A stretch of DNA of 64,000 nt from Treponema ruminis. Its GTDB lineage: Bacteria > Spirochaetota > Spirochaetia > Treponematales > Treponemataceae. The translations under genes were made by a program, and so were the position numbers. Positions within the stretch are counted from its first letter, which is position 1. Every line of letters starts with the position of its first letter. Positions 1 through 64,000 of the stretch are shown one piece after another. The stretch covers positions 2,831,583 to 2,895,582 of the forward strand of contig CP031518.1 of the NCBI GenBank assembly GCA_017161305.1, given 5' to 3'. The notes below the pieces were generated by a model. That model saw only the letters and a program-made list of their open reading frames with translations. It was not told the origin of the DNA and ran no database searches.

Positions 1-858
1 CCGCTGACTTGCTGCATCGGCTGGTCGGTCGATATCGACGCGGAAAGCCTGGAACGGTATCAAAGCCTTGCCGGAGCGGCAGGGGAGATGGTCCGCAGCC
101 ATTTGGTCAAGGATGAGGGAGCCTACTCATTCACCGTCACTCCCGAAGGCCATTGCTGGTTCCTTGACGGGGACGGCCTGTGCCGCATGCAAAAAGAGTT
201 CGGGATGGATGCGCTGTGCGATACCTGTCGTTTCTTTCCCCGAATTTCCTGGAACGCGGGGAGCTACGTGCAGTTCTCGATGGATCTCGCGTGTCCCGAG
301 GTCTGCCGCATGGCGTTCACCCGTCCGCTCTCCTTTCGGGAAGACGAACAGGAAGGAGAGACACCCCTCCACCGGGAGGGAAGAAGGGAATTGTCCGCGG
401 TCCTCAACCGCCGTGGACGGCTGATTGCCGCGTTGGAAAGGCCGTTGACCGTGCGGCGTATCGTCACCGACGGGAGGGAAGACGCGCGCATTGCCAGCAT
501 TGTCGCCGATTGCACCAAGGCAAGCCGCGTTGGTTTCTTGACTCCGGCGAGGGTCCGCCAGCTCCAGCAGGAGTCCGCTTCCTATTGGTTGCGGCACGAG
601 ACGCAACTGGAGCCTTGGTTCTCCACATTGGGGTCGCTGTTGCTCTTCCGCTACGGGTGCATGGCCTGGTATGGAATGCCGTGGGGACGGATTGTCCGTT
701 TCGTACGGCGGGCGATGCGGATGACCTATCTGCTTCTGCTCCATCAGCAACGGGATGCCGAGGACCTGGAGGTGGATGCCATGGTGGCCGCAAGCGTGCT
801 TTTCGCCCGCAGGATCGAGCATGTGGAGAAGAACCTGCAGCTCTTGATTGCCAGATGA
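1..858 (+). CDS. FliB-like / YkgJ-type cysteine-cluster protein (5' end outside window)
   Basis: The reading frame is open from base 1, so the true start lies upstream. The visible part has a TCC-I-G-W motif at the left edge, then C-W-F-L, L-C-R and L-C-D-T-C-R-F-F-P-R by about residue 75. This spacing of cysteines matches the metal-binding core of flagellin lysine-N-methylase (FliB) and related YkgJ-family proteins. The C-terminal two-thirds looks helical, with no other motif I recognise. FliB methylates flagellin lysines, but no flagellar gene is visible here, so the substrate is uncertain. It faces the convergent small gene at 911-1300. Family call is moderately secure; methylase activity is inferred. 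Confidence 0.7.
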   Translation, partial: PLTCCIGWSVDIDAESLERYQSLAGAAGEMVRSHLVKDEGAYSFTVTPEGHCWFLDGDGLCRMQKEFGMDALCDTCRFFPRISWNAGSYVQFSMDLACPEVCRMAFTRPLSFREDEQEGETPLHREGRRELSAVLNRRGRLIAALERPLTVRRIVTDGREDARIASIVADCTKASRVGFLTPARVRQLQQESASYWLRHETQLEPWFSTLGSLLLFRYGCMAWYGMPWGRIVRFVRRAMRMTYLLLLHQQRDAEDLEVDAMVAASVLFARRIEHVEKNLQLLIAR

Positions 859-910
859 TGCGAGGAGGACTCCTTCCGGAATCCCCCTCGGCTGGTGGTC
901 GTTTGGAATA

Positions 911-1300
911 TCAATGGGTGGCGAGAGAAGCGAAAATCGCCCTGCTGCCGACGAACCGGTGGTCCCGGTAGAGCAAGGTGGGGCAACGCTTGATGCCGTA
1001 AAGGCTGCGGCCCTCGGGATAGACGGTCAGATTGACGATTCTCGGGTTCCTGCCGTTGTACTGCAAGGCCGACTGCTCGAGCGTCCCTGAGTGGTTGCCA
1101 TCCACGAAAAGGATTCCTTGGCGCAGTTCTTTCTCTTCCTGCAGCTTCTGGATGGTCTCTTTCAGGACATCGAAAGCGTTGGTGCCGTCCTGCTCAGACT
1201 GCTTGCACAAGGCGACGGCCAACAGTTGCGCCTTGTTGGTTGACGAAATAGGATTGCCGTTCGCTGTAGCAAAAGGCTGTCGCATTCCCGCGTTATCCAT
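911..1300 (-). CDS. Hypothetical protein, possibly thioredoxin-like
   Basis: 129 residues. I start it at the ATG at 1300 because GGGAGGGA lies about 8 bases upstream; an in-frame start at 1333 lacks such a site. There is no signal peptide or membrane segment. Residues 30-55 are charged and helical. The C-terminal part (ILFVDGN, then PRIVNLTVYP, then GIKRCPTLLYRDHRFVG) has the beta-strand and cis-proline look of a thioredoxin C-terminal half, but there is no CxxC. I do not recognise a family. It lies 49 bases downstream of the cyclase gene on the same strand, so it may be the last gene of that operon. Confidence 0.6.
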   Translation of the reverse strand: MDNAGMRQPFATANGNPISSTNKAQLLAVALCKQSEQDGTNAFDVLKETIQKLQEEKELRQGILFVDGNHSGTLEQSALQYNGRNPRIVNLTVYPEGRSLYGIKRCPTLLYRDHRFVGSRAIFASLATH

Positions 1301-1349
1301 GGGACTCCCTCCCGTTCCTACAGAAGCAAACATCTGAAAGGGGAAAAGG

Positions 1350-2993
1350 TTACCGGGTGATATGGAGCCGTTCCTTCATCGCGTACATGGCCTTCTCCGC
1401 ACGGGCGAGGAGCATCTCGTAAGTGGTATCCTTGCCTGGTTCCAGATCGGCGATTCCGTACGAGATCGAGATGCGGTCGACAGGCTTCTCCTCGCCTGCC
1501 AACCTGGTCATGGCGGCATCCATCTGGTCGAGCAGCTGGTAACGGTCCTTCAGGTCGCTTCCTTCGGGGAAGAGGACGAATTCGTCTCCTCCCGTGCGGA
1601 AGAGCTCGCTGTTGGGGAAGCATGAACGGATCAGGTCTGCAGCGGCTTGCAGGTAGGTGTCCCCTGCCTCGTGGCCGAAGTGGTCGTTGACCTGTTTCAG
1701 GTGGTTGACGTCGAAGAAGATTACCGAGAAGGGTTCGCCTCGGCTGACCATGTCCTTCCGATAGGTCACCTCGCGCTCATAGGCGCGCGGGGCACCGGCT
1801 CCGGTCAGCACATCCCGGTAGGTTTGGGCTTCTAGGTAGTTCACGTATCCGTGCAGCCGTTCCGCCATCTGCTGGACGCTTCGGGTCAGTGTGGCGATTT
1901 CGGCGCCACCAGTCGCGGCCAGATGCACATCGAAATCGCCGCCCGCGATACGGGCTGCGGCTTTCTGGAGCGCATTGAGCGGTTGCAACAGCCGTGAGGC
2001 GATCATCGTGGTGACAATGAGGAAGAAGAGGGCGGTAAGTACCACCGTGAAGATGACGAGGAAGGCCATCGTGTCCCGCCTTTGGAAGATCTCCCTTTTC
2101 GGGGCGGCGAGTATCAGCACGAGCCCATTGCTCAGCGTGGTGGAGGCAAGGAGCTTGTCCACTCCGTGCACCTTTGCGGAGACGGGTCCGGTAACACCCA
2201 TCCGGTTCGGCTTCCCATCCAGCAGCTTGCGGGCAAGCTCGGGGTTGTCGTCGTACAGTATGGTCCCGGATTTTATCGATGGGTGGTGGATGACCGCCCC
2301 GTTCGCGTCAGTCAGGACCGCATAGCCCGTATCATAGACCTTGATGTCCGCCAACCTCTGGTCGAGCACATCGTAGTCGGTGTCGATCGAGACATAGCCG
2401 ACCAGGATCCGGTCGGAGAAGACGGGAACGAGATAGCTCAGGACGATTTGCCGCTCGCCTGCGGTGTCCGCGTGCGGTGCCTGCCAGAGCGGCATTTGCA
2501 CGTTGATGATATCCCGCCAGTCTTCGTTATCCCGTATGGCGTTGATGTTCTTCGAAACGACAGGGAAGAACTGGGCGGAGGAAGGGCCTCGCTTCTGGAC
2601 AATACCGCAGGCCGCATCCTCCGGCAGGAGGTCCGGATCGAAATGGATGGCGCATTCCGTGGTTTCCGGGGTGGCCGTGACGGTCAGCGAGACCATCTCG
2701 TCCAAGTCTTTCCGGAGCTCCGCATAGAACTTCGGATCCTGCAAAAGACTTTGGGCGGGGATGGAACGCGTGACATAGTCGGCCAGCGTCTGTGCGGCTT
2801 GTTGGGTCTGCTGGAGCTGGTTCTCGATGGTCTGCCCGAGTTCCGAGCAGGTCGAGCTGAGAATCCGCTCCGAGCCCCGGTTGACCGAGCTGTTCAGCTG
2901 GGAGCCGGCAATGAAGCCGATGATCGAGGCGGTTGAGAGAATCGTGAGCGCGATCAGCAGTTGCAGGGTATGGGAAAGGGTTCGTTTTCTCAT
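1350..2993 (-). CDS. Membrane diguanylate cyclase (sensor-HAMP-GGDEF)
   Basis: 547 residues. It should make cyclic di-GMP from two GTP in response to an extracytoplasmic signal. An N-terminal helix (about 8-30) is followed by a periplasmic Cache-like region with the typical YVSIDTDYDVL and GYAVLTDANGAVIHHP strands. A second helix (about 310-335), a HAMP-like linker and a GGDEF domain follow. The catalytic GGDEF is intact at about 468-472 and the FFDVNHLKQVND metal site precedes it. The ATG at 2993 overlaps the TGA of the upstream cyclase (ATGA), so the two are translationally coupled. I see no RxxD inhibitory site just before GGDEF. Confidence 0.9.
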   Translation of the reverse strand: MRKRTLSHTLQLLIALTILSTASIIGFIAGSQLNSSVNRGSERILSSTCSELGQTIENQLQQTQQAAQTLADYVTRSIPAQSLLQDPKFYAELRKDLDEMVSLTVTATPETTECAIHFDPDLLPEDAACGIVQKRGPSSAQFFPVVSKNINAIRDNEDWRDIINVQMPLWQAPHADTAGERQIVLSYLVPVFSDRILVGYVSIDTDYDVLDQRLADIKVYDTGYAVLTDANGAVIHHPSIKSGTILYDDNPELARKLLDGKPNRMGVTGPVSAKVHGVDKLLASTTLSNGLVLILAAPKREIFQRRDTMAFLVIFTVVLTALFFLIVTTMIASRLLQPLNALQKAAARIAGGDFDVHLAATGGAEIATLTRSVQQMAERLHGYVNYLEAQTYRDVLTGAGAPRAYEREVTYRKDMVSRGEPFSVIFFDVNHLKQVNDHFGHEAGDTYLQAAADLIRSCFPNSELFRTGGDEFVLFPEGSDLKDRYQLLDQMDAAMTRLAGEEKPVDRISISYGIADLEPGKDTTYEMLLARAEKAMYAMKERLHITR

Positions 2994-4642
2994 CGGAGAG
3001 CCCCCATCTGGCGCTTTCTCTCGTACATGGCCTGTTCCGCCCGCTGGAAGACCGAATCGAAGGAGGTGTCGAGACCTTCGATGAAGTTCGCCTTGCCCCA
3101 GGCAACGGAAAGCCGGTCCGTCCACAGGGGCGCTTCGCTTCGTCCGGACACTTCCGCTTCCAGTTTGGCCAGTTTTCCTTCGATTTCGACAAGTTCCTCC
3201 TCTTGGGGAAGCAGAATGAACTCGTCCCCTCCGATCCGGTAGATAGGGGAGTTCGGAAAGATGCTTCGCAGCAGCTTGTAGACTCCGAGCAGGTAGCGGT
3301 CACCCTGCATATGGCCGAACGTGTCGTTGATGAACTTCAGATTGTTCACATCGAAAAAGACCACCGTATACGAGAACGAGGGATCCTTTCGCGCCTGCTC
3401 GTCCAGATGCTTGACCACATTTGTGAAGGCCAGTTTGTTTCCTGCGCCGGTAAGGCTGTCGGTATACGCCATCTGGTTGACGAAATGCAGGTAGGTTTCC
3501 AGTTTGCCCGCCATATACTTGATGGCGTCAGTCAGTTGCCCGATTTCGTCATTGCCGCTCTCCGGCAACGTGAGGTCGGTCGTTTCCCCATTCATGTGGG
3601 TCATCGCCTCGTTCAGCTCGTTGAGCGGGGAAAAGAGTCTCTTCAGCTTGGAGAAGGACGTGAAACCTGCTACTGCAAGGGTCAGTGCCATTATCAGCAG
3701 GATCCGTATTCCGAGCAGGTTGGATTCCCCATAGAGCGAGGAGTCGGGGACGACCAGCAACAGCCCCATGCCGTTTGAGAGTCTGCGATAGGCGGCGCTC
3801 ATCCGCTTGCCATCCTGCTTGAAGGGAACCAGCTTGTCCCCTGAGCCGCCAGGAAAGTCCTTGATGGAAACCAGCCCGGGAATCTGCGCGAACAACGGGG
3901 TCCCGATTTCCATGTCCGGGGCATAGATGATGTTGTCGGCGTCGTCCAGAAGGATTGCGTGTCCCTTCATTTCGTTGATTGCATCCAGGTAGGTCGCCAT
4001 CGTCCGGTAGTCGAAGGAGATGCCGGCGACACAGATGCAGATGCCCTGCTCATAGATCGGTACCGCGTAGGTGAGCACCAGACGGTTCGCGTGGGCACTG
4101 AAATAAGGACCGAAGAAGACGGCCTTCCTGGCGCGCTCTGGCACATACCACCATCCGCTCTGGTTGATTCCGTCGAAAAGCCGGTGGTCCGGTACCGGCA
4201 TTTTCTGGAAGGGAAGGTCTGCGGACTTCCTGGTCAGCCAGGTGCCTGGCACACCGGGCAGGTAATCGCTGTTCAGCGCGTAGTAGCTGATAAGCACATC
4301 CTGGGTGTTGTTGGCGGCCACATCGAGCAGCTTGTCCAGGCTGTCCTGGTATCGGAGAAGGAAATCGGGACTCCCTGCCAGATCGTTGAGGTGTCCGAAC
4401 GCGTTGTTCCTGGCATAGGTGGCGATCGCGTTGACCGATTGCCTCAAGCTGTTGAAATGGAGCTCCAGTACCGACGCCTCGCGCTGGCAACGCTCGTTCA
4501 GGATGATCGCGTTGCTTGCCTTCTGATAGGAGACAAGAAACAGAAACGTGCTGCTGCCGATCAACAGTACGATGGAGACGACACTGCTGAGAACCAACAG
4601 TGTCAGCGTGGTCTGCAAAGACTGTCTTTTCCGATACGGCAT
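2990..4642 (-). CDS. Membrane diguanylate cyclase (sensor-HAMP-GGDEF)
   Basis: 550 residues, with the same architecture as its downstream neighbour: a helix at about 15-37, a periplasmic Cache-type sensor (GICICVAGISFDYRTM and ILLDDADNIIYAP strands), a second helix near 305-325, HAMP, then GGDEF with intact GGDEF at about 469-473 and FFDVNNLKFIND before it. The two sensors share little sequence, so they probably read different ligands while feeding the same c-di-GMP pool. The start at 4642 has no Shine-Dalgarno; a TATACT box (4650-4655 on this strand) ends 7 bases before the ATG, so the transcript may be leaderless. First gene of the pair. Confidence 0.9.
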   Translation of the reverse strand: MPYRKRQSLQTTLTLLVLSSVVSIVLLIGSSTFLFLVSYQKASNAIILNERCQREASVLELHFNSLRQSVNAIATYARNNAFGHLNDLAGSPDFLLRYQDSLDKLLDVAANNTQDVLISYYALNSDYLPGVPGTWLTRKSADLPFQKMPVPDHRLFDGINQSGWWYVPERARKAVFFGPYFSAHANRLVLTYAVPIYEQGICICVAGISFDYRTMATYLDAINEMKGHAILLDDADNIIYAPDMEIGTPLFAQIPGLVSIKDFPGGSGDKLVPFKQDGKRMSAAYRRLSNGMGLLLVVPDSSLYGESNLLGIRILLIMALTLAVAGFTSFSKLKRLFSPLNELNEAMTHMNGETTDLTLPESGNDEIGQLTDAIKYMAGKLETYLHFVNQMAYTDSLTGAGNKLAFTNVVKHLDEQARKDPSFSYTVVFFDVNNLKFINDTFGHMQGDRYLLGVYKLLRSIFPNSPIYRIGGDEFILLPQEEELVEIEGKLAKLEAEVSGRSEAPLWTDRLSVAWGKANFIEGLDTSFDSVFQRAEQAMYERKRQMGALR

Positions 4643-4858
4643 ACAAAAAAGTATAGCATGGTTTTCGATGCCATTGCATCCGTTCGCTTCCCGAAATTTT
4701 GCAAGTTTACGGGAAAAACGCAGTACAGGCGCTTCGCGGGCAACAGGAATCTGAAATCCTCTGTTTGCAAAGGGAAACGAGGGTATTGCCTAAGACCAGA
4801 CATGCGGATCCGGCAGAAGCGGCACCAGACCAATATCCTGATTCCGGCATGTATGGTG

Positions 4859-5653
4859 TTACTCTGCGATGGGCTGGTACCAGGATGGGCGGTCAAGCAG
4901 GCCGCTTTTCTGCTTGATGTGGAGGACCACCAGGAAGGGGCCGGTCATCTGGACCAGTACGAGCACCGGGGTGTAGATCTGGTCGAGGAGCCAGGAGATC
5001 GGGCCGAGGATCGTCCCCTCCATCGGGGCGGAGATGAACATCATGTTCAGCCCCAGCTTGTGGTTGATGACCAAGGCAAGCAGGCAGAAGAAGCCGGTGA
5101 AGGCCATGTAATACTTCAGGTCCGAACGTTGCAGGTTGACGGTGCCGCTGCGGGAAAGCAGGATGCCCAGGTACACCATCGTCCCATGGTAGAGGAAACT
5201 GTGGATGGAAAGGTAGTGCAAGGTGGGGAAGAGGAGGAGAGAGGTAGACGGGTAGAGCAGGAAGCAAGCTCCGCCGCAAAGGCCGCCGGTGGTGATGAAG
5301 ACGTCGCCGATGTGCTGGATGAAAGGGTGTTTCGAGCAACTCATCACAACCGCGTAGAGGGTGATGGAACAGAAATACAGGGGAAGCCAGGTGTTCAGGT
5401 TGGCGGCGAATCCGGTCAGAAAACGGTAGGTGATCTTGACCAGTTCAAGGATCCAGAGCATCACCGCGTCGCGCCGGAGGATCCTGCGTACTTCTTCGTG
5501 TCCGCACTGGGCAGTACGTTTCAATCCATGGTAGATGGAGAGGAACGTGGTCACCATCAGGAGGAACCATCCCATGGAAGGAAGGCCGGCGGGAGGGTAG
5601 ACGCCCTCTTTGGCGAAGAAGTAGTGCAGGAAACATTTCACTGTCGAGACCAT
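4859..5653 (-). CDS. YwaF/TIGR02206-type integral membrane protein
   Basis: 264 residues from the ATG at 5653; an ATG at 5692 would add 13 residues. The reading frame stays open far upstream, but that part is antisense to the aminotransferase gene and is not used here. Six to seven hydrophobic helices are visible, with LPLYFCSITLYAVV, LHYLSIHSFLYHG and NHKLGLNMMFISAP, the pattern I associate with the TIGR02206/YwaF family of polytopic membrane proteins of unknown function. It diverges from the aminotransferase gene; the intergenic region is short and holds no obvious terminator. Confidence 0.65.
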   Translation of the reverse strand: MVSTVKCFLHYFFAKEGVYPPAGLPSMGWFLLMVTTFLSIYHGLKRTAQCGHEEVRRILRRDAVMLWILELVKITYRFLTGFAANLNTWLPLYFCSITLYAVVMSCSKHPFIQHIGDVFITTGGLCGGACFLLYPSTSLLLFPTLHYLSIHSFLYHGTMVYLGILLSRSGTVNLQRSDLKYYMAFTGFFCLLALVINHKLGLNMMFISAPMEGTILGPISWLLDQIYTPVLVLVQMTGPFLVVLHIKQKSGLLDRPSWYQPIAE

Positions 5654-5761
5654 AGCCGTAATGGTATCGAATTTTCGCTGATTGGCAAGCATTCGGGCCG
5701 GTTTTCCCTTGATTCTTTCCCCGTGTGGTGGGGAAAATGGGAACCGGACCGAGGGGGATGT

Positions 5762-6934
5762 ATGGAACTTTCCAAGCGCGTAGGCGCCTTTACCGACAGC
5801 GTGATCAGGCGAATGACCCGCATCAGCGACAGCGTCGGGGCAATCAACTTGTCCCAGGGGTTTCCCGATTTCGACCCGCCAAGGGAACTGATGGCGGCAT
5901 TGGAAAAGGTCGCATTCCGAGGCCCGCACCAGTATTCGACCACCTTCGGAGCCCGGAACCTGCGTGAGGCAATCTGCCATAAAGCGTCCAAGGGTTTCGG
6001 CTGGCAACCGGATCCCGACCGGGAGATCGTGGTCACCTGCGGCAGCACCGAGGCGATGATCGTGACGATGATGACCATCTGCAACCCGGGGGACAAGGTG
6101 CTGGTCTTTTCTCCTTTCTATGAGAACTATGGGGCCGATGCCATCCTCAGTGGCGCGGAACCGATTTTCATTCCCTTGGTTCCTCCGGCCTACCGTTTCG
6201 ACCTCTCGCTGCTCGAGAAAGGGTTCCGGCAAGGGGCGAAGGCGCTGATCCTCTGCAATCCCTCAAACCCTTGCGGCAAGGTCTTTCGCAGAGAGGAACT
6301 GGAGGCAATCGCCAATCTGGCGGTCAGGTACGATGCCTTCGTGGTCACCGACGAGGTCTATGAGCACATCGTCTTCAAGCCCGCCCGCCATATCCCGATG
6401 GCCAGCCTGCCCGGCATGAAGGAGCATACGATCACCTGCAACTCCCTTTCCAAGACGTACTCGATCACCGGCTGGCGCCTGGGCTACCTGATTGGTCCCG
6501 AGTACGTGGTGGAGAACGCCAAGAAGGTCCACGACTTCTTGACCGTCGGGGCGGCCGCGCCCCTTCAGGAAGCGGCCGTGGCAGGCCTTTCGCTGCCTGA
6601 TTCCTATTATGAGGAGCTTTCCTCCCTGTACCAGGAAAAACGCGACCACTTCCTGCGTGGACTGGATGAGGCCGGGCTACGGCACAACGTGCCCCAGGGA
6701 AGTTATTTCGTCATGGCCGATATCCAGCCGTTCCTGGACACGCCTCGTTTCCAAGGCTGGAGCGATCTGCGGTTCTGCGAGTGGATGACCCGGGAGATTG
6801 GTGTCGCGGCCGTCCCCGGTTCCAGTTTCTTTCGGGAACCGGTGAACCACCTGGTCAGGCTCCACTTCGCCAGAAGCCAGGCGACTTTGGATGAGGCGAT
6901 CAGCCGTCTGAAGCGGCTGAAGGAGTATCTATGA
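5762..6934 (+). CDS. PLP-dependent class I/II aminotransferase
   Basis: 390 residues. It should transfer an amino group between an amino acid and a 2-oxo acid using pyridoxal phosphate. The Schiff-base lysine lies in SLSKTYSITGWRLGY; LCNPSNPCGKV, the VVTDEVYEHIVF strand and an arginine near the end (LVRLHFAR) are also present. It most resembles the kynurenine/methionine aminotransferase branch of the fold I enzymes, but substrate cannot be read from sequence. The start has GAGGGGG about 5 bases upstream. The frame is open for roughly 600 codons upstream, but that stretch is antisense to the cyclase and YwaF genes. Its stop overlaps the start of the esterase gene. Confidence 0.9.
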   Translation: MELSKRVGAFTDSVIRRMTRISDSVGAINLSQGFPDFDPPRELMAALEKVAFRGPHQYSTTFGARNLREAICHKASKGFGWQPDPDREIVVTCGSTEAMIVTMMTICNPGDKVLVFSPFYENYGADAILSGAEPIFIPLVPPAYRFDLSLLEKGFRQGAKALILCNPSNPCGKVFRREELEAIANLAVRYDAFVVTDEVYEHIVFKPARHIPMASLPGMKEHTITCNSLSKTYSITGWRLGYLIGPEYVVENAKKVHDFLTVGAAAPLQEAAVAGLSLPDSYYEELSSLYQEKRDHFLRGLDEAGLRHNVPQGSYFVMADIQPFLDTPRFQGWSDLRFCEWMTREIGVAAVPGSSFFREPVNHLVRLHFARSQATLDEAISRLKRLKEYL

Positions 6935-7590
6935 TGGATCGATGCCGTGTGGGAAACAGGGAAATCCGCTGCCATTTGCCTGTGGACGCCAGGTTTGTCT
7001 GGCTTCAGCCGACCTTTGACGAGGACTATGGTTCCCTTGACCGGGAACTTGGGCTGATTTCCAGCAAGCAACCTTTCGGCTTTGTCGCGTTTCCCCTGCA
7101 GAACTGGAACGACGAGCTTTCCCCTTGGCCGGCCCCTCCGGTCTATGGCAACGAGCCTTTTGGAGGGAAGGGCGAGGAGACGCTCGCCTACATGACCGGA
7201 TCGTTGCTCCCTTGGGTGAAACAGCGCCAGGGGGATGTCCCCGTGGGTGTCGGCGGCTATTCATTGGCAGGGCTCTTCGCCTTGTGGGCGGCTACCCGGA
7301 CTTCTGCATTCGCCAGCGTCGTCGCCGCCAGCCCCTCGGTCTGGTTCCCGGGATGGGCGGACTATGAGCGCGAGCACCATATCTTGGCCCGCAGGGTGTA
7401 TCTCAGCCTTGGCCTGAAGGAGGAGAAGACCCGCAATGTGGTGATGCGGCAAGTCGGCGACCGCATCAGGTTTCTGGAACAGGAACTGCGTGGAAGGGGA
7501 GTGGACGTGACGCTCCAGTGGAATCCCGGCGGCCATTTCATGCCAAGCGACGAGCGTTGCGCCAAGGGCTATACCTGGGCGCTCCGCTGA
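6931..7590 (+). CDS. Alpha/beta-hydrolase, putative esterase
   Basis: 219 residues, cytoplasmic (no signal peptide). The nucleophile elbow is GGYSLAGLFALW, a G-x-S-x-G with serine near residue 110. A histidine in the NPGGHFMP segment near 190-193 is the likely catalytic base. The arrangement fits small carboxylesterase-like hydrolases. Its ATG overlaps the aminotransferase stop (ATGATGG), so the two are co-translated and may act on the same metabolite. It ends at 7590, directly abutting the convergent TtcA-like gene whose stop begins at 7591. Confidence 0.75.
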   Translation: MMDRCRVGNREIRCHLPVDARFVWLQPTFDEDYGSLDRELGLISSKQPFGFVAFPLQNWNDELSPWPAPPVYGNEPFGGKGEETLAYMTGSLLPWVKQRQGDVPVGVGGYSLAGLFALWAATRTSAFASVVAASPSVWFPGWADYEREHHILARRVYLSLGLKEEKTRNVVMRQVGDRIRFLEQELRGRGVDVTLQWNPGGHFMPSDERCAKGYTWALR

Positions 7591-8448
7591 TTATTCCTCT
7601 GTTTCCCGGCCTTCATTGTATTTCTCAAGGAAACTGTGCCTGCCGCTCCGGTCCTTGTACGCGGGAAACGTGTTGACCACCACGTTGTGCACCGCCCCGA
7701 ACAAGGACTGTTCGATGGTCGGATTGTCCTTTTTCAGCTGTTGGATCAGGAGTTTGGTTTCTTTCCGCTTGCTCCCCGTCTCTCCCTCCCGGCCATCGGT
7801 GACGCGGCAGGCGCACTGGATGAACTGGAGGCCGTTGTACCTTGCCCATGCGACGATGTCATGCTCGTACACCGCATACAGGGGCCTGATCAGTTCCATG
7901 CCCGGGTAGTTCTTGCTGTGGAGCTTCGGCGGCATGCACTGGATTTCGGCGGAATAGCACATGCCCATGACGACCGTCTCGATCACATCGTTCAGGTGAT
8001 GTCCCAGCGCGATCTTGTTGCACCCGAGTTCCCGGGCCTTCTTGTAGAGATGTCCGCGGCGCATGCGGGCGCAGTGGTAGCAAGGGTACTTTTCGGCCTT
8101 GTCTGCCAGATTGAAGATGTTTGTCTCGAATATCGTGATGGGGATGTGAAGCAACTGCGCATTTGCCTCGATCTTGTGCCTGTTGGTTTCGTTGTAGCCG
8201 GGATCCATGACCAGAAAGACCACCTCGAAGGGAAACAGGGAGTAGCGCTGAAGAAGCTGCATCAGCTTTGCCATCAGCATCGAGTCTTTCCCCCCGGAAA
8301 TGCAGACGGCGATCCTGTCGCCAGGCTGGATCAGCTGGTATTCCTTGACCGAATGGATGAAGGGACCCCACAGGCGGCTGCGGTAGGTGCCCAGTATGCT
8401 GTTCTCGATTTTCTGGTATGGTTCGAGATTTCGGTTCTTGTCAGACAT
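7591..8448 (-). CDS. ttcA: TtcA-like tRNA thiolation ATPase
   Basis: 285 residues from the ATG at 8448, chosen because AGGAG lies 7-8 bases upstream; the ATG at 8475 has no such site. TtcA-type enzymes adenylate a tRNA cytidine and replace its oxygen with sulfur, using an oxygen-sensitive iron-sulfur cluster. The PP-loop SGGKDS is at 51-56, the CxxC pair at C123/C126 (PCYHCAR), GHHLND at about 150-154, and further cysteines at 212 and 214. Length fits the family. TtcA is the best match, though a relative acting on another tRNA position cannot be excluded. Confidence 0.85.
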   Translation of the reverse strand: MSDKNRNLEPYQKIENSILGTYRSRLWGPFIHSVKEYQLIQPGDRIAVCISGGKDSMLMAKLMQLLQRYSLFPFEVVFLVMDPGYNETNRHKIEANAQLLHIPITIFETNIFNLADKAEKYPCYHCARMRRGHLYKKARELGCNKIALGHHLNDVIETVVMGMCYSAEIQCMPPKLHSKNYPGMELIRPLYAVYEHDIVAWARYNGLQFIQCACRVTDGREGETGSKRKETKLLIQQLKKDNPTIEQSLFGAVHNVVVNTFPAYKDRSGRHSFLEKYNEGRETEE

Positions 8449-8580
8449 GCGGTTGCTCCTGAGCGGTGGCATCAAAGGCCTGATGGGGACGGCGCCACGT
8501 CGGATACGGGCTTGTCCATCAGGTAAGTCAAATGCGCCATGGGGACAAGCATAACGAAAGAATCCTTGGTGTGCTAGTTC

Positions 8581-9780
8581 TCAGGCTCCGAGCAACGTGC
8601 CGACGATGACGCCGGCGTAGGTGCCGATCACATAGCCGAAGGTTCCGACCAGCATGCAGGGGGTGATCAGCTTGGTCCATCCCTGGCTGATCGCCATGCC
8701 TGCGGCGGTGGTGGGCCCTCCGATATTGGCGTTGGATGCGAGCAGGATTTCCTCGAGGCTGGAACCAATCAGCTTTCCTCCAATCAGGCAGAAGAGCATG
8801 TTGACCAGGACAATGATCAGGCAGAAGAGCAGCATCAAGGGCGCGCTCCGGAGGATCGCGCCAATCGAGGCGGGAACGCCGATGGCGAAAAAGAAGAGAT
8901 AGATCAGATAGGTGCCGATCTCCTCGGCTCCGCTCATCCGTTCTGCCTGTGGGGAACAGAAAGTGGCGAAAAGCATGCTGATCGTGGTGATCCAGATGTA
9001 CTGGCTGCCGAAGAAGGTGCGGAGCATGCTGAGAAACCAGCCCCCCTGGGGAATCACGGCAAGACACCACCTGCCGAGCGCGCGGCTGATGGTGACGACC
9101 AGGACGGTATAGGCCAGGTCGATGGCGATATCCCTCAACGAAATCGGCTTCTGTTTCCAGTAGGAAGCCGCCTGTGTCGTTTCCTTGTCTCCACCCGCTT
9201 GGTCGCTGTAGGGGTGCGGATAGTGGCGCCGCAAGAAAGCGTTACGTGCAAAAGCTATCAATACAAGAAAATAGATGGCCATATTCAGGTTGTCGGCAAC
9301 CGTCGTGGCACTGGTCAGGGAACTGTCGGCACGGAAAGCGTCGGCCAAGGCAGTGAAGTTGACCCCGCCGCCGATATAGGATCCGGTCATCATCGCTGCC
9401 GCCTGGGCCAAGGAGGGGACGAAGGGAGAAAGCAACATGTAGGCGGCCAGCACCCCGCAGATTGTGCCTACGGAGCCGATCAGGAAGATGGCAAGGAGAC
9501 GATGGGTCTCGGTCCAGATGCGCTTGATGTTGGTTTTCAGGAGCAACAACGGAATCGCCATCGGCACCGCGTAGCCCCAGACCATGTCGTCGAAGACGGA
9601 GGCAGCGGTCGGGATGACGCGCAGGTTGACCAGGACGAGGGCGATGACGAGGACGATGATGGAGCCGGAGATGTTTGCCGCCCACTTCTTCGTCTGTTCG
9701 AGGTACATCGCCAATGCCACCGACGCGCACATGATGGCAAGAAGCATCCAGGTATCATTCGGAGAAATCAATGTGTTCAT
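8581..9780 (-). CDS. DUF819 (YjcL-type) membrane protein
   Basis: 399 residues with about 10-12 hydrophobic helices. The segments MMTGSYIGGGVNFTALADAF and LASNANIGGPTTAAGMA, one in each half, are the conserved glycine/asparagine-rich re-entrant motifs of DUF819. The internal symmetry suggests a secondary transporter; substrate is unknown. A TATACT box lies about 20 bases before the ATG on this strand (9802-9807). No neighbour points to a pathway: a tRNA thiolase lies downstream and a PAP2 phosphatase upstream. Confidence 0.85.
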   Translation of the reverse strand: MNTLISPNDTWMLLAIMCASVALAMYLEQTKKWAANISGSIIVLVIALVLVNLRVIPTAASVFDDMVWGYAVPMAIPLLLLKTNIKRIWTETHRLLAIFLIGSVGTICGVLAAYMLLSPFVPSLAQAAAMMTGSYIGGGVNFTALADAFRADSSLTSATTVADNLNMAIYFLVLIAFARNAFLRRHYPHPYSDQAGGDKETTQAASYWKQKPISLRDIAIDLAYTVLVVTISRALGRWCLAVIPQGGWFLSMLRTFFGSQYIWITTISMLFATFCSPQAERMSGAEEIGTYLIYLFFFAIGVPASIGAILRSAPLMLLFCLIIVLVNMLFCLIGGKLIGSSLEEILLASNANIGGPTTAAGMAISQGWTKLITPCMLVGTFGYVIGTYAGVIVGTLLGA

Positions 9781-9840
9781 ACGCCATGCCTGCCTAGCCG
9801 AAGTATAGCAGGCATGACCCTGTTGAAAAACAAGTTTTCG

Positions 9841-10656
9841 TCAAAAAGTCAAACTCGCGGTGATTCCAAACGGAGATGCGGCAATCTGGAACGAGTCGTT
9901 CCCGCCCTTGTCCTTGCAGGGGGGGGCCAGCGTATGCAGATAGGGCACAAGCCATCCGGTCAGACTCCCGAACGCCGCGCCGACCAGCACGTCGCTGAGG
10001 AAGTGGCTTCCGCCGGCGACCCGTAGCGCTGCGGTGGTGGTGGCCAGCGCATAACTGGCCGCGATGACCGGAATTTTCCACTTCGAGCCGGGGAATTCCT
10101 TGCAGAAGACGTAGCTGGTGAAGGTTGCCGCGGCGAAACTGGTGGTGGCATGACCGCTGAAGAAGCTGTCATGGTAGTCTCCGTCCTCCAGCTTCGAGGA
10201 GGGCGCCCCCTCGTAATACATGTAGGGGCGGTCGCGGTCGACGAAGGCCTTGGTGAACTCCTTGACCCCCTGGGACAGGAAGACCGTCTCCGCGTACATG
10301 GCATAGATGGTCGCCCAGTCTTCCTTCGGTGCGGCGAAGAAAATCAGGGGAAACGCGGCGGTGGCATACATGCCTGCCGTGCTGGCTGTGTCCATCGCCT
10401 TGTCATGGTCGTGCATCGCCCAGCGGTCAAAGGCCCAGACGTCATCCTTGTCGCGGACGGCATAGCCGTCAATCCCGTCATCCTTGTCCAGGACCTTGGA
10501 GTAGAGTATGTCGAAACTGAGCAGTCCTACTCCGCCGGCACCCAAGCCGTAATCCAAAGCGGGGGAGAGATGGAACGGTCCCTGCGCCTCTGCGGCGAGA
10601 GGGGAGAGGAAAAGCAAACTTGCCGCGCAAAGCGCGGTGGCAACATATCGGTTCAT
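9841..10656 (-). CDS. Exported PAP2-family phosphatase
   Basis: 271 residues. I start at the ATG at 10656, which gives a clean signal peptide (MNRYVATALCAASLLFLSPL then AEA). The PAP2 signature is complete: K-x6-R-P as KAFVDRDRP, FSGHATTSF (the SGH motif) and R-x5-H-x3-D as RVAGGSHFLSD. Such enzymes dephosphorylate lipid phosphates such as undecaprenyl pyrophosphate or phosphatidate on the outer face of the membrane. The predicted cleavage site suggests a periplasmic or outer-membrane form rather than a six-helix integral one. An upstream extension to 10893 is antisense read-through across the ArsR gene and is excluded. Confidence 0.85.
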   Translation of the reverse strand: MNRYVATALCAASLLFLSPLAAEAQGPFHLSPALDYGLGAGGVGLLSFDILYSKVLDKDDGIDGYAVRDKDDVWAFDRWAMHDHDKAMDTASTAGMYATAAFPLIFFAAPKEDWATIYAMYAETVFLSQGVKEFTKAFVDRDRPYMYYEGAPSSKLEDGDYHDSFFSGHATTSFAAATFTSYVFCKEFPGSKWKIPVIAASYALATTTAALRVAGGSHFLSDVLVGAAFGSLTGWLVPYLHTLAPPCKDKGGNDSFQIAASPFGITASLTF

Positions 10657-10694
10657 GTGCCCATCATATCCAGACTTCTCATGCAGGCGCAATA

Positions 10695-11060
10695 TCAGTC
10701 CGGACAAGAGATTCTCGCCACTTCCTCGATGGTTGTATGGAGTTTGCGGACCAGGTCGCTGTCTGCCGCCCGGTAATAGACTTCCTTTCCTACCCGGCGG
10801 GTATCCAACAGGCCCGCCGCCTTCAATAGCCGGAGGTGGTGGCTGACTGCCGGGCTGGACATCCCTACCAGGGCCGCGATATCCAGGACGCACTCCTCGG
10901 TATGGCAGAGAAGCCAGAAAATACGAAGCCGGGATGGGTCTCCCAACTGCTTCAATGCCTCGCTGACTGCGGCGATCGTCTCGTTGTCCGGCATGTCGGA
11001 GACAATCCTCCGCTGGACTTTCTCGTCATGATGGTGGTGTGGCAGGCTCTGCTCGGACAT
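10695..11060 (-). CDS. ArsR/SmtB-family metal-responsive repressor
   Basis: 121 residues from the ATG at 11060, which has GGAGGAG 6-7 bases upstream. The winged helix (ALKQLGDPSRLRIFWLL, then SSPAVSHHLRLLKAAGLL) and the ECVLDIAAL segment correspond to the alpha-3 metal site (ELCVCDL) of SmtB/CadC, keeping one cysteine. The N-terminus has a HHHHDE tract likely to bind metal, and a cysteine lies near the C-terminus. It is divergent from a Zn/Cd-type P-ATPase with a palindrome between them, so it very likely represses that pump until metal binds. Confidence 0.88.
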   Translation of the reverse strand: MSEQSLPHHHHDEKVQRRIVSDMPDNETIAAVSEALKQLGDPSRLRIFWLLCHTEECVLDIAALVGMSSPAVSHHLRLLKAAGLLDTRRVGKEVYYRAADSDLVRKLHTTIEEVARISCPD

Positions 11061-11140
11061 GGCCGGCTCCTCCTGCAAGGAATATACAGGCGAAGGAAAA
11101 AAGAGAGCAAGATGTTGTTGCCCCTTGCATGCACATTGTA

Positions 11141-11197
11141 TTGACCTCTTGGAAGGAACGGAGTATCGTATGGTAAAAGATTAAATAGATATTTAAT
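11141..11197 (+). promoter_or_regulatory. P-ATPase promoter with palindromic ArsR/SmtB-type operator
   Basis: TTGACC (11141-11146), 17 bases, then TATCGT (11164-11169). Just downstream, at 11180-11197, lie perfect 8-base inverted arms ATTAAATA and TATTTAAT separated by GA. AT-rich inverted repeats at or just past the start point are typical ArsR/SmtB operators. Its position between the divergent repressor and pump genes supports metal-relieved repression. Confidence 0.65.
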
Positions 11198-11223
11198 TGA
11201 TTATATGAGGAGATGAGAATCAT

Positions 11224-13113
11224 ATGGAACAGGAGACAAGACGGAAATGGATCCGTGTCGCAGTCACCTCGGTATTGCTGGTTGGACTGAAGATCGTGGA
11301 GAAGAGCCAACGGTTTCCCATGCTGGTTCTGTTCCTCCTCTATCTGGTTCCCTACTTGGTGATCGGCTATGACGTCCTGGCCGAGGCTTGGGAAGAGATC
11401 CGGGAGGGAGAAGTCTTCAGCGAGGATTTCTTGATGGGAATCGCCACCATCGGAGCCCTTGCGATCGGGTTCCTGCCAGGGGCCAAACCTGAGTTCACCG
11501 AGGCGGTCTTTGTCATGCTCTTCTTCCAGGTCGGCGAGATCTTCGAGGATATGGCCGAGGACAACAGCCGCAAATCGATCACCCAGCTTATGGATATCAG
11601 GCCCGATTCGGCCAATGTCGAGAGGGAAGGGAAGATACTGGTTGTGGATCCTGGCGAGGTGGCTGTCGGGGAAACCATTGTCGTCAAGCCTGGCGAGAAG
11701 GTGCCGATGGACGGCGTGGTGGTCGAGGGCGTTTCCAGCCTGGACACCGTCGCCCTGACCGGAGAAAGCATTCCTCGCGAGGTTTCCGTGGGTGATGCCG
11801 TGTACTCCGGTTGTGTCAACCAGCGCGGCCTGATCCGCGTGCAGGTCTCCAAGGTGTTCGGGGAGTCGACCGCATCGAAAATCCTGGAGTTGGTCGAGCA
11901 TGCCAGCGAGGGAAAAAGCCATAGCGAGCGTTTCATCACCCGCTTCGCCCGTGTCTACACGCCGGTCGTGGTGGTTTCGGCGATTGCCGTCGCCTTCCTG
12001 CCACCTCTTTTTTCTGGCGATTTCCTGGCGAGCTTCTCCATCTGGCTGATTCGTGCGCTGACGTTCCTGGTGGTCTCCTGCCCCTGCGCATTGGTCATCT
12101 CGGTGCCCCTGACCTTCTTCAGCGGCATCGGATGCGCCTCGAAGCATGGCATCCTGGTCAAGGGATCCAACTATCTTGAGGCGCTTTCCAAAGCGGGTGT
12201 CGTGGTCTTCGACAAGACCGGGACGCTGACAAAAGGGGTTTTCGAAGTGACTGCCGTCCATCCTTCCGAGATGGACGAGACCCAGCTTTTGCATCTCGCC
12301 GCCCATGTCGAGCGCTACTCGACCCATCCGATCGCCGCCTCGCTACGGGCCGCCTACCCGCATGAGTCTGACACTTGCACGGTGGAGGACGTCGAGGAGA
12401 TTGCCGGACAGGGGGTCCGTGCCGTGGTCAACGGCAAGGTGGTCTGCGTCGGTAATACAAGGCTGATGGATGCCGTGGGCGCCCAGTGGAAACCTTGCGA
12501 GAAGACGGGCACGATCATCCACGTCGCGGTCGACGGCGTCTATGCCGGCCATATCGTGATTTCCGATGCCATCAAGAGCGATTCCAAGGAGGCCATCCAG
12601 AATCTGAAGGCTGAAGGTGTGCAAAGGACCGTCATGCTGACCGGGGACCGGAAAGAGGTCGCCGAGTCGGTCGCCAAGGCACTTGGACTGGACGACTGGC
12701 ATGCCGGGCTGCTACCTGCCGGCAAAGTCGACTGGGTCGAGAAACTCCTCGCGTCGAAGGGGAAGGGCCGCACCTTGGCCTTCGTCGGTGATGGCATCAA
12801 CGACGCGCCGGTGCTCGCAAGGGCCGATGTCGGAATCGCCATGGGCGCGATGGGCAGTGACGCCGCCATCGATGCCGCGGACGTGGTGCTGATGGACGAC
12901 AGGCCTTCGAAGATCGCCTTGGTGGTCCGCATCGCCCGCCATACGCTTGCGATCGCCAAGGAGAATGTGGTCTTCGCCATCGCCGTCAAGGTTGCGGTCC
13001 TGATCCTGGCTGCCCTTGGACTGGCGCCGATGTGGCTGGCCGTCTTTGCCGATGTCGGCGTCATGGTCCTGGCGGTGCTCAATGCGACCCGTGCCTTGAA
13101 GCAGAGGGCCTGA
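11224..13113 (+). CDS. P1B-type heavy-metal efflux ATPase (Zn/Cd/Pb group)
   Basis: 629 residues. It should pump soft divalent metals out of the cytosol at the cost of ATP. The transmembrane metal site is C286-P-C288, the phosphorylated aspartate is D330 in DKTGTLTKG, and GDGIND is at 522-527. The FADVGVMVLAVLN segment in the last helices resembles the conserved aspartate of the Zn/Cd/Pb (P1B-2) group. Unlike ZntA or CadA it has no N-terminal metal-binding domain; the protein begins with helices, and metal sensing may rest on the His-rich repressor next door. AGGAG lies 11 bases before the ATG. Confidence 0.93.
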   Translation: MEQETRRKWIRVAVTSVLLVGLKIVEKSQRFPMLVLFLLYLVPYLVIGYDVLAEAWEEIREGEVFSEDFLMGIATIGALAIGFLPGAKPEFTEAVFVMLFFQVGEIFEDMAEDNSRKSITQLMDIRPDSANVEREGKILVVDPGEVAVGETIVVKPGEKVPMDGVVVEGVSSLDTVALTGESIPREVSVGDAVYSGCVNQRGLIRVQVSKVFGESTASKILELVEHASEGKSHSERFITRFARVYTPVVVVSAIAVAFLPPLFSGDFLASFSIWLIRALTFLVVSCPCALVISVPLTFFSGIGCASKHGILVKGSNYLEALSKAGVVVFDKTGTLTKGVFEVTAVHPSEMDETQLLHLAAHVERYSTHPIAASLRAAYPHESDTCTVEDVEEIAGQGVRAVVNGKVVCVGNTRLMDAVGAQWKPCEKTGTIIHVAVDGVYAGHIVISDAIKSDSKEAIQNLKAEGVQRTVMLTGDRKEVAESVAKALGLDDWHAGLLPAGKVDWVEKLLASKGKGRTLAFVGDGINDAPVLARADVGIAMGAMGSDAAIDAADVVLMDDRPSKIALVVRIARHTLAIAKENVVFAIAVKVAVLILAALGLAPMWLAVFADVGVMVLAVLNATRALKQRA

Positions 13114-13301
13114 TCTTTCCATCGGTTGGCGGCAGATCTCCAACTGCCGCCATATCTCTCCGTGTTGCGCAAACAAGATATCCGCATGCAAATTCTCTGA
13201 AGAAACAGCAAAATCGGCTATTCGAAAATTTCCGTGTTGTGTAAAATAGCTGTTGGGGATCAGAAGTCGGCACAGACCTGATTCCTTTCGGGAGGTGGTT
13301 T

Positions 13302-15440
13302 GTGAATCGCATTGTCCCCCTGGCTTCATTCGGGTATGGCTTCATCGAGGCTCCGTATCTCCCGGACGGAAAGGATGAGTGGTATCTCAGAAACAAGCAG
13401 AACCCGGGCTCATGGCGGCATCTGACCGATGGGGAAATACGGTTTCTGGAAGCGGAAGGCAACAGCTCGCCGGCGTGGAACGATGTCTTGGTTTCCGATC
13501 CGTTCGACCCTTCGTGCATACGGTTTTGCTCGTTTTACGGCCTTGTCCGCCTTGGAGCCATCCAGCCAGAGACGCTTCGCTTTCATGATTTCGAGGCGCC
13601 TGAAGGACTGTACAACAGCCGGATCATCAGCTGCGATATCGGCGACCATGTCTCGATTTCCGATTGCTCCTATATCTCCCACTACCTGATCGGCAACCGC
13701 GTCATCCTGCACGAGAACGGAGAGATCCAGTGCACCAACCATGCCAAGTTCGGAACCGGAATCGTCAAGGAGGGTGAGGACGAGTCGGTACGGGTGACCA
13801 TCGCGGTGATGAACGAGGCGGAGGGCAGGGCGGTCATCCCTTTCAGGGACATGACCATCGGGGATGCCTGGCTCTGCGCCAAGCACCGGGAGGACAAGCC
13901 CCTGATGGAGGCGCTTGCCGGACTGACGGAAAAGACGATGAGCCACAAGCGAGGCTACTACGGCACCATCGGAGACGATTCCGTCATCAAGGGGACCCGG
14001 ATCATCAAGGATGTGGAGACAGGCCCTGCCTGCTACATCAAAGGGGCCAACAAGCTGAAGAACCTCCACATCTCCTCAAGCGAGGATGAGCCGACCCAGC
14101 TGGGCGAGGGCATCGAGCTGGTCAATGGCATCATCGGTTACGGCTGCCGAGTCTTTTACGGGGTCAAGGCGGTACGTTTCATTCTGGAGGACCGCGTCAA
14201 CCTGAAGTACGGGGCGCGGGTGCTCAATTCCATCATCGGCGACAACTCGACCATCAGTTGCTGCGAGGTGCTCTCCAACCTGGTCTTTCCCGCCCACGAG
14301 CAGCATCACAACAACTCCTTCCTGATCGCCACCTGCATCAAGGGCCAGAGCAACATGGCCGCCGGCGCCAATATCGGCAGCAACCACAACTCCCGCGGAG
14401 CGGATGGGGAGCTGGTCGCCGGACGCGGTTTCTGGCCTGCCCTTTCCAGCACGCTGAAGCACAACTGTTCCTTCGCCTCCTTCACTCTGATCACCAAGGG
14501 CAACTACCCCTACGAACTGCACAATCCGATTCCCTTCGCCCTGATTTCCGGTGACCGGGGAAATGGACGGGTGGTGATGCCGGCCTACTGGTGGCTCTAT
14601 AACCTGTACGCGCTTGAGCGCAACAGCTGGAAATTCCTCGCCCGGGACAAACGAAAGCATCCCAGGCAGATCTACGAGACCGACTACCTGGCTCCGGATA
14701 CCGTCCACGAGATCCTTGCGGCCATGCGCCTGCTGGAGGAGTGGACCGAGGAGGCATGGGCCAAACGCCATGCCGGGCGGGCAAAGGGAGCCTCGCTCTT
14801 GGAGAAGGGCAAGCTGGAAGACCTGGTGGTCGAGGCGAAGCAGTTCGAGAATTCCGCTTTCCCCGTCGAGGTCGTCAAGGCTTCAGAGGGGTACCGGGCT
14901 TACAAGGACATGCTCTCCTACTATGGGGAGAAGAGCCTGTTGGCCTATCTTTCCGCAAGTGGCGAGAGCCTCTCGGCTTTCGACAAGCGAACCGCAGGCG
15001 AGATGATCCCTTGGGAGAATGTCGGAGGGCAACTGATCCGCAAGGACCATATGGACACGTTACGCCACGACATTCTTACGGGAAAAATTGACAGTTGGGA
15101 CGGAGTGCATCAGGCATACCGGGAATTCGCCACCCATTACGAGGAGGAAAAGGCGGTGCTCGGCATCCAGGTTCTCCGCATGCTTGCCGGCCATGCGCAT
15201 CTGACCGAAAAGGATTGGGCCAAATGCCTGCAGCACCTGGCTGATGTCAGGTCCTACATAGAGATGCAAGTCTACCTGACCAAGGAGAAGGACTACCAGA
15301 ATCCCTTCCGCATGGTCACCTATGAGAACGAGGCGGAGCGGGATGCGGTGCTGGGCAAGGTGGACGACAACCCCTTCATCCTGCAAAGCAAGAAGACGAC
15401 CCAATCCCTGTTGGCTTTGACGAAACGGGTCAGTTTCTGA
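13302..15440 (+). CDS. DUF4954 family protein (beta-helix acyltransferase-like fold)
   Basis: 712 residues starting at a GTG with a strong GGAGGTGG site 3-10 bases upstream. The first 400 residues contain many short I-G-D/V-I turns (IISCDIGDHVSISDCSYI, IIGDDSVIKGTRII, VLNSIIGDNSTISCCEVL), the pattern of left-handed beta-helix nucleotidyl/acyltransferases. NIGSNHNSRGADGE and GRGFWPALSS are typical DUF4954 blocks. The C-terminal 250 residues are helical. The family is known mainly from Bacteroidetes and spirochaetes and has no established function; sugar-nucleotide activity is only a guess from the fold. An HD hydrolase gene follows after 11 bases. Confidence 0.85.
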   Translation: MNRIVPLASFGYGFIEAPYLPDGKDEWYLRNKQNPGSWRHLTDGEIRFLEAEGNSSPAWNDVLVSDPFDPSCIRFCSFYGLVRLGAIQPETLRFHDFEAPEGLYNSRIISCDIGDHVSISDCSYISHYLIGNRVILHENGEIQCTNHAKFGTGIVKEGEDESVRVTIAVMNEAEGRAVIPFRDMTIGDAWLCAKHREDKPLMEALAGLTEKTMSHKRGYYGTIGDDSVIKGTRIIKDVETGPACYIKGANKLKNLHISSSEDEPTQLGEGIELVNGIIGYGCRVFYGVKAVRFILEDRVNLKYGARVLNSIIGDNSTISCCEVLSNLVFPAHEQHHNNSFLIATCIKGQSNMAAGANIGSNHNSRGADGELVAGRGFWPALSSTLKHNCSFASFTLITKGNYPYELHNPIPFALISGDRGNGRVVMPAYWWLYNLYALERNSWKFLARDKRKHPRQIYETDYLAPDTVHEILAAMRLLEEWTEEAWAKRHAGRAKGASLLEKGKLEDLVVEAKQFENSAFPVEVVKASEGYRAYKDMLSYYGEKSLLAYLSASGESLSAFDKRTAGEMIPWENVGGQLIRKDHMDTLRHDILTGKIDSWDGVHQAYREFATHYEEEKAVLGIQVLRMLAGHAHLTEKDWAKCLQHLADVRSYIEMQVYLTKEKDYQNPFRMVTYENEAERDAVLGKVDDNPFILQSKKTTQSLLALTKRVSF

Positions 15441-15451
15441 ACAATGGGCTC

Positions 15452-16087
15452 ATGGATTGGAATCAGCTGGAATCAGAAATCAAGGAAGTGTTCCGAGGTG
15501 ACGCCTCGGGACACGATGCCGCCCACACGCTACGGGTGGCCAACCTGGCCCGCGCGATAGCAAGGGAGGAAGGGGCCGACGAAGAGCTCTGCCGTCTCGC
15601 CGCCCTGCTCCACGATGTCGACGACTGGAAACTGGTCGGTGGGGCAATGGGGCAGAGTACCCGTGCCCGGGCCCTGATGGCCCGCCATCACATCGGCAAG
15701 GACACCCAGGAGCAGGTGGTGGGGATCATCGCATCGGTTTCTTTCAAAGGAACCGACTCGGTTGTTCCCCCGACACTGGAGGGAAAGGTGGTCCAGGACG
15801 CTGACCGGCTGGACGCCATAGGCGCCATCGGCGTCGCCCGCGCCTTTGCCTACGGAGGCGCGCACGGGCGGGTGATGTACGACCCGGAGATTCCTCCTCG
15901 ACCGGACATGGACGAGAAGGCTTACATGGCTAACCGTGGCACGACCATCAACCATTTCTACGAGAAGTTGCTTCTGCTTGGGGATATGATGCAGACGGCG
16001 GCCGGGAAGACGATCGCGGCCAGCCGGCATGCCTATCTCAAGGCGTTCTTGGAGGAATTCCTCGCCGAATGGCAGGGAAATCGTTAA
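15452..16087 (+). CDS. HD-domain phosphohydrolase
   Basis: 211 residues, cytoplasmic. Metal ligands of the HD fold are clear: H-D-A-A-H-T near residue 22, LLHDVDDWK (the HD pair near 53), and a later aspartate in VVQDADRLDAIGAIGVARAF. This set matches the small YedJ-like group of HD proteins, which hydrolyse nucleotide or other phosphoesters; the substrate is unknown. It follows the DUF4954 gene by 11 bases and is probably co-transcribed with it. Confidence 0.87.
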   Translation: MDWNQLESEIKEVFRGDASGHDAAHTLRVANLARAIAREEGADEELCRLAALLHDVDDWKLVGGAMGQSTRARALMARHHIGKDTQEQVVGIIASVSFKGTDSVVPPTLEGKVVQDADRLDAIGAIGVARAFAYGGAHGRVMYDPEIPPRPDMDEKAYMANRGTTINHFYEKLLLLGDMMQTAAGKTIAASRHAYLKAFLEEFLAEWQGNR

Positions 16088-16155
16088 AGGCAGAGTCTGG
16101 TTTATTGCCCAGACGGGCGGTTGCGTGTAAGGTGAATCTAAGAGAGGAACATTGA

Positions 16156-17388
16156 ATGGCCATCCATATTCTAGAAGAGGCGAATCGGTGTCTGCAGTGC
16201 AAGAATCCCCGGTGCCGGACCGGTTGTCCGATTCAGACCAATATTCCCGAGATGATTAGGTTGCTGAAGGAGAACAGGACGATGGATGCCGCGGAGATGT
16301 TGTTCGAGAACAATCCCCTGTCGGTCATCTGCTCGCTGGTATGCGACCATGAGAAGCAATGCGAGGGCCATTGCATCCGCGGCATCAAAGGTTCTCCTAT
16401 CAGCATTGGCGCCATCGAGAACTATATCAGCGATTCCTGTTTCGACCGTATCGCCCTCAAGAGGGAGCCGAAGAACGGCATGAAGGTCGGCGTCATCGGC
16501 AGCGGGCCGGCTGGAATCACCATCGCCATCCTGCTTGCCAGCCGGGGCTACATGGTCACCGTCTTCGAGGTGAAGGACAAGATTGGCGGCATCATGCGCT
16601 ACGGTATCCCCGAGTTCCGGCTTCCGAAGTCGATTCTGGACCGCTACTACAAACGCATGCGTGAGCTGGGGATTCTTTTCCGCCCGAACTTCGCCATCGG
16701 AGGGTCCCTCTCGATCCAGGACCTGTTCAAGGACGGATATAAGAGTGTCTTCATCGGTACCGGCGCTTGGCGGCCCCGCCATCTGAACATCCCCGGTGAA
16801 TCCTTCGGCAACGTCCATTACGCGATCAACTATCTGAACAACCCCGACGTCTACGAGCTGGGAAACGACGTGGCGATCATCGGGGCCGGTAACTCCGCCA
16901 TGGACGTGGCCAGGACCGCTATCCGCCATGGGAGCCGGAACGTCACCATCTACGTGCGCCGCGACAGTTGCTCCGCTTCGGCTGACGAGCTCCAGTACGC
17001 CCAGCTTGACGGAGTGCGCTTCGAGTACAACAAGGCTCCGACCCGGATCACCGATGACGGCCTGTACATCTGTGACACCCACCAGGACGAGAACGGGCAT
17101 ACGGTGCTCGACGAGGCGACCGCGAAGTTCGTGCCTGCCTCCACGATCATCATCTCCGTCAGCCAAGTGCCGCAGGACCGTCTGGTCAACCGCGACAAGG
17201 AATTGCAGCTGAACGAGAAAGGTACCTTGAAGGTGGACCAGAACGGCGAGACGACCATGCCGGGCGTCTTCGCTTCCGGAGATGTCGTCACCGGTGCGGC
17301 GACGGTGGTGGCCGCGGTCGCCTATTCCAAGAAGATAGCCGACGACATGGACCGCTACATGCAGTCCTTGCCGAAGGATGGGCAGTAA
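16156..17388 (+). CDS. GltD-like FAD/NAD(P) oxidoreductase with iron-sulfur N-terminus
   Basis: 410 residues. The N-terminus carries two cysteine clusters (CLQCKNPRCRTGC from residue 12 and CSLVCDHEKQCEGHC from about 59), the domain that binds two [4Fe-4S] clusters in glutamate synthase beta chain and NfnB-type proteins. It is followed by an FAD-binding VGVIGSGPAGIT and an NAD(P)-binding VAIIGAGNSAMDVA, and by GVFASGDVVTGAATV at the end. These subunits move electrons from NAD(P)H through FAD and the clusters to a partner. No large glutamate synthase subunit is nearby, so the partner is unknown. Its stop overlaps the next ATG by one base. Confidence 0.9.
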   Translation: MAIHILEEANRCLQCKNPRCRTGCPIQTNIPEMIRLLKENRTMDAAEMLFENNPLSVICSLVCDHEKQCEGHCIRGIKGSPISIGAIENYISDSCFDRIALKREPKNGMKVGVIGSGPAGITIAILLASRGYMVTVFEVKDKIGGIMRYGIPEFRLPKSILDRYYKRMRELGILFRPNFAIGGSLSIQDLFKDGYKSVFIGTGAWRPRHLNIPGESFGNVHYAINYLNNPDVYELGNDVAIIGAGNSAMDVARTAIRHGSRNVTIYVRRDSCSASADELQYAQLDGVRFEYNKAPTRITDDGLYICDTHQDENGHTVLDEATAKFVPASTIIISVSQVPQDRLVNRDKELQLNEKGTLKVDQNGETTMPGVFASGDVVTGAATVVAAVAYSKKIADDMDRYMQSLPKDGQ

Positions 17389-17666
17389 TGGCCCGTAGGC
17401 CCAAGATTACCATCACTGTCGTCGACCGCAAGGGTTCCTGCCCCTGCCACAGGGGGCATGTGCCCGGACAGTCCTTCGATTTTGACACCGAGCGGGGCAA
17501 GCTCTGCCCGATGGCGATGCACATCGCCTTCCCCTATATCGACATCCTCCGTTACGGCGGAAGCTTCCCCGGGGAGAAACCGGGAGAAGCCACTTTCTGC
17601 TGCAGCGATGTGGAGACAATCAATGTCTTCCATATCAGAAGGGAAGAAGACCGGGGCACATCCTGA
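17388..17666 (+). CDS. TIGR04076 family small protein
   Basis: 92 residues. It shows the family pattern of an early beta-strand, a cysteine (GSCPCHRGH-x-PG), LCPMAMHIAFPYIDILRYGGS and a final FCCSDVETINVFHI. Function is unknown. The cysteines at 18, 20, 40, 71 and 72 suggest metal or redox chemistry. The ATG shares one base with the stop of the GltD-like gene, so the pair is translationally coupled and the protein may accompany the flavoprotein. Confidence 0.8.
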   Translation: MARRPKITITVVDRKGSCPCHRGHVPGQSFDFDTERGKLCPMAMHIAFPYIDILRYGGSFPGEKPGEATFCCSDVETINVFHIRREEDRGTS

Positions 17667-17726
17667 AGCCTGCAATCTTCGCCATCCTGCCTTCCTTTCC
17701 GCTGGAACAAGGGAGGCTCTTTGGCT

Positions 17727-18248
17727 ATGATGTCTCCTATGCCTATCGAGATGAACTACTGCACGCAGTGCGGTACCAAACTGGAGAAGAAGTTCCTGGA
17801 GGGCGAGGGAGATGTCCCTTACTGCCCGACCTGCGCCGACTACCGGTTTCCGGTCTTCAATACCGCGGTCAGCATGATCGTCCGCGACCCGAAAGGAAAC
17901 ATCCTGCTGGTCAAGCAGTACGGTCGGGATTTCTACATCTTGGTCGCGGGGTACGTCAACAAGGGCGAGGACGCCGAGCACGCGGTGGCGCGCGAGGTGG
18001 AGGAAGAGATGGGGCTCCATATCACCAGCCTCCATTTCAACCACTCCCATTACTTCGCTCCTTCCAACACGCTGATGCTGAACTGGACGGTCACCATCGG
18101 TGACGAGACGGCCCACCCCAACCGGGAGATAGACTCCTATGCCTGGTTCACCCCCGACGAGGCCCGCCAGCGGGTCCGCCAAGGTTCTCTCGCTGAGGAA
18201 TTTCTGGTCGGATACCTTGACCAGAAATGGAGTTTCAAGCCCCGATAG
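17727..18248 (+). CDS. NUDIX hydrolase with N-terminal zinc ribbon (NudC-like)
   Basis: I start at the ATG at 17727, 10 bases after GGGAGG; a TTG at 17721 is too close to that site. A zinc ribbon (YCTQCGT then YCPTCAD) precedes the Nudix box G-YVNKG-E-x7-REVEEEMGL, which is complete. The arrangement resembles NAD(+)/NADH diphosphatases and mRNA NAD-decapping enzymes, although the protein (173 residues) lacks their long N-terminal domain. It should cleave a nucleoside diphosphate linked to another moiety. The AEC permease gene begins 21 bases downstream. Confidence 0.87.
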   Translation: MMSPMPIEMNYCTQCGTKLEKKFLEGEGDVPYCPTCADYRFPVFNTAVSMIVRDPKGNILLVKQYGRDFYILVAGYVNKGEDAEHAVAREVEEEMGLHITSLHFNHSHYFAPSNTLMLNWTVTIGDETAHPNREIDSYAWFTPDEARQRVRQGSLAEEFLVGYLDQKWSFKPR

Positions 18249-18269
18249 CGGAAAGCGAGGAGGTCTCCG

Positions 18270-19214
18270 GTGTTGGATAATCTGGTCTTCAGTCTGAACG
18301 CGACGGTTCCGGTCTTCCTGCTGATGGTGCTGGGACTTTTCCTGCATCGGATTGGCTGGATGGATGATCGTTTCGCCTCGTATCTGAACGGTTTCGTCTT
18401 CCATCTGCCTCTTCCCGTGCTGCTTTTCCGGCAACTTGCGACTGTGCGGATCGTCGAGGTCTGGGATGCCAAGTTCGTGGTTTTCTGCTTTGCCGTCACC
18501 TTCCTCTCGGTGCTGATTGCCCTGCTGTGTTCGCTACCTCTACGGGAGCGGGCGCTCAGGGGCGAGTTCATCCAGGCTTCCTATCGCTCCAGCGCCGCGC
18601 TGCTGGGTGTCTCGCTGATCATGAACATGTATGGCACCGGTGGCATGGCCCCCTTGATGATTATCGGAGCAGTCCCCTTGTACAACGTCATGGCGGTCCT
18701 GGTGCTGATGGTGACGGCGGGAGAGGGGAAGCTTGATGGCGCGTTGTTGAGAAGGACGCTGCGCAACGTCCTGCTGAACCCGATTATCGACGGCATCGCC
18801 CTCGGCTTTGTCTGGTCGGCCCTCCGTATTCCCATGCCGGCCATCTTGGACAAGTTCACCAGCAACGTGGGCGCTCTGGCCACCCCGCTGGGATTGATGG
18901 CCATGGGCGCCACCTTCAGTTTCAAAAAGGCGCTTGGTAGGGTCAAGCCTGCTTTGTCTGCATCGTTCCTCAAGCTGTTTGGCTTTGAGATCCTTTTCCT
19001 GCCACTCGCCGTCTCTCTGGGTTTCCGTACCGAGAAGCTTGTGGCGATTCTGGTGATGCTTGGCTCGGCGACAACGGTCAGCTGCTATGTCATGGCCAGG
19101 GCTATGGGCCACGAGGGGGTGCTTTCCAGCAGTTGCGTGATGCTGACCACCATGCTCTCTGCCTTCAGCCTGACATTCTGGATTTTCCTGATGCGCTCCA
19201 TGGGCTTTATCTGA
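18270..19214 (+). CDS. AEC-family permease
   Basis: 314 residues with about 10 hydrophobic helices in two halves. The start is a GTG with GAGGAGG six bases upstream. NGFVFHLPLPVLLFRQLA, RSSAALLGVSLIMNMYG and VGALATPLGLMAMGATF match conserved AEC (auxin efflux carrier/malonate permease) segments. Family members carry organic anions or auxin-like acids; the substrate here is unknown. It lies 21 bases after the NUDIX gene and is probably in the same transcript. Confidence 0.87.
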   Translation: MLDNLVFSLNATVPVFLLMVLGLFLHRIGWMDDRFASYLNGFVFHLPLPVLLFRQLATVRIVEVWDAKFVVFCFAVTFLSVLIALLCSLPLRERALRGEFIQASYRSSAALLGVSLIMNMYGTGGMAPLMIIGAVPLYNVMAVLVLMVTAGEGKLDGALLRRTLRNVLLNPIIDGIALGFVWSALRIPMPAILDKFTSNVGALATPLGLMAMGATFSFKKALGRVKPALSASFLKLFGFEILFLPLAVSLGFRTEKLVAILVMLGSATTVSCYVMARAMGHEGVLSSSCVMLTTMLSAFSLTFWIFLMRSMGFI

Positions 19215-19243
19215 GGAATAGTTGCCGCGGTCTGTCATGCCCT

Positions 19244-19271
19244 TTGCCTTTTCTTGTTTATTTTTTATACT
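19244..19271 (+). promoter_or_regulatory. Promoter of the isomerase gene
   Basis: TTGCCT (19244-19249), 16 bases, TATACT (19266-19271), about 20 bases before the ATG of the RpiB/LacAB-type gene. Confidence 0.5.
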
Positions 19272-19290
19272 AGGGCGAGAGAGGTATCCT

Positions 19291-19932
19291 ATGCGTATTG
19301 CGTTGATCAACGAGAATAGCCAGGCCGCGAAGAACGCGACCATTTACGCGGCTTTGAAGAAAGTTGCCGACGAGAAAGGTTGGCAGGTCGATAACTACGG
19401 CATGTATTCTGCCACCGACGAGGCCCAGCTGACCTATGTCCAGAATGGAATCCTTGCCGCCGCGATCCTGAACTCCAAGGCCGCCGATTTCGTCGTGACC
19501 GGCTGCGGAACCGGCGAGGGAGCCATGCTTGCCCTGAACTCTTTTCCGGGTGTGATCTGCGGTCATGTCGAGGATCCGCTTGACGCCTACACCTTTGCCC
19601 AGATCAACGATGGCAACGCCGTCGCCTTGCCGTTCGCCCTCCGCTTCGGCTGGGGTGGCGACCTGAACCTGGTCTATATCTTCGAGAAGCTGTTCAGCGC
19701 TCCCTTTGGTGGCGGCTATCCCGCTGAGCGCCGCGAGCCGGAGCAACGGAACAAGAAGATCCTGGATGAGGTCCGCAGGCATTCCCTGGAGCAGGATTTG
19801 GTCAAGATTTACAAGGAACTGGATCCGGCTTTGGTCAAGGGTGCTTTCAGTGGAGCCCGTTTCAAGGAGCTCTTCTTCGCTAATTGCAAAGACGAGAAGA
19901 TTGGCAACTACATCAAGTCGATTCTCGGCTGA
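19291..19932 (+). CDS. RpiB/LacA/LacB-family sugar-phosphate isomerase
   Basis: 213 residues from the ATG at 19291, with GAGAGG about 7 bases upstream; an in-frame start at 19222 lies upstream of the promoter and is excluded. MRIALINENSQAAKN, VVTGCGTGEGAMLALNS and GVICGHVEDPLDA correspond to the phosphate-binding and catalytic loops of ribose-5-phosphate isomerase B. The catalytic-type cysteine in TGCGTG is present. It is longer than RpiB (about 150 residues) and has a C-terminal helical extension, so it belongs to the extended RpiB/LacAB group. Likely aldose-ketose isomerase of a phosphorylated sugar. A strong terminator follows. Confidence 0.88.
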   Translation: MRIALINENSQAAKNATIYAALKKVADEKGWQVDNYGMYSATDEAQLTYVQNGILAAAILNSKAADFVVTGCGTGEGAMLALNSFPGVICGHVEDPLDAYTFAQINDGNAVALPFALRFGWGGDLNLVYIFEKLFSAPFGGGYPAERREPEQRNKKILDEVRRHSLEQDLVKIYKELDPALVKGAFSGARFKELFFANCKDEKIGNYIKSILG

Positions 19933-19953
19933 GTATCCGCCGTCTAGGCTATC

Positions 19954-19986
19954 GGCTCCCTCCTAAACGGAGAGGAGCCTTTTTTA
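19954..19986 (+). terminator. Rho-independent terminator after the isomerase gene
   Basis: Arms GGCTCC (19954-19959) and GGAGCC (19974-19979) with an inner GC-rich stem, followed by TTTTTT. Confidence 0.85.
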
Positions 19987-20063
19987 TTGGGAAGGATTGG
20001 GAAGGAAGCAACAGGAATTTCCGTTCGCCTTGATTCTTTGGACAGAGCCATCGCGACGTGTTT

Positions 20064-20092
20064 TTGCCATTTGCGCACTGCTGTGGTATCCT
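20064..20092 (+). promoter_or_regulatory. Promoter of the AAA/nuclease gene, leaderless geometry
   Basis: TTGCCA (20064-20069), 17 bases, TATCCT (20087-20092). The -10 box ends six bases before the ATG at 20099, which would place the start point at or next to the A of the ATG. There is no Shine-Dalgarno sequence. Confidence 0.55.
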
Positions 20093-20098
20093 TGAGCC

Positions 20099-21685
20099 AT
20101 GCAGAGCACTGGACAGAAAATCACGACGTCGTACAGTTCCTTCGAGACGGTCAGGAAGGAAGGATACCTGTACGTGGACAAGACCGCGTACCTATATCGC
20201 CTTGTGACGGGGTCGGACATGTATTTCCTCTCCCGTCCCCGCCGCTTCGGGAAGACGCTGACGGTATCCACCTTGGAGGCGATCTTCCAAGGCAGGAGGG
20301 AGCTGTTCAAGGGGCTCGCCATCGACAAGACGGACTACGACTGGAAGCCTTACCCTATCATCCACATCGACTTCGGGGACTGTCCGTTTGACACGCCGAA
20401 GGAGCTGGACAGCTGGCTCTGCGACCTTGTGCTGCGGATCGCCAAGGGGAACGGGGTCGTCGTGGAAGGGATGCGGAACTCGGCCGTCCTGTTCGCCAAC
20501 CTTCTTGAGGCTCTGTCCAGCCGGGAAGGGAAGGTCGTGGTGCTGGTCGACGAGTACGACAAGGTGCTGTCGGACAACGTCTTCTCCCCCGAGGTCGAGA
20601 AGTTGCGGCAGGTGCTGGGGAACTTCTACCAGGTGGTCAAGACGAAGGGAGCCCTGCTGCGGTTCGTCTTCATCACGGGTGTGACCAAATATGCCCGGCT
20701 GAGCGTCTTCTCGAAGATGAACAACTTGAACGACATCTCCCTTGACCCAGGCTATGGGACGATGCTGGGCTACACGCAGAAGGAGCTGGAAGAGAACTTT
20801 GCCGGCTATATCGGGCAAGGAACCAGGGATACGGGGATGGGCCGCGAGGCGTACCTTGCCAAGGTGAGGGAGATGTACGACGGCTACCGGTTCGCGCCGG
20901 GATGCGAGACGGTGTACAACCCGGTGTCGGTGGGGCTGTTCTTCACGAATGGACATGGGAAGGCTTTCAAGAATTTCTGGTTTGACACGGGCAGCTCGAA
21001 GCTGGTGATGGACATGGCGCAGTCGGTGGACCTTGACGTGACGGAAGACCTGGGGATGGGCATGGACGCCGACGCCCTTTCCGAGTTCGATGTCGCCGAG
21101 CTGAAGGACATGCGGGGCGACGTCAACAAGGTACAGGCGTTCCTGCTGCAGACGGGCTACCTGACCATCGAGTCCGGCAACGAGAGCATGCTGATGCTGC
21201 GGTTCCCGAACGCCGAGGTGAGGAATGCGTACAGCAAGAGCCTGCTGAGAAGGCTGTACGGCCCGACGAGCCAGAACGTCATCATGGCGATGGAGGGCAG
21301 GCTGAAGGAAGGGGATACGGCCTCGTGCATGGAGATGCTGGCCGCGTTCTTCGCGAAGATACCGTACAAGGAGACGAGGAAGGAATCGGACTTCGCCCAG
21401 GTTGTGGACGCCCTGGTGGCGGCGATGAGCGTGGAAGTGCGGATGGCAAGCGAGGACCGGACGAGCGCGGGGCGGATCGACCTTACGGTGGAGACGGGCA
21501 GGCATGTGTACGTGATGGAGTTCAAGGTGGATAAGTCTGCGGAGGCTGCGCTCAGGCAGATCAAGGAGAAGCGCTACGCCGACAAGTTCCGTCTGGAGAA
21601 GGGGAAGACGATCCACCTCTTGGGCATCGCCTTCAGCTCCACGGGCCACACCGTCCAGGACTGGAAGGAAGAGGTGCTGGACTGA
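20099..21685 (+). CDS. AAA-ATPase_like / PD-(D/E)XK nuclease family protein
   Basis: 528 residues. The N-terminus has the family hallmark FLSRPRRFGKTLTVSTL, an atypical P-loop, and VVVLVDEYDKVL as Walker B. The C-terminal domain has the nuclease-like core IDLTVETGRHVYVMEFK followed by ALRQIKEKRYADKF and IHLLGIAFSS. This combination (PF09820 plus PF08011) occurs in many copies in Bacteroidetes and spirochaetes; its role is unknown and a mobile or defence-related role has been suspected. The gene stands alone, with its own promoter and no Shine-Dalgarno (see the leaderless finding), so it looks like an independent insertion. Confidence 0.93.
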   Translation: MQSTGQKITTSYSSFETVRKEGYLYVDKTAYLYRLVTGSDMYFLSRPRRFGKTLTVSTLEAIFQGRRELFKGLAIDKTDYDWKPYPIIHIDFGDCPFDTPKELDSWLCDLVLRIAKGNGVVVEGMRNSAVLFANLLEALSSREGKVVVLVDEYDKVLSDNVFSPEVEKLRQVLGNFYQVVKTKGALLRFVFITGVTKYARLSVFSKMNNLNDISLDPGYGTMLGYTQKELEENFAGYIGQGTRDTGMGREAYLAKVREMYDGYRFAPGCETVYNPVSVGLFFTNGHGKAFKNFWFDTGSSKLVMDMAQSVDLDVTEDLGMGMDADALSEFDVAELKDMRGDVNKVQAFLLQTGYLTIESGNESMLMLRFPNAEVRNAYSKSLLRRLYGPTSQNVIMAMEGRLKEGDTASCMEMLAAFFAKIPYKETRKESDFAQVVDALVAAMSVEVRMASEDRTSAGRIDLTVETGRHVYVMEFKVDKSAEAALRQIKEKRYADKFRLEKGKTIHLLGIAFSSTGHTVQDWKEEVLD

Positions 21686-22048
21686 GGGAAACGTATCGGG
21701 TCGTACCCGACTATGAGCAATAGGGCGGTATTCCGTACACACAGAAAAAAGGTACCGGATACTCCTCACGCGGTAAACGGTGTGTTGTGTCCGAACCTCT
21801 TCCGCTGCAGTCGTCTTCCCGCCATCACTGATTGCGCCGGACGGCCACGATGAAGCTAGCCATGACACCGTCGCCCATGGGAATGTTGGCTCTTTGTTTG
21901 AGTTGCTGCTTGCGATCGTGAGCCTTCATCCTCTTGTTTTTTCCCTATGAGTTCCTGCGTTTCCGCTTCCCCCTGCGAACATCTGTGTTGGGCCTGAAAA
22001 AAGGAGGCCAATGCCCCCCTTTCGTGCAAGTGGTATACAATCTCCCCG
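21686..22048 (-). other. Gene-poor stretch with a possible 34-codon gene remnant
   Basis: This 363-base gap holds no intact gene. On the minus strand a 34-codon frame (21825-21929) starts with ATG and carries DRKQQLKQ then IPMGDGVMAS. It resembles the beginning of short GIY-YIG-like proteins (QLKQ followed by MG-V), so it may be a decayed fragment. The last part contains the terminator of the ArsR gene. Confidence 0.3.
21996..22023 (-). terminator. Terminator of the ArsR-type regulator
   Basis: Read on the minus strand: AAAGGGGGGC, a short loop, then GCCTCCTTT running into TTTTTT. It lies 26 bases past the ArsR stop codon. Confidence 0.65.
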
Positions 22049-22456
22049 TTACTTGGTTTCTGATGATTCCCCGGTCTTTTCCGTGAATTTGGCCGCTTGG
22101 TCGATAATGATCTGCAGCGCCTTGACCAATCCTTGAAGCCGAATTGCCTTTTCTTTCAGGTCCAGCCGATAGAAGACCTGGGTTCCCGCCTTTCTTGTGG
22201 AGACGATGCCGGCATCCTTCAAGACTTTCAGGTGGTGGCTGATGGCGGGACGGGAAAGGCCACTGTCCGATGCGAGGTCGGTGACATTCATACCCACCTC
22301 GCCCGCGTTGGAGAGCTGGATGATGATTTCCTGTCTTGCCTGATCAATCAGTGCGAACAGAATCGGGCTTGCGAGCCGGAATTGGGAGAAGGCATAGGAG
22401 ACCTCCTGCCCAATCGATGTCTTCTGTTCATCATTCTTTTTCCTCAATATTCCCAT
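22049..22456 (-). CDS. ArsR-family winged-helix regulator of the RND cassette
   Basis: 135 residues. The winged helix has SGLSRPAISHHLKVLKDAGIV (recognition helix RPAISHH) and TRKAGTQVFYRLD as the wing. No CxC metal site is seen; the only likely sensor features are a hydrophobic C-terminal helix and an N-terminal extension, so it may bind an organic ligand or respond to redox or envelope stress. GGAA precedes the ATG. It is divergent from the RND pump gene, and its own promoter overlaps an array of repeats, which supports autorepression together with control of the pump operon. Confidence 0.88.
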   Translation of the reverse strand: MGILRKKNDEQKTSIGQEVSYAFSQFRLASPILFALIDQARQEIIIQLSNAGEVGMNVTDLASDSGLSRPAISHHLKVLKDAGIVSTRKAGTQVFYRLDLKEKAIRLQGLVKALQIIIDQAAKFTEKTGESSETK

Positions 22457-22500
22457 GACCGTGTTTCCTTTTTTTCGTTTGGAGCTCTTGACGCTTCTTT

Positions 22501-22529
22501 AGTATATTCATATAGTTTAAATCGTTCAA
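22501..22529 (-). promoter_or_regulatory. Promoter of the ArsR-type regulator
   Basis: On the minus strand TTGAAC (22529-22524), 17 bases, TATACT (22506-22501). The -35 box falls inside the first copy of the neighbouring repeat array. Confidence 0.6.
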
Positions 22530-22580
22530 GAGGTTAAACGAATGAATGATTAAACTTTCAATCGGATAAACTTTTGAATG
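22515..22580. repeat. 16-bp direct-repeat operator array between arsR-type and RND genes
   Basis: TAAAC occurs at 22535, 22551 and 22567, an exact 16-base period, each followed five to seven bases later by GAAT or AATC. A degenerate fourth copy (TAAAT at 22518, then TTCAAG) sits 17 bases before the first. The array fills the divergent intergenic region and overlaps the ArsR promoter, so it is a likely multi-site operator. Confidence 0.6.
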
Positions 22581-22611
22581 ATGGAATAATTTTGAGGAAA
22601 GGAACGAAGTA

Positions 22612-25401
22612 ATGAAGAAAATGCTCAAAGCCTCCAAGGTCGTGATTCTCGCGATTCTTGCGTTGACAGTCTTTTTCATTATCCAGCTGAAGAACTTACG
22701 GATGGAGAATGATATCAGAGAGTACATGCCGCACGAGTCTGGCTCGTATCAGCGTTTGCTGGAGACCGAAGATGTGTTCGGAAGTACCGTGGTGACAGGC
22801 ATATCGCTTGAGACCAGCGATCCGACCATTTTCACTGCGGACAATATCAAGAAGATTGACTCCATCACCAAACGCATGGAGAATGTCGAGAATGTCAGTG
22901 ATGTCCAATCTCTTACCAATATCGACTACCTGAAGGACGATAACGGCACTCTGGTCGCAGGACCGCTGTTGGATGAGGATTTCACCGGCACTGACGCCGA
23001 GGTCGAGAATGTCCGCGACAAGGTCGCAGACTGGTCCGAGTTGTATGACCGGGTGATCATCAGCGACAATGACCGCAGCACCCAGATCCAGGTGACCCTG
23101 AAGACTGGGGCCACCAAGGCGGAAAAGCGGAAGATGCTGAAAGACCTGCGCGCCATCCTCAACGAGGAGACCGATGGAACCCATTTCGAGTATCGCATGT
23201 ACGGGGACACGATCATCGACGAGCAGGCCGAGGTGATGATGATCATGGACCTGAAGAACCTCATTCCTCTGGTTGTCCTGGTCGTCCTGCTGTCGCTGCT
23301 TTTCTCGTTCCACACGTTTGACGGTACGATTCTTCCGTTGCTCACCGTGCTGATGAGCACCGTGTGGACCGTCGGCATCATGGCCATGCTGGACATGCCG
23401 TTCACGATTGTCAGCTCGATCATCCCCGTGGCGCTGATTGCTGTCGGTTCCGCGTATGGCATTCATGTGCTGACCCATTACTACGTGGCTCTTGACGACC
23501 GCGACAAGAGCATCCCGCTTACCCGTGACAACTACCTTGACTTGATTGCCGGCAGCCTGAAGGAGGTGATGCCCGCCGTCATGATGGCAGGCGTGACCAC
23601 GATTGCCGGTTTCATCAGCATGATGACCAGCCCGATCGAGCCGTTGCACAGCTTCGCGCTGTTCACCGCCCTCGGGGTTGCCTTCGCGCTTTTGCTGTCG
23701 ATCACCTTCATTCCTTGCTATCTGGCTGTCAAGCCGCTTTCCAAAGTGGGTGACCGCTCGAGAATCTTCAACCGGCTCACCAAGAAGCTGGAGAACAAGC
23801 AGGTGGCGAGCGGGCATAAGCTGAACAACGGTGGCTTCCTGTATGGCCAGTATCAGTTCTTTGCCGGCAATTCCACCAGGATGACGGTTTTCGTCGGCCT
23901 GATGGTCATCATCAGCGTCATTGGCTTGAAGCTTCTGGTGGTCGACACCTCGTTCGTCAACTATTTTCCTGCCAAGGGAAAGGTCCGTCAGGATATCGCG
24001 TTTGCCGATGACAACTTTGCCGGCACCAACAGCGTCTACCTGACAGTCCGCGCCCCGGAAGGGCAGAAGGCCTACAACGTCGATATGCTGCAGCCTCTTG
24101 ACAACATGCAGACCTATCTCGAGGGCAAGTATCCGCAGATCGGCAAGACGGTCAGCTTCTCCACCTTCGTGAAGAAGATGAACCAGGTCATGCACGCCCC
24201 TGTGGTCAATCCTGTCGCCGACGAGTCGGACGATTCCGCGGCCTATGATGATGGCGGCGCGCTCCCCAGTTTCGGAGACGACAGCGCCGTTCCGAGCTTT
24301 GGCGATGATTCGTCGATTCCGAGTTTCGGAGATGACGCGTCGGTCCCGAGTTTCGGCGACGAGGGAGCCTCTGCCAGTACGGAGGAGAGCGCCTATGTCG
24401 ACCCCAACATCGCCTACGCCAAGGAATTGGGCACCACCAGCACCACCGAGCAGATGCTGGACCTGCTGCACGAGGCCTACATCAAGGCCGGCGGGCGCCA
24501 TGCGACGGTCGAGGCAATGATTACCGAGCTGGAGAAATCGGTGAACTACAAGGGCATGAGCTACTACGAGGTCCCGAACGACATGACGAAATACCCGGCC
24601 ACGACCAGGGAGGACCTTTCCTTCGTCGTCGCCCAGTACCTGACCATGATCGGCAGCGACCTGGACCAGTTCATCAACGATCCGAACGAGCCGACCTCGA
24701 CCCGCATGCAGATCCAGTTGAAGACCCACAGCACCACGGTCACCAAGGCGATCATCAAGGATGCCGAACAGTTCGCCAAGTCGCACTTCCCGCAGGGGTA
24801 CACGATTGACGCCGAGGGGCCTGGTGAGATCGAGAGCGCTATGACCGACATGGTCATCTCCAGCCAGGTGCAGAGCCTGATCTTCAGCCTCGTCTGTGTC
24901 GTCGTGATTCTGACCGTGGCTTTCAAGAGCCTGTGGGCTGGCCTGCTGGGCGCTGTCCCGCTCGCCTTCACGATCCTGCTCAACTACATGCTGATGGGTT
25001 TCCTGGGCATCAACCTTGACCTGGTCACCAGCATCATCGCCAGCGTTGCGGTCGGTGTCGGAATCGACTACACGATCCACTTCATGCAGACCTTCAAGGA
25101 GGAGTCCCAGTACGAGGAGGAGAAGTCGCATGGCGAGGATGTCAACTACGAGGTCGCGACCCGCGAGACGTTCAAGAAGAGCGGAAGCGGCATCGTGACC
25201 AATGCCATGGCGGTCGGTCTCGGGTTCGTGGTGCTCTGCCTGTCCCAGTTCGTGGTACTGCAGAACATCGGCATCCTGATCGCGATCGTCATGTTCACCT
25301 CGAGCTTCCTGGCGATGACCATCATCCCTGGTCTGCTCAACGCGCATCATCCGAAGTTCATCACCAGGATGGACAAGAAAAAAGTGTCGAAGAAAGACTG
25401 A
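22612..25401 (+). CDS. RND/MMPL-family transporter with PSFGDD repeats
   Basis: 929 residues. One helix (about 7-25), a periplasmic domain, a block of five helices (about 212-380), a seventh helix (about 423-443), a second large periplasmic domain (to about 755) and a final helix block. VGSAYGIHVLTHYY and VGVGIDYTIHFMQTF are the paired motifs of hydrophobe/amphiphile MMPL pumps of the HpnN/YdfJ type. Residues 551-585 hold four 9-residue repeats with core PSFGDD in the second periplasmic domain. It is followed by LolA-like and barrel genes. Likely proton-driven extraction of lipid or another hydrophobic molecule from the inner membrane. Confidence 0.92.
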   Translation: MKKMLKASKVVILAILALTVFFIIQLKNLRMENDIREYMPHESGSYQRLLETEDVFGSTVVTGISLETSDPTIFTADNIKKIDSITKRMENVENVSDVQSLTNIDYLKDDNGTLVAGPLLDEDFTGTDAEVENVRDKVADWSELYDRVIISDNDRSTQIQVTLKTGATKAEKRKMLKDLRAILNEETDGTHFEYRMYGDTIIDEQAEVMMIMDLKNLIPLVVLVVLLSLLFSFHTFDGTILPLLTVLMSTVWTVGIMAMLDMPFTIVSSIIPVALIAVGSAYGIHVLTHYYVALDDRDKSIPLTRDNYLDLIAGSLKEVMPAVMMAGVTTIAGFISMMTSPIEPLHSFALFTALGVAFALLLSITFIPCYLAVKPLSKVGDRSRIFNRLTKKLENKQVASGHKLNNGGFLYGQYQFFAGNSTRMTVFVGLMVIISVIGLKLLVVDTSFVNYFPAKGKVRQDIAFADDNFAGTNSVYLTVRAPEGQKAYNVDMLQPLDNMQTYLEGKYPQIGKTVSFSTFVKKMNQVMHAPVVNPVADESDDSAAYDDGGALPSFGDDSAVPSFGDDSSIPSFGDDASVPSFGDEGASASTEESAYVDPNIAYAKELGTTSTTEQMLDLLHEAYIKAGGRHATVEAMITELEKSVNYKGMSYYEVPNDMTKYPATTREDLSFVVAQYLTMIGSDLDQFINDPNEPTSTRMQIQLKTHSTTVTKAIIKDAEQFAKSHFPQGYTIDAEGPGEIESAMTDMVISSQVQSLIFSLVCVVVILTVAFKSLWAGLLGAVPLAFTILLNYMLMGFLGINLDLVTSIIASVAVGVGIDYTIHFMQTFKEESQYEEEKSHGEDVNYEVATRETFKKSGSGIVTNAMAVGLGFVVLCLSQFVVLQNIGILIAIVMFTSSFLAMTIIPGLLNAHHPKFITRMDKKKVSKKD
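24262..24366 (+). repeat. Four 27-bp in-frame repeats encoding x-PSFGDD-xx
   Basis: Codons 551-585 of the RND gene encode LPSFGDDSA, VPSFGDDSS, IPSFGDDAS and VPSFGDEGA. The DNA copies differ at third positions, so this is an old, selected repeat rather than a fresh duplication. Confidence 0.85.
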
Positions 25402-25428
25402 TTCGAGCAAGGTAAGGAGAGAAATACT

Positions 25429-26205
25429 ATGAAAGCAATGAGAAATGCGTTTGCCGTTGGTTTGCTGGCCACCTTGGTGGCAAGTCCCCTAGCCGCAATC
25501 ACCGGTCGTGAGGTCATGGAGAAGGCGGACGCCGTCCCCGAGCCGAAGACCAGCATGAGCCAGGTCCAGATGGACCTTGTCGACAAGAATGGTACGGTGC
25601 AGAGCCGTATGATGCTGGAGTACGGCAGGGAACCGGAAGACCTGAAGGATATTGTCATCATCTTCCAGAGTCCCGCCAGCGTGAAGGACACCCGTTTCCT
25701 GCAGAAGGATAAAGTGGGAGGCGGTTCGGACAAATGGATCTACATGCCGAGCCTGCGCAGCACCCGCCGTATCGCGGCCAGCGAGGGCGACAAGTCCTTC
25801 ATGGGCAGCGATGCCACCTACGACGACCTTTCCGGCCGCGAGCTGGACGATTATGAGTACGAGTTGCTTTCCGAGAGCGAGCCGAAGGGCAAGTGGACTA
25901 CCTACAAGGTCGAATGCACTCCGAAGCCGACCACGGACAGCCAGTATTCCAAGCTGGTTACCTGGATCGACCATGACACCTTCGTTCCCGTCTATACGGA
26001 GATGTACGACAAGGACGGCAAGCTCTTGAAGGAGCTTGAGGTGATGGACCTGCAGGTGGTTGGCGGCTATCAGACTCCGATGCTGAACGAGCTGCGCAAC
26101 GTGCAGACCGGCCACAGCACCAAGCTGACCATCAAGCAGATCAAGGTTGACCTTGCCCTGCCTGACCGCATCTTCACGACCAACTTCCTGAATACCGGCA
26201 AATAA
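25429..26205 (+). CDS. LolA-like outer-membrane lipoprotein-sorting family protein
   Basis: 258 residues with a signal peptide ending near SPLAA. The mature part has the family pattern: an N-terminal GREVMEKAD helix, long antiparallel strands (QVQMDLVDKNGTVQSRMMLEY), WIYMPSLRSTRRIAASEGDKSFMGSD and GYQTPMLNELRNVQTGHSTKL. This matches the outer-membrane lipoprotein-sorting (PF17131) branch of the LolA/LppX fold, whose half-barrel holds acyl chains. Between an inner-membrane RND pump and an outer-membrane barrel it probably ferries hydrophobic cargo across the periplasm. AAGGAG precedes the ATG; the gap from the RND gene is 27 bases. Confidence 0.88.
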   Translation: MKAMRNAFAVGLLATLVASPLAAITGREVMEKADAVPEPKTSMSQVQMDLVDKNGTVQSRMMLEYGREPEDLKDIVIIFQSPASVKDTRFLQKDKVGGGSDKWIYMPSLRSTRRIAASEGDKSFMGSDATYDDLSGRELDDYEYELLSESEPKGKWTTYKVECTPKPTTDSQYSKLVTWIDHDTFVPVYTEMYDKDGKLLKELEVMDLQVVGGYQTPMLNELRNVQTGHSTKLTIKQIKVDLALPDRIFTTNFLNTGK

Positions 26206-26223
26206 CAGCACAAGGAGGATGAG

Positions 26224-27744
26224 ATGAGCATTATGTGGAAAAAGGTACTGCTGGCCGCAGCCTTGGCGGCATTTGCCACCACTGCCGTGATGGCTGACGA
26301 CCTTCCGTCTTTCGATACCCCGAGCGACAACTCGATTCCCGGTTTTGGCGATGAGAGTGGCTCGCTTCCCGGTTTCGAGTCTGATTCGGGTTCCGCTTCC
26401 AGCTCGAGCTTCGGTGCCGCTTCCAGCGCCTTGGCCATCAGCGGAGAGGGTGGAGCCTCGTCCCGCTGGTTCCTTGCCGGAGCGAGCGACATCGAGGACC
26501 GCGCGGTCCAGATGGATCCCTATTTTCGGCTGAACTTCTCCTACAGCGGTTCCATCGGCGAGGTGGAGGCGAAGCTGAAGGTCAATGAGCGGATCCTGAA
26601 GGACAACCCTGAGGATGTCATCGACGAGTTGACGCTTCGCGCCTATCTGGGCGATTTCGTCCTCGAGGCTGGCAAGATGAAGCTGGTCTGGGGCAAGGGC
26701 GACAAGGTCCATGTCCTGGACAACTTCAACAGCGACGACTATTCCGACTTCATCTTCCCGGACTACATCGACCGCCGCATCGCCGTGCCGATGGTGCACG
26801 TCGCCTACAACATGGACAACGGCATGAGGCTTGAGGGTGCCTACACCCCGTACATGACCGGCACCCGCTACGCCTCCAGTGGTCCGTGGGTCCCGGAACG
26901 CACGCTGCTTGACGCCTACCAGGCGGCGAACAAGACTGCAAAGGAGAATCCTCTCTATGGATCTTCGTACACAGAGCCTACCTTGGGTAGTTTCAGTGCA
27001 ACGAAACTGTACGGAATCTACAAGGACAACCTGCCGGACACCCGCACCCTGAAGTACGGCCAGTTCGGTCTGCGGGCCACCGGTACCGTCGGTTCGTTCG
27101 ACTGGGGCGCCTCCTACTTCTACGGAAGGATGAAGGATTCCTCGATCCACTCTGAAGAGCTGGTGAGGATGTTGTTGAATGCGGGATCTCCCGCTAATGT
27201 GGCTGTTGGTCAGCTGTACGACTACGACCGCATGCAGGTCTTCGGACTGGAGGGTGCGACCGTCGTGGGAGGATTCAACTTCCGTGCCGAGCTCGGCTAC
27301 TTCCTGACCGATGATGTCGATGGCGACGATCCGTATGTGCACAACAACAGCCTGCAGTGGGTCTTCGGCTTCGACCGCGACCTGCCGTGGAACAACCTGA
27401 ACGTCAACATCCAGACCCAGGGAAAGTATATCCTGCATGGGGATGACGTGAAGGACAACGGGGTCGGCGATGTGGACTACAACGGGGAGAAGGCCTGGGT
27501 GCAGAACCGCCTCGTGCTGGATATCACCGACAGCTGGATGCATGAGAAGCTGAAGCCAGAGCTGAAGCTGGTCTGGAACATCGAGCTGGAAGACGTGGTC
27601 GTCATGCCGCAGGTTTCCTATCAGCTGATGGAGGGCCTGGACGTCTCGTTGGCCGGTCTCTACATCTACTCGGGCGACAACGGACAGTTCTACGATTTCA
27701 AGGACAATTCCTTTGTCCAAGTCGGAGCTGTCTACAAGTTCTGA
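26224..27744 (+). CDS. Outer-membrane beta-barrel partner of RND cassette 1
   Basis: 506 residues. A signal peptide ends near AVMA; the mature N-terminus (about 25-60) is acidic and serine-rich with PSFDTPSD, PGFGDESG and PGFESDSG, related to the repeats in the RND partner. The rest alternates short amphipathic strands, with GDFVLEAGKMKLVWGKGDKV typical of DUF1302-like porins, and ends VGAVYKF, a Bam-type C-terminal phenylalanine. AAGGAGG precedes the start, 18 bases after the LolA-like gene. It should be the outer-membrane exit or docking site of the cassette. Confidence 0.82.
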   Translation: MSIMWKKVLLAAALAAFATTAVMADDLPSFDTPSDNSIPGFGDESGSLPGFESDSGSASSSSFGAASSALAISGEGGASSRWFLAGASDIEDRAVQMDPYFRLNFSYSGSIGEVEAKLKVNERILKDNPEDVIDELTLRAYLGDFVLEAGKMKLVWGKGDKVHVLDNFNSDDYSDFIFPDYIDRRIAVPMVHVAYNMDNGMRLEGAYTPYMTGTRYASSGPWVPERTLLDAYQAANKTAKENPLYGSSYTEPTLGSFSATKLYGIYKDNLPDTRTLKYGQFGLRATGTVGSFDWGASYFYGRMKDSSIHSEELVRMLLNAGSPANVAVGQLYDYDRMQVFGLEGATVVGGFNFRAELGYFLTDDVDGDDPYVHNNSLQWVFGFDRDLPWNNLNVNIQTQGKYILHGDDVKDNGVGDVDYNGEKAWVQNRLVLDITDSWMHEKLKPELKLVWNIELEDVVVMPQVSYQLMEGLDVSLAGLYIYSGDNGQFYDFKDNSFVQVGAVYKF

Positions 27745-27770
27745 TTCCGTATCTCCTGTTTTTGCGTGGA

Positions 27771-27800
27771 CGGCCGTCCTTCGGGGCGGCCGCTCTTGTC
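27771..27800 (+). terminator. Terminator of RND cassette 1
   Basis: A 9-bp stem with one G-U pair (arms 27771-27779 and 27784-27792) closes a TTCG tetraloop, followed by a T-rich stretch. A very stable hairpin. Confidence 0.8.
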
Positions 27801-27829
27801 TTGACATATCTTCTTTAGCCATCTATAGT
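27801..27829 (+). promoter_or_regulatory. Promoter of the first MATE gene, leaderless geometry
   Basis: TTGACA (27801-27806), 17 bases, TATAGT (27824-27829). The box ends ten bases before the ATG at 27840 and no Shine-Dalgarno is present. Confidence 0.75.
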
Positions 27830-27839
27830 TCACAGCATT

Positions 27840-29168
27840 ATGCGTATCCAGCTTTCAGACCATTTTACCTATGGGCGCCTTTTCCGTTTCACCTTTCCCT
27901 CCATCATCATGATGGTGTTCACCTCGATCTATTCGGTCGTTGACGGCTTTTTCATTTCCAACTACGTCGGCAAGGTGCCGTTTGCCGCCTTGAACCTGGT
28001 CATGCCCCTCTTCATCATCCTTGGTTCCGTGGGGTTCATGCTGGGATCCGGGGGCAACGCGATTGTGGCGCGGACCTTGGGGGAGGGGGATAGGTCAAAG
28101 GCGAACCGCTACTTCTCGTTCCTGGTGCTGGCCTGTATGGGTTTGGGCTTGCTGGTCTTTCTTGTGGGATTCGCCTCGCTTTCCCCTATCGCCCGGTTCC
28201 TTGGCGCGAGTGGCGAGATCTTGGGCAATTCGGTGCTCTATGGCCGGATCGTGTTGTGCGGCATGCCGTTCTTCATGTTGCAGAACCTGTTCCAGAGTTT
28301 CTGCATCACCGCTGAACGGCCGAAACTCGGACTGGCGTTCACGGTTGCCAGCGGCCTCGCCAACATGATTCTTGACGCATTGTTCGTCGCTGTCTTCAAA
28401 TGGGGGCTTGCAGGCGCAGCCTGGGCTACCGTAATCAGCGAGGTCGTCGGAGGTCTTGGTCCTGTCTTCTATTTCCTCAGACCGAACGCGAGCCTTTTGC
28501 GGCTTGGACGCACCCGCTGGTATGGGAGAGTGCTGTTGCAATCCTGTTTCAACGGGTCTTCGGAGTTGATGAGCAACATAGCCGCCAGTATCGTCTCGGT
28601 GCTCTACAACTGGCAGTTGCTTTCCTACGCGGGGCCTGACGGAGTGGCGGCATATGGAGTGCTGATGTACATCAGTTTCTTCTTCAGCGCCATGTTCATC
28701 GGTTACGCTGTCGGCGTCTCTCCGGTAGTCGGTTTCCACTACGGGGCTGGCAACAAGAAGGAACTGAAGAACCTCCTGCATAGAAGCTTTTTGCTGATTG
28801 GCGTGTCGGGTATTTGCATGTGGGCGTTGGCATCGCTGAGCGCTCCTTCGCTCTGCCGGGTTTTCGTGGGATATGACGAGAACCTGTATCGGATGACGGT
28901 GGGGGCGCTGAGAATCCACGCTTTCTGCTTTTTGCTTGGTGGTTTCAACATCTTCACCTCCTCGTTCTTCACTGCGTTGAACAACGGAGGGGTGAGCGCG
29001 CTAGTCTCGTTCCTCCGGACATTGGTCTTTGAGACGGGAAGCGTGGAGCTGTTGCCGCTGGCGTTGGGGCTCAATGGCATATGGGCGGCAACCGTCATCG
29101 CGGAGAGCGCCGCGCTGACAGTGAGCTTGCTGTGTCTGTTTTGGCAACGGCCCCGTTATGGATATTGA
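27840..29168 (+). CDS. MATE-family efflux transporter
   Basis: 442 residues, 12 predicted helices. TFPSIIMMVFTSIYSVVDGFFI, the GSGGNAIVARTLGEGD loop and NMILDALFVAVFKWGLAGAAWATV in both halves are typical of the MepA-like MATE branch. It should export cationic or amphipathic drugs or metabolites using Na+ or H+. It has a consensus promoter but no ribosome-binding site. Its last 74 bases overlap the 3' end of the oppositely oriented, interrupted MATE gene. Confidence 0.92.
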   Translation: MRIQLSDHFTYGRLFRFTFPSIIMMVFTSIYSVVDGFFISNYVGKVPFAALNLVMPLFIILGSVGFMLGSGGNAIVARTLGEGDRSKANRYFSFLVLACMGLGLLVFLVGFASLSPIARFLGASGEILGNSVLYGRIVLCGMPFFMLQNLFQSFCITAERPKLGLAFTVASGLANMILDALFVAVFKWGLAGAAWATVISEVVGGLGPVFYFLRPNASLLRLGRTRWYGRVLLQSCFNGSSELMSNIAASIVSVLYNWQLLSYAGPDGVAAYGVLMYISFFFSAMFIGYAVGVSPVVGFHYGAGNKKELKNLLHRSFLLIGVSGICMWALASLSAPSLCRVFVGYDENLYRMTVGALRIHAFCFLLGGFNIFTSSFFTALNNGGVSALVSFLRTLVFETGSVELLPLALGLNGIWAATVIAESAALTVSLLCLFWQRPRYGY

Positions 29169-30492
29169 GTTCCTTGTGTAGACGGACCAGCAGGATGATG
29201 GCGGTCGCTTGCCCGACCAAGTCGCCGAAGAAGTAGCAGTACCAGACCCCGGAAAGCCCGATGCAATGGGCGAGGAGGTAGGCCGCGGGAAGCACTCCTA
29301 GCACCTGCCTGCTCAGGGTGATCAGCGCGGCGCGCATCCCTTTGCCGAAGCCTTGCAGGTAGGCCGCGGTCTGATAGAGCAGGGGAGCGCCGATAAAGCA
29401 CAGGCTGACCCGGGGAAAGGCGATTTCCATCTGCCTTGCCAGCTCCGCGCTTGGGCGGAACATGCCATACAGCCATTCGGGGTGTATCTGGAAAAGCGGG
29501 AATCCGAATCCCAGCATGTACAGATAGGTAAAGCAGAGAGACCAGCGATAGGCGCTGCGAGTCCGGTCGATCCTGTTCGCTCCATAGTTGAAGCTGGTGA
29601 TCGGGACCAGACTGTTCGACATGCCGTGCATCGGCAGGAAGATGAAGGTTTCGACTTTGATATACAGCCCGTAGGCGGTCACCGCGAGCGGAGTGAACCC
29701 GATCAGGATCTTGTTGACCAATGTCAGGCTGATCGAGCCGCTTGCCTGCAGCAGCATGGTCGGTACCCCGATGGCGAGGATGGTTCCTGCGGCGCTTTTC
29801 CTCCATATCCGTTGTCCGTGTTGCAGGCAGGAGAGCTTGTCGCTGCGGACAAGCAGGACTGTGGCGATAGCGCAACTGGCGGCCTGCCCGATGATCGAGG
29901 CCCAGGCGGCACCGGCGACCCCCATGTCCAGGCCGAACATCAGGATCGGATCCAGAATCAGATTGCAAACGACGCCCACCGCCAGGCAGAGCAGGGTATG
30001 GAGGCTTTCCCCAGTACCCTGCAGCATGAAGGTGATGACTCCTCCTGTGACCTGGAAGCCACAGAGGACGATGCTGATGCCGATGTAGGTCAGGGAGAAA
30101 TCCGCGAGTGCCGGATCGTCAGTGAAGAAGCGGACATAGGCCCCCACCAACGGTCCGCCAAAGACGAGAAAGAGCAGGGAGATTCCCAAGCTCATGCCCA
30201 AGGCGGTGTTGCCCGCCTCGTTCGCATCACGTTGCTCGCCTCTGCCCAGACGGCGGCTGATTGCCCCGCTTGCGCCAAGCCCCAGGCCGCCAGTCAGGGC
30301 GACGACCAGCTGCTGGATCGGGTAGGCGAGGCTCAGGGCCGCGATGGGACCGTTCCCGAGCCGGGAGACATAGAGCTAGTCGATGATGTTGTACAACGCC
30401 TCAAGGGCCATGCTGAGCATGATGGGGAGTCCCAGTTTCAGGACCAGGATGGGAATCCTCTCCGTGCCCATGCGGTTGGAAGGAGCCTGCAT
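29095..30492 (-). pseudogene. MATE-family transporter interrupted by an in-frame TAG
   Basis: From the ATG at 30492 the frame reads a normal MATE N-terminus up to ALEALYNIID, then TAG at 30376-30378, then LYVSRLGNGPIAALSLAYP and an intact remainder to 29095. The adjacent intact MATE has YNIVDSVFVSM at the same place, so the stop replaces a serine-like residue in helix 1 and a single TCG-to-TAG change would explain it. No other lesion is seen. The remaining 3' part begins with an alternative TTG at 30201 and would lack helices 1-2. Recent nonsense mutation, a sequencing error, or rarely suppression; it overlaps the convergent MATE gene by 74 bases. Confidence 0.8.
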
Positions 30493-30516
30493 ACCTTTGG
30501 TAATAACGGATTTCCT

Positions 30517-31869
30517 TTATTTGAACAACGGTTTTACTTTACGCCGGTATTCCCAGGCAAAAAGCGTGATGACGAGCGTGAGGCTGACGGTCTCGGCGAT
30601 GATGAAGGCGAACCAGACGGCGTGCAGGCCCTGGATTCTGGCAAGGATCCAGGCGGCAGGAAGCAGGACGACCAGCTGGCGGGTCAGGCTGACAACCATC
30701 GAGAGGATACCGTCCCCAACCGCCTGGAAGAGCCCCATCAGGCAGATGGAGATACCTGCGGGGACAAAGCAGAGCGAGAGTATCGGCAGCGCGTGTTCGC
30801 CGATGGTCCGCATCTGTTCCCCTGCATGGAACAAGGAGAGCAGGAAGTCTGGAAAAATCGTGAAGCCCAAGGTCCCAAGGCACATGATGGCGGTGGCGAT
30901 GGAGACTGCGGTACGGATCGCCTGGTTCATGCGCCGGGGGTTTTTGGCACCGAAATTGTAGCCGACAATGGGAATCAGGCCGCTGTTCAGGCCGAAAACC
31001 GGCATGAAAACGAAGCTTTGCAATTTGAAATAGACGCCGAATACAGAAACCGGGGCCATGCCGAAGGCGACCAGGATCTTGTTCAGACCGCTGGTCATCA
31101 CCGTTCCGATCGACTGCATGACAATGGAAGGAAGCCCCACCGCGTAGATTTCCCTGATGGTCTGGACGTGCAGCTTCCTGTTCTCCGGTTTCAGCGTGAC
31201 ATATGGGTTCCGCTTGACGAACAGGTAGCTGAGCAGGGCGGAGACGTGCTGCCCAAGTACCGTGGCGATTGCCGCGCCTGCTATGCCCATGCGGGGGAAT
31301 CCTGCCAGCCCGAAGATCAAGACCGGGTCCATGACGATATTGGTCGCCGCGCCGGCGAGCTGGACGATCATCGGATGCACCGTATCCCCGGTGGCCTGCA
31401 TGATCCGTTCCAGCGTGATGTCGATGAAGATGGCTCCGCTTGCCACCAGGCACCAGCGGGTGTAGACAGTTCCCATCTCCACCAGTTCCGCGTCATCGGA
31501 GAAGAGCCTGAAGAAGGGACGGGAGAGGAACAGGCCGATCATGATGAAGGCGGCCCATCCGAACAAAGCCAGGGTGATGCCTTGGCTTGCCGCTTGCTCC
31601 GCACCGTCCCGGTTCTTGGCCCCGAGGTTGCGGGCGATCAGGCTGCCGACACCGATGGCGGTTCCCACGGCGACCGAACCCATCAGGTTCTGGAGCGGAA
31701 ACGCAAGGCTGACAGCCGCGAGCGCCGCCTCGCTGTACATGGAGACGAAAACCGAGTCGACGATGTTGTAGAGCGCGAGCACCAGCATGCTGACCATGAT
31801 CGGCAATGACATGGATATGACAAGGCGGGGAACGGGAAGGACTCCCATCCGATTTTCTGCATGTTCCAT
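30517..31869 (-). CDS. MATE-family efflux transporter
   Basis: 450 residues, 12 helices. SLPIMVSMLVLALYNIVDSVFV, GVGSLIARNLGAKNRDGAEQA and GAATNIVMDPVLIFGLAGFP identify the family. It lies upstream of the interrupted MATE gene on the same strand with only 24 bases between them, so the two probably arose by duplication and share a transcript. TATGAT (31883-31878) with TTTACC 17 bases upstream ends eight bases before the ATG and no Shine-Dalgarno is visible, so this transcript too may be leaderless. Confidence 0.92.
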   Translation of the reverse strand: MEHAENRMGVLPVPRLVISMSLPIMVSMLVLALYNIVDSVFVSMYSEAALAAVSLAFPLQNLMGSVAVGTAIGVGSLIARNLGAKNRDGAEQAASQGITLALFGWAAFIMIGLFLSRPFFRLFSDDAELVEMGTVYTRWCLVASGAIFIDITLERIMQATGDTVHPMIVQLAGAATNIVMDPVLIFGLAGFPRMGIAGAAIATVLGQHVSALLSYLFVKRNPYVTLKPENRKLHVQTIREIYAVGLPSIVMQSIGTVMTSGLNKILVAFGMAPVSVFGVYFKLQSFVFMPVFGLNSGLIPIVGYNFGAKNPRRMNQAIRTAVSIATAIMCLGTLGFTIFPDFLLSLFHAGEQMRTIGEHALPILSLCFVPAGISICLMGLFQAVGDGILSMVVSLTRQLVVLLPAAWILARIQGLHAVWFAFIIAETVSLTLVITLFAWEYRRKVKPLFK

Positions 31870-31969
31870 AGGTGGCTATCATAGAGGAGACGTCGCGGTT
31901 GGTAAACAGATGGACATGCAAAAGCCTGACACATTACAATGATGCCGTTTGAGTAGGAGAAATACGCCC

Positions 31970-33271
31970 ATGATCGTGTGTAAGTTCGGGGGGAGCTCGG
32001 TTGCGACCGCCAGCCAAATCAAGAAGGTCAAGGCCATCATCGATGCCAACGCGGAGCGCAACGTGGTTGTGGTGTCCGCGCCTGGCAAGCGGTTCAAGGA
32101 CGATACCAAGGTCACCGACCTGCTCTATCAGTGCAACGACGCGGTGCGTGCCGGGGCGTCCTGCCGTCCGGTTTTCAGCAAGATCGAGGAGCGGTACCAT
32201 GACATCATCTCCGGACTGAAGATCCAGAGCCGCTGGCTGCAGCCGATCCTGGATGACGTCCGGTTGCACATCGATGCCGGCAGCGGTCCGAACTATGCCG
32301 CCAGCCGGGGCGAGTACCTCAATGCCCGGATCATCGCCAAGTATTTCGGATTCGAGTTCCTCGATACCGAGAGCCTGGTCATCCTGAAAGCCGACGGGTC
32401 GATTGATTCCCGTACCTACGACAACATCAGGCGTGTCTACAAGCCTGGCAAGAAATACGTGGTGCCTGGTTTCTACGGTTCCAACATCGAAGGGAAGATC
32501 CTGACCTTCGCCCGCGGCGGCAGCGATATCACCGGCTCGATTTTTTCCCGGGCGCTGAACGCCACGGTCTACGAGAACTGGACGGACGTCAGTGGTGTCT
32601 ACGGGGCGAATCCGACCATCGTGGAGGACGCGAAGCCTGTGGCCGAGATGACCTACGGCGAGGTGCGTGAGCTCTCTGGCGTCGGCGCAGGGGTCTTCCA
32701 GGAGGAGGCGATCGCCCCCATCTACGGCACCCAGATTCCCATCAACATCAAGAATACCAACAGGCCCGAGGATGTCGGGACGATGATCGTCCCCACCAGG
32801 AAAGGCGACGACCTGGTCGGCCTGTCTGCCAAGAAGGGCTACAACCGCATTACGGTCCGCAAGCTGATGTTGTTCAAGCAACGCGGTATCCGCCATGCGC
32901 TTTTGACCATGATGGTGGTCTTCGGCGTGCGTCCTGCTTTCAGTTGTTACGGCATCGACTCGATCGTCTGGTATTTCGATGCCTCGCTTGCCAGCGACAG
33001 CGTCCTGAGGATGATGTGCCAGCGCCTGAAAGACGAGTTCGACTTGCAGGAGGCCTTCGTGGAAAAGGGCTTCTCTATCGTCGGCGTGGTCGGCCAGGGG
33101 CTTCCCGAACATCCGGAAATCGTCTCCAAGTGCGCGATGTGCCTGCAGGAGAACCATATCCGGACGGTTTTCATCAACTACGGCGCTTCCGACCTCAGCA
33201 TGCTGATTGGCGTTCCGGAGGGAACCGAGGTGGAGGCGCAGAAGGTGCTTGCCAAGGCGCTTGGATTCTGA
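31970..33271 (+). CDS. Aspartate kinase
   Basis: 433 residues from the ATG at 31970, with AGGAG about 10 bases upstream; a TTG at 31949 would precede that site. It phosphorylates L-aspartate, the first step toward lysine, threonine, methionine and diaminopimelate. Visible: KFGGSSVAT at the N-terminus, FARGGSDITGSIFSRAL, NWTDVSGVYGANP and MTYGEVRELSGVGAGVFQEEA. A C-terminal pair of ACT-like domains carries feedback control. A single polypeptide without a fused homoserine dehydrogenase. No lysine riboswitch is visible in the short leader. Confidence 0.95.
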   Translation: MIVCKFGGSSVATASQIKKVKAIIDANAERNVVVVSAPGKRFKDDTKVTDLLYQCNDAVRAGASCRPVFSKIEERYHDIISGLKIQSRWLQPILDDVRLHIDAGSGPNYAASRGEYLNARIIAKYFGFEFLDTESLVILKADGSIDSRTYDNIRRVYKPGKKYVVPGFYGSNIEGKILTFARGGSDITGSIFSRALNATVYENWTDVSGVYGANPTIVEDAKPVAEMTYGEVRELSGVGAGVFQEEAIAPIYGTQIPINIKNTNRPEDVGTMIVPTRKGDDLVGLSAKKGYNRITVRKLMLFKQRGIRHALLTMMVVFGVRPAFSCYGIDSIVWYFDASLASDSVLRMMCQRLKDEFDLQEAFVEKGFSIVGVVGQGLPEHPEIVSKCAMCLQENHIRTVFINYGASDLSMLIGVPEGTEVEAQKVLAKALGF

Positions 33272-33288
33272 GTTCCTGTTTCGTCCGG

Positions 33289-33324
33289 TGGGCCTGGCGG
33301 GAAGATGCCAGGCCCATTCCTTCC
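33289..33324 (+). terminator. Probable terminator after aspartate kinase
   Basis: Ten-base arms (33289-33298 and 33307-33316, TGGGCCTGGC and its complement) followed by a pyrimidine tract ATTCCTTCC with few consecutive T residues. Confidence 0.55.
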
Positions 33325-33486
33325 TCCATATTCTCCATCTTTGCCATATATCCGTGACAAGAATGCATTCCAATCACACAAACCGTGAGTATCTTGAAAA
33401 CAGGGACGAGGCAGGGCTGATCATTCCATCTCCGACTTCGCTGAAGCCATCCGAGTGAACACCGCCCCATCTCTTGAAGGTGTCGT

Positions 33487-33738
33487 ATGGATACTGCGAA
33501 GATGAAGGAACTCCTGAATGATCAGAAGGTCGTGAAGATCTTGATGACTCGTCGTGGTCAGACGAAGGGAATCCAGAAACTGTTCCGCTCCCATGGCCTG
33601 GAAGTGACGATGATCGAGGCCGAGACAATCGACAAGACCATCGAGAAGGACTTGCCGGAAGGGGCTGACGAGAGCGCGTTCGCGAAAGCTGCCCAGAAAG
33701 CGATTCCCGAGCTGGAGAAGCAGTTCAAGATTTCTTGA
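33487..33738 (+). CDS. Small hypothetical protein
   Basis: 83 residues, soluble, with GAAGGTG upstream of the ATG and a strong terminator after the stop, so it looks like a real monocistronic gene. The sequence begins with helices (MKELLNDQKVVKILMTRRGQTKGIQKLFRSHG is cut by basic residues), then an EVTMIEAETIDKTI strand-helix and an acidic helical end. I recognise no family. Its size and the alternation loosely recall glutaredoxin-size folds, but there is no cysteine at all. Confidence 0.65.
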   Translation: MDTAKMKELLNDQKVVKILMTRRGQTKGIQKLFRSHGLEVTMIEAETIDKTIEKDLPEGADESAFAKAAQKAIPELEKQFKIS

Positions 33739-33761
33739 GCAGGGCTTTCTTCCCTGTCTGG

Positions 33762-33786
33762 CCTTCCCGGAAGGGAAGGTCTTTTT
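33762..33786 (+). terminator. Terminator after the small hypothetical gene
   Basis: CCTTCCC, loop GGAA, GGGAAGG, then TCTTTTT. Confidence 0.85.
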
Positions 33787-33916
33787 GTCTCTGGAGGATA
33801 TCCAAGTTCCTGCCTTCGGCTCCATCGATGCCCCGGCCGTCTCTGAAGCTGTCGCTGTCTGATGGCCGAAGGAGAGGGAGCGATCCTGCATGCCGTATCG
33901 GTCCGTTCGCGTCGCG

Positions 33917-33957
33917 CAAAAAAACACCAGGCTGTCTCACGCAACCAGCCTGGTGTC
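33917..33957 (-). terminator. Terminator of the ABC ATPase gene
   Basis: On the minus strand an 11-bp perfect stem (arms 33956-33946 and 33934-33924, ACACCAGGCTG and complement) followed by a run of T residues. Confidence 0.9.
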
Positions 33958-33994
33958 GTAACTCAATAATCTATCCTGAGTCGAGATGGACGAA

Positions 33995-35179
33995 TCAGTC
34001 CTCTTTCTTCTGGCCGACAGCGGAAGGGGCCATCAAGGGCACCTTGCTGCCGAGCACCAGCTCGGTATCGGGGTCGAAGAACTTGGCTTTGGCCATATCC
34101 GGAACCAGAGCGATGCGGACGCCGCTCGTGACGGTGTGCTTCGGATCGATCTTGCCGATGACCTGGCCGTTCTTGGTGGCCACGTAGACGTGGGTCTCAG
34201 AACCAAGGGGCTCGACAACGGTGGTATGACCATTGATGGTCACGCCTTCCTGGGCTTCCTTGCTGAATTCGACGTCTTCGGGGCGAATGCCGAAGATGAC
34301 TTCCTTGCCAACGTAGGGCTTCAGGAACTTCGCCTGCTCGGGCAGCACCTTGAGGTCGAACGGCTTGAACTGCTTGGTCTCTTCCTTCTCGTTCTCGGGA
34401 GCGACCTCGACGACGTAGATGTCGGTGCCTCTCGCCTCGACCTTGGTCTCCAGGAAGTTCATCGGAGGCGAACCGATGAAGCCGGCGACGAACTTGTTCT
34501 GCGGCTCGTTGTACAGCTCGAGCGGCTTTCCAATCTGCTGGATGACGCCAAACTTCATGACAACGATCTTGTCCGCCATCGTCAGAGCCTCGACCTGGTC
34601 GTGGGTGACGTAAATCATCGTCGCCTGCAGTCTGTGGTGCAGTGCGGAAATCTCGGCTCTCATCTGGACACGAAGCTTGGCATCCAAGTTGGAGAGCGGC
34701 TCGTCGAAGAGGAAGACCTTCGGCTGGCGCACGATGGCTCTTCCGACCGCGACACGCTGTCTCTGGCCACCGGAGAGGGCCTTCGGCTTTCTGTCGAGGA
34801 GCTCGGTGATCTCGAGGATGTCCGCTGCCGCGCGCACACGGCGGTCGATCTCTTCCTTCGCGAACTTGCGGATCTTGAGACCGAATGCCATGTTGTCATA
34901 GACAGTCATGTGGGGGTACAGAGCATAGTTCTGGAACACCATCGCGATGTCTCTGTCCTTCGGGGGAACGTCATTGACGAGCTTGCCGTCAATGAGAAGC
35001 TCGCCGCTCGTGATGTCTTCAAGACCGGCGATCATACGAAGCGTGGTGGACTTACCGCAGCCGGAAGGGCCGACAAGGACGACAAACTCCTTGTCCTCAA
35101 TGTCGATGTTGACATTGTCGACGGCTTTTACTCCACCATCGTACACCTTACAGATGTTCTTAAGTTGTACAGTGGCCAT
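33995..35179 (-). CDS. UgpC/MalK-type ABC sugar importer ATPase
   Basis: 394 residues. Walker [10 protein letters not shown] at 37-45, [14 protein letters not shown] signature, [12 protein letters not shown] Walker [11 protein letters not shown] switch, then a C-terminal TOBE/OB region (about 240-394) containing [11 protein letters not shown]. It energises one or more carbohydrate ABC importers; no permease or binding protein is nearby, which fits a shared ATPase serving several importers as described for MsmK/UgpC-type proteins. A consensus promoter, GGAGG site and strong terminator show a monocistronic, probably highly expressed gene. Confidence 0.95.
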
Positions 35180-35207
35180 AATGCCTCCATAATTATGTTA
35201 TGCATCC

Positions 35208-35237
35208 ATCCTAGCGCTCGCCAAAAGCGGTTGTCAA
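35208..35237 (-). promoter_or_regulatory. Promoter of the ABC ATPase gene
   Basis: On the minus strand TTGACA (35237-35232), 18 bases, TAGGAT (35213-35208), 28 bases before the ATG. Confidence 0.65.
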
Positions 35238-35284
35238 ACTTTTTTTGCGGCAATTTCCTTGGAAAGGGCGAAATCGTCCGCATG

Positions 35285-35752
35285 TCAAGCGATGAAGGGG
35301 TCGTAGCCCTTCTTTCCGATGCCTTCGACCCAGGCGCGGGCGGCCGCCTTGGCCTTCTCCAGGTCATGGAACTGCCAGTTTCCACAGGTCCTGCGGGTGG
35401 CTCCGGGAATCGGCTGGTCCCAGGAGGCGAGCCGCTTGAGGATGGCCTCCATCTTGGCGGCGACCCCCATCGTGGAGTGCTCTCCCAGCAGCGTCAGGTA
35501 GAAGCCGGTCTTGCAACCCATCGGGGAGAAGTCGACCACCTCGCCAGGCCAATAGTCCCGGGAGAGCTCGGCGACGATGTGCTCGATGGTGTGCATCGCG
35601 GCCGAGTCGAGATACGCGACGTTGGGCTGGGTGAAACGGATATCGAATTTGGTAATCAGGTCCCCGTGCGGGGTCTCGATCCGGTCGCAGAGCCTGACGT
35701 ACGGGGCCCTGACCTTGTCATGGTCAAGATTGAAGCTGGGTACTTTGTCCAT
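35285..35752 (-). CDS. luxS: S-ribosylhomocysteine lyase LuxS
   Basis: 155 residues, full length. It splits S-ribosylhomocysteine into homocysteine and 4,5-dihydroxy-2,3-pentanedione, the precursor of autoinducer 2. The metal ligands are at their canonical places: H54 and H58 in HTIEH and C123 in RTCGNWQFHD. The catalytic cysteine is C80 in SPMGCKTGFY. Its ATG shares a base with the stop of the upstream nucleosidase gene, so both steps of S-adenosylhomocysteine recycling are co-translated. Confidence 0.97.
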   Translation of the reverse strand: MDKVPSFNLDHDKVRAPYVRLCDRIETPHGDLITKFDIRFTQPNVAYLDSAAMHTIEHIVAELSRDYWPGEVVDFSPMGCKTGFYLTLLGEHSTMGVAAKMEAILKRLASWDQPIPGATRRTCGNWQFHDLEKAKAAARAWVEGIGKKGYDPFIA

Positions 35753-36465
35753 TAGTTCCTCCCAAGGATGGCGATGGCGCCTTGGGTCAGGCTTGCCGAC
35801 CGCCCTGCCATCACCGTCTCATTGAAATCATATTCCTGCCTGCTTCCCGTCTCGTCGGCAGTGTCGGAAAGGCAGCGCACGATGGCGAAGGGAATCCGGT
35901 TGACCACGCAGGCCTGCGCGACCGCGGCTCCCTCCATCTCCACGCAGAGCGGGTGAAAGGTGTCCCTGATCGCCTGTTTCCTCGCCTTCTCGCTGATGAA
36001 CTGGTCCCCGCTTGCTATCCTGCCGGCCAACATCTGCCCGCCCCATGCGCCACCGTGTTCCCGGTAGCTTTGCTGGAGGGCTTCCACCAGCTTTCCATCG
36101 GCCAGGTAGCCGTCTTTCCCCATCCCCGGCACCTGTCCCGGCTGGTAGCCGAAATAGGTGGCGTCAACGTCATGCTGGACCGCATCGGTGGAAACGACAA
36201 AATCGCCCACATGCAGGCGCGTGTCGATTGCGCCGGCAATACCGGTATTGATGATTGCGTCAACCTGGAAACGGTCGGCCAACTGCTGGACGCAGAGGGC
36301 CGCGTTGACCTTGCCGACCCCGCTCTGGACGATGACGACATCCACTCCCGCAAGGAGACCCGTGTGGAAGGTGAGTCCGTAGAGCAATTGGCTCGTTTCC
36401 TGCTGCAGCGCGGAGACCAAGTCCTTCACCTCGACGGACATGGCTCCGATGATTCCGATTTTCAT
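35752..36465 (-). CDS. mtnN: 5'-methylthioadenosine/S-adenosylhomocysteine nucleosidase
   Basis: 237 residues from the ATG at 36465 (KIGIIGAMSVE is the normal family N-terminus); an ATG at 36492 is possible but would add nine residues. It removes adenine from S-adenosylhomocysteine and methylthioadenosine. The purine and ribose site shows as LCVEMEGAAVAQAC and the catalytic acid as CLSDTADE. It sits directly before luxS, feeding S-ribosylhomocysteine to it. No clear Shine-Dalgarno precedes either start. Confidence 0.95.
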   Translation of the reverse strand: MKIGIIGAMSVEVKDLVSALQQETSQLLYGLTFHTGLLAGVDVVIVQSGVGKVNAALCVQQLADRFQVDAIINTGIAGAIDTRLHVGDFVVSTDAVQHDVDATYFGYQPGQVPGMGKDGYLADGKLVEALQQSYREHGGAWGGQMLAGRIASGDQFISEKARKQAIRDTFHPLCVEMEGAAVAQACVVNRIPFAIVRCLSDTADETGSRQEYDFNETVMAGRSASLTQGAIAILGRN

Positions 36466-36512
36466 GACAGCAAGGATACCATCCTTGCCCATCCTTGCCT
36501 AGGCGACGGGAA

Positions 36513-37088
36513 TCAGAACTTGCAGACGATGCCGATGATGGCGGCCGCGACAATGGAGAAGATGGGGTGCAGCTTCAGCTTCCGGTTCGCGAGGAAGATT
36601 CCCACACCGAGGACAATCTGTTTCCAAAGCAGCAAATCGCCGATTTGATGGGTTGCCTGAAAGGCGGGAATATTGAGGATCGCCGTCTTGGCGACATTGA
36701 TGCCGGCAACCGTGATCAGGGCGATGGAGGCGGGTCGCAGCCCGTAGAAGGCGTTCTTGACCAGCGTGCTGTCCCGGAATTTCTCCAGGAAATGGGCGAT
36801 GATCACGATGATGATGACCGAGGGAAGGACCAGGGACAAGGTAGCCCAGACGCCTCCATGGATTCCTGCGGCGAGGTAACCGGCATAGGTCGACATGTTG
36901 ATGCCGAGCGCTCCAGGGGTGGACTCGCTGATGGCGATCATGTCCGCGATGTCGGCGTGGCTGAACCAGCTGGTCTTGTCCGAGATCTCATAGAGGAAAG
37001 GAAGGGTGGCAAGCCCGCCGCCGACGGAGAAGAGTCCTGTCTTGAAGAACTCCCAGGCCAATGCGGCAAGCAGAAGGACCTGGCTCAT
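36513..37088 (-). CDS. Chromate transporter half-protein (ChrA family), second gene
   Basis: 191 residues, about six helices. FFKTGLFSVGGGLATLPFLYE and ESTPGALGINMSTYAGYLAAG are the CHR-family signature. The ATG at 37088 has GGAGGT eight bases upstream and overlaps the stop of the previous half (ATGA). Short-chain CHR proteins work as pairs of antiparallel halves, exporting chromate or a related anion; true physiological substrate is not certain. Confidence 0.92.
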   Translation of the reverse strand: MSQVLLLAALAWEFFKTGLFSVGGGLATLPFLYEISDKTSWFSHADIADMIAISESTPGALGINMSTYAGYLAAGIHGGVWATLSLVLPSVIIIVIIAHFLEKFRDSTLVKNAFYGLRPASIALITVAGINVAKTAILNIPAFQATHQIGDLLLWKQIVLGVGIFLANRKLKLHPIFSIVAAAIIGIVCKF

Positions 37089-37645
37089 TTTGCCACCTCC
37101 TTTCCCTCTTTCCCGAGGACAATCCCGAAGAAGCCGGCCAGCAGGACCAGCATGGCGGTCGGAATGGAGATGGGAAGCTGTTTGCTGAAAAGCGCCAGCA
37201 GGAAGATGGCCAGGTAGAGCAGAAAGCTCTTCAGGTCGACCACCGATTTCTTCCACAACCGCATGACCGCCTGGACAATCAGGACGCAGACGCAGACCCG
37301 GATGCCGGCGAAGGCATGTTTGACTGCCTCTAGGTCGGCGAAGTTGCGGAGAAACATGGCGATTGCCAGAATCACGATGATGGGAAAGAAGACAAACCCA
37401 AGGGTGCCGGCGACCGCGCCGGGAATGCCCTTTTTCTTATAGCCGACAAAGGTCGAGACGTTGATGGCGATGATGCCTGGGGTGCACTGGCCGATGGCGA
37501 AGTAATCCATCAGTTCCTCGGTGGTGACCCAGTGCCGGTTCTTCTCCAAGTCCTGCTGCAAAAGCGGCAGCATGGCGTAGCCGCCCCCGAAATTCACCGC
37601 TCCAATCCTGGCGAAGACGGCGAAAAGTTCGAAAAGTTCTCGCAT
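37085..37645 (-). CDS. Chromate transporter half-protein (ChrA family), first gene
   Basis: 186 residues from the ATG at 37645, with AAGGA eight bases upstream. FARIGAVNFGGGYAMLPLLQQD and GQCTPGIIAINVSTFVGYK match the N-terminal CHR signature. It is the first half of a bicistronic pair; the second starts within its stop. Divergent from a LysR-type regulator across an AT-rich region with palindromes, a classical layout for LysR control. Confidence 0.92.
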   Translation of the reverse strand: MRELFELFAVFARIGAVNFGGGYAMLPLLQQDLEKNRHWVTTEELMDYFAIGQCTPGIIAINVSTFVGYKKKGIPGAVAGTLGFVFFPIIVILAIAMFLRNFADLEAVKHAFAGIRVCVCVLIVQAVMRLWKKSVVDLKSFLLYLAIFLLALFSKQLPISIPTAMLVLLAGFFGIVLGKEGKEVAK

Positions 37646-37701
37646 TGCGTGTTCCTTATCATTGATACCGGAGGGAGTATAGCACAAGAGGTTTGTATAT
37701 G

Positions 37702-37726
37702 TATAATATTATAATAAGATAGTATC
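37702..37726. promoter_or_regulatory. AT-rich palindromes between chrA pair and lysR
   Basis: TATAATATTATA (37702-37713) is a perfect 12-base palindrome, and GATA-G-TATC (37718-37726) follows. Both lie between the divergent genes and may be the LysR binding region; the first also contains TATAAT-like boxes on both strands. Confidence 0.4.
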
Positions 37727-37752
37727 TATACTTTAAAAATATGGAGATGGCC

Positions 37753-38604
37753 ATGGAATTGCGGCAAGTCAGGTATTTTCTCACGGTGGTGGATGCTGGT
37801 TCGATCAGCGAAGGGGCAAGAAGGCTCCATATATCCCAGCCACCGCTCTCTCTGGCGATGCGGCAATTGGAGGAGGAGCTGGAGGCGCAGCTGTTCGTCC
37901 GGGGGCATAGTCATCTGACCCTGACCGAGGCGGGAAGGTCCTTCTACCAGAAAGGCCAGAACCTGGTGGAACTTGCCTCGCAGACCACCAGGGAGATCCG
38001 GGAGATGCGGAGGGAGCGGACCCTGCACCTGGGGGTGACACCGACAACGGTCCCGCTGGTCATGCCGGCACTCCAGGCGGTCAGGAACCAGGATTCCTCC
38101 ATCCGTATCGACCTGCACGACGGCTCCACGTACCAGTTGCTGGATTTGGTGGCGCGCCGCCTTGTCGACGCGGCGGTCATCCGCACCCCCTGCAGCGCCG
38201 GCAACCTGCACCAGGTAGCCATCGCCCGGGATTCCATGCTGTTCCTTTCCCCAGACGGACAGGAAAAAGGCCCTGTCCGTCTCGAGGAGCTTTCCAGGTT
38301 CCCTTTGATCCTCTACCGGCGCTACCGGGACTTCATCCTCGACGTCTTCAGCCATCATGCCGTGGAACCCAAGCTGGTGGGAGAGTGCGACGACGCGCGG
38401 ACGGCAATCAGCATGGTCCGCGCGTCCTTGGGCTGCGCGATCATTCCTTCCACCATGGGCGATGCCGCCGCGGGAACCATAGCGCGCCCGGTCGAGGCTC
38501 CGGAACTGGCCACCGAGATCCTGTTTGTCTGGGACCGGGACCTGCCGCTGGTCCTGGAAATGAAAGAGCAATTGCTTTGCATGTCCGAAGCGAAAGAGCA
38601 ATAA
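37753..38604 (+). CDS. LysR-family transcriptional regulator
   Basis: 283 residues from the ATG at 37753, six bases after GGAG; ATGs at 37741 and 37747 lie on or before that site. The N-terminal winged helix (ELRQVRYFLTVVDAGSISEGARRLHISQPPLSLAMRQLE, split here by function) is canonical. A helical linker and a periplasmic-binding-like effector domain (HLGVTPTTVPLVMPAL, LGCAIIPSTMGDAAA) follow. It is divergent from the chromate transporter pair and probably activates it; the ligand is unknown. Confidence 0.92.
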   Translation: MELRQVRYFLTVVDAGSISEGARRLHISQPPLSLAMRQLEEELEAQLFVRGHSHLTLTEAGRSFYQKGQNLVELASQTTREIREMRRERTLHLGVTPTTVPLVMPALQAVRNQDSSIRIDLHDGSTYQLLDLVARRLVDAAVIRTPCSAGNLHQVAIARDSMLFLSPDGQEKGPVRLEELSRFPLILYRRYRDFILDVFSHHAVEPKLVGECDDARTAISMVRASLGCAIIPSTMGDAAAGTIARPVEAPELATEILFVWDRDLPLVLEMKEQLLCMSEAKEQ

Positions 38605-38675
38605 GATAGGGACAAGGTCAAACATGATCAATTGACCGGCGGCCCGGAGGCAATACAATAGATTCCGAGGGTACG

Positions 38676-38897
38676 ATGAACAGAAACGTCGAGGCTTTTC
38701 TCGAGCAAATGGAGAACAACGTTGCCGTCAGGGACCGGTTCTATTCCTGCAAGGACTGGAACGAGGCATATGCGTACGCGCTCACCTTGCAACAGGGGTT
38801 CTCCCTGATGGACCTGATACGGGGTTTCTGCCAGTGCAACCAGATGGCAGGAGAATTCCGCGCCGCTCCGTGCGGGAGAGAAGTCGCCAACCATTGA
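38676..38897 (+). CDS. Nif11-like small protein
   Basis: 73 residues with GAGGG five bases before the ATG. VEAFLEQMENN, a basic/aromatic helix and AYAYALTLQQGFSLMDLIRGF match the Nif11 domain pattern (an N-terminal helix, then A-x-x-x-GF-x-L/F). In other bacteria Nif11 domains are leader peptides of ribosomally made natural products. The C-terminal tail has C-Q-C and a later cysteine but no double-glycine cleavage site, and no modification enzyme lies nearby. It may instead be a stand-alone Nif11 protein of unknown role. Assignment is by pattern only. Confidence 0.55.
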   Translation: MNRNVEAFLEQMENNVAVRDRFYSCKDWNEAYAYALTLQQGFSLMDLIRGFCQCNQMAGEFRAAPCGREVANH

Positions 38898-38901
38898 CGA
38901 C

Positions 38902-38929
38902 AAAACTCCCCTTGCCGCCGGGCAAGGGG
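38902..38929 (-). terminator. Terminator shared by the FadL and Nif11-like genes
   Basis: Nine-base arms CCCCTTGCC (38908-38916) and GGCAAGGGG (38921-38929), followed on the minus strand by AGTTTTG. It ends the FadL gene and may also stop the opposite transcript. Confidence 0.7.
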
Positions 38930-38957
38930 ATATATCTTGCAATGAAAGGGAATCGGT

Positions 38958-40178
38958 TCAGAACGCGTAGGTCGCGCTGAGCGCCATCTGGAAGACGGTC
39001 TTGTCGAGCTCGAAAGTCATGCCGCTCGCAGTGTAGTCCGTCTCCTTGTACAGGGTGTACATGGCGCCATAGGTGACGGCCAGCTGGTCCATGACCTGGT
39101 ATTCGACACCGGCCGCGAACGAAAGACTGTCCAGAACCGGACTGAGGACGTTGTTCACATCATCCTTGCTGCCCTGCTTGGAGTACAGCGTTCCCGCGCT
39201 CAGCAGGACCTTCGGCGACAATTGCCAGTCGGCACCGCAGGAGATTTCCCAGCTGTCATTCCAGTCGATGTCCTTGTCGGGGCTGAAGGCGGAGCTGACG
39301 TCGGCATGGCTGTTGAAATAGTAGTTGAAGCTGGTGGAGAGGTACAGGTTGTCCAGCAGCTGATAGCCGATGCCCGTGTTGATTTCGGACGGCAGGTCGT
39401 TGTCGAACTTGTCACCTTCCTGGATTCCGAGCATGGAGGAGAGGGCGGCCCCTTCCACGTCCGTGAACTTCATCCGCATCTTCGTGATGGTCTTGTACTG
39501 CAGGGAGAGGTCGAGCTTGCCAATCGGCTTGTAGTGCACGCCAAAGATACCGCCGACACCCCAGCCGAACGCATCATAACTCGCACCATTCAGGCCGTTG
39601 ATGGTGAGTGTCATACTCTGGGTAGCCTCGAGGAAACGGATACCGGCAGCGACGGAAAGCGTGTCGTTCCAGTTGTAGGCAAGGCCGACGGTCTCGCCGT
39701 AAGTCACGCTGGTGACTTCCAGTTCGTGGGCTGCACCCGGCAACAAGGCTTTGATCATTCCTGAGCCTTTCTTGTAATCCAGGGAACCGCCACCGGCGGC
39801 AATATGGAACGAGGCGGAAGCCGCGAAGTCGCCGAAGCGATAGACCATGTCGACGTTCGGATAGAGGATTACCGGCTTCTCGTCCTTGTACGTGGAGGTG
39901 CCGATGAAGCTCTGGGTCGCCGCATCCGACGCCTTGTGGGAATATTCCTTGAACACGAACTGGTTCCCTACCTCGGCGGAGAATTTCTGCTTCAGGAAGC
40001 CGGTCCCGGCCAGGTTGTAGAGCGCGGCCTCCGGACGGGAATCCTCGGTGTTCCGGCTCGGATTGCGCAGGTAACCGGTGCTCAGGTTGGACTTGGCGTC
40101 GATGCTGCCTGCGGAAAGGGTAGCGGCGCCAAGCATCAGGATGGCACTTGCCGCGACGAACTGCGTGCGTTTAGTCAT
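38958..40178 (-). CDS. FadL/OmpP1-family outer-membrane transporter
   Basis: 406 residues with signal peptide (cleavage near ATLSA). The mature N-terminus has SRPEAALYNLAGTGFLK, corresponding to the conserved A-x-YNPAG segment of FadL; the body alternates amphipathic strands and ends in LSATYAF. FadL proteins let hydrophobic compounds such as long-chain fatty acids or aromatics diffuse through the outer membrane. It stands alone with its own promoter and terminator, so regulation cannot be inferred from neighbours. Confidence 0.85.
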   Translation of the reverse strand: MTKRTQFVAASAILMLGAATLSAGSIDAKSNLSTGYLRNPSRNTEDSRPEAALYNLAGTGFLKQKFSAEVGNQFVFKEYSHKASDAATQSFIGTSTYKDEKPVILYPNVDMVYRFGDFAASASFHIAAGGGSLDYKKGSGMIKALLPGAAHELEVTSVTYGETVGLAYNWNDTLSVAAGIRFLEATQSMTLTINGLNGASYDAFGWGVGGIFGVHYKPIGKLDLSLQYKTITKMRMKFTDVEGAALSSMLGIQEGDKFDNDLPSEINTGIGYQLLDNLYLSTSFNYYFNSHADVSSAFSPDKDIDWNDSWEISCGADWQLSPKVLLSAGTLYSKQGSKDDVNNVLSPVLDSLSFAAGVEYQVMDQLAVTYGAMYTLYKETDYTASGMTFELDKTVFQMALSATYAF

Positions 40179-40220
40179 AACAAATCTCCATAATTTGTAA
40201 ATGTGTCAGAATCCAACCAT

Positions 40221-40249
40221 ATCATATCGCGCTGAAACATGTTTGCCAA
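40221..40249 (-). promoter_or_regulatory. Promoter of the FadL-type gene
   Basis: On the minus strand TTGGCA (40249-40244), 17 bases, TATGAT (40226-40221), with GGAG between it and the ATG at 40178. Confidence 0.7.
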
Positions 40250-40351
40250 CTGGACATAATTACATTTTTTGTCAGATTGTGTGCATACTGACTATGTGAT
40301 ATCCTGTTTATGATACCTAAAAAGGATGCATGTATTGCTATACATATAAAA

Positions 40352-40528
40352 TTATGGGTGTGACTCCGGGTTTGGGGAAGGGAAGTTGGCTTGGGCCTCC
40401 ACCTCGCGCTCCTTGGCCCGGAGAAGTTCCTCGTAGCCTCTGAGCGGGGAGAAGGGGATGAATTGTTTGGCTCGCTCCTTCCGGTCCATGCGGGGAAGCT
40501 GCTCCCAGAACCGTTCATTCGTCACCAC
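40352..40528 (-). CDS. YolD-like small protein, partner of the Y-family polymerase
   Basis: 58 residues, too short for ordinary gene calling. AGGAGG lies eight bases before a GTG at 40528, inside the last codons of the polymerase gene (14-base overlap). It reads NERFWEQLPRMDRKERAKQF, then IPFSPLRGYEELLRAKERE. The D-R/K-x-R-A-K-Q-F-x-P-F-x-x-L-x-G-Y-x-E-L pattern is that of YolD-like proteins (PF08863), which accompany UvrX/UmuC-type polymerases in Firmicutes. Function is not established; a regulatory or polymerase-accessory role is inferred. Confidence 0.78.
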   Translation of the reverse strand: MVTNERFWEQLPRMDRKERAKQFIPFSPLRGYEELLRAKEREVEAQANFPSPNPESHP

Positions 40529-41777
40529 TGCGGTGCCCTCCTATCTGGAGATTCCGCTCCCGCGTGGTCGCCCCTTGTTCCAGGTCCATGCACTTGAGGA
40601 TCGCATTTTTTCCAAAGCGCTGCTTGATGGCGAGCGATGCGAGCTGGAGCCTGCGGTCCTTTTCTTCCTGCCGCGGGTCGGAAAACAAATCGGCCTGGCT
40701 GTCCGCCTCGTCTGCCACGTCACAGAAGGCGAGGCCGATGCGGCGGATGGACATGCCGTCCGAGGTGATGCGCTTGTAGAGCCTACCCGCCGCCTCGGTA
40801 AGCAACCGGTTCGAATTGGTACGGGAGGGAAGATGCTCGCTTCCGTTGATGGTCGCGAAGGAGTGGTTCCCGAGGGAAAGGTAAAGGGCTACCGTCTCGG
40901 TCACCGAATGCTTTTCCACCAAGGAGAGGGAAAGGGTGTCGGCCATTTCCTTGACCAACAGCAGCGCCTCGGCCCGACAGTAGTCTCGGGAAAGGACTTG
41001 CGCGGTGGAGAAGGAGTGGGTCTTGGACCGGTAGGAATGGATATCCCCGATGGTGCAGCTTTCCCGTCCCCACGCATGGTCAAAGAGCAGTTCGGCATCC
41101 ACGCCGAAGGCTTCCTTCAGCCGTTTCTGGTCGCAGAGCGCGACCTGCCGCATGGTCCTGATCCCCATGTGCTCGAGGCGGGTCGCGATTCCCGGCCCGA
41201 TTTTCCAGAAATCGGAGAGCGGCTTGTGGTCCCAAAGGGTCTTGATATACCTCTCCTGATCGAGGATGCCGATGTGGTCGGAGACGTGTTTGGCGGTGAT
41301 GTCCAAGGCGATTTTGGCGAGATAGAGGTTGGTGCCGATGCCGCAGGTAGCGGTGATGCCGGTCTGTCGCAGGATGGACCGCATGATCTCGATGGCCAGC
41401 TCTTTCGCCGTCTTTCCATACAAGGACAGGTAGTGCGTCACATCCAGAAAGGCCTCGTCGATCGAGTACACCTGGATGTCTTCCTTGGCCACATAGGAAA
41501 GATAGATGCCGTAGATCCGTGCCGAATACTCCATGTAGAGCTTCATCCTCGGCTTGGCCATCACATAGCGCAGTCGCTTGGGAATCTCGAATACCCTGCA
41601 CCGGTTCCGTACTCCTTTCGCGCGCAGCGAGGGGCTGACGGCAAGGCAGATGGTCTTGTCGGTGCGGGCAGGGTCGGCGACGACCAGGTCGGCCGTCATC
41701 GGATCCAGTCCCCGCTCAACGCACTCGACCGAGGCATAGAAGGATTTCAGGTCGATGCAGAGGTAGGCATGTTCCAT
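40515..41777 (-). CDS. Y-family DNA polymerase (UmuC/DinB-like)
   Basis: 420 residues. Catalytic motifs: CIDLKSFYASVEC at the N-terminus and VYSIDEAFLDVT near residue 105 (S-I-D-E). A helix-hairpin-helix region (FWKIGPGIATRLEHMGIRTM) and a little-finger domain follow. It performs translesion synthesis. The C-terminal QADLF is a likely beta-clamp-binding motif. A YolD-like gene overlaps its end, which places it with the UvrX/UmuC type rather than plain DinB. No LexA box was recognised upstream. Confidence 0.92.
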   Translation of the reverse strand: MEHAYLCIDLKSFYASVECVERGLDPMTADLVVADPARTDKTICLAVSPSLRAKGVRNRCRVFEIPKRLRYVMAKPRMKLYMEYSARIYGIYLSYVAKEDIQVYSIDEAFLDVTHYLSLYGKTAKELAIEIMRSILRQTGITATCGIGTNLYLAKIALDITAKHVSDHIGILDQERYIKTLWDHKPLSDFWKIGPGIATRLEHMGIRTMRQVALCDQKRLKEAFGVDAELLFDHAWGRESCTIGDIHSYRSKTHSFSTAQVLSRDYCRAEALLLVKEMADTLSLSLVEKHSVTETVALYLSLGNHSFATINGSEHLPSRTNSNRLLTEAAGRLYKRITSDGMSIRRIGLAFCDVADEADSQADLFSDPRQEEKDRRLQLASLAIKQRFGKNAILKCMDLEQGATTRERNLQIGGHRSGDE

Positions 41778-41864
41778 ATGGCTACCTTATCATATGTGTA
41801 GCTGAACGACAAGTGATTGCTCCCCGCTTGAGCAAGAGGGGACGCGGGGCATAGGATTGCAGGC

Positions 41865-42014
41865 ATGGAACAGACGAAATGCGCCACCTGCCCCTACTGG
41901 GTGGCCTGTGACTGGAATGACCGGAGCGTCCCCATCGAGTACATGTGCGAGATGGAGGAGAACGGGAAACCGTGTGCGAAAGAAGGCCTTGAATCCTCTG
42001 AACCCAAGCGGTGA
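41865..42014 (+). CDS. Small cysteine-rich protein, unknown
   Basis: 49 residues, ATG to TGA. It has five cysteines: C-A-T-C-P-Y-W-V-A-C near the start, then YMC and KPC. The CxxC plus later pair could hold one zinc ion. Tryptophan and acidic residues are frequent and there is no membrane segment. Only a weak AGG site precedes the ATG, so the gene is uncertain. It is divergent from the polymerase gene. I recognise no family. Confidence 0.4.
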   Translation: MEQTKCATCPYWVACDWNDRSVPIEYMCEMEENGKPCAKEGLESSEPKR

Positions 42015-42321
42015 ACCGATAGGAAAAAGCTCGCGACACATGTTTGTGGAACGAGGCGGATGCACAAGGAATCATACGTGTTACGGTGGGGTCTAACATA
42101 AGAGTATGGGAAAGGGGACGCTGCTCGTACATTTGTACATAGTAACGACAATGATACCAAGCGGAGATACCATCCCCATAAGCGACAGTATCACGGCAAG
42201 CTTCACCGTGACCGTCCAGCTACATCGGTACGCAATCAGAGAAGGAAGGAAATCGAGACGGTGACAACCAAATGACAACATCCTCTGCCGCGAAAGCTGT
42301 ATGCAAAAGTACATTACCTTC

Positions 42322-42490
42322 CTTCCATACCCTGTCTCTTTTCAATCCAACACGAACGAAAACTCCTTTCTTTTGCAGCGAAGACATGGCTCTCTCAATG
42401 GTGCGCTTTGAAACTCCCACTTGCATCGCAAGTGTAACGATGTCATCTCTGGATTGCTGATCACCAAAGCAGCTACCGTTTGCTCTGTTT
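42322..42490 (-). pseudogene. Remnant of a winged-helix (RecG/AlbA_2-type) regulator
   Basis: Two adjoining frames on the minus strand together read TEQTVAALVISNPEMT and then DIVTLAMQVGVSKRTIERAM, followed by SSLQKKGVFVRVGLKRDRVW. This is the C-terminal helix-turn-helix seen in putative ATP-binding regulators (ISKRTIERDIKKLKEKGIIERVG style). A frameshift lies near 42443-42450 and nothing recognisable of the upstream ATPase part remains. The rest of the 42,015-42,597 interval shows no intact gene. Confidence 0.5.
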
Positions 42491-42597
42491 TATGAAAATG
42501 AACGGTATCCTGATGCCATATGCGACATCGTTATTTTCCAACCATCATTTTGTGTCGGTTTGAAAGCTGCATACCTTGTGTACTATTGCAATGCTCT

Positions 42598-42632
42598 AAA
42601 AAAACACAACCTCACGCAGGTAACGTGAGGTT
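42598..42632 (-). terminator. Terminator after tRNA-Lys
   Basis: On the minus strand nine-base arms AACCTCACG and CGTGAGGTT, then GTG and seven T residues. Confidence 0.85.
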
Positions 42633-42642
42633 GATGTACGGA

Positions 42643-42715
42643 TGAGCCGCAAAGGGATCGAACCTTTGACCCACAGATTAAGAGTCTGTTGCTCTACCAG
42701 CTGAGCTAGCGGCCC
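42643..42715 (-). tRNA. tRNA-Lys (anticodon CTT)
   Basis: 73 bases. Acceptor GGGCCGC pairs with GCGGCTC (one G-T), D-arm TAGCTCAGCTGGTAGAGCA, anticodon stem ACAGA/TCTGT with loop CTCTTAA, T-loop TTCGATC. The 3' CCA is not encoded. A terminator follows 11 bases downstream. Confidence 0.95.
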
Positions 42716-42885
42716 GCAACGACTGATTATCCTAGCGAGAGCGCGGTTCTCATGCAAGCCCCCAGGCCGAAAAATGTCATTGGTACGGAGACAGTCCCCG
42801 CTTGAAAGGCGTTTCTGGCGCGGGATGGCTTTCCTGTCCTTCCAAGTGTATAATGGAAATGGTGGCGGCACCAAGGAGCATCCCC

Positions 42886-43665
42886 ATGGCTTGTATTACC
42901 GGTTTCGAAGGAGAAGACATTGTCTTTCGCATGGACGATGGGTCGAGCAAATCCATACCGAAGACTCTTTGCGACTTCGTTCCCCAGGTGGGGATGGAGG
43001 TGGAAATCCGGGAAGAAGGGGGCCGCTTTACCCTGGTTCCTCGATCTCCGCAGCGGAAAATGGAGGAACCCGGGCATGCGGTGCCTTTGCAAAGAGGAGG
43101 GCTGAAGCGTACTGCCAAGGAACGCATTCATGGCAACATCCTGAAGTTGCTCCCCCTCTCCCTGTGCTCGATCCTTCCCATGCTTTGCTCCGCTTGGTCT
43201 CCGTTCCTCGGGTGGCTGGCCGCCCTGTTCCTGATTCCTTGCATCGAGTTGGGGTGCGTCCATATCTATCTGGCGCTTTTCGACCAGAAACGCTGGTCGC
43301 TGGATTTGCTTTCGGAAGGGTTCAAGCCGTATTGGCGGTGTGTGGGCCTTGCCTTCCTGAGGATCCTGTACATCTGCCTCTGGGGATGTCTTTTCATCAT
43401 CCCCGGCATTGTCAAGTCCATTTCCTACAGCCAGGCCTTGTACATCTTCGCCGAACATCCGGACATGGAGCCTGGCGAAGCCATCAGCGCGAGCAGGAAG
43501 ATGATGCAGGGACACAAATGGGAATTCTTCCTGTTCGCCCTTTCGTTCCTCGGGTGGTTCCTCCTGTCTCTTCTGACCTGCGGGATCCTTCTCGTCTATG
43601 TCGCTCCCTACTGGCAGGAAGCCCAAGTCGCGTTCTATCGCTCGTTGGGGCGACGGCAGAAGTGA
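42886..43665 (+). CDS. DUF975-like membrane protein with soluble N-terminal domain
   Basis: 259 residues from the ATG at 42886, with AAGGAG eight bases upstream and TATAAT at 42849-42854. The first 60 residues form a small soluble strand-rich domain (GEDIVFRMDDGSSKSIP). Helices follow, and IIPGIVKSISYSQALYIFAE, then MEPGEAISASRKMMQGHKWEFF, is the DUF975 signature. Function is unknown. It starts about 170 bases from the tRNA on the opposite strand. Confidence 0.8.
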   Translation: MACITGFEGEDIVFRMDDGSSKSIPKTLCDFVPQVGMEVEIREEGGRFTLVPRSPQRKMEEPGHAVPLQRGGLKRTAKERIHGNILKLLPLSLCSILPMLCSAWSPFLGWLAALFLIPCIELGCVHIYLALFDQKRWSLDLLSEGFKPYWRCVGLAFLRILYICLWGCLFIIPGIVKSISYSQALYIFAEHPDMEPGEAISASRKMMQGHKWEFFLFALSFLGWFLLSLLTCGILLVYVAPYWQEAQVAFYRSLGRRQK

Positions 43666-43810
43666 GTTGTTTCCGATGAGGAAAACTTCACGAATCCTCA
43701 CAAAAACCTGATTCTCTTTTGCCCGGGAAATGGATGAAGATAAAGCCAACCGGCGGATGGTGGTTCGCCATAGAAAAGACCCCAAGAAACATCTATTGAG
43801 GAGAATCACC

Positions 43811-44791
43811 ATGAAACGAACAACCATCATGTCGCTCATGACCGTAGTGGCGCTCGCGTTGGCTGGCTGCGCGACGACCAGGAATGGGGACCAGGACGAG
43901 CAAGCGCCTGTGAGCGACATCGCCTTTTTCGCCCGAACGACTGGCGAGCATCCGGACAAGAGCGCCGATAGCGAGCTACAGGAGCTGATTGCCAGCGTGA
44001 AGCCTGGATACACCCAAGGTTCCTATACGGATAAAGAAACGGGATTGACCGTTCCTTACAACCTCTATCTGCCCCCCGATTACGATGCCTCCAAGAGCTA
44101 TCCGATGGTGGTCTTCATCGGTGACGCCACCACGGCGGGTACCGATATGGACTATCCGCTCACCCAAGGCTGGGGCGGCCTCATCTGGGCAAGCGGCGAT
44201 GCCGAGTGCATCGTCCTGAATCCGGTCTATCCCGACGTCGTCATCGATGACCACGATGCCTATACGGTCACCGATTACGTGAAGCTGACTCCGAGACTGA
44301 TTGGTGAGGTCGCGGGTACCTACTCGGTCGAGACTGACCGGATCTACGGGACCGGTCAGTCGATGGGCGCCATGACCACCTTGTATCTCGCCTCAAACTA
44401 TCCCGACCTGTACGCTGCTGTCCTGATTGTCGACGGCCAGTGGCCGGCCGGCCAGCTTCCGGAAGTCGCCAGCCAGCATATCATCTATATCGCCGCTGGT
44501 GGTGACGACAAGGCTGCCGCCGGACAGGAGGAGCTGAAACAGTACTTGACGGAGAAAGGCGTCGGCTATGGAGAGATTTCCCAGCTGGACGCGCAGGCCG
44601 ACCGCGACTCGTTAAATGGCCAAGTGCAGACGATGCTGGACGAAGGCAACGCGATCAACTTCATCACCTGGGCTTCTGGTACCGTCATGCAGGGTGTCTC
44701 CAGCAACATCACCAGCGAGCATATGGCCTCGTTCGATTACGGCTACAAGCTTTCCGCGGTGAGGAACTGGATTCTCTCCCAGACGAAATGA
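43811..44791 (+). CDS. Lipoprotein esterase/peptidase-like hydrolase
   Basis: 326 residues from the ATG at 43811, with GAGGAG eight bases upstream. The signal peptide ends in the lipobox LALAGC, so the protein is lipid-anchored. The hydrolase domain starts with LTVPYNLYLPPDYDASKSYP, the entry typical of PHB-depolymerase/feruloyl-esterase-like enzymes, and the nucleophile is in GTGQSMGAMTT. A histidine near the end (SEHMASFDYGY) is a candidate base. Substrate unknown. It ends six bases before the convergent GntR gene. Confidence 0.85.
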   Translation: MKRTTIMSLMTVVALALAGCATTRNGDQDEQAPVSDIAFFARTTGEHPDKSADSELQELIASVKPGYTQGSYTDKETGLTVPYNLYLPPDYDASKSYPMVVFIGDATTAGTDMDYPLTQGWGGLIWASGDAECIVLNPVYPDVVIDDHDAYTVTDYVKLTPRLIGEVAGTYSVETDRIYGTGQSMGAMTTLYLASNYPDLYAAVLIVDGQWPAGQLPEVASQHIIYIAAGGDDKAAAGQEELKQYLTEKGVGYGEISQLDAQADRDSLNGQVQTMLDEGNAINFITWASGTVMQGVSSNITSEHMASFDYGYKLSAVRNWILSQTK

Positions 44792-44797
44792 GGGAAC

Positions 44798-45424
44798 TCA
44801 CAGCAGGACTGCCGTGTCCGTCATGAAAAGGTGCTGATAGTCGTCGACCGTGCGGCGGAGGTGGTGGAGGACTTGCTTGCCGGCAAGTTCTCCATCCTTT
44901 TGCTGGATGGCGTCCAGAATAGCCTGGTGCTCAATGCGGGCAAGCGCCTCGCGCGCGGAATCTTCCTTGCTCGAGAGGACCCGGATCCTCTGGCATTGCG
45001 TCATCAATTTCCGCTCCATTTCCACCAGATAGCTGTTTCCGGCCAGCTGGGCGAGGATGCAGTGGAATGCGCAGTCGGCATCACCGCCTTGCCGTTCCAT
45101 CGCTTGTTCCACCTCGTCCTTGGTTACAGGGCGGGGCGCCTGCGCCAGCAGCCGGACAATCGCCGGTTCGATGATGCCGCGCGCCTGATAGACCATCGTG
45201 ATGTCTCCCACGGAAATGGGGGCGACCACCATGCCCCGGCTGGGCATGATCCTGACCAGGCCTTCTTCGGCGAGCTGGGTTACCGCCTCGTGCACCGGGG
45301 TGCGGCTGTATCCGAGCATCTCGATGAATGTCCGTTCGCTGATGATGTCCCCAGGTTTCAGCGTGCCATCGAGAATCTGGCCTTTGACCAGCGTGTATGC
45401 CTCTTCTTTCCGTGTGACTGCCAT
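44798..45424 (-). CDS. GntR/FCD-family transcriptional regulator
   Basis: 208 residues from the ATG at 45424, preceded by GGGGGT. The winged helix reads AYTLVKGQILDGTLKPGDII then SERTFIEMLGYSRTPVHEAV; the C-terminal FCD domain binds a metal and an acid ligand. It is divergent from the GlpA/GlpB-like operon, so it probably represses it until a small acid or phosphorylated intermediate binds. Reading frames extending to 45898 are antisense to the dehydrogenase gene and are excluded. Confidence 0.9.
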   Translation of the reverse strand: MAVTRKEEAYTLVKGQILDGTLKPGDIISERTFIEMLGYSRTPVHEAVTQLAEEGLVRIMPSRGMVVAPISVGDITMVYQARGIIEPAIVRLLAQAPRPVTKDEVEQAMERQGGDADCAFHCILAQLAGNSYLVEMERKLMTQCQRIRVLSSKEDSAREALARIEHQAILDAIQQKDGELAGKQVLHHLRRTVDDYQHLFMTDTAVLL

Positions 45425-45517
45425 TGAAGACCCCCGGGAAATTGTTGACAACTTCCAAAGAGAATGATATAGCGGAACCCAGCAATATGCAACCGATATA
45501 TCGGTTTGAGGATGGAA

Positions 45518-46981
45518 ATGTGTCCGAATTTTGATGTCGTGATTGTCGGAGGGGGCGTGGTCGGTTCCGCCATCGCCAGGGAATTGGCCCGCTACAAGCT
45601 GACCATCGCCGTCCTGGAGAAGAACCTGGACGTCTGCATGGAGACCAGCGGCCGCAATACCGGGGTGGTCCACGGAGGCTTCGCCTACGATGCCGGCTCC
45701 TTGAAGGCCAGGCTTTGCGTGCAGGGCAACCGCATGATGGGGGAACTTTCCGAGGAACTGGGTTTTGCCTTCCGCAGGTGCGGCAAGGTGCTGGTGGGCA
45801 ACACGGAGGCGGAATATCAGTCTCTGCTGAAGACTCTGCGCCAAGGCGAGCAGAATGGTGTGCGAGGGCTCCGGATGGTGGATGGAAAGGAGCTCCATGC
45901 CCTCGTGCCTTCGGTCGAGGGGCGTTTCGCGCTCTATTCCCCGGACAGCGGTATCGTCGATTCCTTCGGACTGACCATCGCATTGGCCGAGAACGCGGCA
46001 GCCAACGGGGTCCGGTATTTCCTAGGGCGGGAAGTGCGGAACATCAGGCGGGCCGATGGTAGTTGGTATGTCGAGGCTGGGGGCGGGGTATGCTGTCAGG
46101 CCCGCTGGGTCATCAACGCCGCAGGCCTGGGAGCAAAGCGGATCAGCGACCTGCTTGGCATCACCGGCTACCATGTGGTCGCCAGCAAGGACGACTACAT
46201 CATCCTCGACAACCGGCTGGGCGATTTGGTGCCCATGCCCATCTATACCGTGCCGAGCAACACCTATATGGGCATCCACGTTTCCTGTACTACCGACGGG
46301 AATGTCCTGCTTGGCCCCACCGCCGAGACATCGGACAACTTCTCCTACTACGGGACGGAGCAGAAGAATCTCGACATGCTCTATGAGAGCGCCATGGCGC
46401 TCTGGCCCCATTTCACACGGGGCGATTATATCCGCACCTACTCGGGCATCCTCCCCAAACTGGTTGACGAGGAAGGAAAGATCCAGGATTTCAAGATCGA
46501 GATCAGGGACCAGCAGGCTCCGCATGCCGTCAACCTGGTCGGCATCGAGTCCCCTGGCCTTACCGCTTCCACCCCGATCGCGAAGATGGTGGTGGAGATG
46601 GTCAAGGAACGGGAGCGATTGGAGCGAAACCCCGCCTTCATCCCGGAACGGAAGGAGCCCAAGCCTTTCCGGCTGATGACAAAGGAGGAACAGGCCGAGG
46701 CAGTCAGGAAGAATCCGGATTACGGGGAACTGGTCTGCCGTTGCCAGCAGGTCTCCAAGGCGGAAATCCTGCGGGCGATCCACAACCCGATCGGAGCGCG
46801 GACCATGGTGTCGGTCAAGTATCGGAGCCGGGCGATGATGGGGCGTTGCCAGGGTGGCTACTGCCAGATGCGGATTGCCCGGCTGCTGGAGGAAGAGGCG
46901 CATCTCAAGGATACCGAACTGACCTACGAAAGGCCGGGTTCATGGCTGTTTACGGGAAAAGTGAGGGGTGAGGAGCAATGA
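45518..46981 (+). CDS. GlpA-like FAD-dependent dehydrogenase with [2Fe-2S] tail
   Basis: 487 residues. I start at the ATG at 45518, six bases after GAGG. FAD-binding VVIVGGGVVGSAIARELAR at the N-terminus and GRNTGVVHGGFAY show the DAO/GlpA family. The C-terminal BFD-like domain has C407-x-C409 (VCRCQQVS) and CQGGYC, four cysteines for a [2Fe-2S] cluster. It resembles the large subunit of anaerobic glycerol-3-phosphate dehydrogenase, but hydroxyglutarate- or other hydroxy-acid dehydrogenation is equally possible. First gene of an overlapping three-gene operon. Confidence 0.9.
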   Translation: MCPNFDVVIVGGGVVGSAIARELARYKLTIAVLEKNLDVCMETSGRNTGVVHGGFAYDAGSLKARLCVQGNRMMGELSEELGFAFRRCGKVLVGNTEAEYQSLLKTLRQGEQNGVRGLRMVDGKELHALVPSVEGRFALYSPDSGIVDSFGLTIALAENAAANGVRYFLGREVRNIRRADGSWYVEAGGGVCCQARWVINAAGLGAKRISDLLGITGYHVVASKDDYIILDNRLGDLVPMPIYTVPSNTYMGIHVSCTTDGNVLLGPTAETSDNFSYYGTEQKNLDMLYESAMALWPHFTRGDYIRTYSGILPKLVDEEGKIQDFKIEIRDQQAPHAVNLVGIESPGLTASTPIAKMVVEMVKERERLERNPAFIPERKEPKPFRLMTKEEQAEAVRKNPDYGELVCRCQQVSKAEILRAIHNPIGARTMVSVKYRSRAMMGRCQGGYCQMRIARLLEEEAHLKDTELTYERPGSWLFTGKVRGEEQ

Positions 46982-48213
46982 GAGACATCGACGTGCTGAT
47001 CATCGGTGGCGGACCAGCGGGCCTTGCCGCGGCAATCGCCCTGGAGAAGGCGGGGATCCGGAACATCCTGGTTGTCGAGCGGGAGAGACAGCTCGGTGGA
47101 ATCCTGCGGCAGTGCATCCATGACGGTTTCGGACTGACCCGGTTTGGGGAGATGCTGAGCGGGCCCGAGTATGCCCAGCGCTTCATCGACGAGGTGGTGG
47201 AGCGTAAGGTTCCCTATCTGCTTGGTGCTGCCGTCACCGAGGTGACACCCCAGCGGCAGGTCACCTATGTCTCCCCTGCGGGAGTGGAGACCGTCCAGGC
47301 CAAGGCGGTGGTCTTCGCCATGGGATGCCGCGAGCGCCCTCGTGGAGCTCTCGCCATCCCCGGAGAGCGTCCCAGCGGAGTCTTCACCGCAGGAACCGCC
47401 CAGAACGCGATCAACCTGCAGAACAAGATGGTCGGCAAAGAGGTGGTGATCCTCGGCAGCGGGGACATCGGCATGATCATGGCCCGTCGCCTGACGCTGG
47501 AGGGAGCCCACGTGAAAGGCGTCTATGAGATCCAGCCGATTCCCAGCGGGTTGCCCCGGAATATCCAGCAATGCCTGGATGATTACGGGATTCCACTCCA
47601 CCTCAGCCATACCGTGACGGATATCCACGGAGCATCGAGGCTGACGGGAGTGACGGTCAGCCAGGTAGATCGGAACCTCAGGCCAATCAAGGGTACCGAG
47701 GAGGAGATTCCCTGCGATACGTTGATCCTTTCCGTCGGGCTGATTCCCGAGAACGAGCTGGCACGGAAGGCCGGCATCACCTTGGACCGGCATACCCGTG
47801 GCGCGGTTGTGGACCAATGGATGCAGTGCGACAAGCCCGGTTTTTTCGCCTGCGGAAACGTGCTGCACGTCCATGACCTGGTCGATTTCGTCTCTCTCGA
47901 AGCGGAAAAGACCGCCAGCGCCGTAGCCCGCTTCCTCCGCGAGGGAAGCCTTCCGGCCTGTCCGGTCCAGGTCACCGCGGGAGCAGGGCTGAACCATGTG
48001 CTGCCCGCGTCGATTTCCGGTGACGAGGATGTCACCTTCTCGATGCGCCCATCGGGTAAACTCATTGACGGAACCCTGAAGGTGACGCAAAACGGAAGGG
48101 TGCTGTACCAGAAGCGCCTGAGGAAAGCCCTTCCCGCCGTCATGATCGCGGTGACGGTGAAGCGCCAAGCCTTCCAGAAGGAAGGGAATGTGGAGGTGAG
48201 CCTGACATGCTGA
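46978..48213 (+). CDS. GlpB-like FAD/NAD(P) oxidoreductase
   Basis: 411 residues. It overlaps the previous gene by four bases (ATGA). LIIGGGPAGLAAAIALEKAG binds FAD, RQLGGILRQCIHDGFG is the conserved block after it, and VVILGSGDIGMIMARRL binds a second nucleotide. FFACGNVLHVHDLVDFVS resembles the redox-sensing end of this group. It probably passes electrons from the GlpA-like subunit to NAD(P) or another acceptor. The order GlpA-like, this protein, DUF1667 is common in anaerobes. Confidence 0.9.
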   Translation: MRDIDVLIIGGGPAGLAAAIALEKAGIRNILVVERERQLGGILRQCIHDGFGLTRFGEMLSGPEYAQRFIDEVVERKVPYLLGAAVTEVTPQRQVTYVSPAGVETVQAKAVVFAMGCRERPRGALAIPGERPSGVFTAGTAQNAINLQNKMVGKEVVILGSGDIGMIMARRLTLEGAHVKGVYEIQPIPSGLPRNIQQCLDDYGIPLHLSHTVTDIHGASRLTGVTVSQVDRNLRPIKGTEEEIPCDTLILSVGLIPENELARKAGITLDRHTRGAVVDQWMQCDKPGFFACGNVLHVHDLVDFVSLEAEKTASAVARFLREGSLPACPVQVTAGAGLNHVLPASISGDEDVTFSMRPSGKLIDGTLKVTQNGRVLYQKRLRKALPAVMIAVTVKRQAFQKEGNVEVSLTC

Positions 48214-48593
48214 AGACCTTTATCTGTATCCGTTGTCCGAACGGGTGCGAAGTGGCTGTAGACACCCAATCGTTCGAGACCCTGGGAAACCTTTGCCCCA
48301 AGGGGGCGGAGTACGCCAGGGAGGAATTGACTGGGCCGATGCGAACCATCGCCTCCTCGATGCTTGTGGAGGGTGGCGACCATCCGCTGGTCAGCGTCAG
48401 ACTGAGCAAGCCTGTTCCCAAGGCCCGGATCTTTCCGGTGATGGAACAGATCCGGAAGGCGAAGGCCCAGGCCCCGGTCAAGGCGGGAACGGTGTTGATT
48501 CCCGACGTGCTGGGTCTCGGTAGCGACGTGATCGCCACCACGAGCGTCGCCAAGGCCTGTCCCGCTGTTGACACGACGTCACGGGAAGGGTGA
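48207..48593 (+). CDS. DUF1667 protein
   Basis: 128 residues, overlapping the previous gene by seven bases. FICIRCPNGCEVAV then GNLCPKGAEYAREELTGPMR carries three to four cysteines and matches DUF1667, the small partner regularly placed third in these dehydrogenase operons. It presumably holds an iron-sulfur cluster and links the flavoproteins to another carrier; this is inference from context. The last residues (TTSREG) look like an ordinary tail. Confidence 0.87.
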   Translation: MLKTFICIRCPNGCEVAVDTQSFETLGNLCPKGAEYAREELTGPMRTIASSMLVEGGDHPLVSVRLSKPVPKARIFPVMEQIRKAKAQAPVKAGTVLIPDVLGLGSDVIATTSVAKACPAVDTTSREG

Positions 48594-48647
48594 ATGTAAC
48601 GATAGGGCCATGATATCGTGTCCCGATCTTTTCTGTGGGAGGAATCT

Positions 48648-49163
48648 ATGCATTTCATGGAAGTGGTTGCCAACCGGTTTTCTTGCAAGAAGTATGACGG
48701 GTCCAGGCCTGTGGAGCCGGAGAAGCTGCGGGCGGTACTGGAGGCCGGACGGCTTGCCCCTACGGCGAAGAACCTGCAGGAGCAGCACGTCTATGTCGTG
48801 CAGTCCCCCGAGGAACTCGCGAAGATCGACAGCGTCACGCCGTGCCGGTACGGTGCGCCGACCTGCCTGGTCGTCACCTATGACAAAAACCATGTCTTCA
48901 CCTATCCTGGCGGCCAGCGCGACTCGGGAGTGGAGGACGCGGCGATTGTCGCCACCCATATGCTTCTTGCTTCTGCGAATGCGGGATTGGATAGTTGCTG
49001 GGTGAACTTCTTCGACCCGGAGAAGGTAAAGGAAGCGCTTGCCCTTTCCGAAAGCGAGGAGGTGGTGATGATTCTGGACCTCGGCTACGGAGCCGCAGGA
49101 ACCAAACCGCTGGCGAACCACGCCAGCCGGAAACCGCTCTCCGAAACGGTTTCGTACCGGTAG
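48648..49163 (+). CDS. Nitroreductase-family flavoprotein
   Basis: 171 residues from the ATG at 48648, seven bases after GGGAGGA. FMN-binding residues appear in NRFSCKKYDGSRPVE (R/S-K-Y), LAPTAKNLQEQHVYVV (P-T-A-x-N) and LDLGYGAAGTKP. VEDAAIVATHMLLASANAGLDSCWVN is the family core. Such enzymes reduce nitro compounds, quinones or other acceptors with NAD(P)H. Shorter than NfsB, within the range of the small, BluB-unrelated subgroup. A hairpin terminator follows. Confidence 0.9.
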   Translation: MHFMEVVANRFSCKKYDGSRPVEPEKLRAVLEAGRLAPTAKNLQEQHVYVVQSPEELAKIDSVTPCRYGAPTCLVVTYDKNHVFTYPGGQRDSGVEDAAIVATHMLLASANAGLDSCWVNFFDPEKVKEALALSESEEVVMILDLGYGAAGTKPLANHASRKPLSETVSYR

Positions 49164-49172
49164 GCTTCTCGG

Positions 49173-49207
49173 CGGCGTTCCGACAGGAATGCCGCTTGTC
49201 CTATTTC
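49173..49207 (+). terminator. Probable terminator after the nitroreductase gene
   Basis: Ten-base arms GCGGCGTTCC (49173-49182) and GGAATGCCGC (49187-49196, one G-T) with loop GACA, followed by TTGTCCTATTT. Confidence 0.55.
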
Positions 49208-49265
49208 GGGGCGTCGGTGGATTTCTCTGCTTTTGGGCTCGCGTCATCTGGAAGAAAATCTCATC

Positions 49266-49295
49266 TTGATGTGGTTAGTACTTCCTAACTATACT
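49266..49295 (+). promoter_or_regulatory. Promoter of RND cassette 2 with spacer palindrome
   Basis: TTGATG (49266-49271), 18 bases, TATACT (49290-49295). The spacer holds inverted arms GTTAG (49274-49278) and CTAAC (49285-49289), a good place for a repressor. Confidence 0.6.
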
Positions 49296-49344
49296 GAAGG
49301 GGCAGTCGGTTTGCATTCCCGCAACCTGATAGTCTTGGAGGTCT

Positions 49345-51702
49345 ATGCGGATTACAAGCATCAATGGCGTCTTCCGGAGCATAGGGACGTGGCAAGTCGC
49401 CCATCGCTGGCCTTTGCTGGTTGTTACCGTTCTTATCTCGCTTTTCTGTCTTGCGGGTATCCCCCGTGCCAAATTTTCCAACCAGTCCGACGATTGGTTT
49501 GACGACACAGAGAAGGTGAAGGTCGATTCCGACCATTTCAAGGATATTTTTGGAAATGACGACTCGGTGATGGTGCTGGTGCAGGCCTCTGATGTGTTCG
49601 CCCCCGAGGTGCTCCAGGCCATCGACCAGTTGGGGGACGAGTTGCTTGCCTCCGTTCCTTACGCTGACAAGGTGACCAGCCTTACCACCGTGTCGGTGCC
49701 TACCGGAACCGAAGAAGGGTTTGAGGTTTCCAGTCCGTTCGCCGACGGAATACCTGACGACCCCAAGTTGCTGGCGGAGAAGAAGGCGTTCCTGCTGGGC
49801 AAGTCCTCGCTGAAAGACCATCTGGTCAGCAGTGACGCTACACAGACATGGGTTGTGCTTTCGCTGTTCCCTTACGACACCGACTCCGAGGAGGCGATGA
49901 TCAGAGTGGGCGACGCGGCACGCGGTGTGCTTGCGTCGGGCCGGTATACGAGCAGTCTGTATACGATGAAGGCGACCGGGATGTCCTATACCGAGGCGGA
50001 AGAGCATATCGTGGTCAACCACGAGACACGGGTCAGGGTGATGGGGGGCTTTGGCGTCATGCTGCTCTGCCTCGTCATTCTTGTCCACTCTCCCCGGGGA
50101 GTGGTGATTCCCATCCTTGCCACGTTCCTCGGTATCGGGTCAGTCTTCGGTCTTTCCGGCTGGCTCGGGGTGGAAGGAAACTCCACTTTGGTCACCTTGC
50201 CGATTTTGCTTGGGATGGCCCTTTCGGTAGGCTACGCGATCCACCTGATCGATGCCTTCCGCACCCATTTCCGACAAAGCTGCAGTCGGCGCCAGTCGGC
50301 GATAGACGCCGTCAGCGAGTGTGGGTGGCCGATTCTCTTTACCGTGCTGACAACGGTGGTCTCGTTGCTTTCTTTTCTGCTGGCCGACATGAAGCCGATG
50401 CGGTGGCTCGGCAGTATATCGGCGGCTGTGGTTCTTGCCGTCTATCTGTTCGTGATGGTGTTGGTTCCGGTCTTCATGAGTTTCGGCCGGGACAGGGTAC
50501 CAAGCCCGGAAGCGGTAGCCACCCAAGGAGCTACCCGGGCCGATCTGCTCTTCGGCCGTTTCGGACGGGTGGTCATTGCCAGAAGTCCGCTTGTCATCGC
50601 CATCTCCATAGCGGTCATTGCCTGGTCGATTCCGGGACTGGCGCGCACGCATGTCAACATGGACTATACGCAGATGATGGGGAAACGGATTCCGTATGTC
50701 GCGAGAATGCTTGATATCCTCAATTCCAAACTGGGGAGCCAGTACAGCTACGATGTGCTGGTCGAATGCCCTCAGGAAGGAGCTTTCAAACAGGCTGGGA
50801 CGATGGAGGCATTGGACCGGTTTGAGCGCTATCTGGGCGCTTTGAGCCAGACAAAGGTCACTGACGGCCAGCCCCGTACCACAAGTGTGGTACGCCTGGT
50901 CAAAGAGATGCACAGGACTTTGAACGGGGATGATGAGGCCTGTTACGCGATTCCTGAGGATGACGACCTGCTGTCGCAGGAACTTTTCTTGTACGAGATA
51001 TCTGATCCCGAAACCTTGTTCGATGAGCTGGACGAGGACTATCGGTACGCGCATATCCATGTGGAGCTCAATGGGTACGATGCCAACCAGATTCTCAAGG
51101 ACATATCCAGTGCCAAGGACTATGGACAAAGCCTTTTCCCGGGAGCCAAGGTTTCGGTTATCGGGCAGGTGGTCGAGTACGCGGCGATGAACGGCAAGGT
51201 GGTCAACGGCGAGCTCAAGTCCTTTGGCGGGTCCTTGGTGGTTGTCGCCATCCTGCTGATGGTGGTCTTCCAGTCGGTCCTGACCGGTCTGGTCGCCATG
51301 ATTCCCAACATCGTTCCGGTCCTGCTGGTAGGAGGGGCGATGGGGTGGACGAACACGCCGCTGGACATGATGACCATGACCATCATGCCGATGATCCTCG
51401 GTATCGCCGTCGATGACACGATCCACCTGACGACCCGTATCCGCTTCGAGATGGAGGATGGAACGACGACAGGCGCCATGGCGGTGGAGCGGTCGTTCCG
51501 GGAAATCGGCAAGACGATGTGCATGACCACGCTGATTCTCTGCTCGATGTTCCTCGTCTATTGCTTCAGTCCGATGATGGCTCTTCTTCGTATCGGCGTC
51601 CTTTCCATCATCGGTCTTGGCTCCGCTCTCGCGGCCGACTACACGCTGACGCCGGTATTGATCAATCTGCTTTCCAAACGCAAAGGAAAGAGGGAGGAGT
51701 GA
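49345..51702 (+). CDS. RND/MMPL-family transporter of cassette 2
   Basis: 785 residues, start with GGAGGT four bases upstream. A first helix (about 19-40), a periplasmic domain, five helices (MLLCLVILVHSPRGVVIPIL onward), a second periplasmic domain and a final helix block with ILGIAVDDTIHLTTRI. LGMALSVGYAIHLIDAF and this motif are the paired MMPL signatures. Same family and same gene context as the pump of cassette 1, but about 145 residues shorter and without the PSFGDD repeats. Predicted to move lipid or hydrophobic cargo from the inner membrane to the LolA-like partner. Confidence 0.92.
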   Translation: MRITSINGVFRSIGTWQVAHRWPLLVVTVLISLFCLAGIPRAKFSNQSDDWFDDTEKVKVDSDHFKDIFGNDDSVMVLVQASDVFAPEVLQAIDQLGDELLASVPYADKVTSLTTVSVPTGTEEGFEVSSPFADGIPDDPKLLAEKKAFLLGKSSLKDHLVSSDATQTWVVLSLFPYDTDSEEAMIRVGDAARGVLASGRYTSSLYTMKATGMSYTEAEEHIVVNHETRVRVMGGFGVMLLCLVILVHSPRGVVIPILATFLGIGSVFGLSGWLGVEGNSTLVTLPILLGMALSVGYAIHLIDAFRTHFRQSCSRRQSAIDAVSECGWPILFTVLTTVVSLLSFLLADMKPMRWLGSISAAVVLAVYLFVMVLVPVFMSFGRDRVPSPEAVATQGATRADLLFGRFGRVVIARSPLVIAISIAVIAWSIPGLARTHVNMDYTQMMGKRIPYVARMLDILNSKLGSQYSYDVLVECPQEGAFKQAGTMEALDRFERYLGALSQTKVTDGQPRTTSVVRLVKEMHRTLNGDDEACYAIPEDDDLLSQELFLYEISDPETLFDELDEDYRYAHIHVELNGYDANQILKDISSAKDYGQSLFPGAKVSVIGQVVEYAAMNGKVVNGELKSFGGSLVVVAILLMVVFQSVLTGLVAMIPNIVPVLLVGGAMGWTNTPLDMMTMTIMPMILGIAVDDTIHLTTRIRFEMEDGTTTGAMAVERSFREIGKTMCMTTLILCSMFLVYCFSPMMALLRIGVLSIIGLGSALAADYTLTPVLINLLSKRKGKREE

Positions 51703-51706
51703 AGAA

Positions 51707-52486
51707 ATGCGCAACATCTTGCTGATGGTTGTCCTGCTTGCCGTCAGGGGCGTTTTCGCCCATGCGGAGCCTTTGACAGGATACGAAATCGCCAAGCGTT
51801 CCGACGAGATTCCTGAAGGGACGACCTGTCAGGAGACAGCGACGATGACACTGGTCAACAAAAAGGGGAAGAGCCGGGTACGGGTCATCTCGATGTCCTC
51901 CAAGGACTATGGAGACGTGAAGAAGTCCGTCTTGGTCTTCTCCCAACCAAAGGACGTGGCAGGAGTGGCTTACCTGATGTTCGAGTGGGACGACCAGGAC
52001 AGGGACAACGACTGCTGGCTCTACCTTCCTGCCATGAAAAAGGTCAGGCGAATCAGTGGCTCTGGCAGGGAGGAGGACTTCATGGGAACCGATTTCACCT
52101 ACGACGACATGGGCGACCGGGGTGTGGAGAAAGATATCTTTACCTTGCTTGGCGAGGAGGATGTCGATGGACAGCCCTGCTACAAGGTCCAGGCGGTGGC
52201 GAAGGACAGTGCCGAACGGAATCCCCGAAGGATCGAATGGTACCGTACCAGCGATTGCCTGTTGCTCAAGGTGGAGCTCTACGACCGACAGGACATGCTG
52301 GAACGGGTGATGGTCTCGGAGGATATCCAGACAATCGACGGGTACCTGACCATAGGGAAAATGACGATCCAGAACGCGCAGACCGGCCACAAGACCATTC
52401 TGGAAATGTCTGACGTAGCCTATGACCAGAGCCTGGACGATTCCTTGTTCACGGTGGCGACAATCGAGCGGGGAAACCTCTTGTGA
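51707..52486 (+). CDS. LolA-like outer-membrane lipoprotein-sorting family protein, cassette 2
   Basis: 259 residues with signal peptide ending near FAHA. GYEIAKRSDEIPEG, CWLYLPAMKKVRRISGSG and EEDFMGTDFTYDDMGDRG match the equivalent segments of the cassette 1 protein (WIYMPSLRSTRR, KSFMGSDATYDDL), so the two are paralogues. The closing IQNAQTGHKTILEM also corresponds (NVQTGHSTKL). Predicted periplasmic acyl-chain carrier. It starts four bases after the RND stop and overlaps the barrel gene by four bases. Confidence 0.88.
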   Translation: MRNILLMVVLLAVRGVFAHAEPLTGYEIAKRSDEIPEGTTCQETATMTLVNKKGKSRVRVISMSSKDYGDVKKSVLVFSQPKDVAGVAYLMFEWDDQDRDNDCWLYLPAMKKVRRISGSGREEDFMGTDFTYDDMGDRGVEKDIFTLLGEEDVDGQPCYKVQAVAKDSAERNPRRIEWYRTSDCLLLKVELYDRQDMLERVMVSEDIQTIDGYLTIGKMTIQNAQTGHKTILEMSDVAYDQSLDDSLFTVATIERGNLL

Positions 52487-53655
52487 GACGCGCCCTGCTG
52501 CTTCTTTGGGGGAACCTTTTCCTTGCTTTCCCGCTCTTTCCCCTCCAGATGGTTCCCAAAGGGAAGGTAGCGGTGGTGCAGGCGGCGGGAAAGGGGGGAA
52601 AGATCCGGTCCTCCCTCCTTTCGATGGAAGGCGAGCTTCGCGTCTCTTCAGGGGAGACCTTGTTCTATGGGGATGGGTCGCTGGAGGTGGACGCGCTGGC
52701 CAACCAGACGGACGGTCAGGTCAGGGAAGCCTGGTTCGACTACAGCGAGGGCTGGTTCTCCTTCCGTGTCGGACGGCAGATTGTCGCCTGGGGCGAGGCC
52801 GACGGGGTAAGGATCACCGATGTGCTTTCCTCCCGTGATCTCCATACCCTCTATCAGGACGACAAGCTCGCCATCGACGCGCTCAGGCTGACCGGTTCTT
52901 GGGCCAGCCATAGCTTCGATTTCTACTGGATTCCCATGTTCCGCGTCGCCCGGCTTCCCGGGGATGACAACCCCTTGGCGGAACTTGATGCCTACCGTAT
53001 CCTTTCCCTCCTTGACCGGCAGGAACCTGAACGGGAACTTGCCCATGGTTCCTACGCGGTGCGGTTTGCCAGTAGGACACCGATGATTGACTACGCTTTC
53101 TACGGATACTGGGGGTACAATGACCTGCCCATCGTGGATATCGGAAAAGGAATGGCCGTGTACGAGCGTATGGGCATGGTCGGCTTTGATGCCGATATGC
53201 CGGTCGGTTCCTTTGTGTTCCGTATGGAAGGTGCCTGGTATCCTTGGCAGGCGCTCCAGCGAAAGGACCTTGGAGGTAGCGAGCGGAGGAACCAGATCCA
53301 GGCTCTGGCAGGTATGGACTGGACGCAAGGTGGCTGGTCGTTGACCCTGCAGTATGCTTGTGATCTGGTTCTAGGGAGGACATCAGGGCTGAATCACGAG
53401 CGCTACGAGCACAAGGCGACTATCTCGCTTTCCCGGTCGCTTTGCGACGACCTGCTCGATCTCTCGCTAGAGGCGGCGGCCGGCCTGAACGACCTTGACA
53501 GCGTCTGGCATGCGAGCATGGCATATGACGTCACTGACGACCTTGCCATCGAAGGCGGTTGGTACCTGTTCCTGGAAGGACCAGAAAGGACGGGGACATA
53601 CGGCACGTATCGAGACTATTCCATGGCGTACGCGAAGGCGACATACCAGTTCTGA
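52483..53655 (+). CDS. Outer-membrane beta-barrel partner of RND cassette 2
   Basis: 390 residues starting at a GTG that overlaps the previous stop (GTGA). A hydrophobic N-terminus (LLLLWGNLFLAFPLF) serves as signal. FSFRVGRQIVAWGEADGV parallels the GKMKLVWGKGDKV strand of the cassette 1 barrel, and the protein ends AKATYQF. It is shorter than its paralogue and lacks the serine/acid-rich N-terminal segment, consistent with the missing repeats in its pump. Last gene of the cassette. Confidence 0.8.
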   Translation: MRRALLLLWGNLFLAFPLFPLQMVPKGKVAVVQAAGKGGKIRSSLLSMEGELRVSSGETLFYGDGSLEVDALANQTDGQVREAWFDYSEGWFSFRVGRQIVAWGEADGVRITDVLSSRDLHTLYQDDKLAIDALRLTGSWASHSFDFYWIPMFRVARLPGDDNPLAELDAYRILSLLDRQEPERELAHGSYAVRFASRTPMIDYAFYGYWGYNDLPIVDIGKGMAVYERMGMVGFDADMPVGSFVFRMEGAWYPWQALQRKDLGGSERRNQIQALAGMDWTQGGWSLTLQYACDLVLGRTSGLNHERYEHKATISLSRSLCDDLLDLSLEAAAGLNDLDSVWHASMAYDVTDDLAIEGGWYLFLEGPERTGTYGTYRDYSMAYAKATYQF

Positions 53656-53741
53656 AGGTACAGAATCCTGTAGTTTGGATCCTTGGGCATAGGGTCATGC
53701 GTGGGAAGCAAAGAACGCCACCGTTCCAAGGGGAGTGTTTC

Positions 53742-54310
53742 ATGCGCCGCACACGGATTCTTCGCATTAGTCTTGCCTTCAGGATCCTCATGCTGGCGAG
53801 TTGCGTTTCTACCGAAAGACCGGCCACGGATGGAGGACAGGCTTTGTCTACCCAGCCGAGGAGAAGGCCGAGCGATGTTCTTTCTTGACCGCCGCATCCC
53901 GCGAGGGTGACATCTCCGCCATGGAGGAACCCGGTCATGCCTATCAGACGGGGAAAATTGGCGTACAGGATGACAATCTGGCCTTTTCCCTGCTGAAGCA
54001 GTCCGCGGAAAGAGGGCAAGGCGATGGATGAGCTCGCGCTCTTGTATATCCTTGGCGTTGGGACGCCAAAGGCTTATAAAGCCGGTTTCCAATGGTTTCA
54101 AACGTGGCGGATTCCGGCGACATGAAGGCACACCGTTACCTTGGCTTGCACTACGAACTGGAAATCGGAACTGCAATCAACTACCAGAAGGCGGCCGAGT
54201 AGTACCAACTGGCGGCTGACCGCGGGGACATCACCGCGAACTGCCTGCTCGGATCGCTCTATGAACGGGGACTCGGCGTGCCGCAGGACTACGCAAAAGC
54301 CATTGTGTGA
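53742..54310 (+). pseudogene. Decayed Sel1-repeat lipoprotein gene
   Basis: A start at 53742 with GGGAG seven bases upstream reads a lipoprotein signal (LMLASC). The coding sense then moves between frames near 53,860, 54,018 and 54,100. In order it carries AASREGDISAMEEPGHAY, FSLLKQSAERG, MDELALLYILGVGTP, ADSGDMKAHRYLGLHYE, an in-frame TAG at 54200-54202 and YQLAADRGDITANCLLGSLY with ERGLGVPQDYAKAIV, then TGA where TGG is expected. These are Sel1-like repeats. At least three frame changes and two stops make it non-functional. Confidence 0.75.
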
Positions 54311-54487
54311 AGCAAGACTCGTTGAAAGCCGAGCAGCTGAGGCTGGAAGCGACCGCCCAAGGCTACGGTTTTCCCCAATAACCGCAAGGGTATCGGATTA
54401 CCGGGGAACTGCCAACGTTGTACTCCCGCCTACAACATGAGAAGAATGGGTACGATGTGAAGAGAAGCCCTGCATTTTATTGGCTCT

Positions 54488-54694
54488 TCACGTTTTCTTT
54501 GGGGATAGGGAGCCGAGATCGGGGATGGGAATGAAACGGATTGTGGTGAAGAAGGAATCGTCGTCACGGTATCCGTAGCCGATCCGCTTCGCCACCTGTA
54601 TCCGGTTGTTGAACCCCTCGAGCTTGCCGGTGCTGATGCTGTGCCGAGGACCTCTTTGCCGTACTGGGTGCATGTGGTAGCGGTGGCAATGCAC
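54488..54694 (-). mobile_element. Remnant of an ISL3-type transposase (3' end)
   Basis: The minus-strand frame carries SISTGKLEGFNNRIQVAKRI then GYGYRDDDSFFTTIRF, the C-terminal signature of ISL3/IS204-family transposases. The upstream part of the transposase is missing or unrecognisable and no inverted repeats were found. The remaining bases to 55,006 hold nothing I can identify. Confidence 0.65.
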
Positions 54695-55006
54695 CTCAAG
54701 GGCCTGGGTCGTGCCATACCGTCACGCCGTGGTCATGGACATGCATCCTGCGGGCATTCGACCGTGCCTGTCTGCCTTGTGCCGGAGAATGGCAGAATCA
54801 GGCGCCTTTTCTGTTGGTCTAACCGCAAAGAGCCGCACTGGAAGTGCTGACACGAACGGTGGATCCGGGTATCTTGTGAGTTTGGCATGTCTGTATGGTT
54901 TTCCTTTTTTGAGTGGTAACCAAAATGGAACCAGACAACGTGCTCTTTTTGCAACTATTGCGGTACCCTATGTTCCTCATCCCCCAACTTTCCGTGAACT
55001 CAATAT

Positions 55007-55201
55007 ATGAGTATGAAGACATCTAAAGGTGACTATTTGCAAGTCAAGGTAGGCATAGATACTGCCGAACGCGAAAAAGCAAGAGTTCTCGCCCGTTCCA
55101 AGGGCATGACATTTCAGGGCTTTGTAGGCCAGCTGATCAAGCGTGAGCTTGCGAAGAGCCAGCACGAGCAATTGTCAGCCGAGGGGGAGAGCCATGAGTG
55201 A
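55007..55201 (+). CDS. Ribbon-helix-helix-like DNA-binding protein (copy 1)
   Basis: 64 residues, in-frame ATGs at 55007 and 55013, no Shine-Dalgarno. YLQVKVGIDTAEREKARVLA is a strand followed by a helix, then KGMTFQGFVGQLIKRELA is the second helix: an Arc/CopG-like fold. It is a paralogue of the protein at 55629-55790 (shared KGMT-x-x-G-x-x-x-x-L-L/I-KRELA). Likely a small regulator of the element. Confidence 0.6.
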   Translation: MSMKTSKGDYLQVKVGIDTAEREKARVLARSKGMTFQGFVGQLIKRELAKSQHEQLSAEGESHE

Positions 55202-55205
55202 GCGG

Positions 55206-55538
55206 TCAACGCCCCGATGCAAGTCCGTTGACCATCTTCCTCACAGTGTCGAGCTGTTGGGTGTCGAGGGAGACAAGCATATCGGCGATTTCCCGGATGG
55301 CTTGTGGGTAAGGCACGTCAGGCGTACCGGTAAGAAGATGCTCCACAGACGTTCCAAGCACACGTGCTATGGCGACGGCATCAATGGTGGTAGGGAGCTG
55401 CATGTCGGAACGCATCTCGTTGAGGCGCTGCTGCTTGATGCCGGCCTTCAGGGCAAGCTCCTTGTAGGTGGGAACGCCTGCGTTCCTCATCGCCTTGTCT
55501 ACGCACTTCCAGAATGTGGCGGCATATTCGGGATTCAT
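55206..55538 (-). CDS. XRE-family repressor of the element
   Basis: 110 residues. An N-terminal helix-turn-helix (TYKELALKAGIKQQRLNEMR) and a short C-terminal dimerisation helix (VSLDTQQLDTVRKMVNGL). It is divergent from the second ribbon-helix-helix gene, and paired 16-base sites lie between them, the layout of a cI/cro-like switch. Its stop lies five bases from the end of copy 1. Confidence 0.75.
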   Translation of the reverse strand: MNPEYAATFWKCVDKAMRNAGVPTYKELALKAGIKQQRLNEMRSDMQLPTTIDAVAIARVLGTSVEHLLTGTPDVPYPQAIREIADMLVSLDTQQLDTVRKMVNGLASGR

Positions 55539-55560
55539 GGGAACAGCTTCGCACGTTTAT

Positions 55561-55614
55561 GGGAAAAACCCAACAAAAAGAGGATAAAAACGCTTGACTT
55601 GTTGGATAAATCCT
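55561..55614. promoter_or_regulatory. Divergent operator pair of the element's immunity region
   Basis: Sites at 55561-55576 (minus-strand TTGTTGGGTTTTTCCC) and 55599-55614 (TTGTTGGATAAATCCT) share TTGTTGG-x-T-x3-TCC and face opposite ways. A TATACA box (55614-55619) for the right-hand gene touches the second site. Probable repressor targets. Confidence 0.5.
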
Positions 55615-55628
55615 ATACAAATAGAGGT

Positions 55629-55790
55629 ATGACATTGGAAAAATCCCACATAACGCTGTATGTGCGGATGACGCACGAGGACAGGGAGCGGCTGAAGGAA
55701 CTGGTAAGGGAGAAGGGGATGACCTTGTCCGGATATCTCGGCCTTCTGCTGAAGCGTGAGCTTGCCGCATCCAGGGAGGAGAAAACATGA
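55629..55790 (+). CDS. Ribbon-helix-helix-like DNA-binding protein (copy 2)
   Basis: 53 residues from the ATG at 55629. ITLYVRMTHEDRERLKELVR is strand plus helix and KGMTLSGYLGLLLKREL the second helix. Paralogous to copy 1. It reads away from the repressor gene and so occupies the cro-like position. AGAGGT directly precedes the ATG, too close for a normal ribosome-binding site. Its TGA overlaps the next ATG. Confidence 0.65.
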   Translation: MTLEKSHITLYVRMTHEDRERLKELVREKGMTLSGYLGLLLKRELAASREEKT

Positions 55791-55912
55791 GTGAGCAGGT
55801 ACTGGAGCGCACGATGCTCGAGCAGCATCTGAAGCGCATCGAGGAGTTGCGAAACGTTCCAGAACAGGCAGGATTCCCGGATGTGGTAGAGTGGCCTGAA
55901 ATGCCTGAATAA
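55787..55912 (+). CDS. Small protein coupled to the ribbon-helix-helix gene
   Basis: 41 residues, ATG overlapping the previous stop (ATGA) with GGAGGAG upstream, so translation is coupled. Charged and helical (SEQVLERTMLEQHLKRIEEL) with an acidic aromatic end (VVEWPEMPE). No known family. The sequence right after copy 1 begins with the same ATGAGTGAGC, suggesting that an equivalent gene was lost there. Confidence 0.5.
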   Translation: MSEQVLERTMLEQHLKRIEELRNVPEQAGFPDVVEWPEMPE

Positions 55913-55926
55913 AAAAAAATCTGAAT

Positions 55927-56286
55927 TCAGACCAACTCTTTGTAGTCCATTTCCAATGCCGATGCCAGCTTCTTGGCCGCGGCAAGCCCAATCGGGCGCT
56001 TGCCCCTCTCCATCAGGCTGATGTTCTCCCTGCGGATTCCGCATTTTTGTGCGAGCTGTGCCTGGGTCATGCCGGTGCGGAGCCTGTTGAGATGCAACTT
56101 CTCGTCCGGGGTGCCTGTCATCTCCGCTTTGATCTGCTTGTAGACGTCGGATTCGGTGGCCTCGATGAGCTCGTCATCATCAACGACCTTCAGGTCTGGC
56201 CACTGTTTGCGGAGATATGGAAGGAGCACTTCCGCCCCCGAGGTTACCGTGATGTCAATATGGTGATTTCTCTCTACTACCTGCAT
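55927..56286 (-). CDS. higA: HigA-type antitoxin (XRE helix-turn-helix)
   Basis: 119 residues. GGAGGT lies seven bases before the ATG. The N-terminal 60 residues are acidic and probably bind the toxin; the C-terminal XRE domain reads MTQAQLAQKCGIRRENISLM-ERGKRPIGLAAAKKLA. It is downstream of, and overlaps by 32 bases, the toxin gene, the inverted order seen in HigBA systems. It should neutralise the toxin and repress the operon. Confidence 0.8.
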   Translation of the reverse strand: MQVVERNHHIDITVTSGAEVLLPYLRKQWPDLKVVDDDELIEATESDVYKQIKAEMTGTPDEKLHLNRLRTGMTQAQLAQKCGIRRENISLMERGKRPIGLAAAKKLASALEMDYKELV

Positions 56287-56524
56287 ATGTTACCTCCACT
56301 TCGAAAGAGATTCCGTTCCATCGCCATACCGCTATCCAGTGGTAGGAAAGATGGCAATGATAGGTGTCCTTGGTGTTCTTGAGCTTGCTGTAGTTCCTCC
56401 AGTTCGTCCGTATCGGGCCGGATTCCCGGATTTCATCCACAAGCATAATGAAAAGCTTTTGTTCCGCTTTTGGCATCTTGAGGATTTCTTTGTCCACCTT
56501 TCTTTTCCAGAACACCTTGTACAT
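56255..56524 (-). CDS. higB: HigB/RelE-type toxin
   Basis: 89 residues. The pattern YKVFWKRKVDKEILKMPK, then GP-x5-W-x-NYSKLKN, YHCHLSYHWIAVWRW and VTYAGSREKSPY is that of RelE/HigB-like mRNA interferases (closing motif Y-x-G-x-x-E-K-x-P-Y). It should cleave mRNA at the ribosome unless bound by the antitoxin. First gene of the pair, with a consensus promoter ending six bases before the ATG and no ribosome-binding site. Confidence 0.82.
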   Translation of the reverse strand: MYKVFWKRKVDKEILKMPKAEQKLFIMLVDEIRESGPIRTNWRNYSKLKNTKDTYHCHLSYHWIAVWRWNGISFEVEVTYAGSREKSPY

Positions 56525-56530
56525 GCTCTA

Positions 56531-56559
56531 AATGTATCACAAATGAAACACTCTGTCAA
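56531..56559 (-). promoter_or_regulatory. Promoter of the toxin-antitoxin operon, leaderless geometry
   Basis: On the minus strand TTGACA (56559-56554), 17 bases, TACATT (56536-56531), ending six bases before the toxin ATG at 56524. Confidence 0.7.
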
Positions 56560-56626
56560 CCAAAGCGTGCAAGCTATGTGGGTAGCGCTCCATGCACCGA
56601 TTCCGATTCTGTGATTCCATGATGGT

Positions 56627-57007
56627 ATGGAAGACGATATCAGCCAGAGATTTGAGTCATGTGATGCTCGCCTGCTCGAGCACGACAAGCAACTCCACGA
56701 ATTAAGCCAGAAGGTTGGAGTACTTGAGAATGCATCCAAGGACTCCTACAAGAGGATAAGCAGCATAGAAGGACAGCTTGTAGCAATCACATCGAAAGTG
56801 GATCAACTCTCGGCTGATGTCGGGAAGATGAGCAAGAGGATCAGGAGCAATGGAGAGAGAGACAGGCGCACGCAGCTCATCGTCATCGCATGTCTCGGCC
56901 TCACAGTCGCCCTGTTCGTCTACGTGGTCGTCGCTGACAAGGCGTCCGCGAAAGAGATCCTCAAGACGGCCGCGGATGTATCCGCTCTTGCCAGTCATCT
57001 GCTTTGA
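56627..57007 (+). CDS. Coiled-coil membrane protein, XhlA-like
   Basis: 126 residues. A long coiled coil (about 8-78, heptads around LEHDKQLHELSQKVGVLEN) is followed by one membrane helix (LIVIACLGLTVALFVYVVVA, about 83-102) and a short tail. The layout fits XhlA/hemolysin-type phage proteins that accompany holins. It opens a four-gene membrane/lysis-like cluster on the plus strand. Functional call is by architecture and context. Confidence 0.55.
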   Translation: MEDDISQRFESCDARLLEHDKQLHELSQKVGVLENASKDSYKRISSIEGQLVAITSKVDQLSADVGKMSKRIRSNGERDRRTQLIVIACLGLTVALFVYVVVADKASAKEILKTAADVSALASHLL

Positions 57008-57029
57008 CCAAATTTGGGAGGAAGATCAT

Positions 57030-57473
57030 ATGAATCTTGCGTTGGAACATTTTTCTGAAGCGTATGGGAACAGTTTCATCCTGTTCGTAATCTTCTCCAT
57101 CTGCGTTGGGGCACTGATGGAGATTGTGAAGAAGAACGTCTTCAAGCCTCTTGACGCCTATTTTGAGAATGTCGAGATAAGCGGGAAAGGGAAAGCGGTC
57201 TACAGAGCCGCCAAGTATGGCAGCTATGGAGTGCTGGCGTTGGCTATCAGTCTGTGGTTCGTGCGGTCTCTCATCGCAACCATGCCGTTTCCTGGTATCG
57301 AGGACGGAAGGATGGTCTTGTATCCTCTCTATGTGACCTTGTTCTATCTCCTGCAGTTGCTTGTCTCGATGACCGGTATCAAGGCAATCGTCAATAGGGT
57401 CACCGCACCGGCGAGACCAAAGAAGAGATACAAGAAAGTGTTGATTGAAGAGGATGACGACGAGGAGAACTGA
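57030..57473 (+). CDS. Phage-type membrane protein, possible holin
   Basis: 147 residues from the ATG at 57030, with GGGAGGA seven bases upstream. Three hydrophobic helices (NSFILFVIFSICVGALMEIV, YGVLALAISLWFVRSLI, LYVTLFYLLQLLVSMTG) and a basic then acidic tail (RPKKRYKKV, then EEDDDEEN), a charge pattern common in holins. No family is recognised with certainty. It sits between the coiled-coil protein and the spanin-like pair. Confidence 0.5.
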   Translation: MNLALEHFSEAYGNSFILFVIFSICVGALMEIVKKNVFKPLDAYFENVEISGKGKAVYRAAKYGSYGVLALAISLWFVRSLIATMPFPGIEDGRMVLYPLYVTLFYLLQLLVSMTGIKAIVNRVTAPARPKKRYKKVLIEEDDDEEN

Positions 57474-57476
57474 GCG

Positions 57477-57851
57477 ATGTGGAAGCTGCTTGCCGCCGTT
57501 CTGGTCCCGATTGCCAGCCTTCTTTGGGGCTGGCTGAAGGGTCGTTCTTCCGGTAAAGAGAAAGCCGAGGCTAAAGCTAGAGTGGCAGTTGCCGACGCCA
57601 CATCGGAAGCAAACAAGGCAAAGGCATCGGCGGCGGCTGAGGTAGCGAAGAATACTGCCGTGCATGCCGCAATTACTCTTGCAACGCAAGTGGCGGCATC
57701 TAAGGCGGAGAGCCAGGAGTATGCCGAAAGCGTGGAGCAGGAGATCCAGACAGCCTCTGATACCGGCGACATCGATGCGTTGATTGCCATCGCCAGGCAG
57801 CAGAAAGAACGTGCCGACCAGTTTGCCCGGAACCTGGAGGCAAGACAATGA
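57477..57851 (+). CDS. Inner-membrane spanin-like (Rz-like) protein
   Basis: 124 residues: one N-terminal membrane helix (MWKLLAAVLVPIASLLWGWL), then an alanine- and lysine-rich periplasmic coiled coil to the end. This is the architecture of i-spanins. The last codons overlap a small lipoprotein gene, the standard Rz/Rz1 relationship. No enzymatic motif. Also consistent with an ordinary anchored coiled-coil protein. Confidence 0.55.
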   Translation: MWKLLAAVLVPIASLLWGWLKGRSSGKEKAEAKARVAVADATSEANKAKASAAAEVAKNTAVHAAITLATQVAASKAESQEYAESVEQEIQTASDTGDIDALIAIARQQKERADQFARNLEARQ

Positions 57852-58123
57852 ATCGGTTGATGGTCATCATGCTGGCACTGCCGCTCATCGGCTGCATGAC
57901 CACCAATGCGGAGCCAGCAGTGGTACATGAGTACCACGAAATCAGGCCGGATTACAGCGATGCAAAAGTTGCCCTCTTTGCGGCACGGCCTGATGTGGTA
58001 CCCGATTTAAGGGACGTTCACACGATGGAGGATGCCGCATACAATTCAGTCCAGTTCCAGACAGGCATGGAGCAGTGGATTTTCTATGCTGTCGGTCTTG
58101 AGGACTGGATCAAGAAGCTTTGA
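57848..58123 (+). CDS. Small lipoprotein, Rz1-like outer spanin candidate
   Basis: 91 residues. The signal peptide ends in a lipobox LPLIGC near residue 16, so the protein is lipid-anchored. The mature part is not proline-rich as in classical Rz1 but is short and acidic (HEIRPDYSDAKV, TMEDAAYNSVQF). It overlaps the i-spanin-like gene by four bases. A strong terminator follows the stop. Confidence 0.5.
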   Translation: MNRLMVIMLALPLIGCMTTNAEPAVVHEYHEIRPDYSDAKVALFAARPDVVPDLRDVHTMEDAAYNSVQFQTGMEQWIFYAVGLEDWIKKL

Positions 58124-58140
58124 TTCAAGACCCTGTCCTT

Positions 58141-58173
58141 CCCGGTTCCCGCATATCGCGGGGCCGGGTTTTT
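58141..58173 (+). terminator. Terminator of the lysis-like cluster
   Basis: Arms CCCGG (58141-58145) and CCGGG (58164-58168) with an inner CCGC/GCGG stem, followed by TTTTT. Confidence 0.8.
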
Positions 58174-59330
58174 CATCTTACGGCGAACTGAAGGATTTTC
58201 TCCGACACTCCATACATCTCGTCGATCGCGTCTGCAACGGGTCTTAGGTTCTCGGCGTACAGGTGTGTGTATCCGGCCTGTACAGAGTTTTCCGGCTGAT
58301 GCTGCCAAGACAGGTATTCCGCCACCACGAGGTCAGGCAACCTGCTTTCGAGCCGGAGGTTCGTGTTCAGGCTGTGCCTGAGGATATGGGGTGTCATGGA
58401 TTTGATTGCGTCGGGCGTCTCCCATCCCTGCTGAAGCATGGCATTGGCTGAAAGTCTCCTGATCACATTCTCGAACCAGTTCTGGCTGTAGTGGTACAAC
58501 CTTCCGTCAGGATGAGCACTGGTACACAGGCGCATCATGGAATCCTGTGCGGTAACCGGCAATGGGATGGTCCTGCAGTATCCCCATTTTGGCTTGCCAA
58601 TTTCTTTGTAGTTGTAGTCCTTCATCGCCTGGTCGATGACGAGGATGTGGCTTTTCTGGTCGTATTGTCTGGCGGACAGTGCCGCAAGCTCTCCGATGCG
58701 CATGCCAGTACATGCAAGCACGATGAAAGTGTCCTGCTCCTTCTGCGAAGAGAGGAATGATTCGTGGATGAGCCTCTTGATGTCTGAGGACGAGATGGGG
58801 AGCTTTTCTGTTGTCTTGGCCGGATGTATGTCCGGCAGGCCGCTTGCCGGGTTGGCCGGTACGAGGCCTTCGTCCGCAGCCTGTCCAAAGCAGAGCTTGA
58901 CCATCTTGAAGAACTTCATCGCACGATAACTGAGTCCTTCCTTCTCAACCAGGAAGTACATGATTGTCTTGCATTCCTTCCTCGAGACTTCCTCTATCGG
59001 CTTGTAATAGAGGCTAGGGATTCCTTTCGACAGGAGACTGTCGAGCTCGGCGGACTTGACGGCAATCATATCGGCATACCGTGCGGTATATTGCTTCCCG
59101 GTAATCCTGGCGTCCTTGTATCTTGGGTTCGTCTCCGGATCCATGAATGAGGCGAGCACTGATGCGTGGGTAGGTGAATCCAGCTTATTTGTCCGATAGA
59201 GCCTGTCGACATGACGTTGCGCCTGGGCCAGAGTTGAGCCCTCGGCCTTCCTTGTCACTCTGTGGCCGTTGATGTTGACCTTGTAGTAGAACGTGTTTCT
59301 TTGCTGGTAAACCTGTGGAATCTTGTCCAT
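58173..59330 (-). CDS. Tyrosine recombinase (integrase)
   Basis: 385 residues from the ATG at 59330, preceded by GGGAGG; longer frames would run through the tRNA. It should integrate and excise the element at the tRNA-Gly. An arm-binding N-terminus (QRNTFYYKVNINGHRVTRK), a SAM-like core-binding domain (about 75-170) and the catalytic domain follow: R211 (GMRIGEL), H315 and R318 (HILRHS), H344 and the nucleophile Y354 (AGYTHLY). All key residues are present, so the enzyme looks active. Confidence 0.93.
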   Translation of the reverse strand: MDKIPQVYQQRNTFYYKVNINGHRVTRKAEGSTLAQAQRHVDRLYRTNKLDSPTHASVLASFMDPETNPRYKDARITGKQYTARYADMIAVKSAELDSLLSKGIPSLYYKPIEEVSRKECKTIMYFLVEKEGLSYRAMKFFKMVKLCFGQAADEGLVPANPASGLPDIHPAKTTEKLPISSSDIKRLIHESFLSSQKEQDTFIVLACTGMRIGELAALSARQYDQKSHILVIDQAMKDYNYKEIGKPKWGYCRTIPLPVTAQDSMMRLCTSAHPDGRLYHYSQNWFENVIRRLSANAMLQQGWETPDAIKSMTPHILRHSLNTNLRLESRLPDLVVAEYLSWQHQPENSVQAGYTHLYAENLRPVADAIDEMYGVSEKILQFAVR

Positions 59331-59366
59331 AAAACCTCCCTGTCCAGATGGAAAAATCCCTTGCGT

Positions 59367-59393
59367 TGTCCAACATTTGTCCAACGTTGGACA
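59367..59393. repeat. TGTCCAAC palindrome plus third half-site between int and tRNA
   Basis: TGTCCAAC at 59378-59385 and GTTGGACA at 59386-59393 form a perfect 16-base palindrome; another TGTCCAAC lies at 59367-59374, 11 bases upstream. Located in the integrase leader near the attachment site, these are likely binding sites for the integrase or a directionality/regulatory protein. Confidence 0.6.
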
Positions 59394-59456
59394 CTTTTCG
59401 CAAAGTTGAAGAGGTTTTATGCATCGCAATTTGTTATGTGCCAACAAGTTGCTTAG

Positions 59457-59528
59457 AGCGCCAGACGGGAATCGAACCCGCATCTCAAGCTTGGGAAGCT
59501 CGTATCTTAACCATTGGACTACAAGCGC
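59457..59528 (-). tRNA. tRNA-Gly (anticodon CCC)
   Basis: 72 bases. Acceptor GCGCTTG opposes CTGGCGC with one G-T and one T-T mismatch; anticodon stem CGAGC/GCTTG with loop TTCCCAA; T-loop TTCGATT. No encoded CCA. Its 3' end faces the integrase and is the probable attachment site; the T-T mismatch may reflect replacement of the 3' end during integration. Confidence 0.9.
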
Positions 59529-59625
59529 AATGTTTCTAGAGGCTAACATACCACAATCAGACGGAAATGACAAGCGAGGTTTCGCATTGTTGCAAACAAC
59601 TGCCGGTTTTGGCATGATGGAGCAC

Positions 59626-60174
59626 ATGTCAGGTACACTCAGTAGCCGCTGGGCAGGATTCGAGCCTAGAGCAAAAGCATTATATGTATCGTCTTTTCCC
59701 AAAGTGGAACGGTTTCCCTATGGGTTGATTTGCGCAGTGGCCTACCTTCCGGGGTTCCATTTCCGGACTTGGTACATCGACGGGAAGTTCATCGGTTTGA
59801 CCTATACGCTGACTCGGCACAGCATGTCGGTGATCTACTACTTGGCGGTAGTGGAAGAGGAGCGGGGCAAAGGCTACGGGGCTTTGATTCTGAAAGAACT
59901 ATGCAAACTCCGTCCGCGTACCGCCCTGATTACGGAGAGCGACGACATCCAGGCAGCCAACCGGGTGCAGCGCCAGCGCAGGATAGCCTTCTATTTGCGC
60001 AATGGATTCGTACAGACCGGCTGGCAGTTGGCCGACTATAGCGGACTGTACGATATCATGGCCACCGTTTCCGGCTTGGACGTGAGGAAAGCCCGCCGCC
60101 TTATCGGCAGATTTACCCCTTGGGTCCAGAGCAGGCTTGTCAGATCGCCAGGGGTTCCTTCTCCAGGTGCTTGA
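59626..60174 (+). CDS. GNAT-family N-acetyltransferase
   Basis: 182 residues. TTGCAA (59590-59595), 17 bases and CATGAT (59613-59618) place the start point near 59625, so I choose the ATG at 59626, without a Shine-Dalgarno; ATGs at 59614 and 59617 overlap the -10 box. SVIYYLAVVEEERGKGYGAL is the acetyl-CoA-binding motif A (R-x-x-G-x-G), and RIAFYLRNGFVQTG is motif B. Acceptor unknown. Its end overlaps the convergent MATE gene by 35 bases. Confidence 0.85.
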   Translation: MSGTLSSRWAGFEPRAKALYVSSFPKVERFPYGLICAVAYLPGFHFRTWYIDGKFIGLTYTLTRHSMSVIYYLAVVEEERGKGYGALILKELCKLRPRTALITESDDIQAANRVQRQRRIAFYLRNGFVQTGWQLADYSGLYDIMATVSGLDVRKARRLIGRFTPWVQSRLVRSPGVPSPGA

Positions 60175-61489
60175 TCAGGACCAGCAGCGCAACCGTCGTG
60201 TAGATGCCCGCGGCCAACCACGCGGCCGGATCTCCCGCGACGGAAAGCAGGTAGCTGTGGGTGTGGGTCGCGATGGTCGCCATGACCCATCGCGCGGCCA
60301 GCTCGACGATGCCGCTGATGACGGTGAGCGTCGCATAGCCGCAACCCTCGAGACTGTTCCGGCAGATGAAAATCATCGAAAGCGGAATAAAGAACAGCAT
60401 GGAAAGGAAGATATAGGTTTCCGCCCATGGCATCAGGCTCTGGATATCTGTTCCTCGTGAGAAGAACAAGCCCATCATCGTTGGAAGCATGCACTTCAAC
60501 AACAGGGCCGCCAGCACGGAATAGACGACCATCATCCCCGTCGCGGTCCTGACACCTTTCTTGATCCGGGAAAGCGTGTGCTTCCCCCAGTTCTGCCCGC
60601 AGAAGTTCGCCATGGTGGTGCCGATAGCCGGCATCGGCTGGGTGACGATGCTCTGGATCTTGCTTGCCGCGGTGAAAGCGGCGACGGCCGTGGAGCCGAA
60701 CAGGTTGATCGCGCCCTGCATGATCATGGTTCCGATGGCGGTGATGCCGTATTGCATTGCCATCAGCAAGCCCATGGTCATCTGGAATCGGACATGCTCC
60801 CGCTTCGGCCGCCATTCCCCCCTGAGGGGGATGAGCATGCGGACCTTTTTCAACAGGAACGCCAGGCAAAGGAAGGCCGAGACGCCTTGGCTGATCACGG
60901 TCGCCCAGGCGGCTCCTGCCACCCCCATATGGAGCCCGATGATCATCCACAAATCCAGGATCGTGTTCAGCGTGGCGCTGATGATCAGGAAGACGAGCGG
61001 GGCGCGACTGTTGCCGACCGCCCGCAGAAATCCGGAGAACAGGTTGTAGAGGATGGTCGTGACGATGCCAAGGGCGATGATCAGGATGTAGATATAGGCC
61101 ATGTCGTAGATGTCGTCCGGGGTGTGCATCATCGTGAGCATCTTCCGCATGAAGACGGAGAATCCGACGGTAAGGCCTACCGTGCAGAGCAAGGAGAGCG
61201 CCAGCCCGCTTGCGACACTCCGCCTGACTCCCTCGTTGTCTCCAGCCCCGAAACGTTGGCTGGTCAGGACGGCGAAGCCGTTGGTCATCCCTTGGGCGAA
61301 GCCGGTGACCAGGAACATGATGGTGCCGGTGGAACCCACGGCGGCCAGGGCCTGCGGGCCAAGCGCATGGCCCACGATGGCTGTATCGGTCATGTTGTAG
61401 ACCTGCTGGAGCACGTTGCCGATTGCGATGGGGATGGTGAAGTCCAGGATGTGTCTGGCCACCGACCCCGTGGTCATGTCTTGCTGCAT
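60140..61489 (-). CDS. MATE-family efflux transporter
   Basis: 449 residues, 12 helices. FTIPIAIGNVLQQVYNMTDTAI, GMTNGFAVLTSQRFGAGDNE and NTILDLWMIIGLHMGVAGAA are typical MATE (DinF/NorM-like) segments. It is the fourth MATE gene in the window and is not especially close to the other three in sequence. It should export cationic compounds. No clear ribosome-binding site precedes the ATG at 61489; a second ATG lies four codons later. Confidence 0.92.
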   Translation of the reverse strand: MQQDMTTGSVARHILDFTIPIAIGNVLQQVYNMTDTAIVGHALGPQALAAVGSTGTIMFLVTGFAQGMTNGFAVLTSQRFGAGDNEGVRRSVASGLALSLLCTVGLTVGFSVFMRKMLTMMHTPDDIYDMAYIYILIIALGIVTTILYNLFSGFLRAVGNSRAPLVFLIISATLNTILDLWMIIGLHMGVAGAAWATVISQGVSAFLCLAFLLKKVRMLIPLRGEWRPKREHVRFQMTMGLLMAMQYGITAIGTMIMQGAINLFGSTAVAAFTAASKIQSIVTQPMPAIGTTMANFCGQNWGKHTLSRIKKGVRTATGMMVVYSVLAALLLKCMLPTMMGLFFSRGTDIQSLMPWAETYIFLSMLFFIPLSMIFICRNSLEGCGYATLTVISGIVELAARWVMATIATHTHSYLLSVAGDPAAWLAAGIYTTVALLVLIKHLEKEPLAI

Positions 61490-61588
61490 ATGTCTCTGGT
61501 ATTACCCGGTTATTCGCTTTCTGTCCAGAGAATCCATTCCCCATGAAAAACACATGAGAACGCATTCCCATCTTTGAGAAGGAATTGT

Positions 61589-62149
61589 ATGCTTCACAGC
61601 ATGAAGCGTCTTTCCGTCCTGATTGTGGCAACTGCCTGTTGTTCCGCGCCTTTGGCTGCCGGGACCTCTATCAGTTTCGGAAGTGGGGCTTCGGCCGCCT
61701 GGTACCAGGCCCATGTCGAGGATGATGGGGACCTTCCCTTCCGTTCGGCTGCGGAGGTTACCTTATCTCCGGCCCTTGGTCTCAAGTTTGGGAATAATGG
61801 CTTGTACGCATATATGCCTGTCTCGTATATCAGTCCATCCATGGAGTTCAATGACAAACAATTGAAGCCCTGCCTGGAACTGGGATTCGGCATGAGGGGG
61901 GAGTGGTTCTTCACCGATGTGTTTGGGGCGATGCTCTCTGCGTCGATCAACCAAGGTTGGTACATGAGTGCCGATGAGGGCAAATTCGCTTCGTTCACCC
62001 TAGGAACAGGTCCCCTTTTCCTCCGTCAGCTCGGTCCGTCCGACCGCTTGGTGTTCTCGGTGCCAGTGGGCCTTGACATCAGGGACGACGTATTCGCCCC
62101 AACCTTGGGCGTCGGGGTGGCCTACTATCATGACGTGAGGCTGAGATGA
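61589..62149 (+). CDS. Small outer-membrane beta-barrel protein
   Basis: 186 residues from the ATG at 61589, with AAGGA seven bases upstream. The signal peptide ends near APLAA. The mature part alternates short amphipathic strands with glycine turns (ALGLKFGNNGLYAYMPVSYI, LELGFGMRGEWFF, TLGVGVAYYHDVRLR), as in eight-strand barrels. No named family. Its stop overlaps the start of the caspase-like lipoprotein gene, so the two are coupled. Confidence 0.65.
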   Translation: MLHSMKRLSVLIVATACCSAPLAAGTSISFGSGASAAWYQAHVEDDGDLPFRSAAEVTLSPALGLKFGNNGLYAYMPVSYISPSMEFNDKQLKPCLELGFGMRGEWFFTDVFGAMLSASINQGWYMSADEGKFASFTLGTGPLFLRQLGPSDRLVFSVPVGLDIRDDVFAPTLGVGVAYYHDVRLR

Positions 62150-62676
62150 TGGGAAAGAGACTGATGCTGGCGTTGCTCTGCGTGGTGTCCCTGCTGTGTG
62201 CCGGATGCGAGCTCGTCACGGAGGAACCGAAGCGCGACGTCCATTTCATAGGTGTCGGCTTGTCCTATAAGCTGTCATCGGGTACTGCTGGATCCGGAGT
62301 CCTGATTCCCGTCGGCACGGAATCGGCCACAGGGAATGTGCTTCCAAGTTGTCTGCATGATGTTTCGAGTGTCTATACCCGGTTCTCGACGAGGGGATAT
62401 GATTCCTTTACCAGTTATAGTGGAGGCAGCTCGCTGGCCTATATCACCGATGCGAACGGAACCACCGATTCGTATTCCCTCTGTGTTTCCGCCCTGGATT
62501 CGGTAGCTTCCGTAGCAAAAGATTCCGACCTGACGATCTTCTACTATAGCGGTCATGGATACGGGTATGACGCCGTTTCGGAGTATTTCGCGAGTCGGAC
62601 CTTTGCGTATCGCGGAAACTTCTACGAGATGCATCCGGCCAGCAACACCTCGGTTCCGCTCGACCTGCTGGTCTGA
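62146..62676 (+). CDS. Caspase-like (clan CD) lipoprotein lacking the catalytic cysteine
   Basis: 176 residues. Lipobox LLCAGC near residue 20. VHFIGVGLSYKLSSGT, LPSCLHDVSSVYTRFSTRGY and SDLTIFYYSGHGYGYDA are the first strands and the catalytic histidine motif (Y-S-G-H-G) of caspase/peptidase C14 proteins. The normal next block, with D-S-C, is absent: the frame ends at VPLDLLV. The gene is therefore either truncated or an inactive pseudoprotease. It overlaps the barrel gene start by four bases. Confidence 0.7.
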   Translation: MMGKRLMLALLCVVSLLCAGCELVTEEPKRDVHFIGVGLSYKLSSGTAGSGVLIPVGTESATGNVLPSCLHDVSSVYTRFSTRGYDSFTSYSGGSSLAYITDANGTTDSYSLCVSALDSVASVAKDSDLTIFYYSGHGYGYDAVSEYFASRTFAYRGNFYEMHPASNTSVPLDLLV

Positions 62677-62729
62677 ATCCGGTTTCTGCCACGTTGACAG
62701 GGAGGGGCGGAAACTTTAGCTTCTGAGGT

Positions 62730-63365
62730 ATGGATTCCTATGTATTGATTGACGGAGGATTCCTCCGCAAGCGCTGCAGCGAGCTGCGCACCAAGCTCCG
62801 GGCCGAAGATATCCCTTATGTCGCCCAACAACTGATGAAGCGGGAAGGTGCCAAACAGGAACTGTTCCGGATCTATTACTACGACTGTCCTCCCTTTGCC
62901 CAGGAGGTGCAGCTGCCTGTCTCCGGCGAGATCCACCGGTTCAGCCAAGACTCGCTGTACGCCCAGCAGATGCTTTTTCTCAACCAGCTCAAAGACCTGG
63001 ACCATGTCTGGGTGAGGGAAGGAGTACTTTCCTTCCAGGGCTGGCAGCTCAGGCGCGACGTGTATGACCGGGATTTCTCCAATCCGGTTCCTCGTCTGGA
63101 CGATTCCTGTTTTCTTCCCCAGTTCGAGCAGAAGGAGATCGACACCCTGATTACCATGGATATCCTGCAGGCGGCCCAGGAGCGGACTGTCCGGAAGTTG
63201 TTCCTGATTGCCGGGGATACCGATTTCGCTCCAGCCTTGCGCTTTGCGCGCGAGCATGGCATCCAGGTCTATCTGTTCACTTTGGGCAACAAGGTGAAGC
63301 AGGCGCTCCGCGAGAACGCCGACGTCGTGGTCACCGAACCGCTCAGGACTGAAGCGGCAAGGTGA
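62730..63365 (+). CDS. NYN-domain (PIN-like) nuclease, LabA/DUF88 type
   Basis: 211 residues. SYVLIDGGFLRKR carries the first metal-binding aspartate, EIDTLITMDILQAAQ a central one and KLFLIAGDTDFAPALRFARE the G-D-x-D-F motif; IQVYLFTLGN follows. NYN proteins are metal-dependent RNases or RNA-processing factors. The extended middle region (about 70-130) is usual for the DUF88/LabA group. It starts 53 bases after the truncated caspase-like gene and overlaps the convergent histidine kinase gene by 23 bases. Confidence 0.87.
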   Translation: MDSYVLIDGGFLRKRCSELRTKLRAEDIPYVAQQLMKREGAKQELFRIYYYDCPPFAQEVQLPVSGEIHRFSQDSLYAQQMLFLNQLKDLDHVWVREGVLSFQGWQLRRDVYDRDFSNPVPRLDDSCFLPQFEQKEIDTLITMDILQAAQERTVRKLFLIAGDTDFAPALRFAREHGIQVYLFTLGNKVKQALRENADVVVTEPLRTEAAR

Positions 63366-64000
63366 CCGTGAAGGTCAGAAGCCCGTCGTCCCAAGCGGCC
63401 GCGATGGCGCCACCATGGGTTTCGGCGATGCTTTTGGCGATTGCCAGCCCCAGGCCGAAGTTCGAGCTGGAACTGCTTTCGGGGTTGGCCTGATAGAAGC
63501 GGTCGAACAGGTGGGCAAGATGCTCCTTGGGAATCTCTTCGCTGGGGTTGGCCACCGAAAGGATCGCATGTCCATGGCGTGAGCCCACCATGATGGTGAC
63601 GGTGCTTTGTTCGGGAGCGTGGCTTGCCGCGTTTTCCAACAGCGAGGAAATCAGCTTCTGCAGGTTGCGTTTGGAACCCTTCACCATCACGTGCGGCTCG
63701 ATGTTCCTTTCGAGCTTCTGGGTTTTCTCATCGAGCAGAGCCTCCATCAGCATTGCGATGTTGGATGCCATCTCCGAAAGGTCCAGGCTGACGAACGAAG
63801 CCCTCTGGTCCACCTCGTCGAGTTTCGCCAGGGTGAGCAGTTCCCCAATCAGGTTTCCCATCGTCTCCGCCTCGGTCTGGATTGCGTCCAGTTCCCTGCT
63901 TGGTCCCTGTTTTGCCTCGATGAGGTCGGCATTGGCCCGGATGGCGGCAAGAGGGGTTTTCAGCTCGTGGCTGCAGTCTGCGGTGAACTGCTGCTGGCGC
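63343..64000 (-). CDS. Sensor histidine kinase (N-terminus outside window)
   Basis: The frame is open to the window edge, so only the C-terminal 218 residues are seen. The H-box FTADCSHELKTPLAAIRAN carries the phosphorylated histidine. The HATPase domain has the N-box SSLLENAASHA and the G2 box NFGLGLAIAKSIAETHGGA. It should phosphorylate a response regulator, probably encoded just beyond the window. The sensor and membrane parts cannot be described. Confidence 0.92.
   Translation of the reverse strand, partial: RQQQFTADCSHELKTPLAAIRANADLIEAKQGPSRELDAIQTEAETMGNLIGELLTLAKLDEVDQRASFVSLDLSEMASNIAMLMEALLDEKTQKLERNIEPHVMVKGSKRNLQKLISSLLENAASHAPEQSTVTIMVGSRHGHAILSVANPSEEIPKEHLAHLFDRFYQANPESSSSSNFGLGLAIAKSIAETHGGAIAAAWDDGLLTFTVTLPLQS

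Follow-up and report, generated by a model that had tools for sequence, protein, structure and literature searches.

The transit of hydrophobic cargo from an RND pump to an outer-membrane barrel without a TolC-type tunnel is a largely open problem, especially in spirochaetes. In the BstABC sterol transporter of methanotrophs, an RND-type pump is combined with periplasmic lipid carriers that are not LolA-like. LolA of the E. coli type accepts lipoproteins at LolCDE and delivers them to LolB, and in that system we know of no repeat motif common to donor and acceptor; in the locus described here, the gene for a LolA-like protein adjoins those for an RND pump and a barrel. The TonB box and the TolB-binding peptides offer a parallel of another kind: each is a short, disordered stretch of an envelope protein, at or close to its N-terminus, that docks to a periplasmic partner, as the segments described below would likewise do. 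To our knowledge, these peptides have no matching duplicate in an inner-membrane partner, unlike the cassette studied here.

Among the closest described systems is AmeABCD of Castellaniella defragrans, where an HAE3 RND pump, a DUF1329 LolA-superfamily protein, and a DUF1302 protein are encoded together with a second periplasmic protein, AmeC; the sections of the source available to us mention no common linear motif (PMC6394551). A barrel, a LolA-superfamily protein, and a pump also occur in the Pseudomonas putida set PP_0765 (DUF1302), PP_0766 (DUF1329), PP_2018, and PP_2019, which differs in that its locus numbers correspond to two gene sites and that it is tied to Tween 20 use, again with no motif mentioned in the available sections (PMC10866462). 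The E. coli LolCDE-LolA-LolB system shares the principle of a LolA-fold shuttle between an inner-membrane machine and an outer-membrane acceptor, although, in the part of the source consulted, the two ends are an ABC transporter and the lipoprotein LolB rather than an RND pump and a barrel (PMC13078400). Our literature search, with most subscription journals outside its scope, returned no pointer to a motif common to pump and barrel.

Results

Composition of the locus

The window analyzed here is a stretch of 64,000 nucleotides from Treponema ruminis (contig CP031518.1, positions 2,831,583 to 2,895,582). Within it, a DUF1302 protein, a LolA-superfamily protein, and an HAE3-like pump that scores under the HAE3 cut-off are encoded together at 22612-27744 (cassette 1, Table 1). 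The pump has an MMPL domain in both halves (PF03176, 128.6 bits over two stretches) and does not reach the curated cut-off of TIGR00921 (239.8 versus 351.9 bits); it is thus HAE3-like without belonging to that model, and it falls far below the cut-off of the BstA model (31.7 versus 1400 bits). The LolA-like protein covers positions 4-183 of the 184 in the PF17131 profile (209.6 bits), and its closest solved structure is 9tp6 (6.7e-40). The match of the barrel to PF06980 is above the gathering score (36.7 versus 23.2 bits) and partial, spanning positions 166-380 of 541. As regards a counterpart of AmeC, the interval between the pump and barrel genes of this locus contains no gene other than the LolA-like one. 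A PHROGs search gave no match.

Table 1. Features of cassettes 1 and 2 in the window (window positions).
Feature	Positions	Strand	Basis
ArsR/SmtB-type regulator gene, divergent from cassette 1 (context only)	22049..22456	-	NCBIfam NF033788, 4.8e-19
Cassette 1 inner-membrane RND pump, MMPL/HAE3-like, 929 aa	22612..25401	+	Pfam MMPL, 3.3e-37; TIGR00921 HAE3, 4.7e-71, under curated cut-off
Insertion site B equivalent (approximate), pump ~residues 484-490, empty in cassette 1	24061..24081	+	By eye
Insertion site A, acidic linker in pump second periplasmic domain, ~residues 531-596	24202..24399	+	Orthologue alignment
Four 9-residue x-PSFGDD-xx repeats, pump residues 551-586	24262..24369	+	Reading; tandem repeat 24268-24356, 73% DNA matches
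Cassette 1 LolA-like periplasmic protein, 258 aa, without aromatic-acidic repeat	25429..26205	+	Pfam PF17131, 3.9e-62
Cassette 1 outer-membrane barrel, DUF1302-like, 506 aa	26224..27744	+	Pfam PF06980, 3.3e-09
Putative barrel signal peptide, residues 1-24	26224..26295	+	Read by eye from sequence
Mature N-terminal barrel tail, three degenerate copies	26296..26436	+	Reading; flavour-matched repeats here in orthologues
Cassette 2 pump, without repeat	49345..51702	+	Pfam MMPL, 1.1e-31; no tract by reading or by mechanical rule
Cassette 2 LolA-like protein	51707..52486	+	Pfam PF17131, 1.6e-57
Cassette 2 barrel, without N-terminal repeat	52483..53655	+	Pfam PF06980, 1e-07; sequence read

The repeat units of the cassette 1 pump read LPSFGDDSA, VPSFGDDSS, IPSFGDDAS, and VPSFGDEGA and are placed between the first and second membrane bundles of the MMPL/HAE3-like RND pump, a position that we take, by standard RND topology, to be the second periplasmic domain. 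All four repeats described in the initial annotation are present, the only correction being that they end at residue 586 rather than 585. The accompanying claim that the mature barrel opens with related segments was borne out on reading: PSFDTPSD, PGFGDESG, and PGFESDSG start at residues 28, 39, and 49 (26305-26391), right after the likely signal peptide. In the six-codon core of the four pump units, the pairwise sum of codon differences is 19 synonymous versus 3 nonsynonymous, and this synonymous excess argues that the repeats are not the result of chance or slippage. The pump and barrel of cassette 2, which had been said to lack repeats, do lack them on reading; the mechanical rule used below to call tracts flags just one 15-residue stretch across 49345-53655, located in the barrel core.

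The motif across orthologues

The general feature in orthologous cassettes is an aromatic-acidic tract (DFGDFG, DDWGDS, FGFGD, SFFEEEG, SFYEDD, or TSSFGEE, for example) that the pump carries in its second periplasmic domain, at one or other of two insertion points, and the barrel where its mature sequence begins. The initial proposal of a motif in both proteins therefore holds in general form, whereas the exact PSFGDD wording, which is limited to Treponema ruminis and close kin, is not the conserved part. P-x-F was rejected as a conserved core, with no association between partners (p=0.13-0.38). In the alignment, most orthologous pumps carry other aromatic-acidic repeats at site A. Six pumps considered as exceptions without the site-A linker (L064, L088, L092, L123, L136, and L142) were rejected as such, their DFDFG/DFGFG/GFDF repeats being at site B, which lies ~45 residues upstream in window numbering. 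Occurrence at either of two points in one domain is as expected of a linear motif. The tracts in both partners are acidic, of low complexity, and variable in copy number, and the segments that carry them in the pump loop and the barrel N-terminus are disordered-looking.

Co-occurrence in pump and barrel

By a single mechanical rule, 99 of 113 cassette-1-like pairs have a tract in pump and barrel alike, such pairs being defined as those whose pump and barrel both best-match cassette 1 of the window; the 124 pairs in the mechanical count are non-identical, not non-redundant. One of the 99 (L280) was a false positive, leaving 98 after reading. With the addition of L113, L149, L080, L082, L220, and L223, 104 of the 113 are paired on reading, and seven have the motif in neither partner (L101, L106, L217, L232, L246, L279, and L280). 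One-partner cases dropped from 11 of 113 by rule to two on reading, L240, whose barrel alone has the motif, and L072, whose barrel has it weakly; the remaining mismatches come from truncated or split ORFs, trimmed sequences, tails that contain Y, or pairs in which neither partner has the motif. Some barrels carry the motif with no pump on the retrieved stretch. In the Halanaerobiales (Bacillota), five strong cassettes (including L176) have the motif in both partners and six weak loci are without the pair. For the 11 cassette-2-like pairs the mechanical rule is noisy (five neither, three barrel only, two pump only, one both); none of the 11 has a paired motif on reading, and L255 and L284 have one pump tract each. 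The motif is thus nearly always in both partners or in neither, and it follows cassette type in two phyla. The initial annotation held that docking would be weakened if orthologues often had repeats in one partner only or if the motif were a widespread low-complexity linker; orthologues instead show co-presence in two phyla, and the pattern searches described next gave no sign of such a linker.

A genome-wide low-complexity linker was rejected by codon-pattern searches and by reading the matches. The pattern P-(S/T-like)-F-G-D-D has three matches in the genome, all in the cassette 1 pump, the fourth unit ending in E. A more permissive pattern, P-x-F-(G/D/E)-(D/E), has 41 matches versus 39 for its reverse; five of the 41 are the cassette 1 pump and barrel, and 30 of the other 36 were read, none of them in a comparable acidic-aromatic tract. 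Across 196 genomes, DFGDFG has 87 matches versus seven for the reversed pattern, and 75 of the 87 were assigned to pumps or barrels (seven off-cassette contigs read as pumps, the remainder by position beside a barrel). W-type matches lie inside the cassette in genomes G458 (4/4) and G035 (3/3), and three in G012 and G017 fall outside it. A third motif-bearing protein was also sought in 19 off-cassette DFGDFG regions, and no obvious partner emerged: seven hold pumps, six matches fall in ORFs just 12-100 residues long (L189, L190, L191, L193, L195, and L202), two are in longer ORFs with one common sequence that look antisense by eye (L197 and L201), and single matches occur in other proteins (L192, L196, L199, and L206).

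Flavour matching between partners

The wording, or flavour, of the tract (F-G-D, W, F-F, F-G-F, or S-F) changes in step in pump and barrel. For the similarity tests, 118 pairs became 105 once identical barrel ends were removed, and 45 barrels were without an adjacent pump. The 105 became 93 when five b2/p2 rows and seven others were dropped: L217, L232, L240, L101, and L246 (no insert), L080 (no tail), and L241 (trimmed tail without an aromatic). Kept among the 93 were L106, in which reading found no motif, and two pairs with over-trimmed tails, L245 and L176. Whatever the redundancy level, own partners were more similar than shuffled ones (n=93, z=14.1; n=64, z=11.9; n=45, z=9.6), including barrels less than 45% identical (n=24, z=6.5, 0/5000 shuffles) and the smallest set (n=13, z=3.9, 1/5000 shuffles). 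A partial Mantel test controlling for barrel core, pump, and GC gave r=0.605 (n=64, 0/2000). At less than 55% barrel identity (n=45), F-G-F is in both partners in 11 pairs, in the pump only in three, in the barrel only in two, and in neither in 29 (p=2.4e-6); W (p=0.0014) and F-F/Y/W (p=0.0017) are also associated. By the similarity measure, the own barrel ranks first for just 10 of 45 pumps, with a median rank of 5. A within-genome test, on genomes with two motif cassettes each, was weak, being positive in five of seven and slightly negative in G048 and G426. Genomes G000 and G376 each have two cassettes with different matched flavours.

The LolA-like protein as a candidate receptor

No aromatic-acidic tract of at least 20 residues was found in 54,358 residues of LolA-like proteins. 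Their net charge is similar in cassettes with the motif (mean -0.9, n=97) and without it (-1.5, n=17; p=0.45), so no extra basic surface for acidic peptides is seen, and the cassette 1 protein is itself acidic (-8). Divergence of the LolA-like protein was not significantly related to that of the motif (partial r 0.11, 211/2000, n=51). Columns R89, I104, G120, D132, and F253 are conserved in the 97 sequences from motif cassettes and not in the other 17, a pattern that may be plain subfamily divergence. The cassettes of L096 and L098 are among those with the motif. Among the P. putida homologues, AlphaFold complexes, as given in the sections available, join the DUF1302 barrel to the DUF1329 protein, and the DUF1329 protein to the pump and another periplasmic protein, PP_2018 (PMC10866462).

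Discussion

Our leading explanation, to which we give roughly even chances, is that pump and barrel dock the same periplasmic protein through a co-evolving motif, the likeliest candidate being the LolA-like shuttle of the cassette. Of the three cassette proteins, the motif occurs in the two that would deliver cargo to the LolA-like protein or receive it from there. Pump, LolA-like protein, and barrel would form a transport line along which a hydrophobic molecule would pass from inner to outer membrane, and both motif copies would be equivalent peptide ligands for one groove, most probably on the cassette's own LolA-like protein. The shuttle would load at the pump motif, depart, and unload at the barrel motif, with tandem copies raising the probability of capture. 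A change in the groove would drive the identical change in both peptides, since on the docking explanation one groove must fit both, which would account for their common flavour shifts. The initial annotation had suggested a common docking factor, perhaps the LolA-like protein, or self-association, and it is partly supported: docking to the LolA-like protein would fit the paired, flavour-matched motif, while LolA charge and co-divergence give no signal for it.

Self-association is a less likely competitor. Here pump linker and barrel tail would associate directly, by way of aromatic stickers or paired strands, and form a tether between pump and barrel across the periplasm, the shuttle working within or beside the tether. 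Binding of like to like predicts exactly the flavour matching seen, the repeats resemble FG-type sticker sequences, and many pump linkers hold several copies over 70-122 residues. Against this, in five cassettes (L214, L221, L229, L236, and L245) there are just one or two short copies, and at ~14-21 residues the barrel tail would have little reach across a periplasm of ~15-25 nm; direct contact is disfavoured when both tracts are acidic. We regard as improbable a common receptor encoded outside the cassette, such as a chaperone or a cell-wall or envelope-bridging protein. The silent LolA tests would suit it, and SurA is an example of a periplasmic factor known to bind aromatic-x-aromatic peptides, but one house-keeping receptor would leave the differently matched cassettes of G000 and G376 unexplained, and it sits poorly with a motif that tracks cassette type in two phyla. 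The last alternative, that the tracts bind nothing specifically and are independent acidic tails serving as entropic spacers or solubility aids, alike only through ancestry, genome composition, or slippage, would suit their composition and variable copy number and is nevertheless very improbable, being strongly disfavoured by the shuffled-partner and partial Mantel tests, the concentration of DFGDFG and W-type matches in the cassettes, and the synonymous excess within the repeats.

A co-evolving tag in both partners predicts docking by one surface of a common partner, and it may help to assign partners where several cassettes occupy one genome. Such letter-level co-evolution between disordered-looking segments on two different membranes is in itself unusual. 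More tentatively, and with somewhat less confidence than we place in docking itself, the tag may be a lineage-tuned envelope address code common to Spirochaetota and Halanaerobiales, in which the same aromatic-acidic tag on donor pump and acceptor barrel would be read by one soluble lipid shuttle or by a self-formed FG-like mesh, and flavour (F-G-D, W, F-F, or F-G-F) would keep the parallel cassettes of one cell apart.

Cassette 1 carries repeats in its pump and its barrel

The initial annotation had described repeats in the second periplasmic domain of the pump and degenerate copies at the mature start of the barrel, and reading of the sequences confirmed both. In the barrel, PSFDTPSD, PGFGDESG and PGFESDSG run from residue 28, directly behind a likely signal peptide as read by eye. 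The pump units share only 73% DNA identity, and their six-codon cores differ, summed over pairs, by 19 synonymous versus 3 nonsynonymous codons, so the protein sequence of the repeats is being kept. Three adjacent ORFs downstream of the cassette (27840-31869) resemble, by eye, MATE-type transporters.

Features of cassette 1, in window positions
Feature	Position	Description
Pump	22612-25401	MMPL/HAE3-like RND protein
Four 9-residue units in pump	24262-24369	LPSFGDDSA, VPSFGDDSS, IPSFGDDAS, VPSFGDEGA
LolA-like protein	25429-26205	
Barrel	26224-27744	DUF1302-like

The motif recurs in orthologous cassettes in other letters

Orthologous cassettes were gathered from the genomes of relatives and from a named scan that included Treponema species, a Sphaerochaeta MAG, Breznakiella homolactica and Natroniella acetigena, with the best 80 of 132 kept. 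In most of them the same two sites hold a tract that is acidic and contains F or W; its letters vary by lineage yet tend to match between pump and barrel. Examples, given as pump/barrel by locus (L), are DDWGDSGDDWGDS/QDDWGSD (L169), PFSFFEEEG..LFFFEEEG/QELSFFEEGAAG (L214), DFGFGFEQ/DFGFGFED (L227), SFGFDFAE/STFGFDQPE (L229), DFFTEDTSTEDDSFSDFF/DDFFDDFATDE (L233), SFYEDD in the form of seven copies/EDSFFFEDD (L234), and GFTSFFTD/GFTTFNDT (L236). Among the compared pairs, the PSFGDD wording itself occurs only in the species of the window and its near relatives (L067, L108, L109); the motif is a family feature that extends beyond this wording. The whole cassette is present in two tandem copies at L213:1801-12861 (genome G532), with near-identical barrel tails and differing pump linkers. 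LolA-barrel gene pairs with no pump on the fetched stretch (L162, L187, L135, L151, L154, L134) have shorter, Y/E-rich barrel tails (QDYEEEPFEP, QDFDDFESYDEIEEP).

Co-presence in orthologous cassettes, which the initial annotation had named as a check on its proposal, was scored on 124 non-identical pump-barrel pairs using 12-residue windows in which 11 or more positions come from DEGSTNAPFWYQ, two or more are F/W and one or more is D/E, core matches being removed. By this rule, both partners carry the tract in 99 of 113 cassette-1-like pairs, with seven pump only, four barrel only and three neither; a re-check exposed L280, one of the 99, as a false positive. On reading, 104 of the 113 are paired, two are discordant (L240, L072) and seven have neither (L101, L106, L217, L232, L246, L279, L280). 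For the 11 cassette-2-like pairs, the rule gave five neither, three barrel only, two pump only and one both (L104), and reading found the paired motif in none, L255 and L284 having one pump tract. Tracts of at least 20 residues occur at 84 per 10,000 residues in barrel tails, against 6.9 in barrel cores; the middle of the pumps has 26 and their remainder 0.4, and other ORFs, whether genuine genes or not, have 2.3. LolA-like proteins have none over 54,358 residues, although here the filter also strips the conserved LolA loop.

Six pumps that apparently lacked the linker (L064, L088, L092, L123, L136, L142) proved on full reading to bear DFDFG, DFGFG or GFDF repeats in the same periplasmic domain, at an insertion point ∼45 residues upstream (window numbering). 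The tract can therefore occupy either of two loops, as is expected of a linear motif and not of a folded element. A third locus in the window's genome (L064:1530-7701 and L247:1118-5051) contains a pair of pumps, a pair of LolA-like genes and a single barrel in divergent arrangement. Each pump carries DFDFG/DFGFG repeats, and the barrel opens with DDFDFGGDSGDDFGG; this flavour differs from that of cassette 1.

The feature reaches a second phylum. In 13 genomes of Halanaerobiales (Bacillota), the barrel profile was matched in nine, strongly in five. In each of the five strong cassettes (L275-L278, L176) the pump carries T-S-S-F-G-E-E-like repeats, and the barrel begins with copies of the form S-S-F, T-S-F, S-A-F or F-G-D; the paired motif is absent from all six weak loci (L279-L284).

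The motif is not spread across the genome

Codon-pattern searches spoke against the motif being a widespread low-complexity linker of the genome, a case that the initial annotation had named as weakening its proposal. P-(S/T-like)-F-G-D-D has three matches in the window's genome as a whole, all inside the cassette 1 pump. A looser pattern gave 41 matches genome-wide versus 39 for its reversed control, hence no enrichment, and none of the 30 read, out of 36 outside the cassette 1 pump and barrel, lies within a comparable tract. D-F-G-D-F-G has 87 matches in 38 of 196 genomes (seven for the reversed pattern). Matches fall inside pumps in seven of 19 off-cassette regions; the other 12 are single matches in six short ORFs, two longer ORFs, which look antisense, and four other proteins. 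The remaining matches were placed in pump or barrel by their position adjoining a barrel. W-type matches lie within the cassette in 4/4 (G458) and 3/3 (G035) cases, three lie outside it (G012 and G017), and G021, G222 and G178 gave no match.

Pump and barrel tracts match statistically

Across 93 pairs, aromatic-context similarity is 0.847 with the own partner versus 0.720 with others (z=14.1). The excess persists when pairs with similar barrel cores are thinned out, both at milder levels (n=64 with z=11.9; n=45 with z=9.6) and at stricter ones (n=24, z=6.5, 0/5000 shuffles; n=13, z=3.9, 1/5000), and in a partial Mantel test controlling for barrel-core distance, pump distance and GC (r=0.605, 0/2000, n=64). 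The match is a statistical one, with the own barrel ranked first for 10 of 45 pumps (median rank 5). At n=45 the partners agree in F-G-F (p=2.4e-6), W (p=0.0014), F-F/Y/W (p=0.0017) and S-F (p=0.0099), with P-x-F (p=0.13) and F-D/S-F (p=0.059) short of significance. When n falls to 24, agreement persists for F-G-F (p=0.00035) and for F-F/Y/W (p=0.014) but not for W (p=0.17) or S-F (p=0.084). Own pairing is better in five of seven genomes with two motif cassettes, clearly in G000 and G376 (+0.30 each), slightly in G501, G539 and G542, and not in G048 and G426.

Discussion

The transport cassette is of an already known kind, exemplified by AmeABCD from Castellaniella (PMC6394551) and its Pseudomonas putida counterpart. 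For the latter, AlphaFold complexes join the barrel with the LolA-superfamily protein, which is also modelled together with the pump and a further periplasmic protein (PMC10866462). Searches of open-access literature turned up no description of a matched pump-barrel motif.

The comparisons show that, with few exceptions, pump and barrel carry the tract together, in flavours that match statistically. The main rival explanation is a homotypic bridge, wherein the pump linker would bind the barrel tail directly; it predicts the same partner matching, but fits less well with barrel tails of only ∼14-21 residues. Given the known cassettes, the simplest reading would make the tract a peptide ligand on donor and acceptor for one groove of a shuttle that visits both, with the LolA-like protein as the receptor we infer. 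In sequence tests of LolA in that role, mean net charge was not significantly different in motif cassettes (-0.9, n=97) and in others (-1.5, n=17; p=0.45), nor did LolA divergence significantly follow motif divergence (partial r 0.11, 211/2000). Among solved structures, the nearest to the window's LolA-like protein is 9tp6 (E 6.7e-40), which bears the name outer membrane lipoprotein-sorting protein. Residues 123-133 of the window's protein (25795-25827) form a conserved family loop, SFMGSD(F/A)TYDD, somewhat like the pump and barrel motif, and this loop may serve as an intrinsic mimic or as a lid. If one groove of the shuttle were to bind the tract displayed by both the donor pump and the acceptor barrel, the motif would appear in those two of the three cassette proteins, be free to move between loops, be repeated, and change together in both copies.
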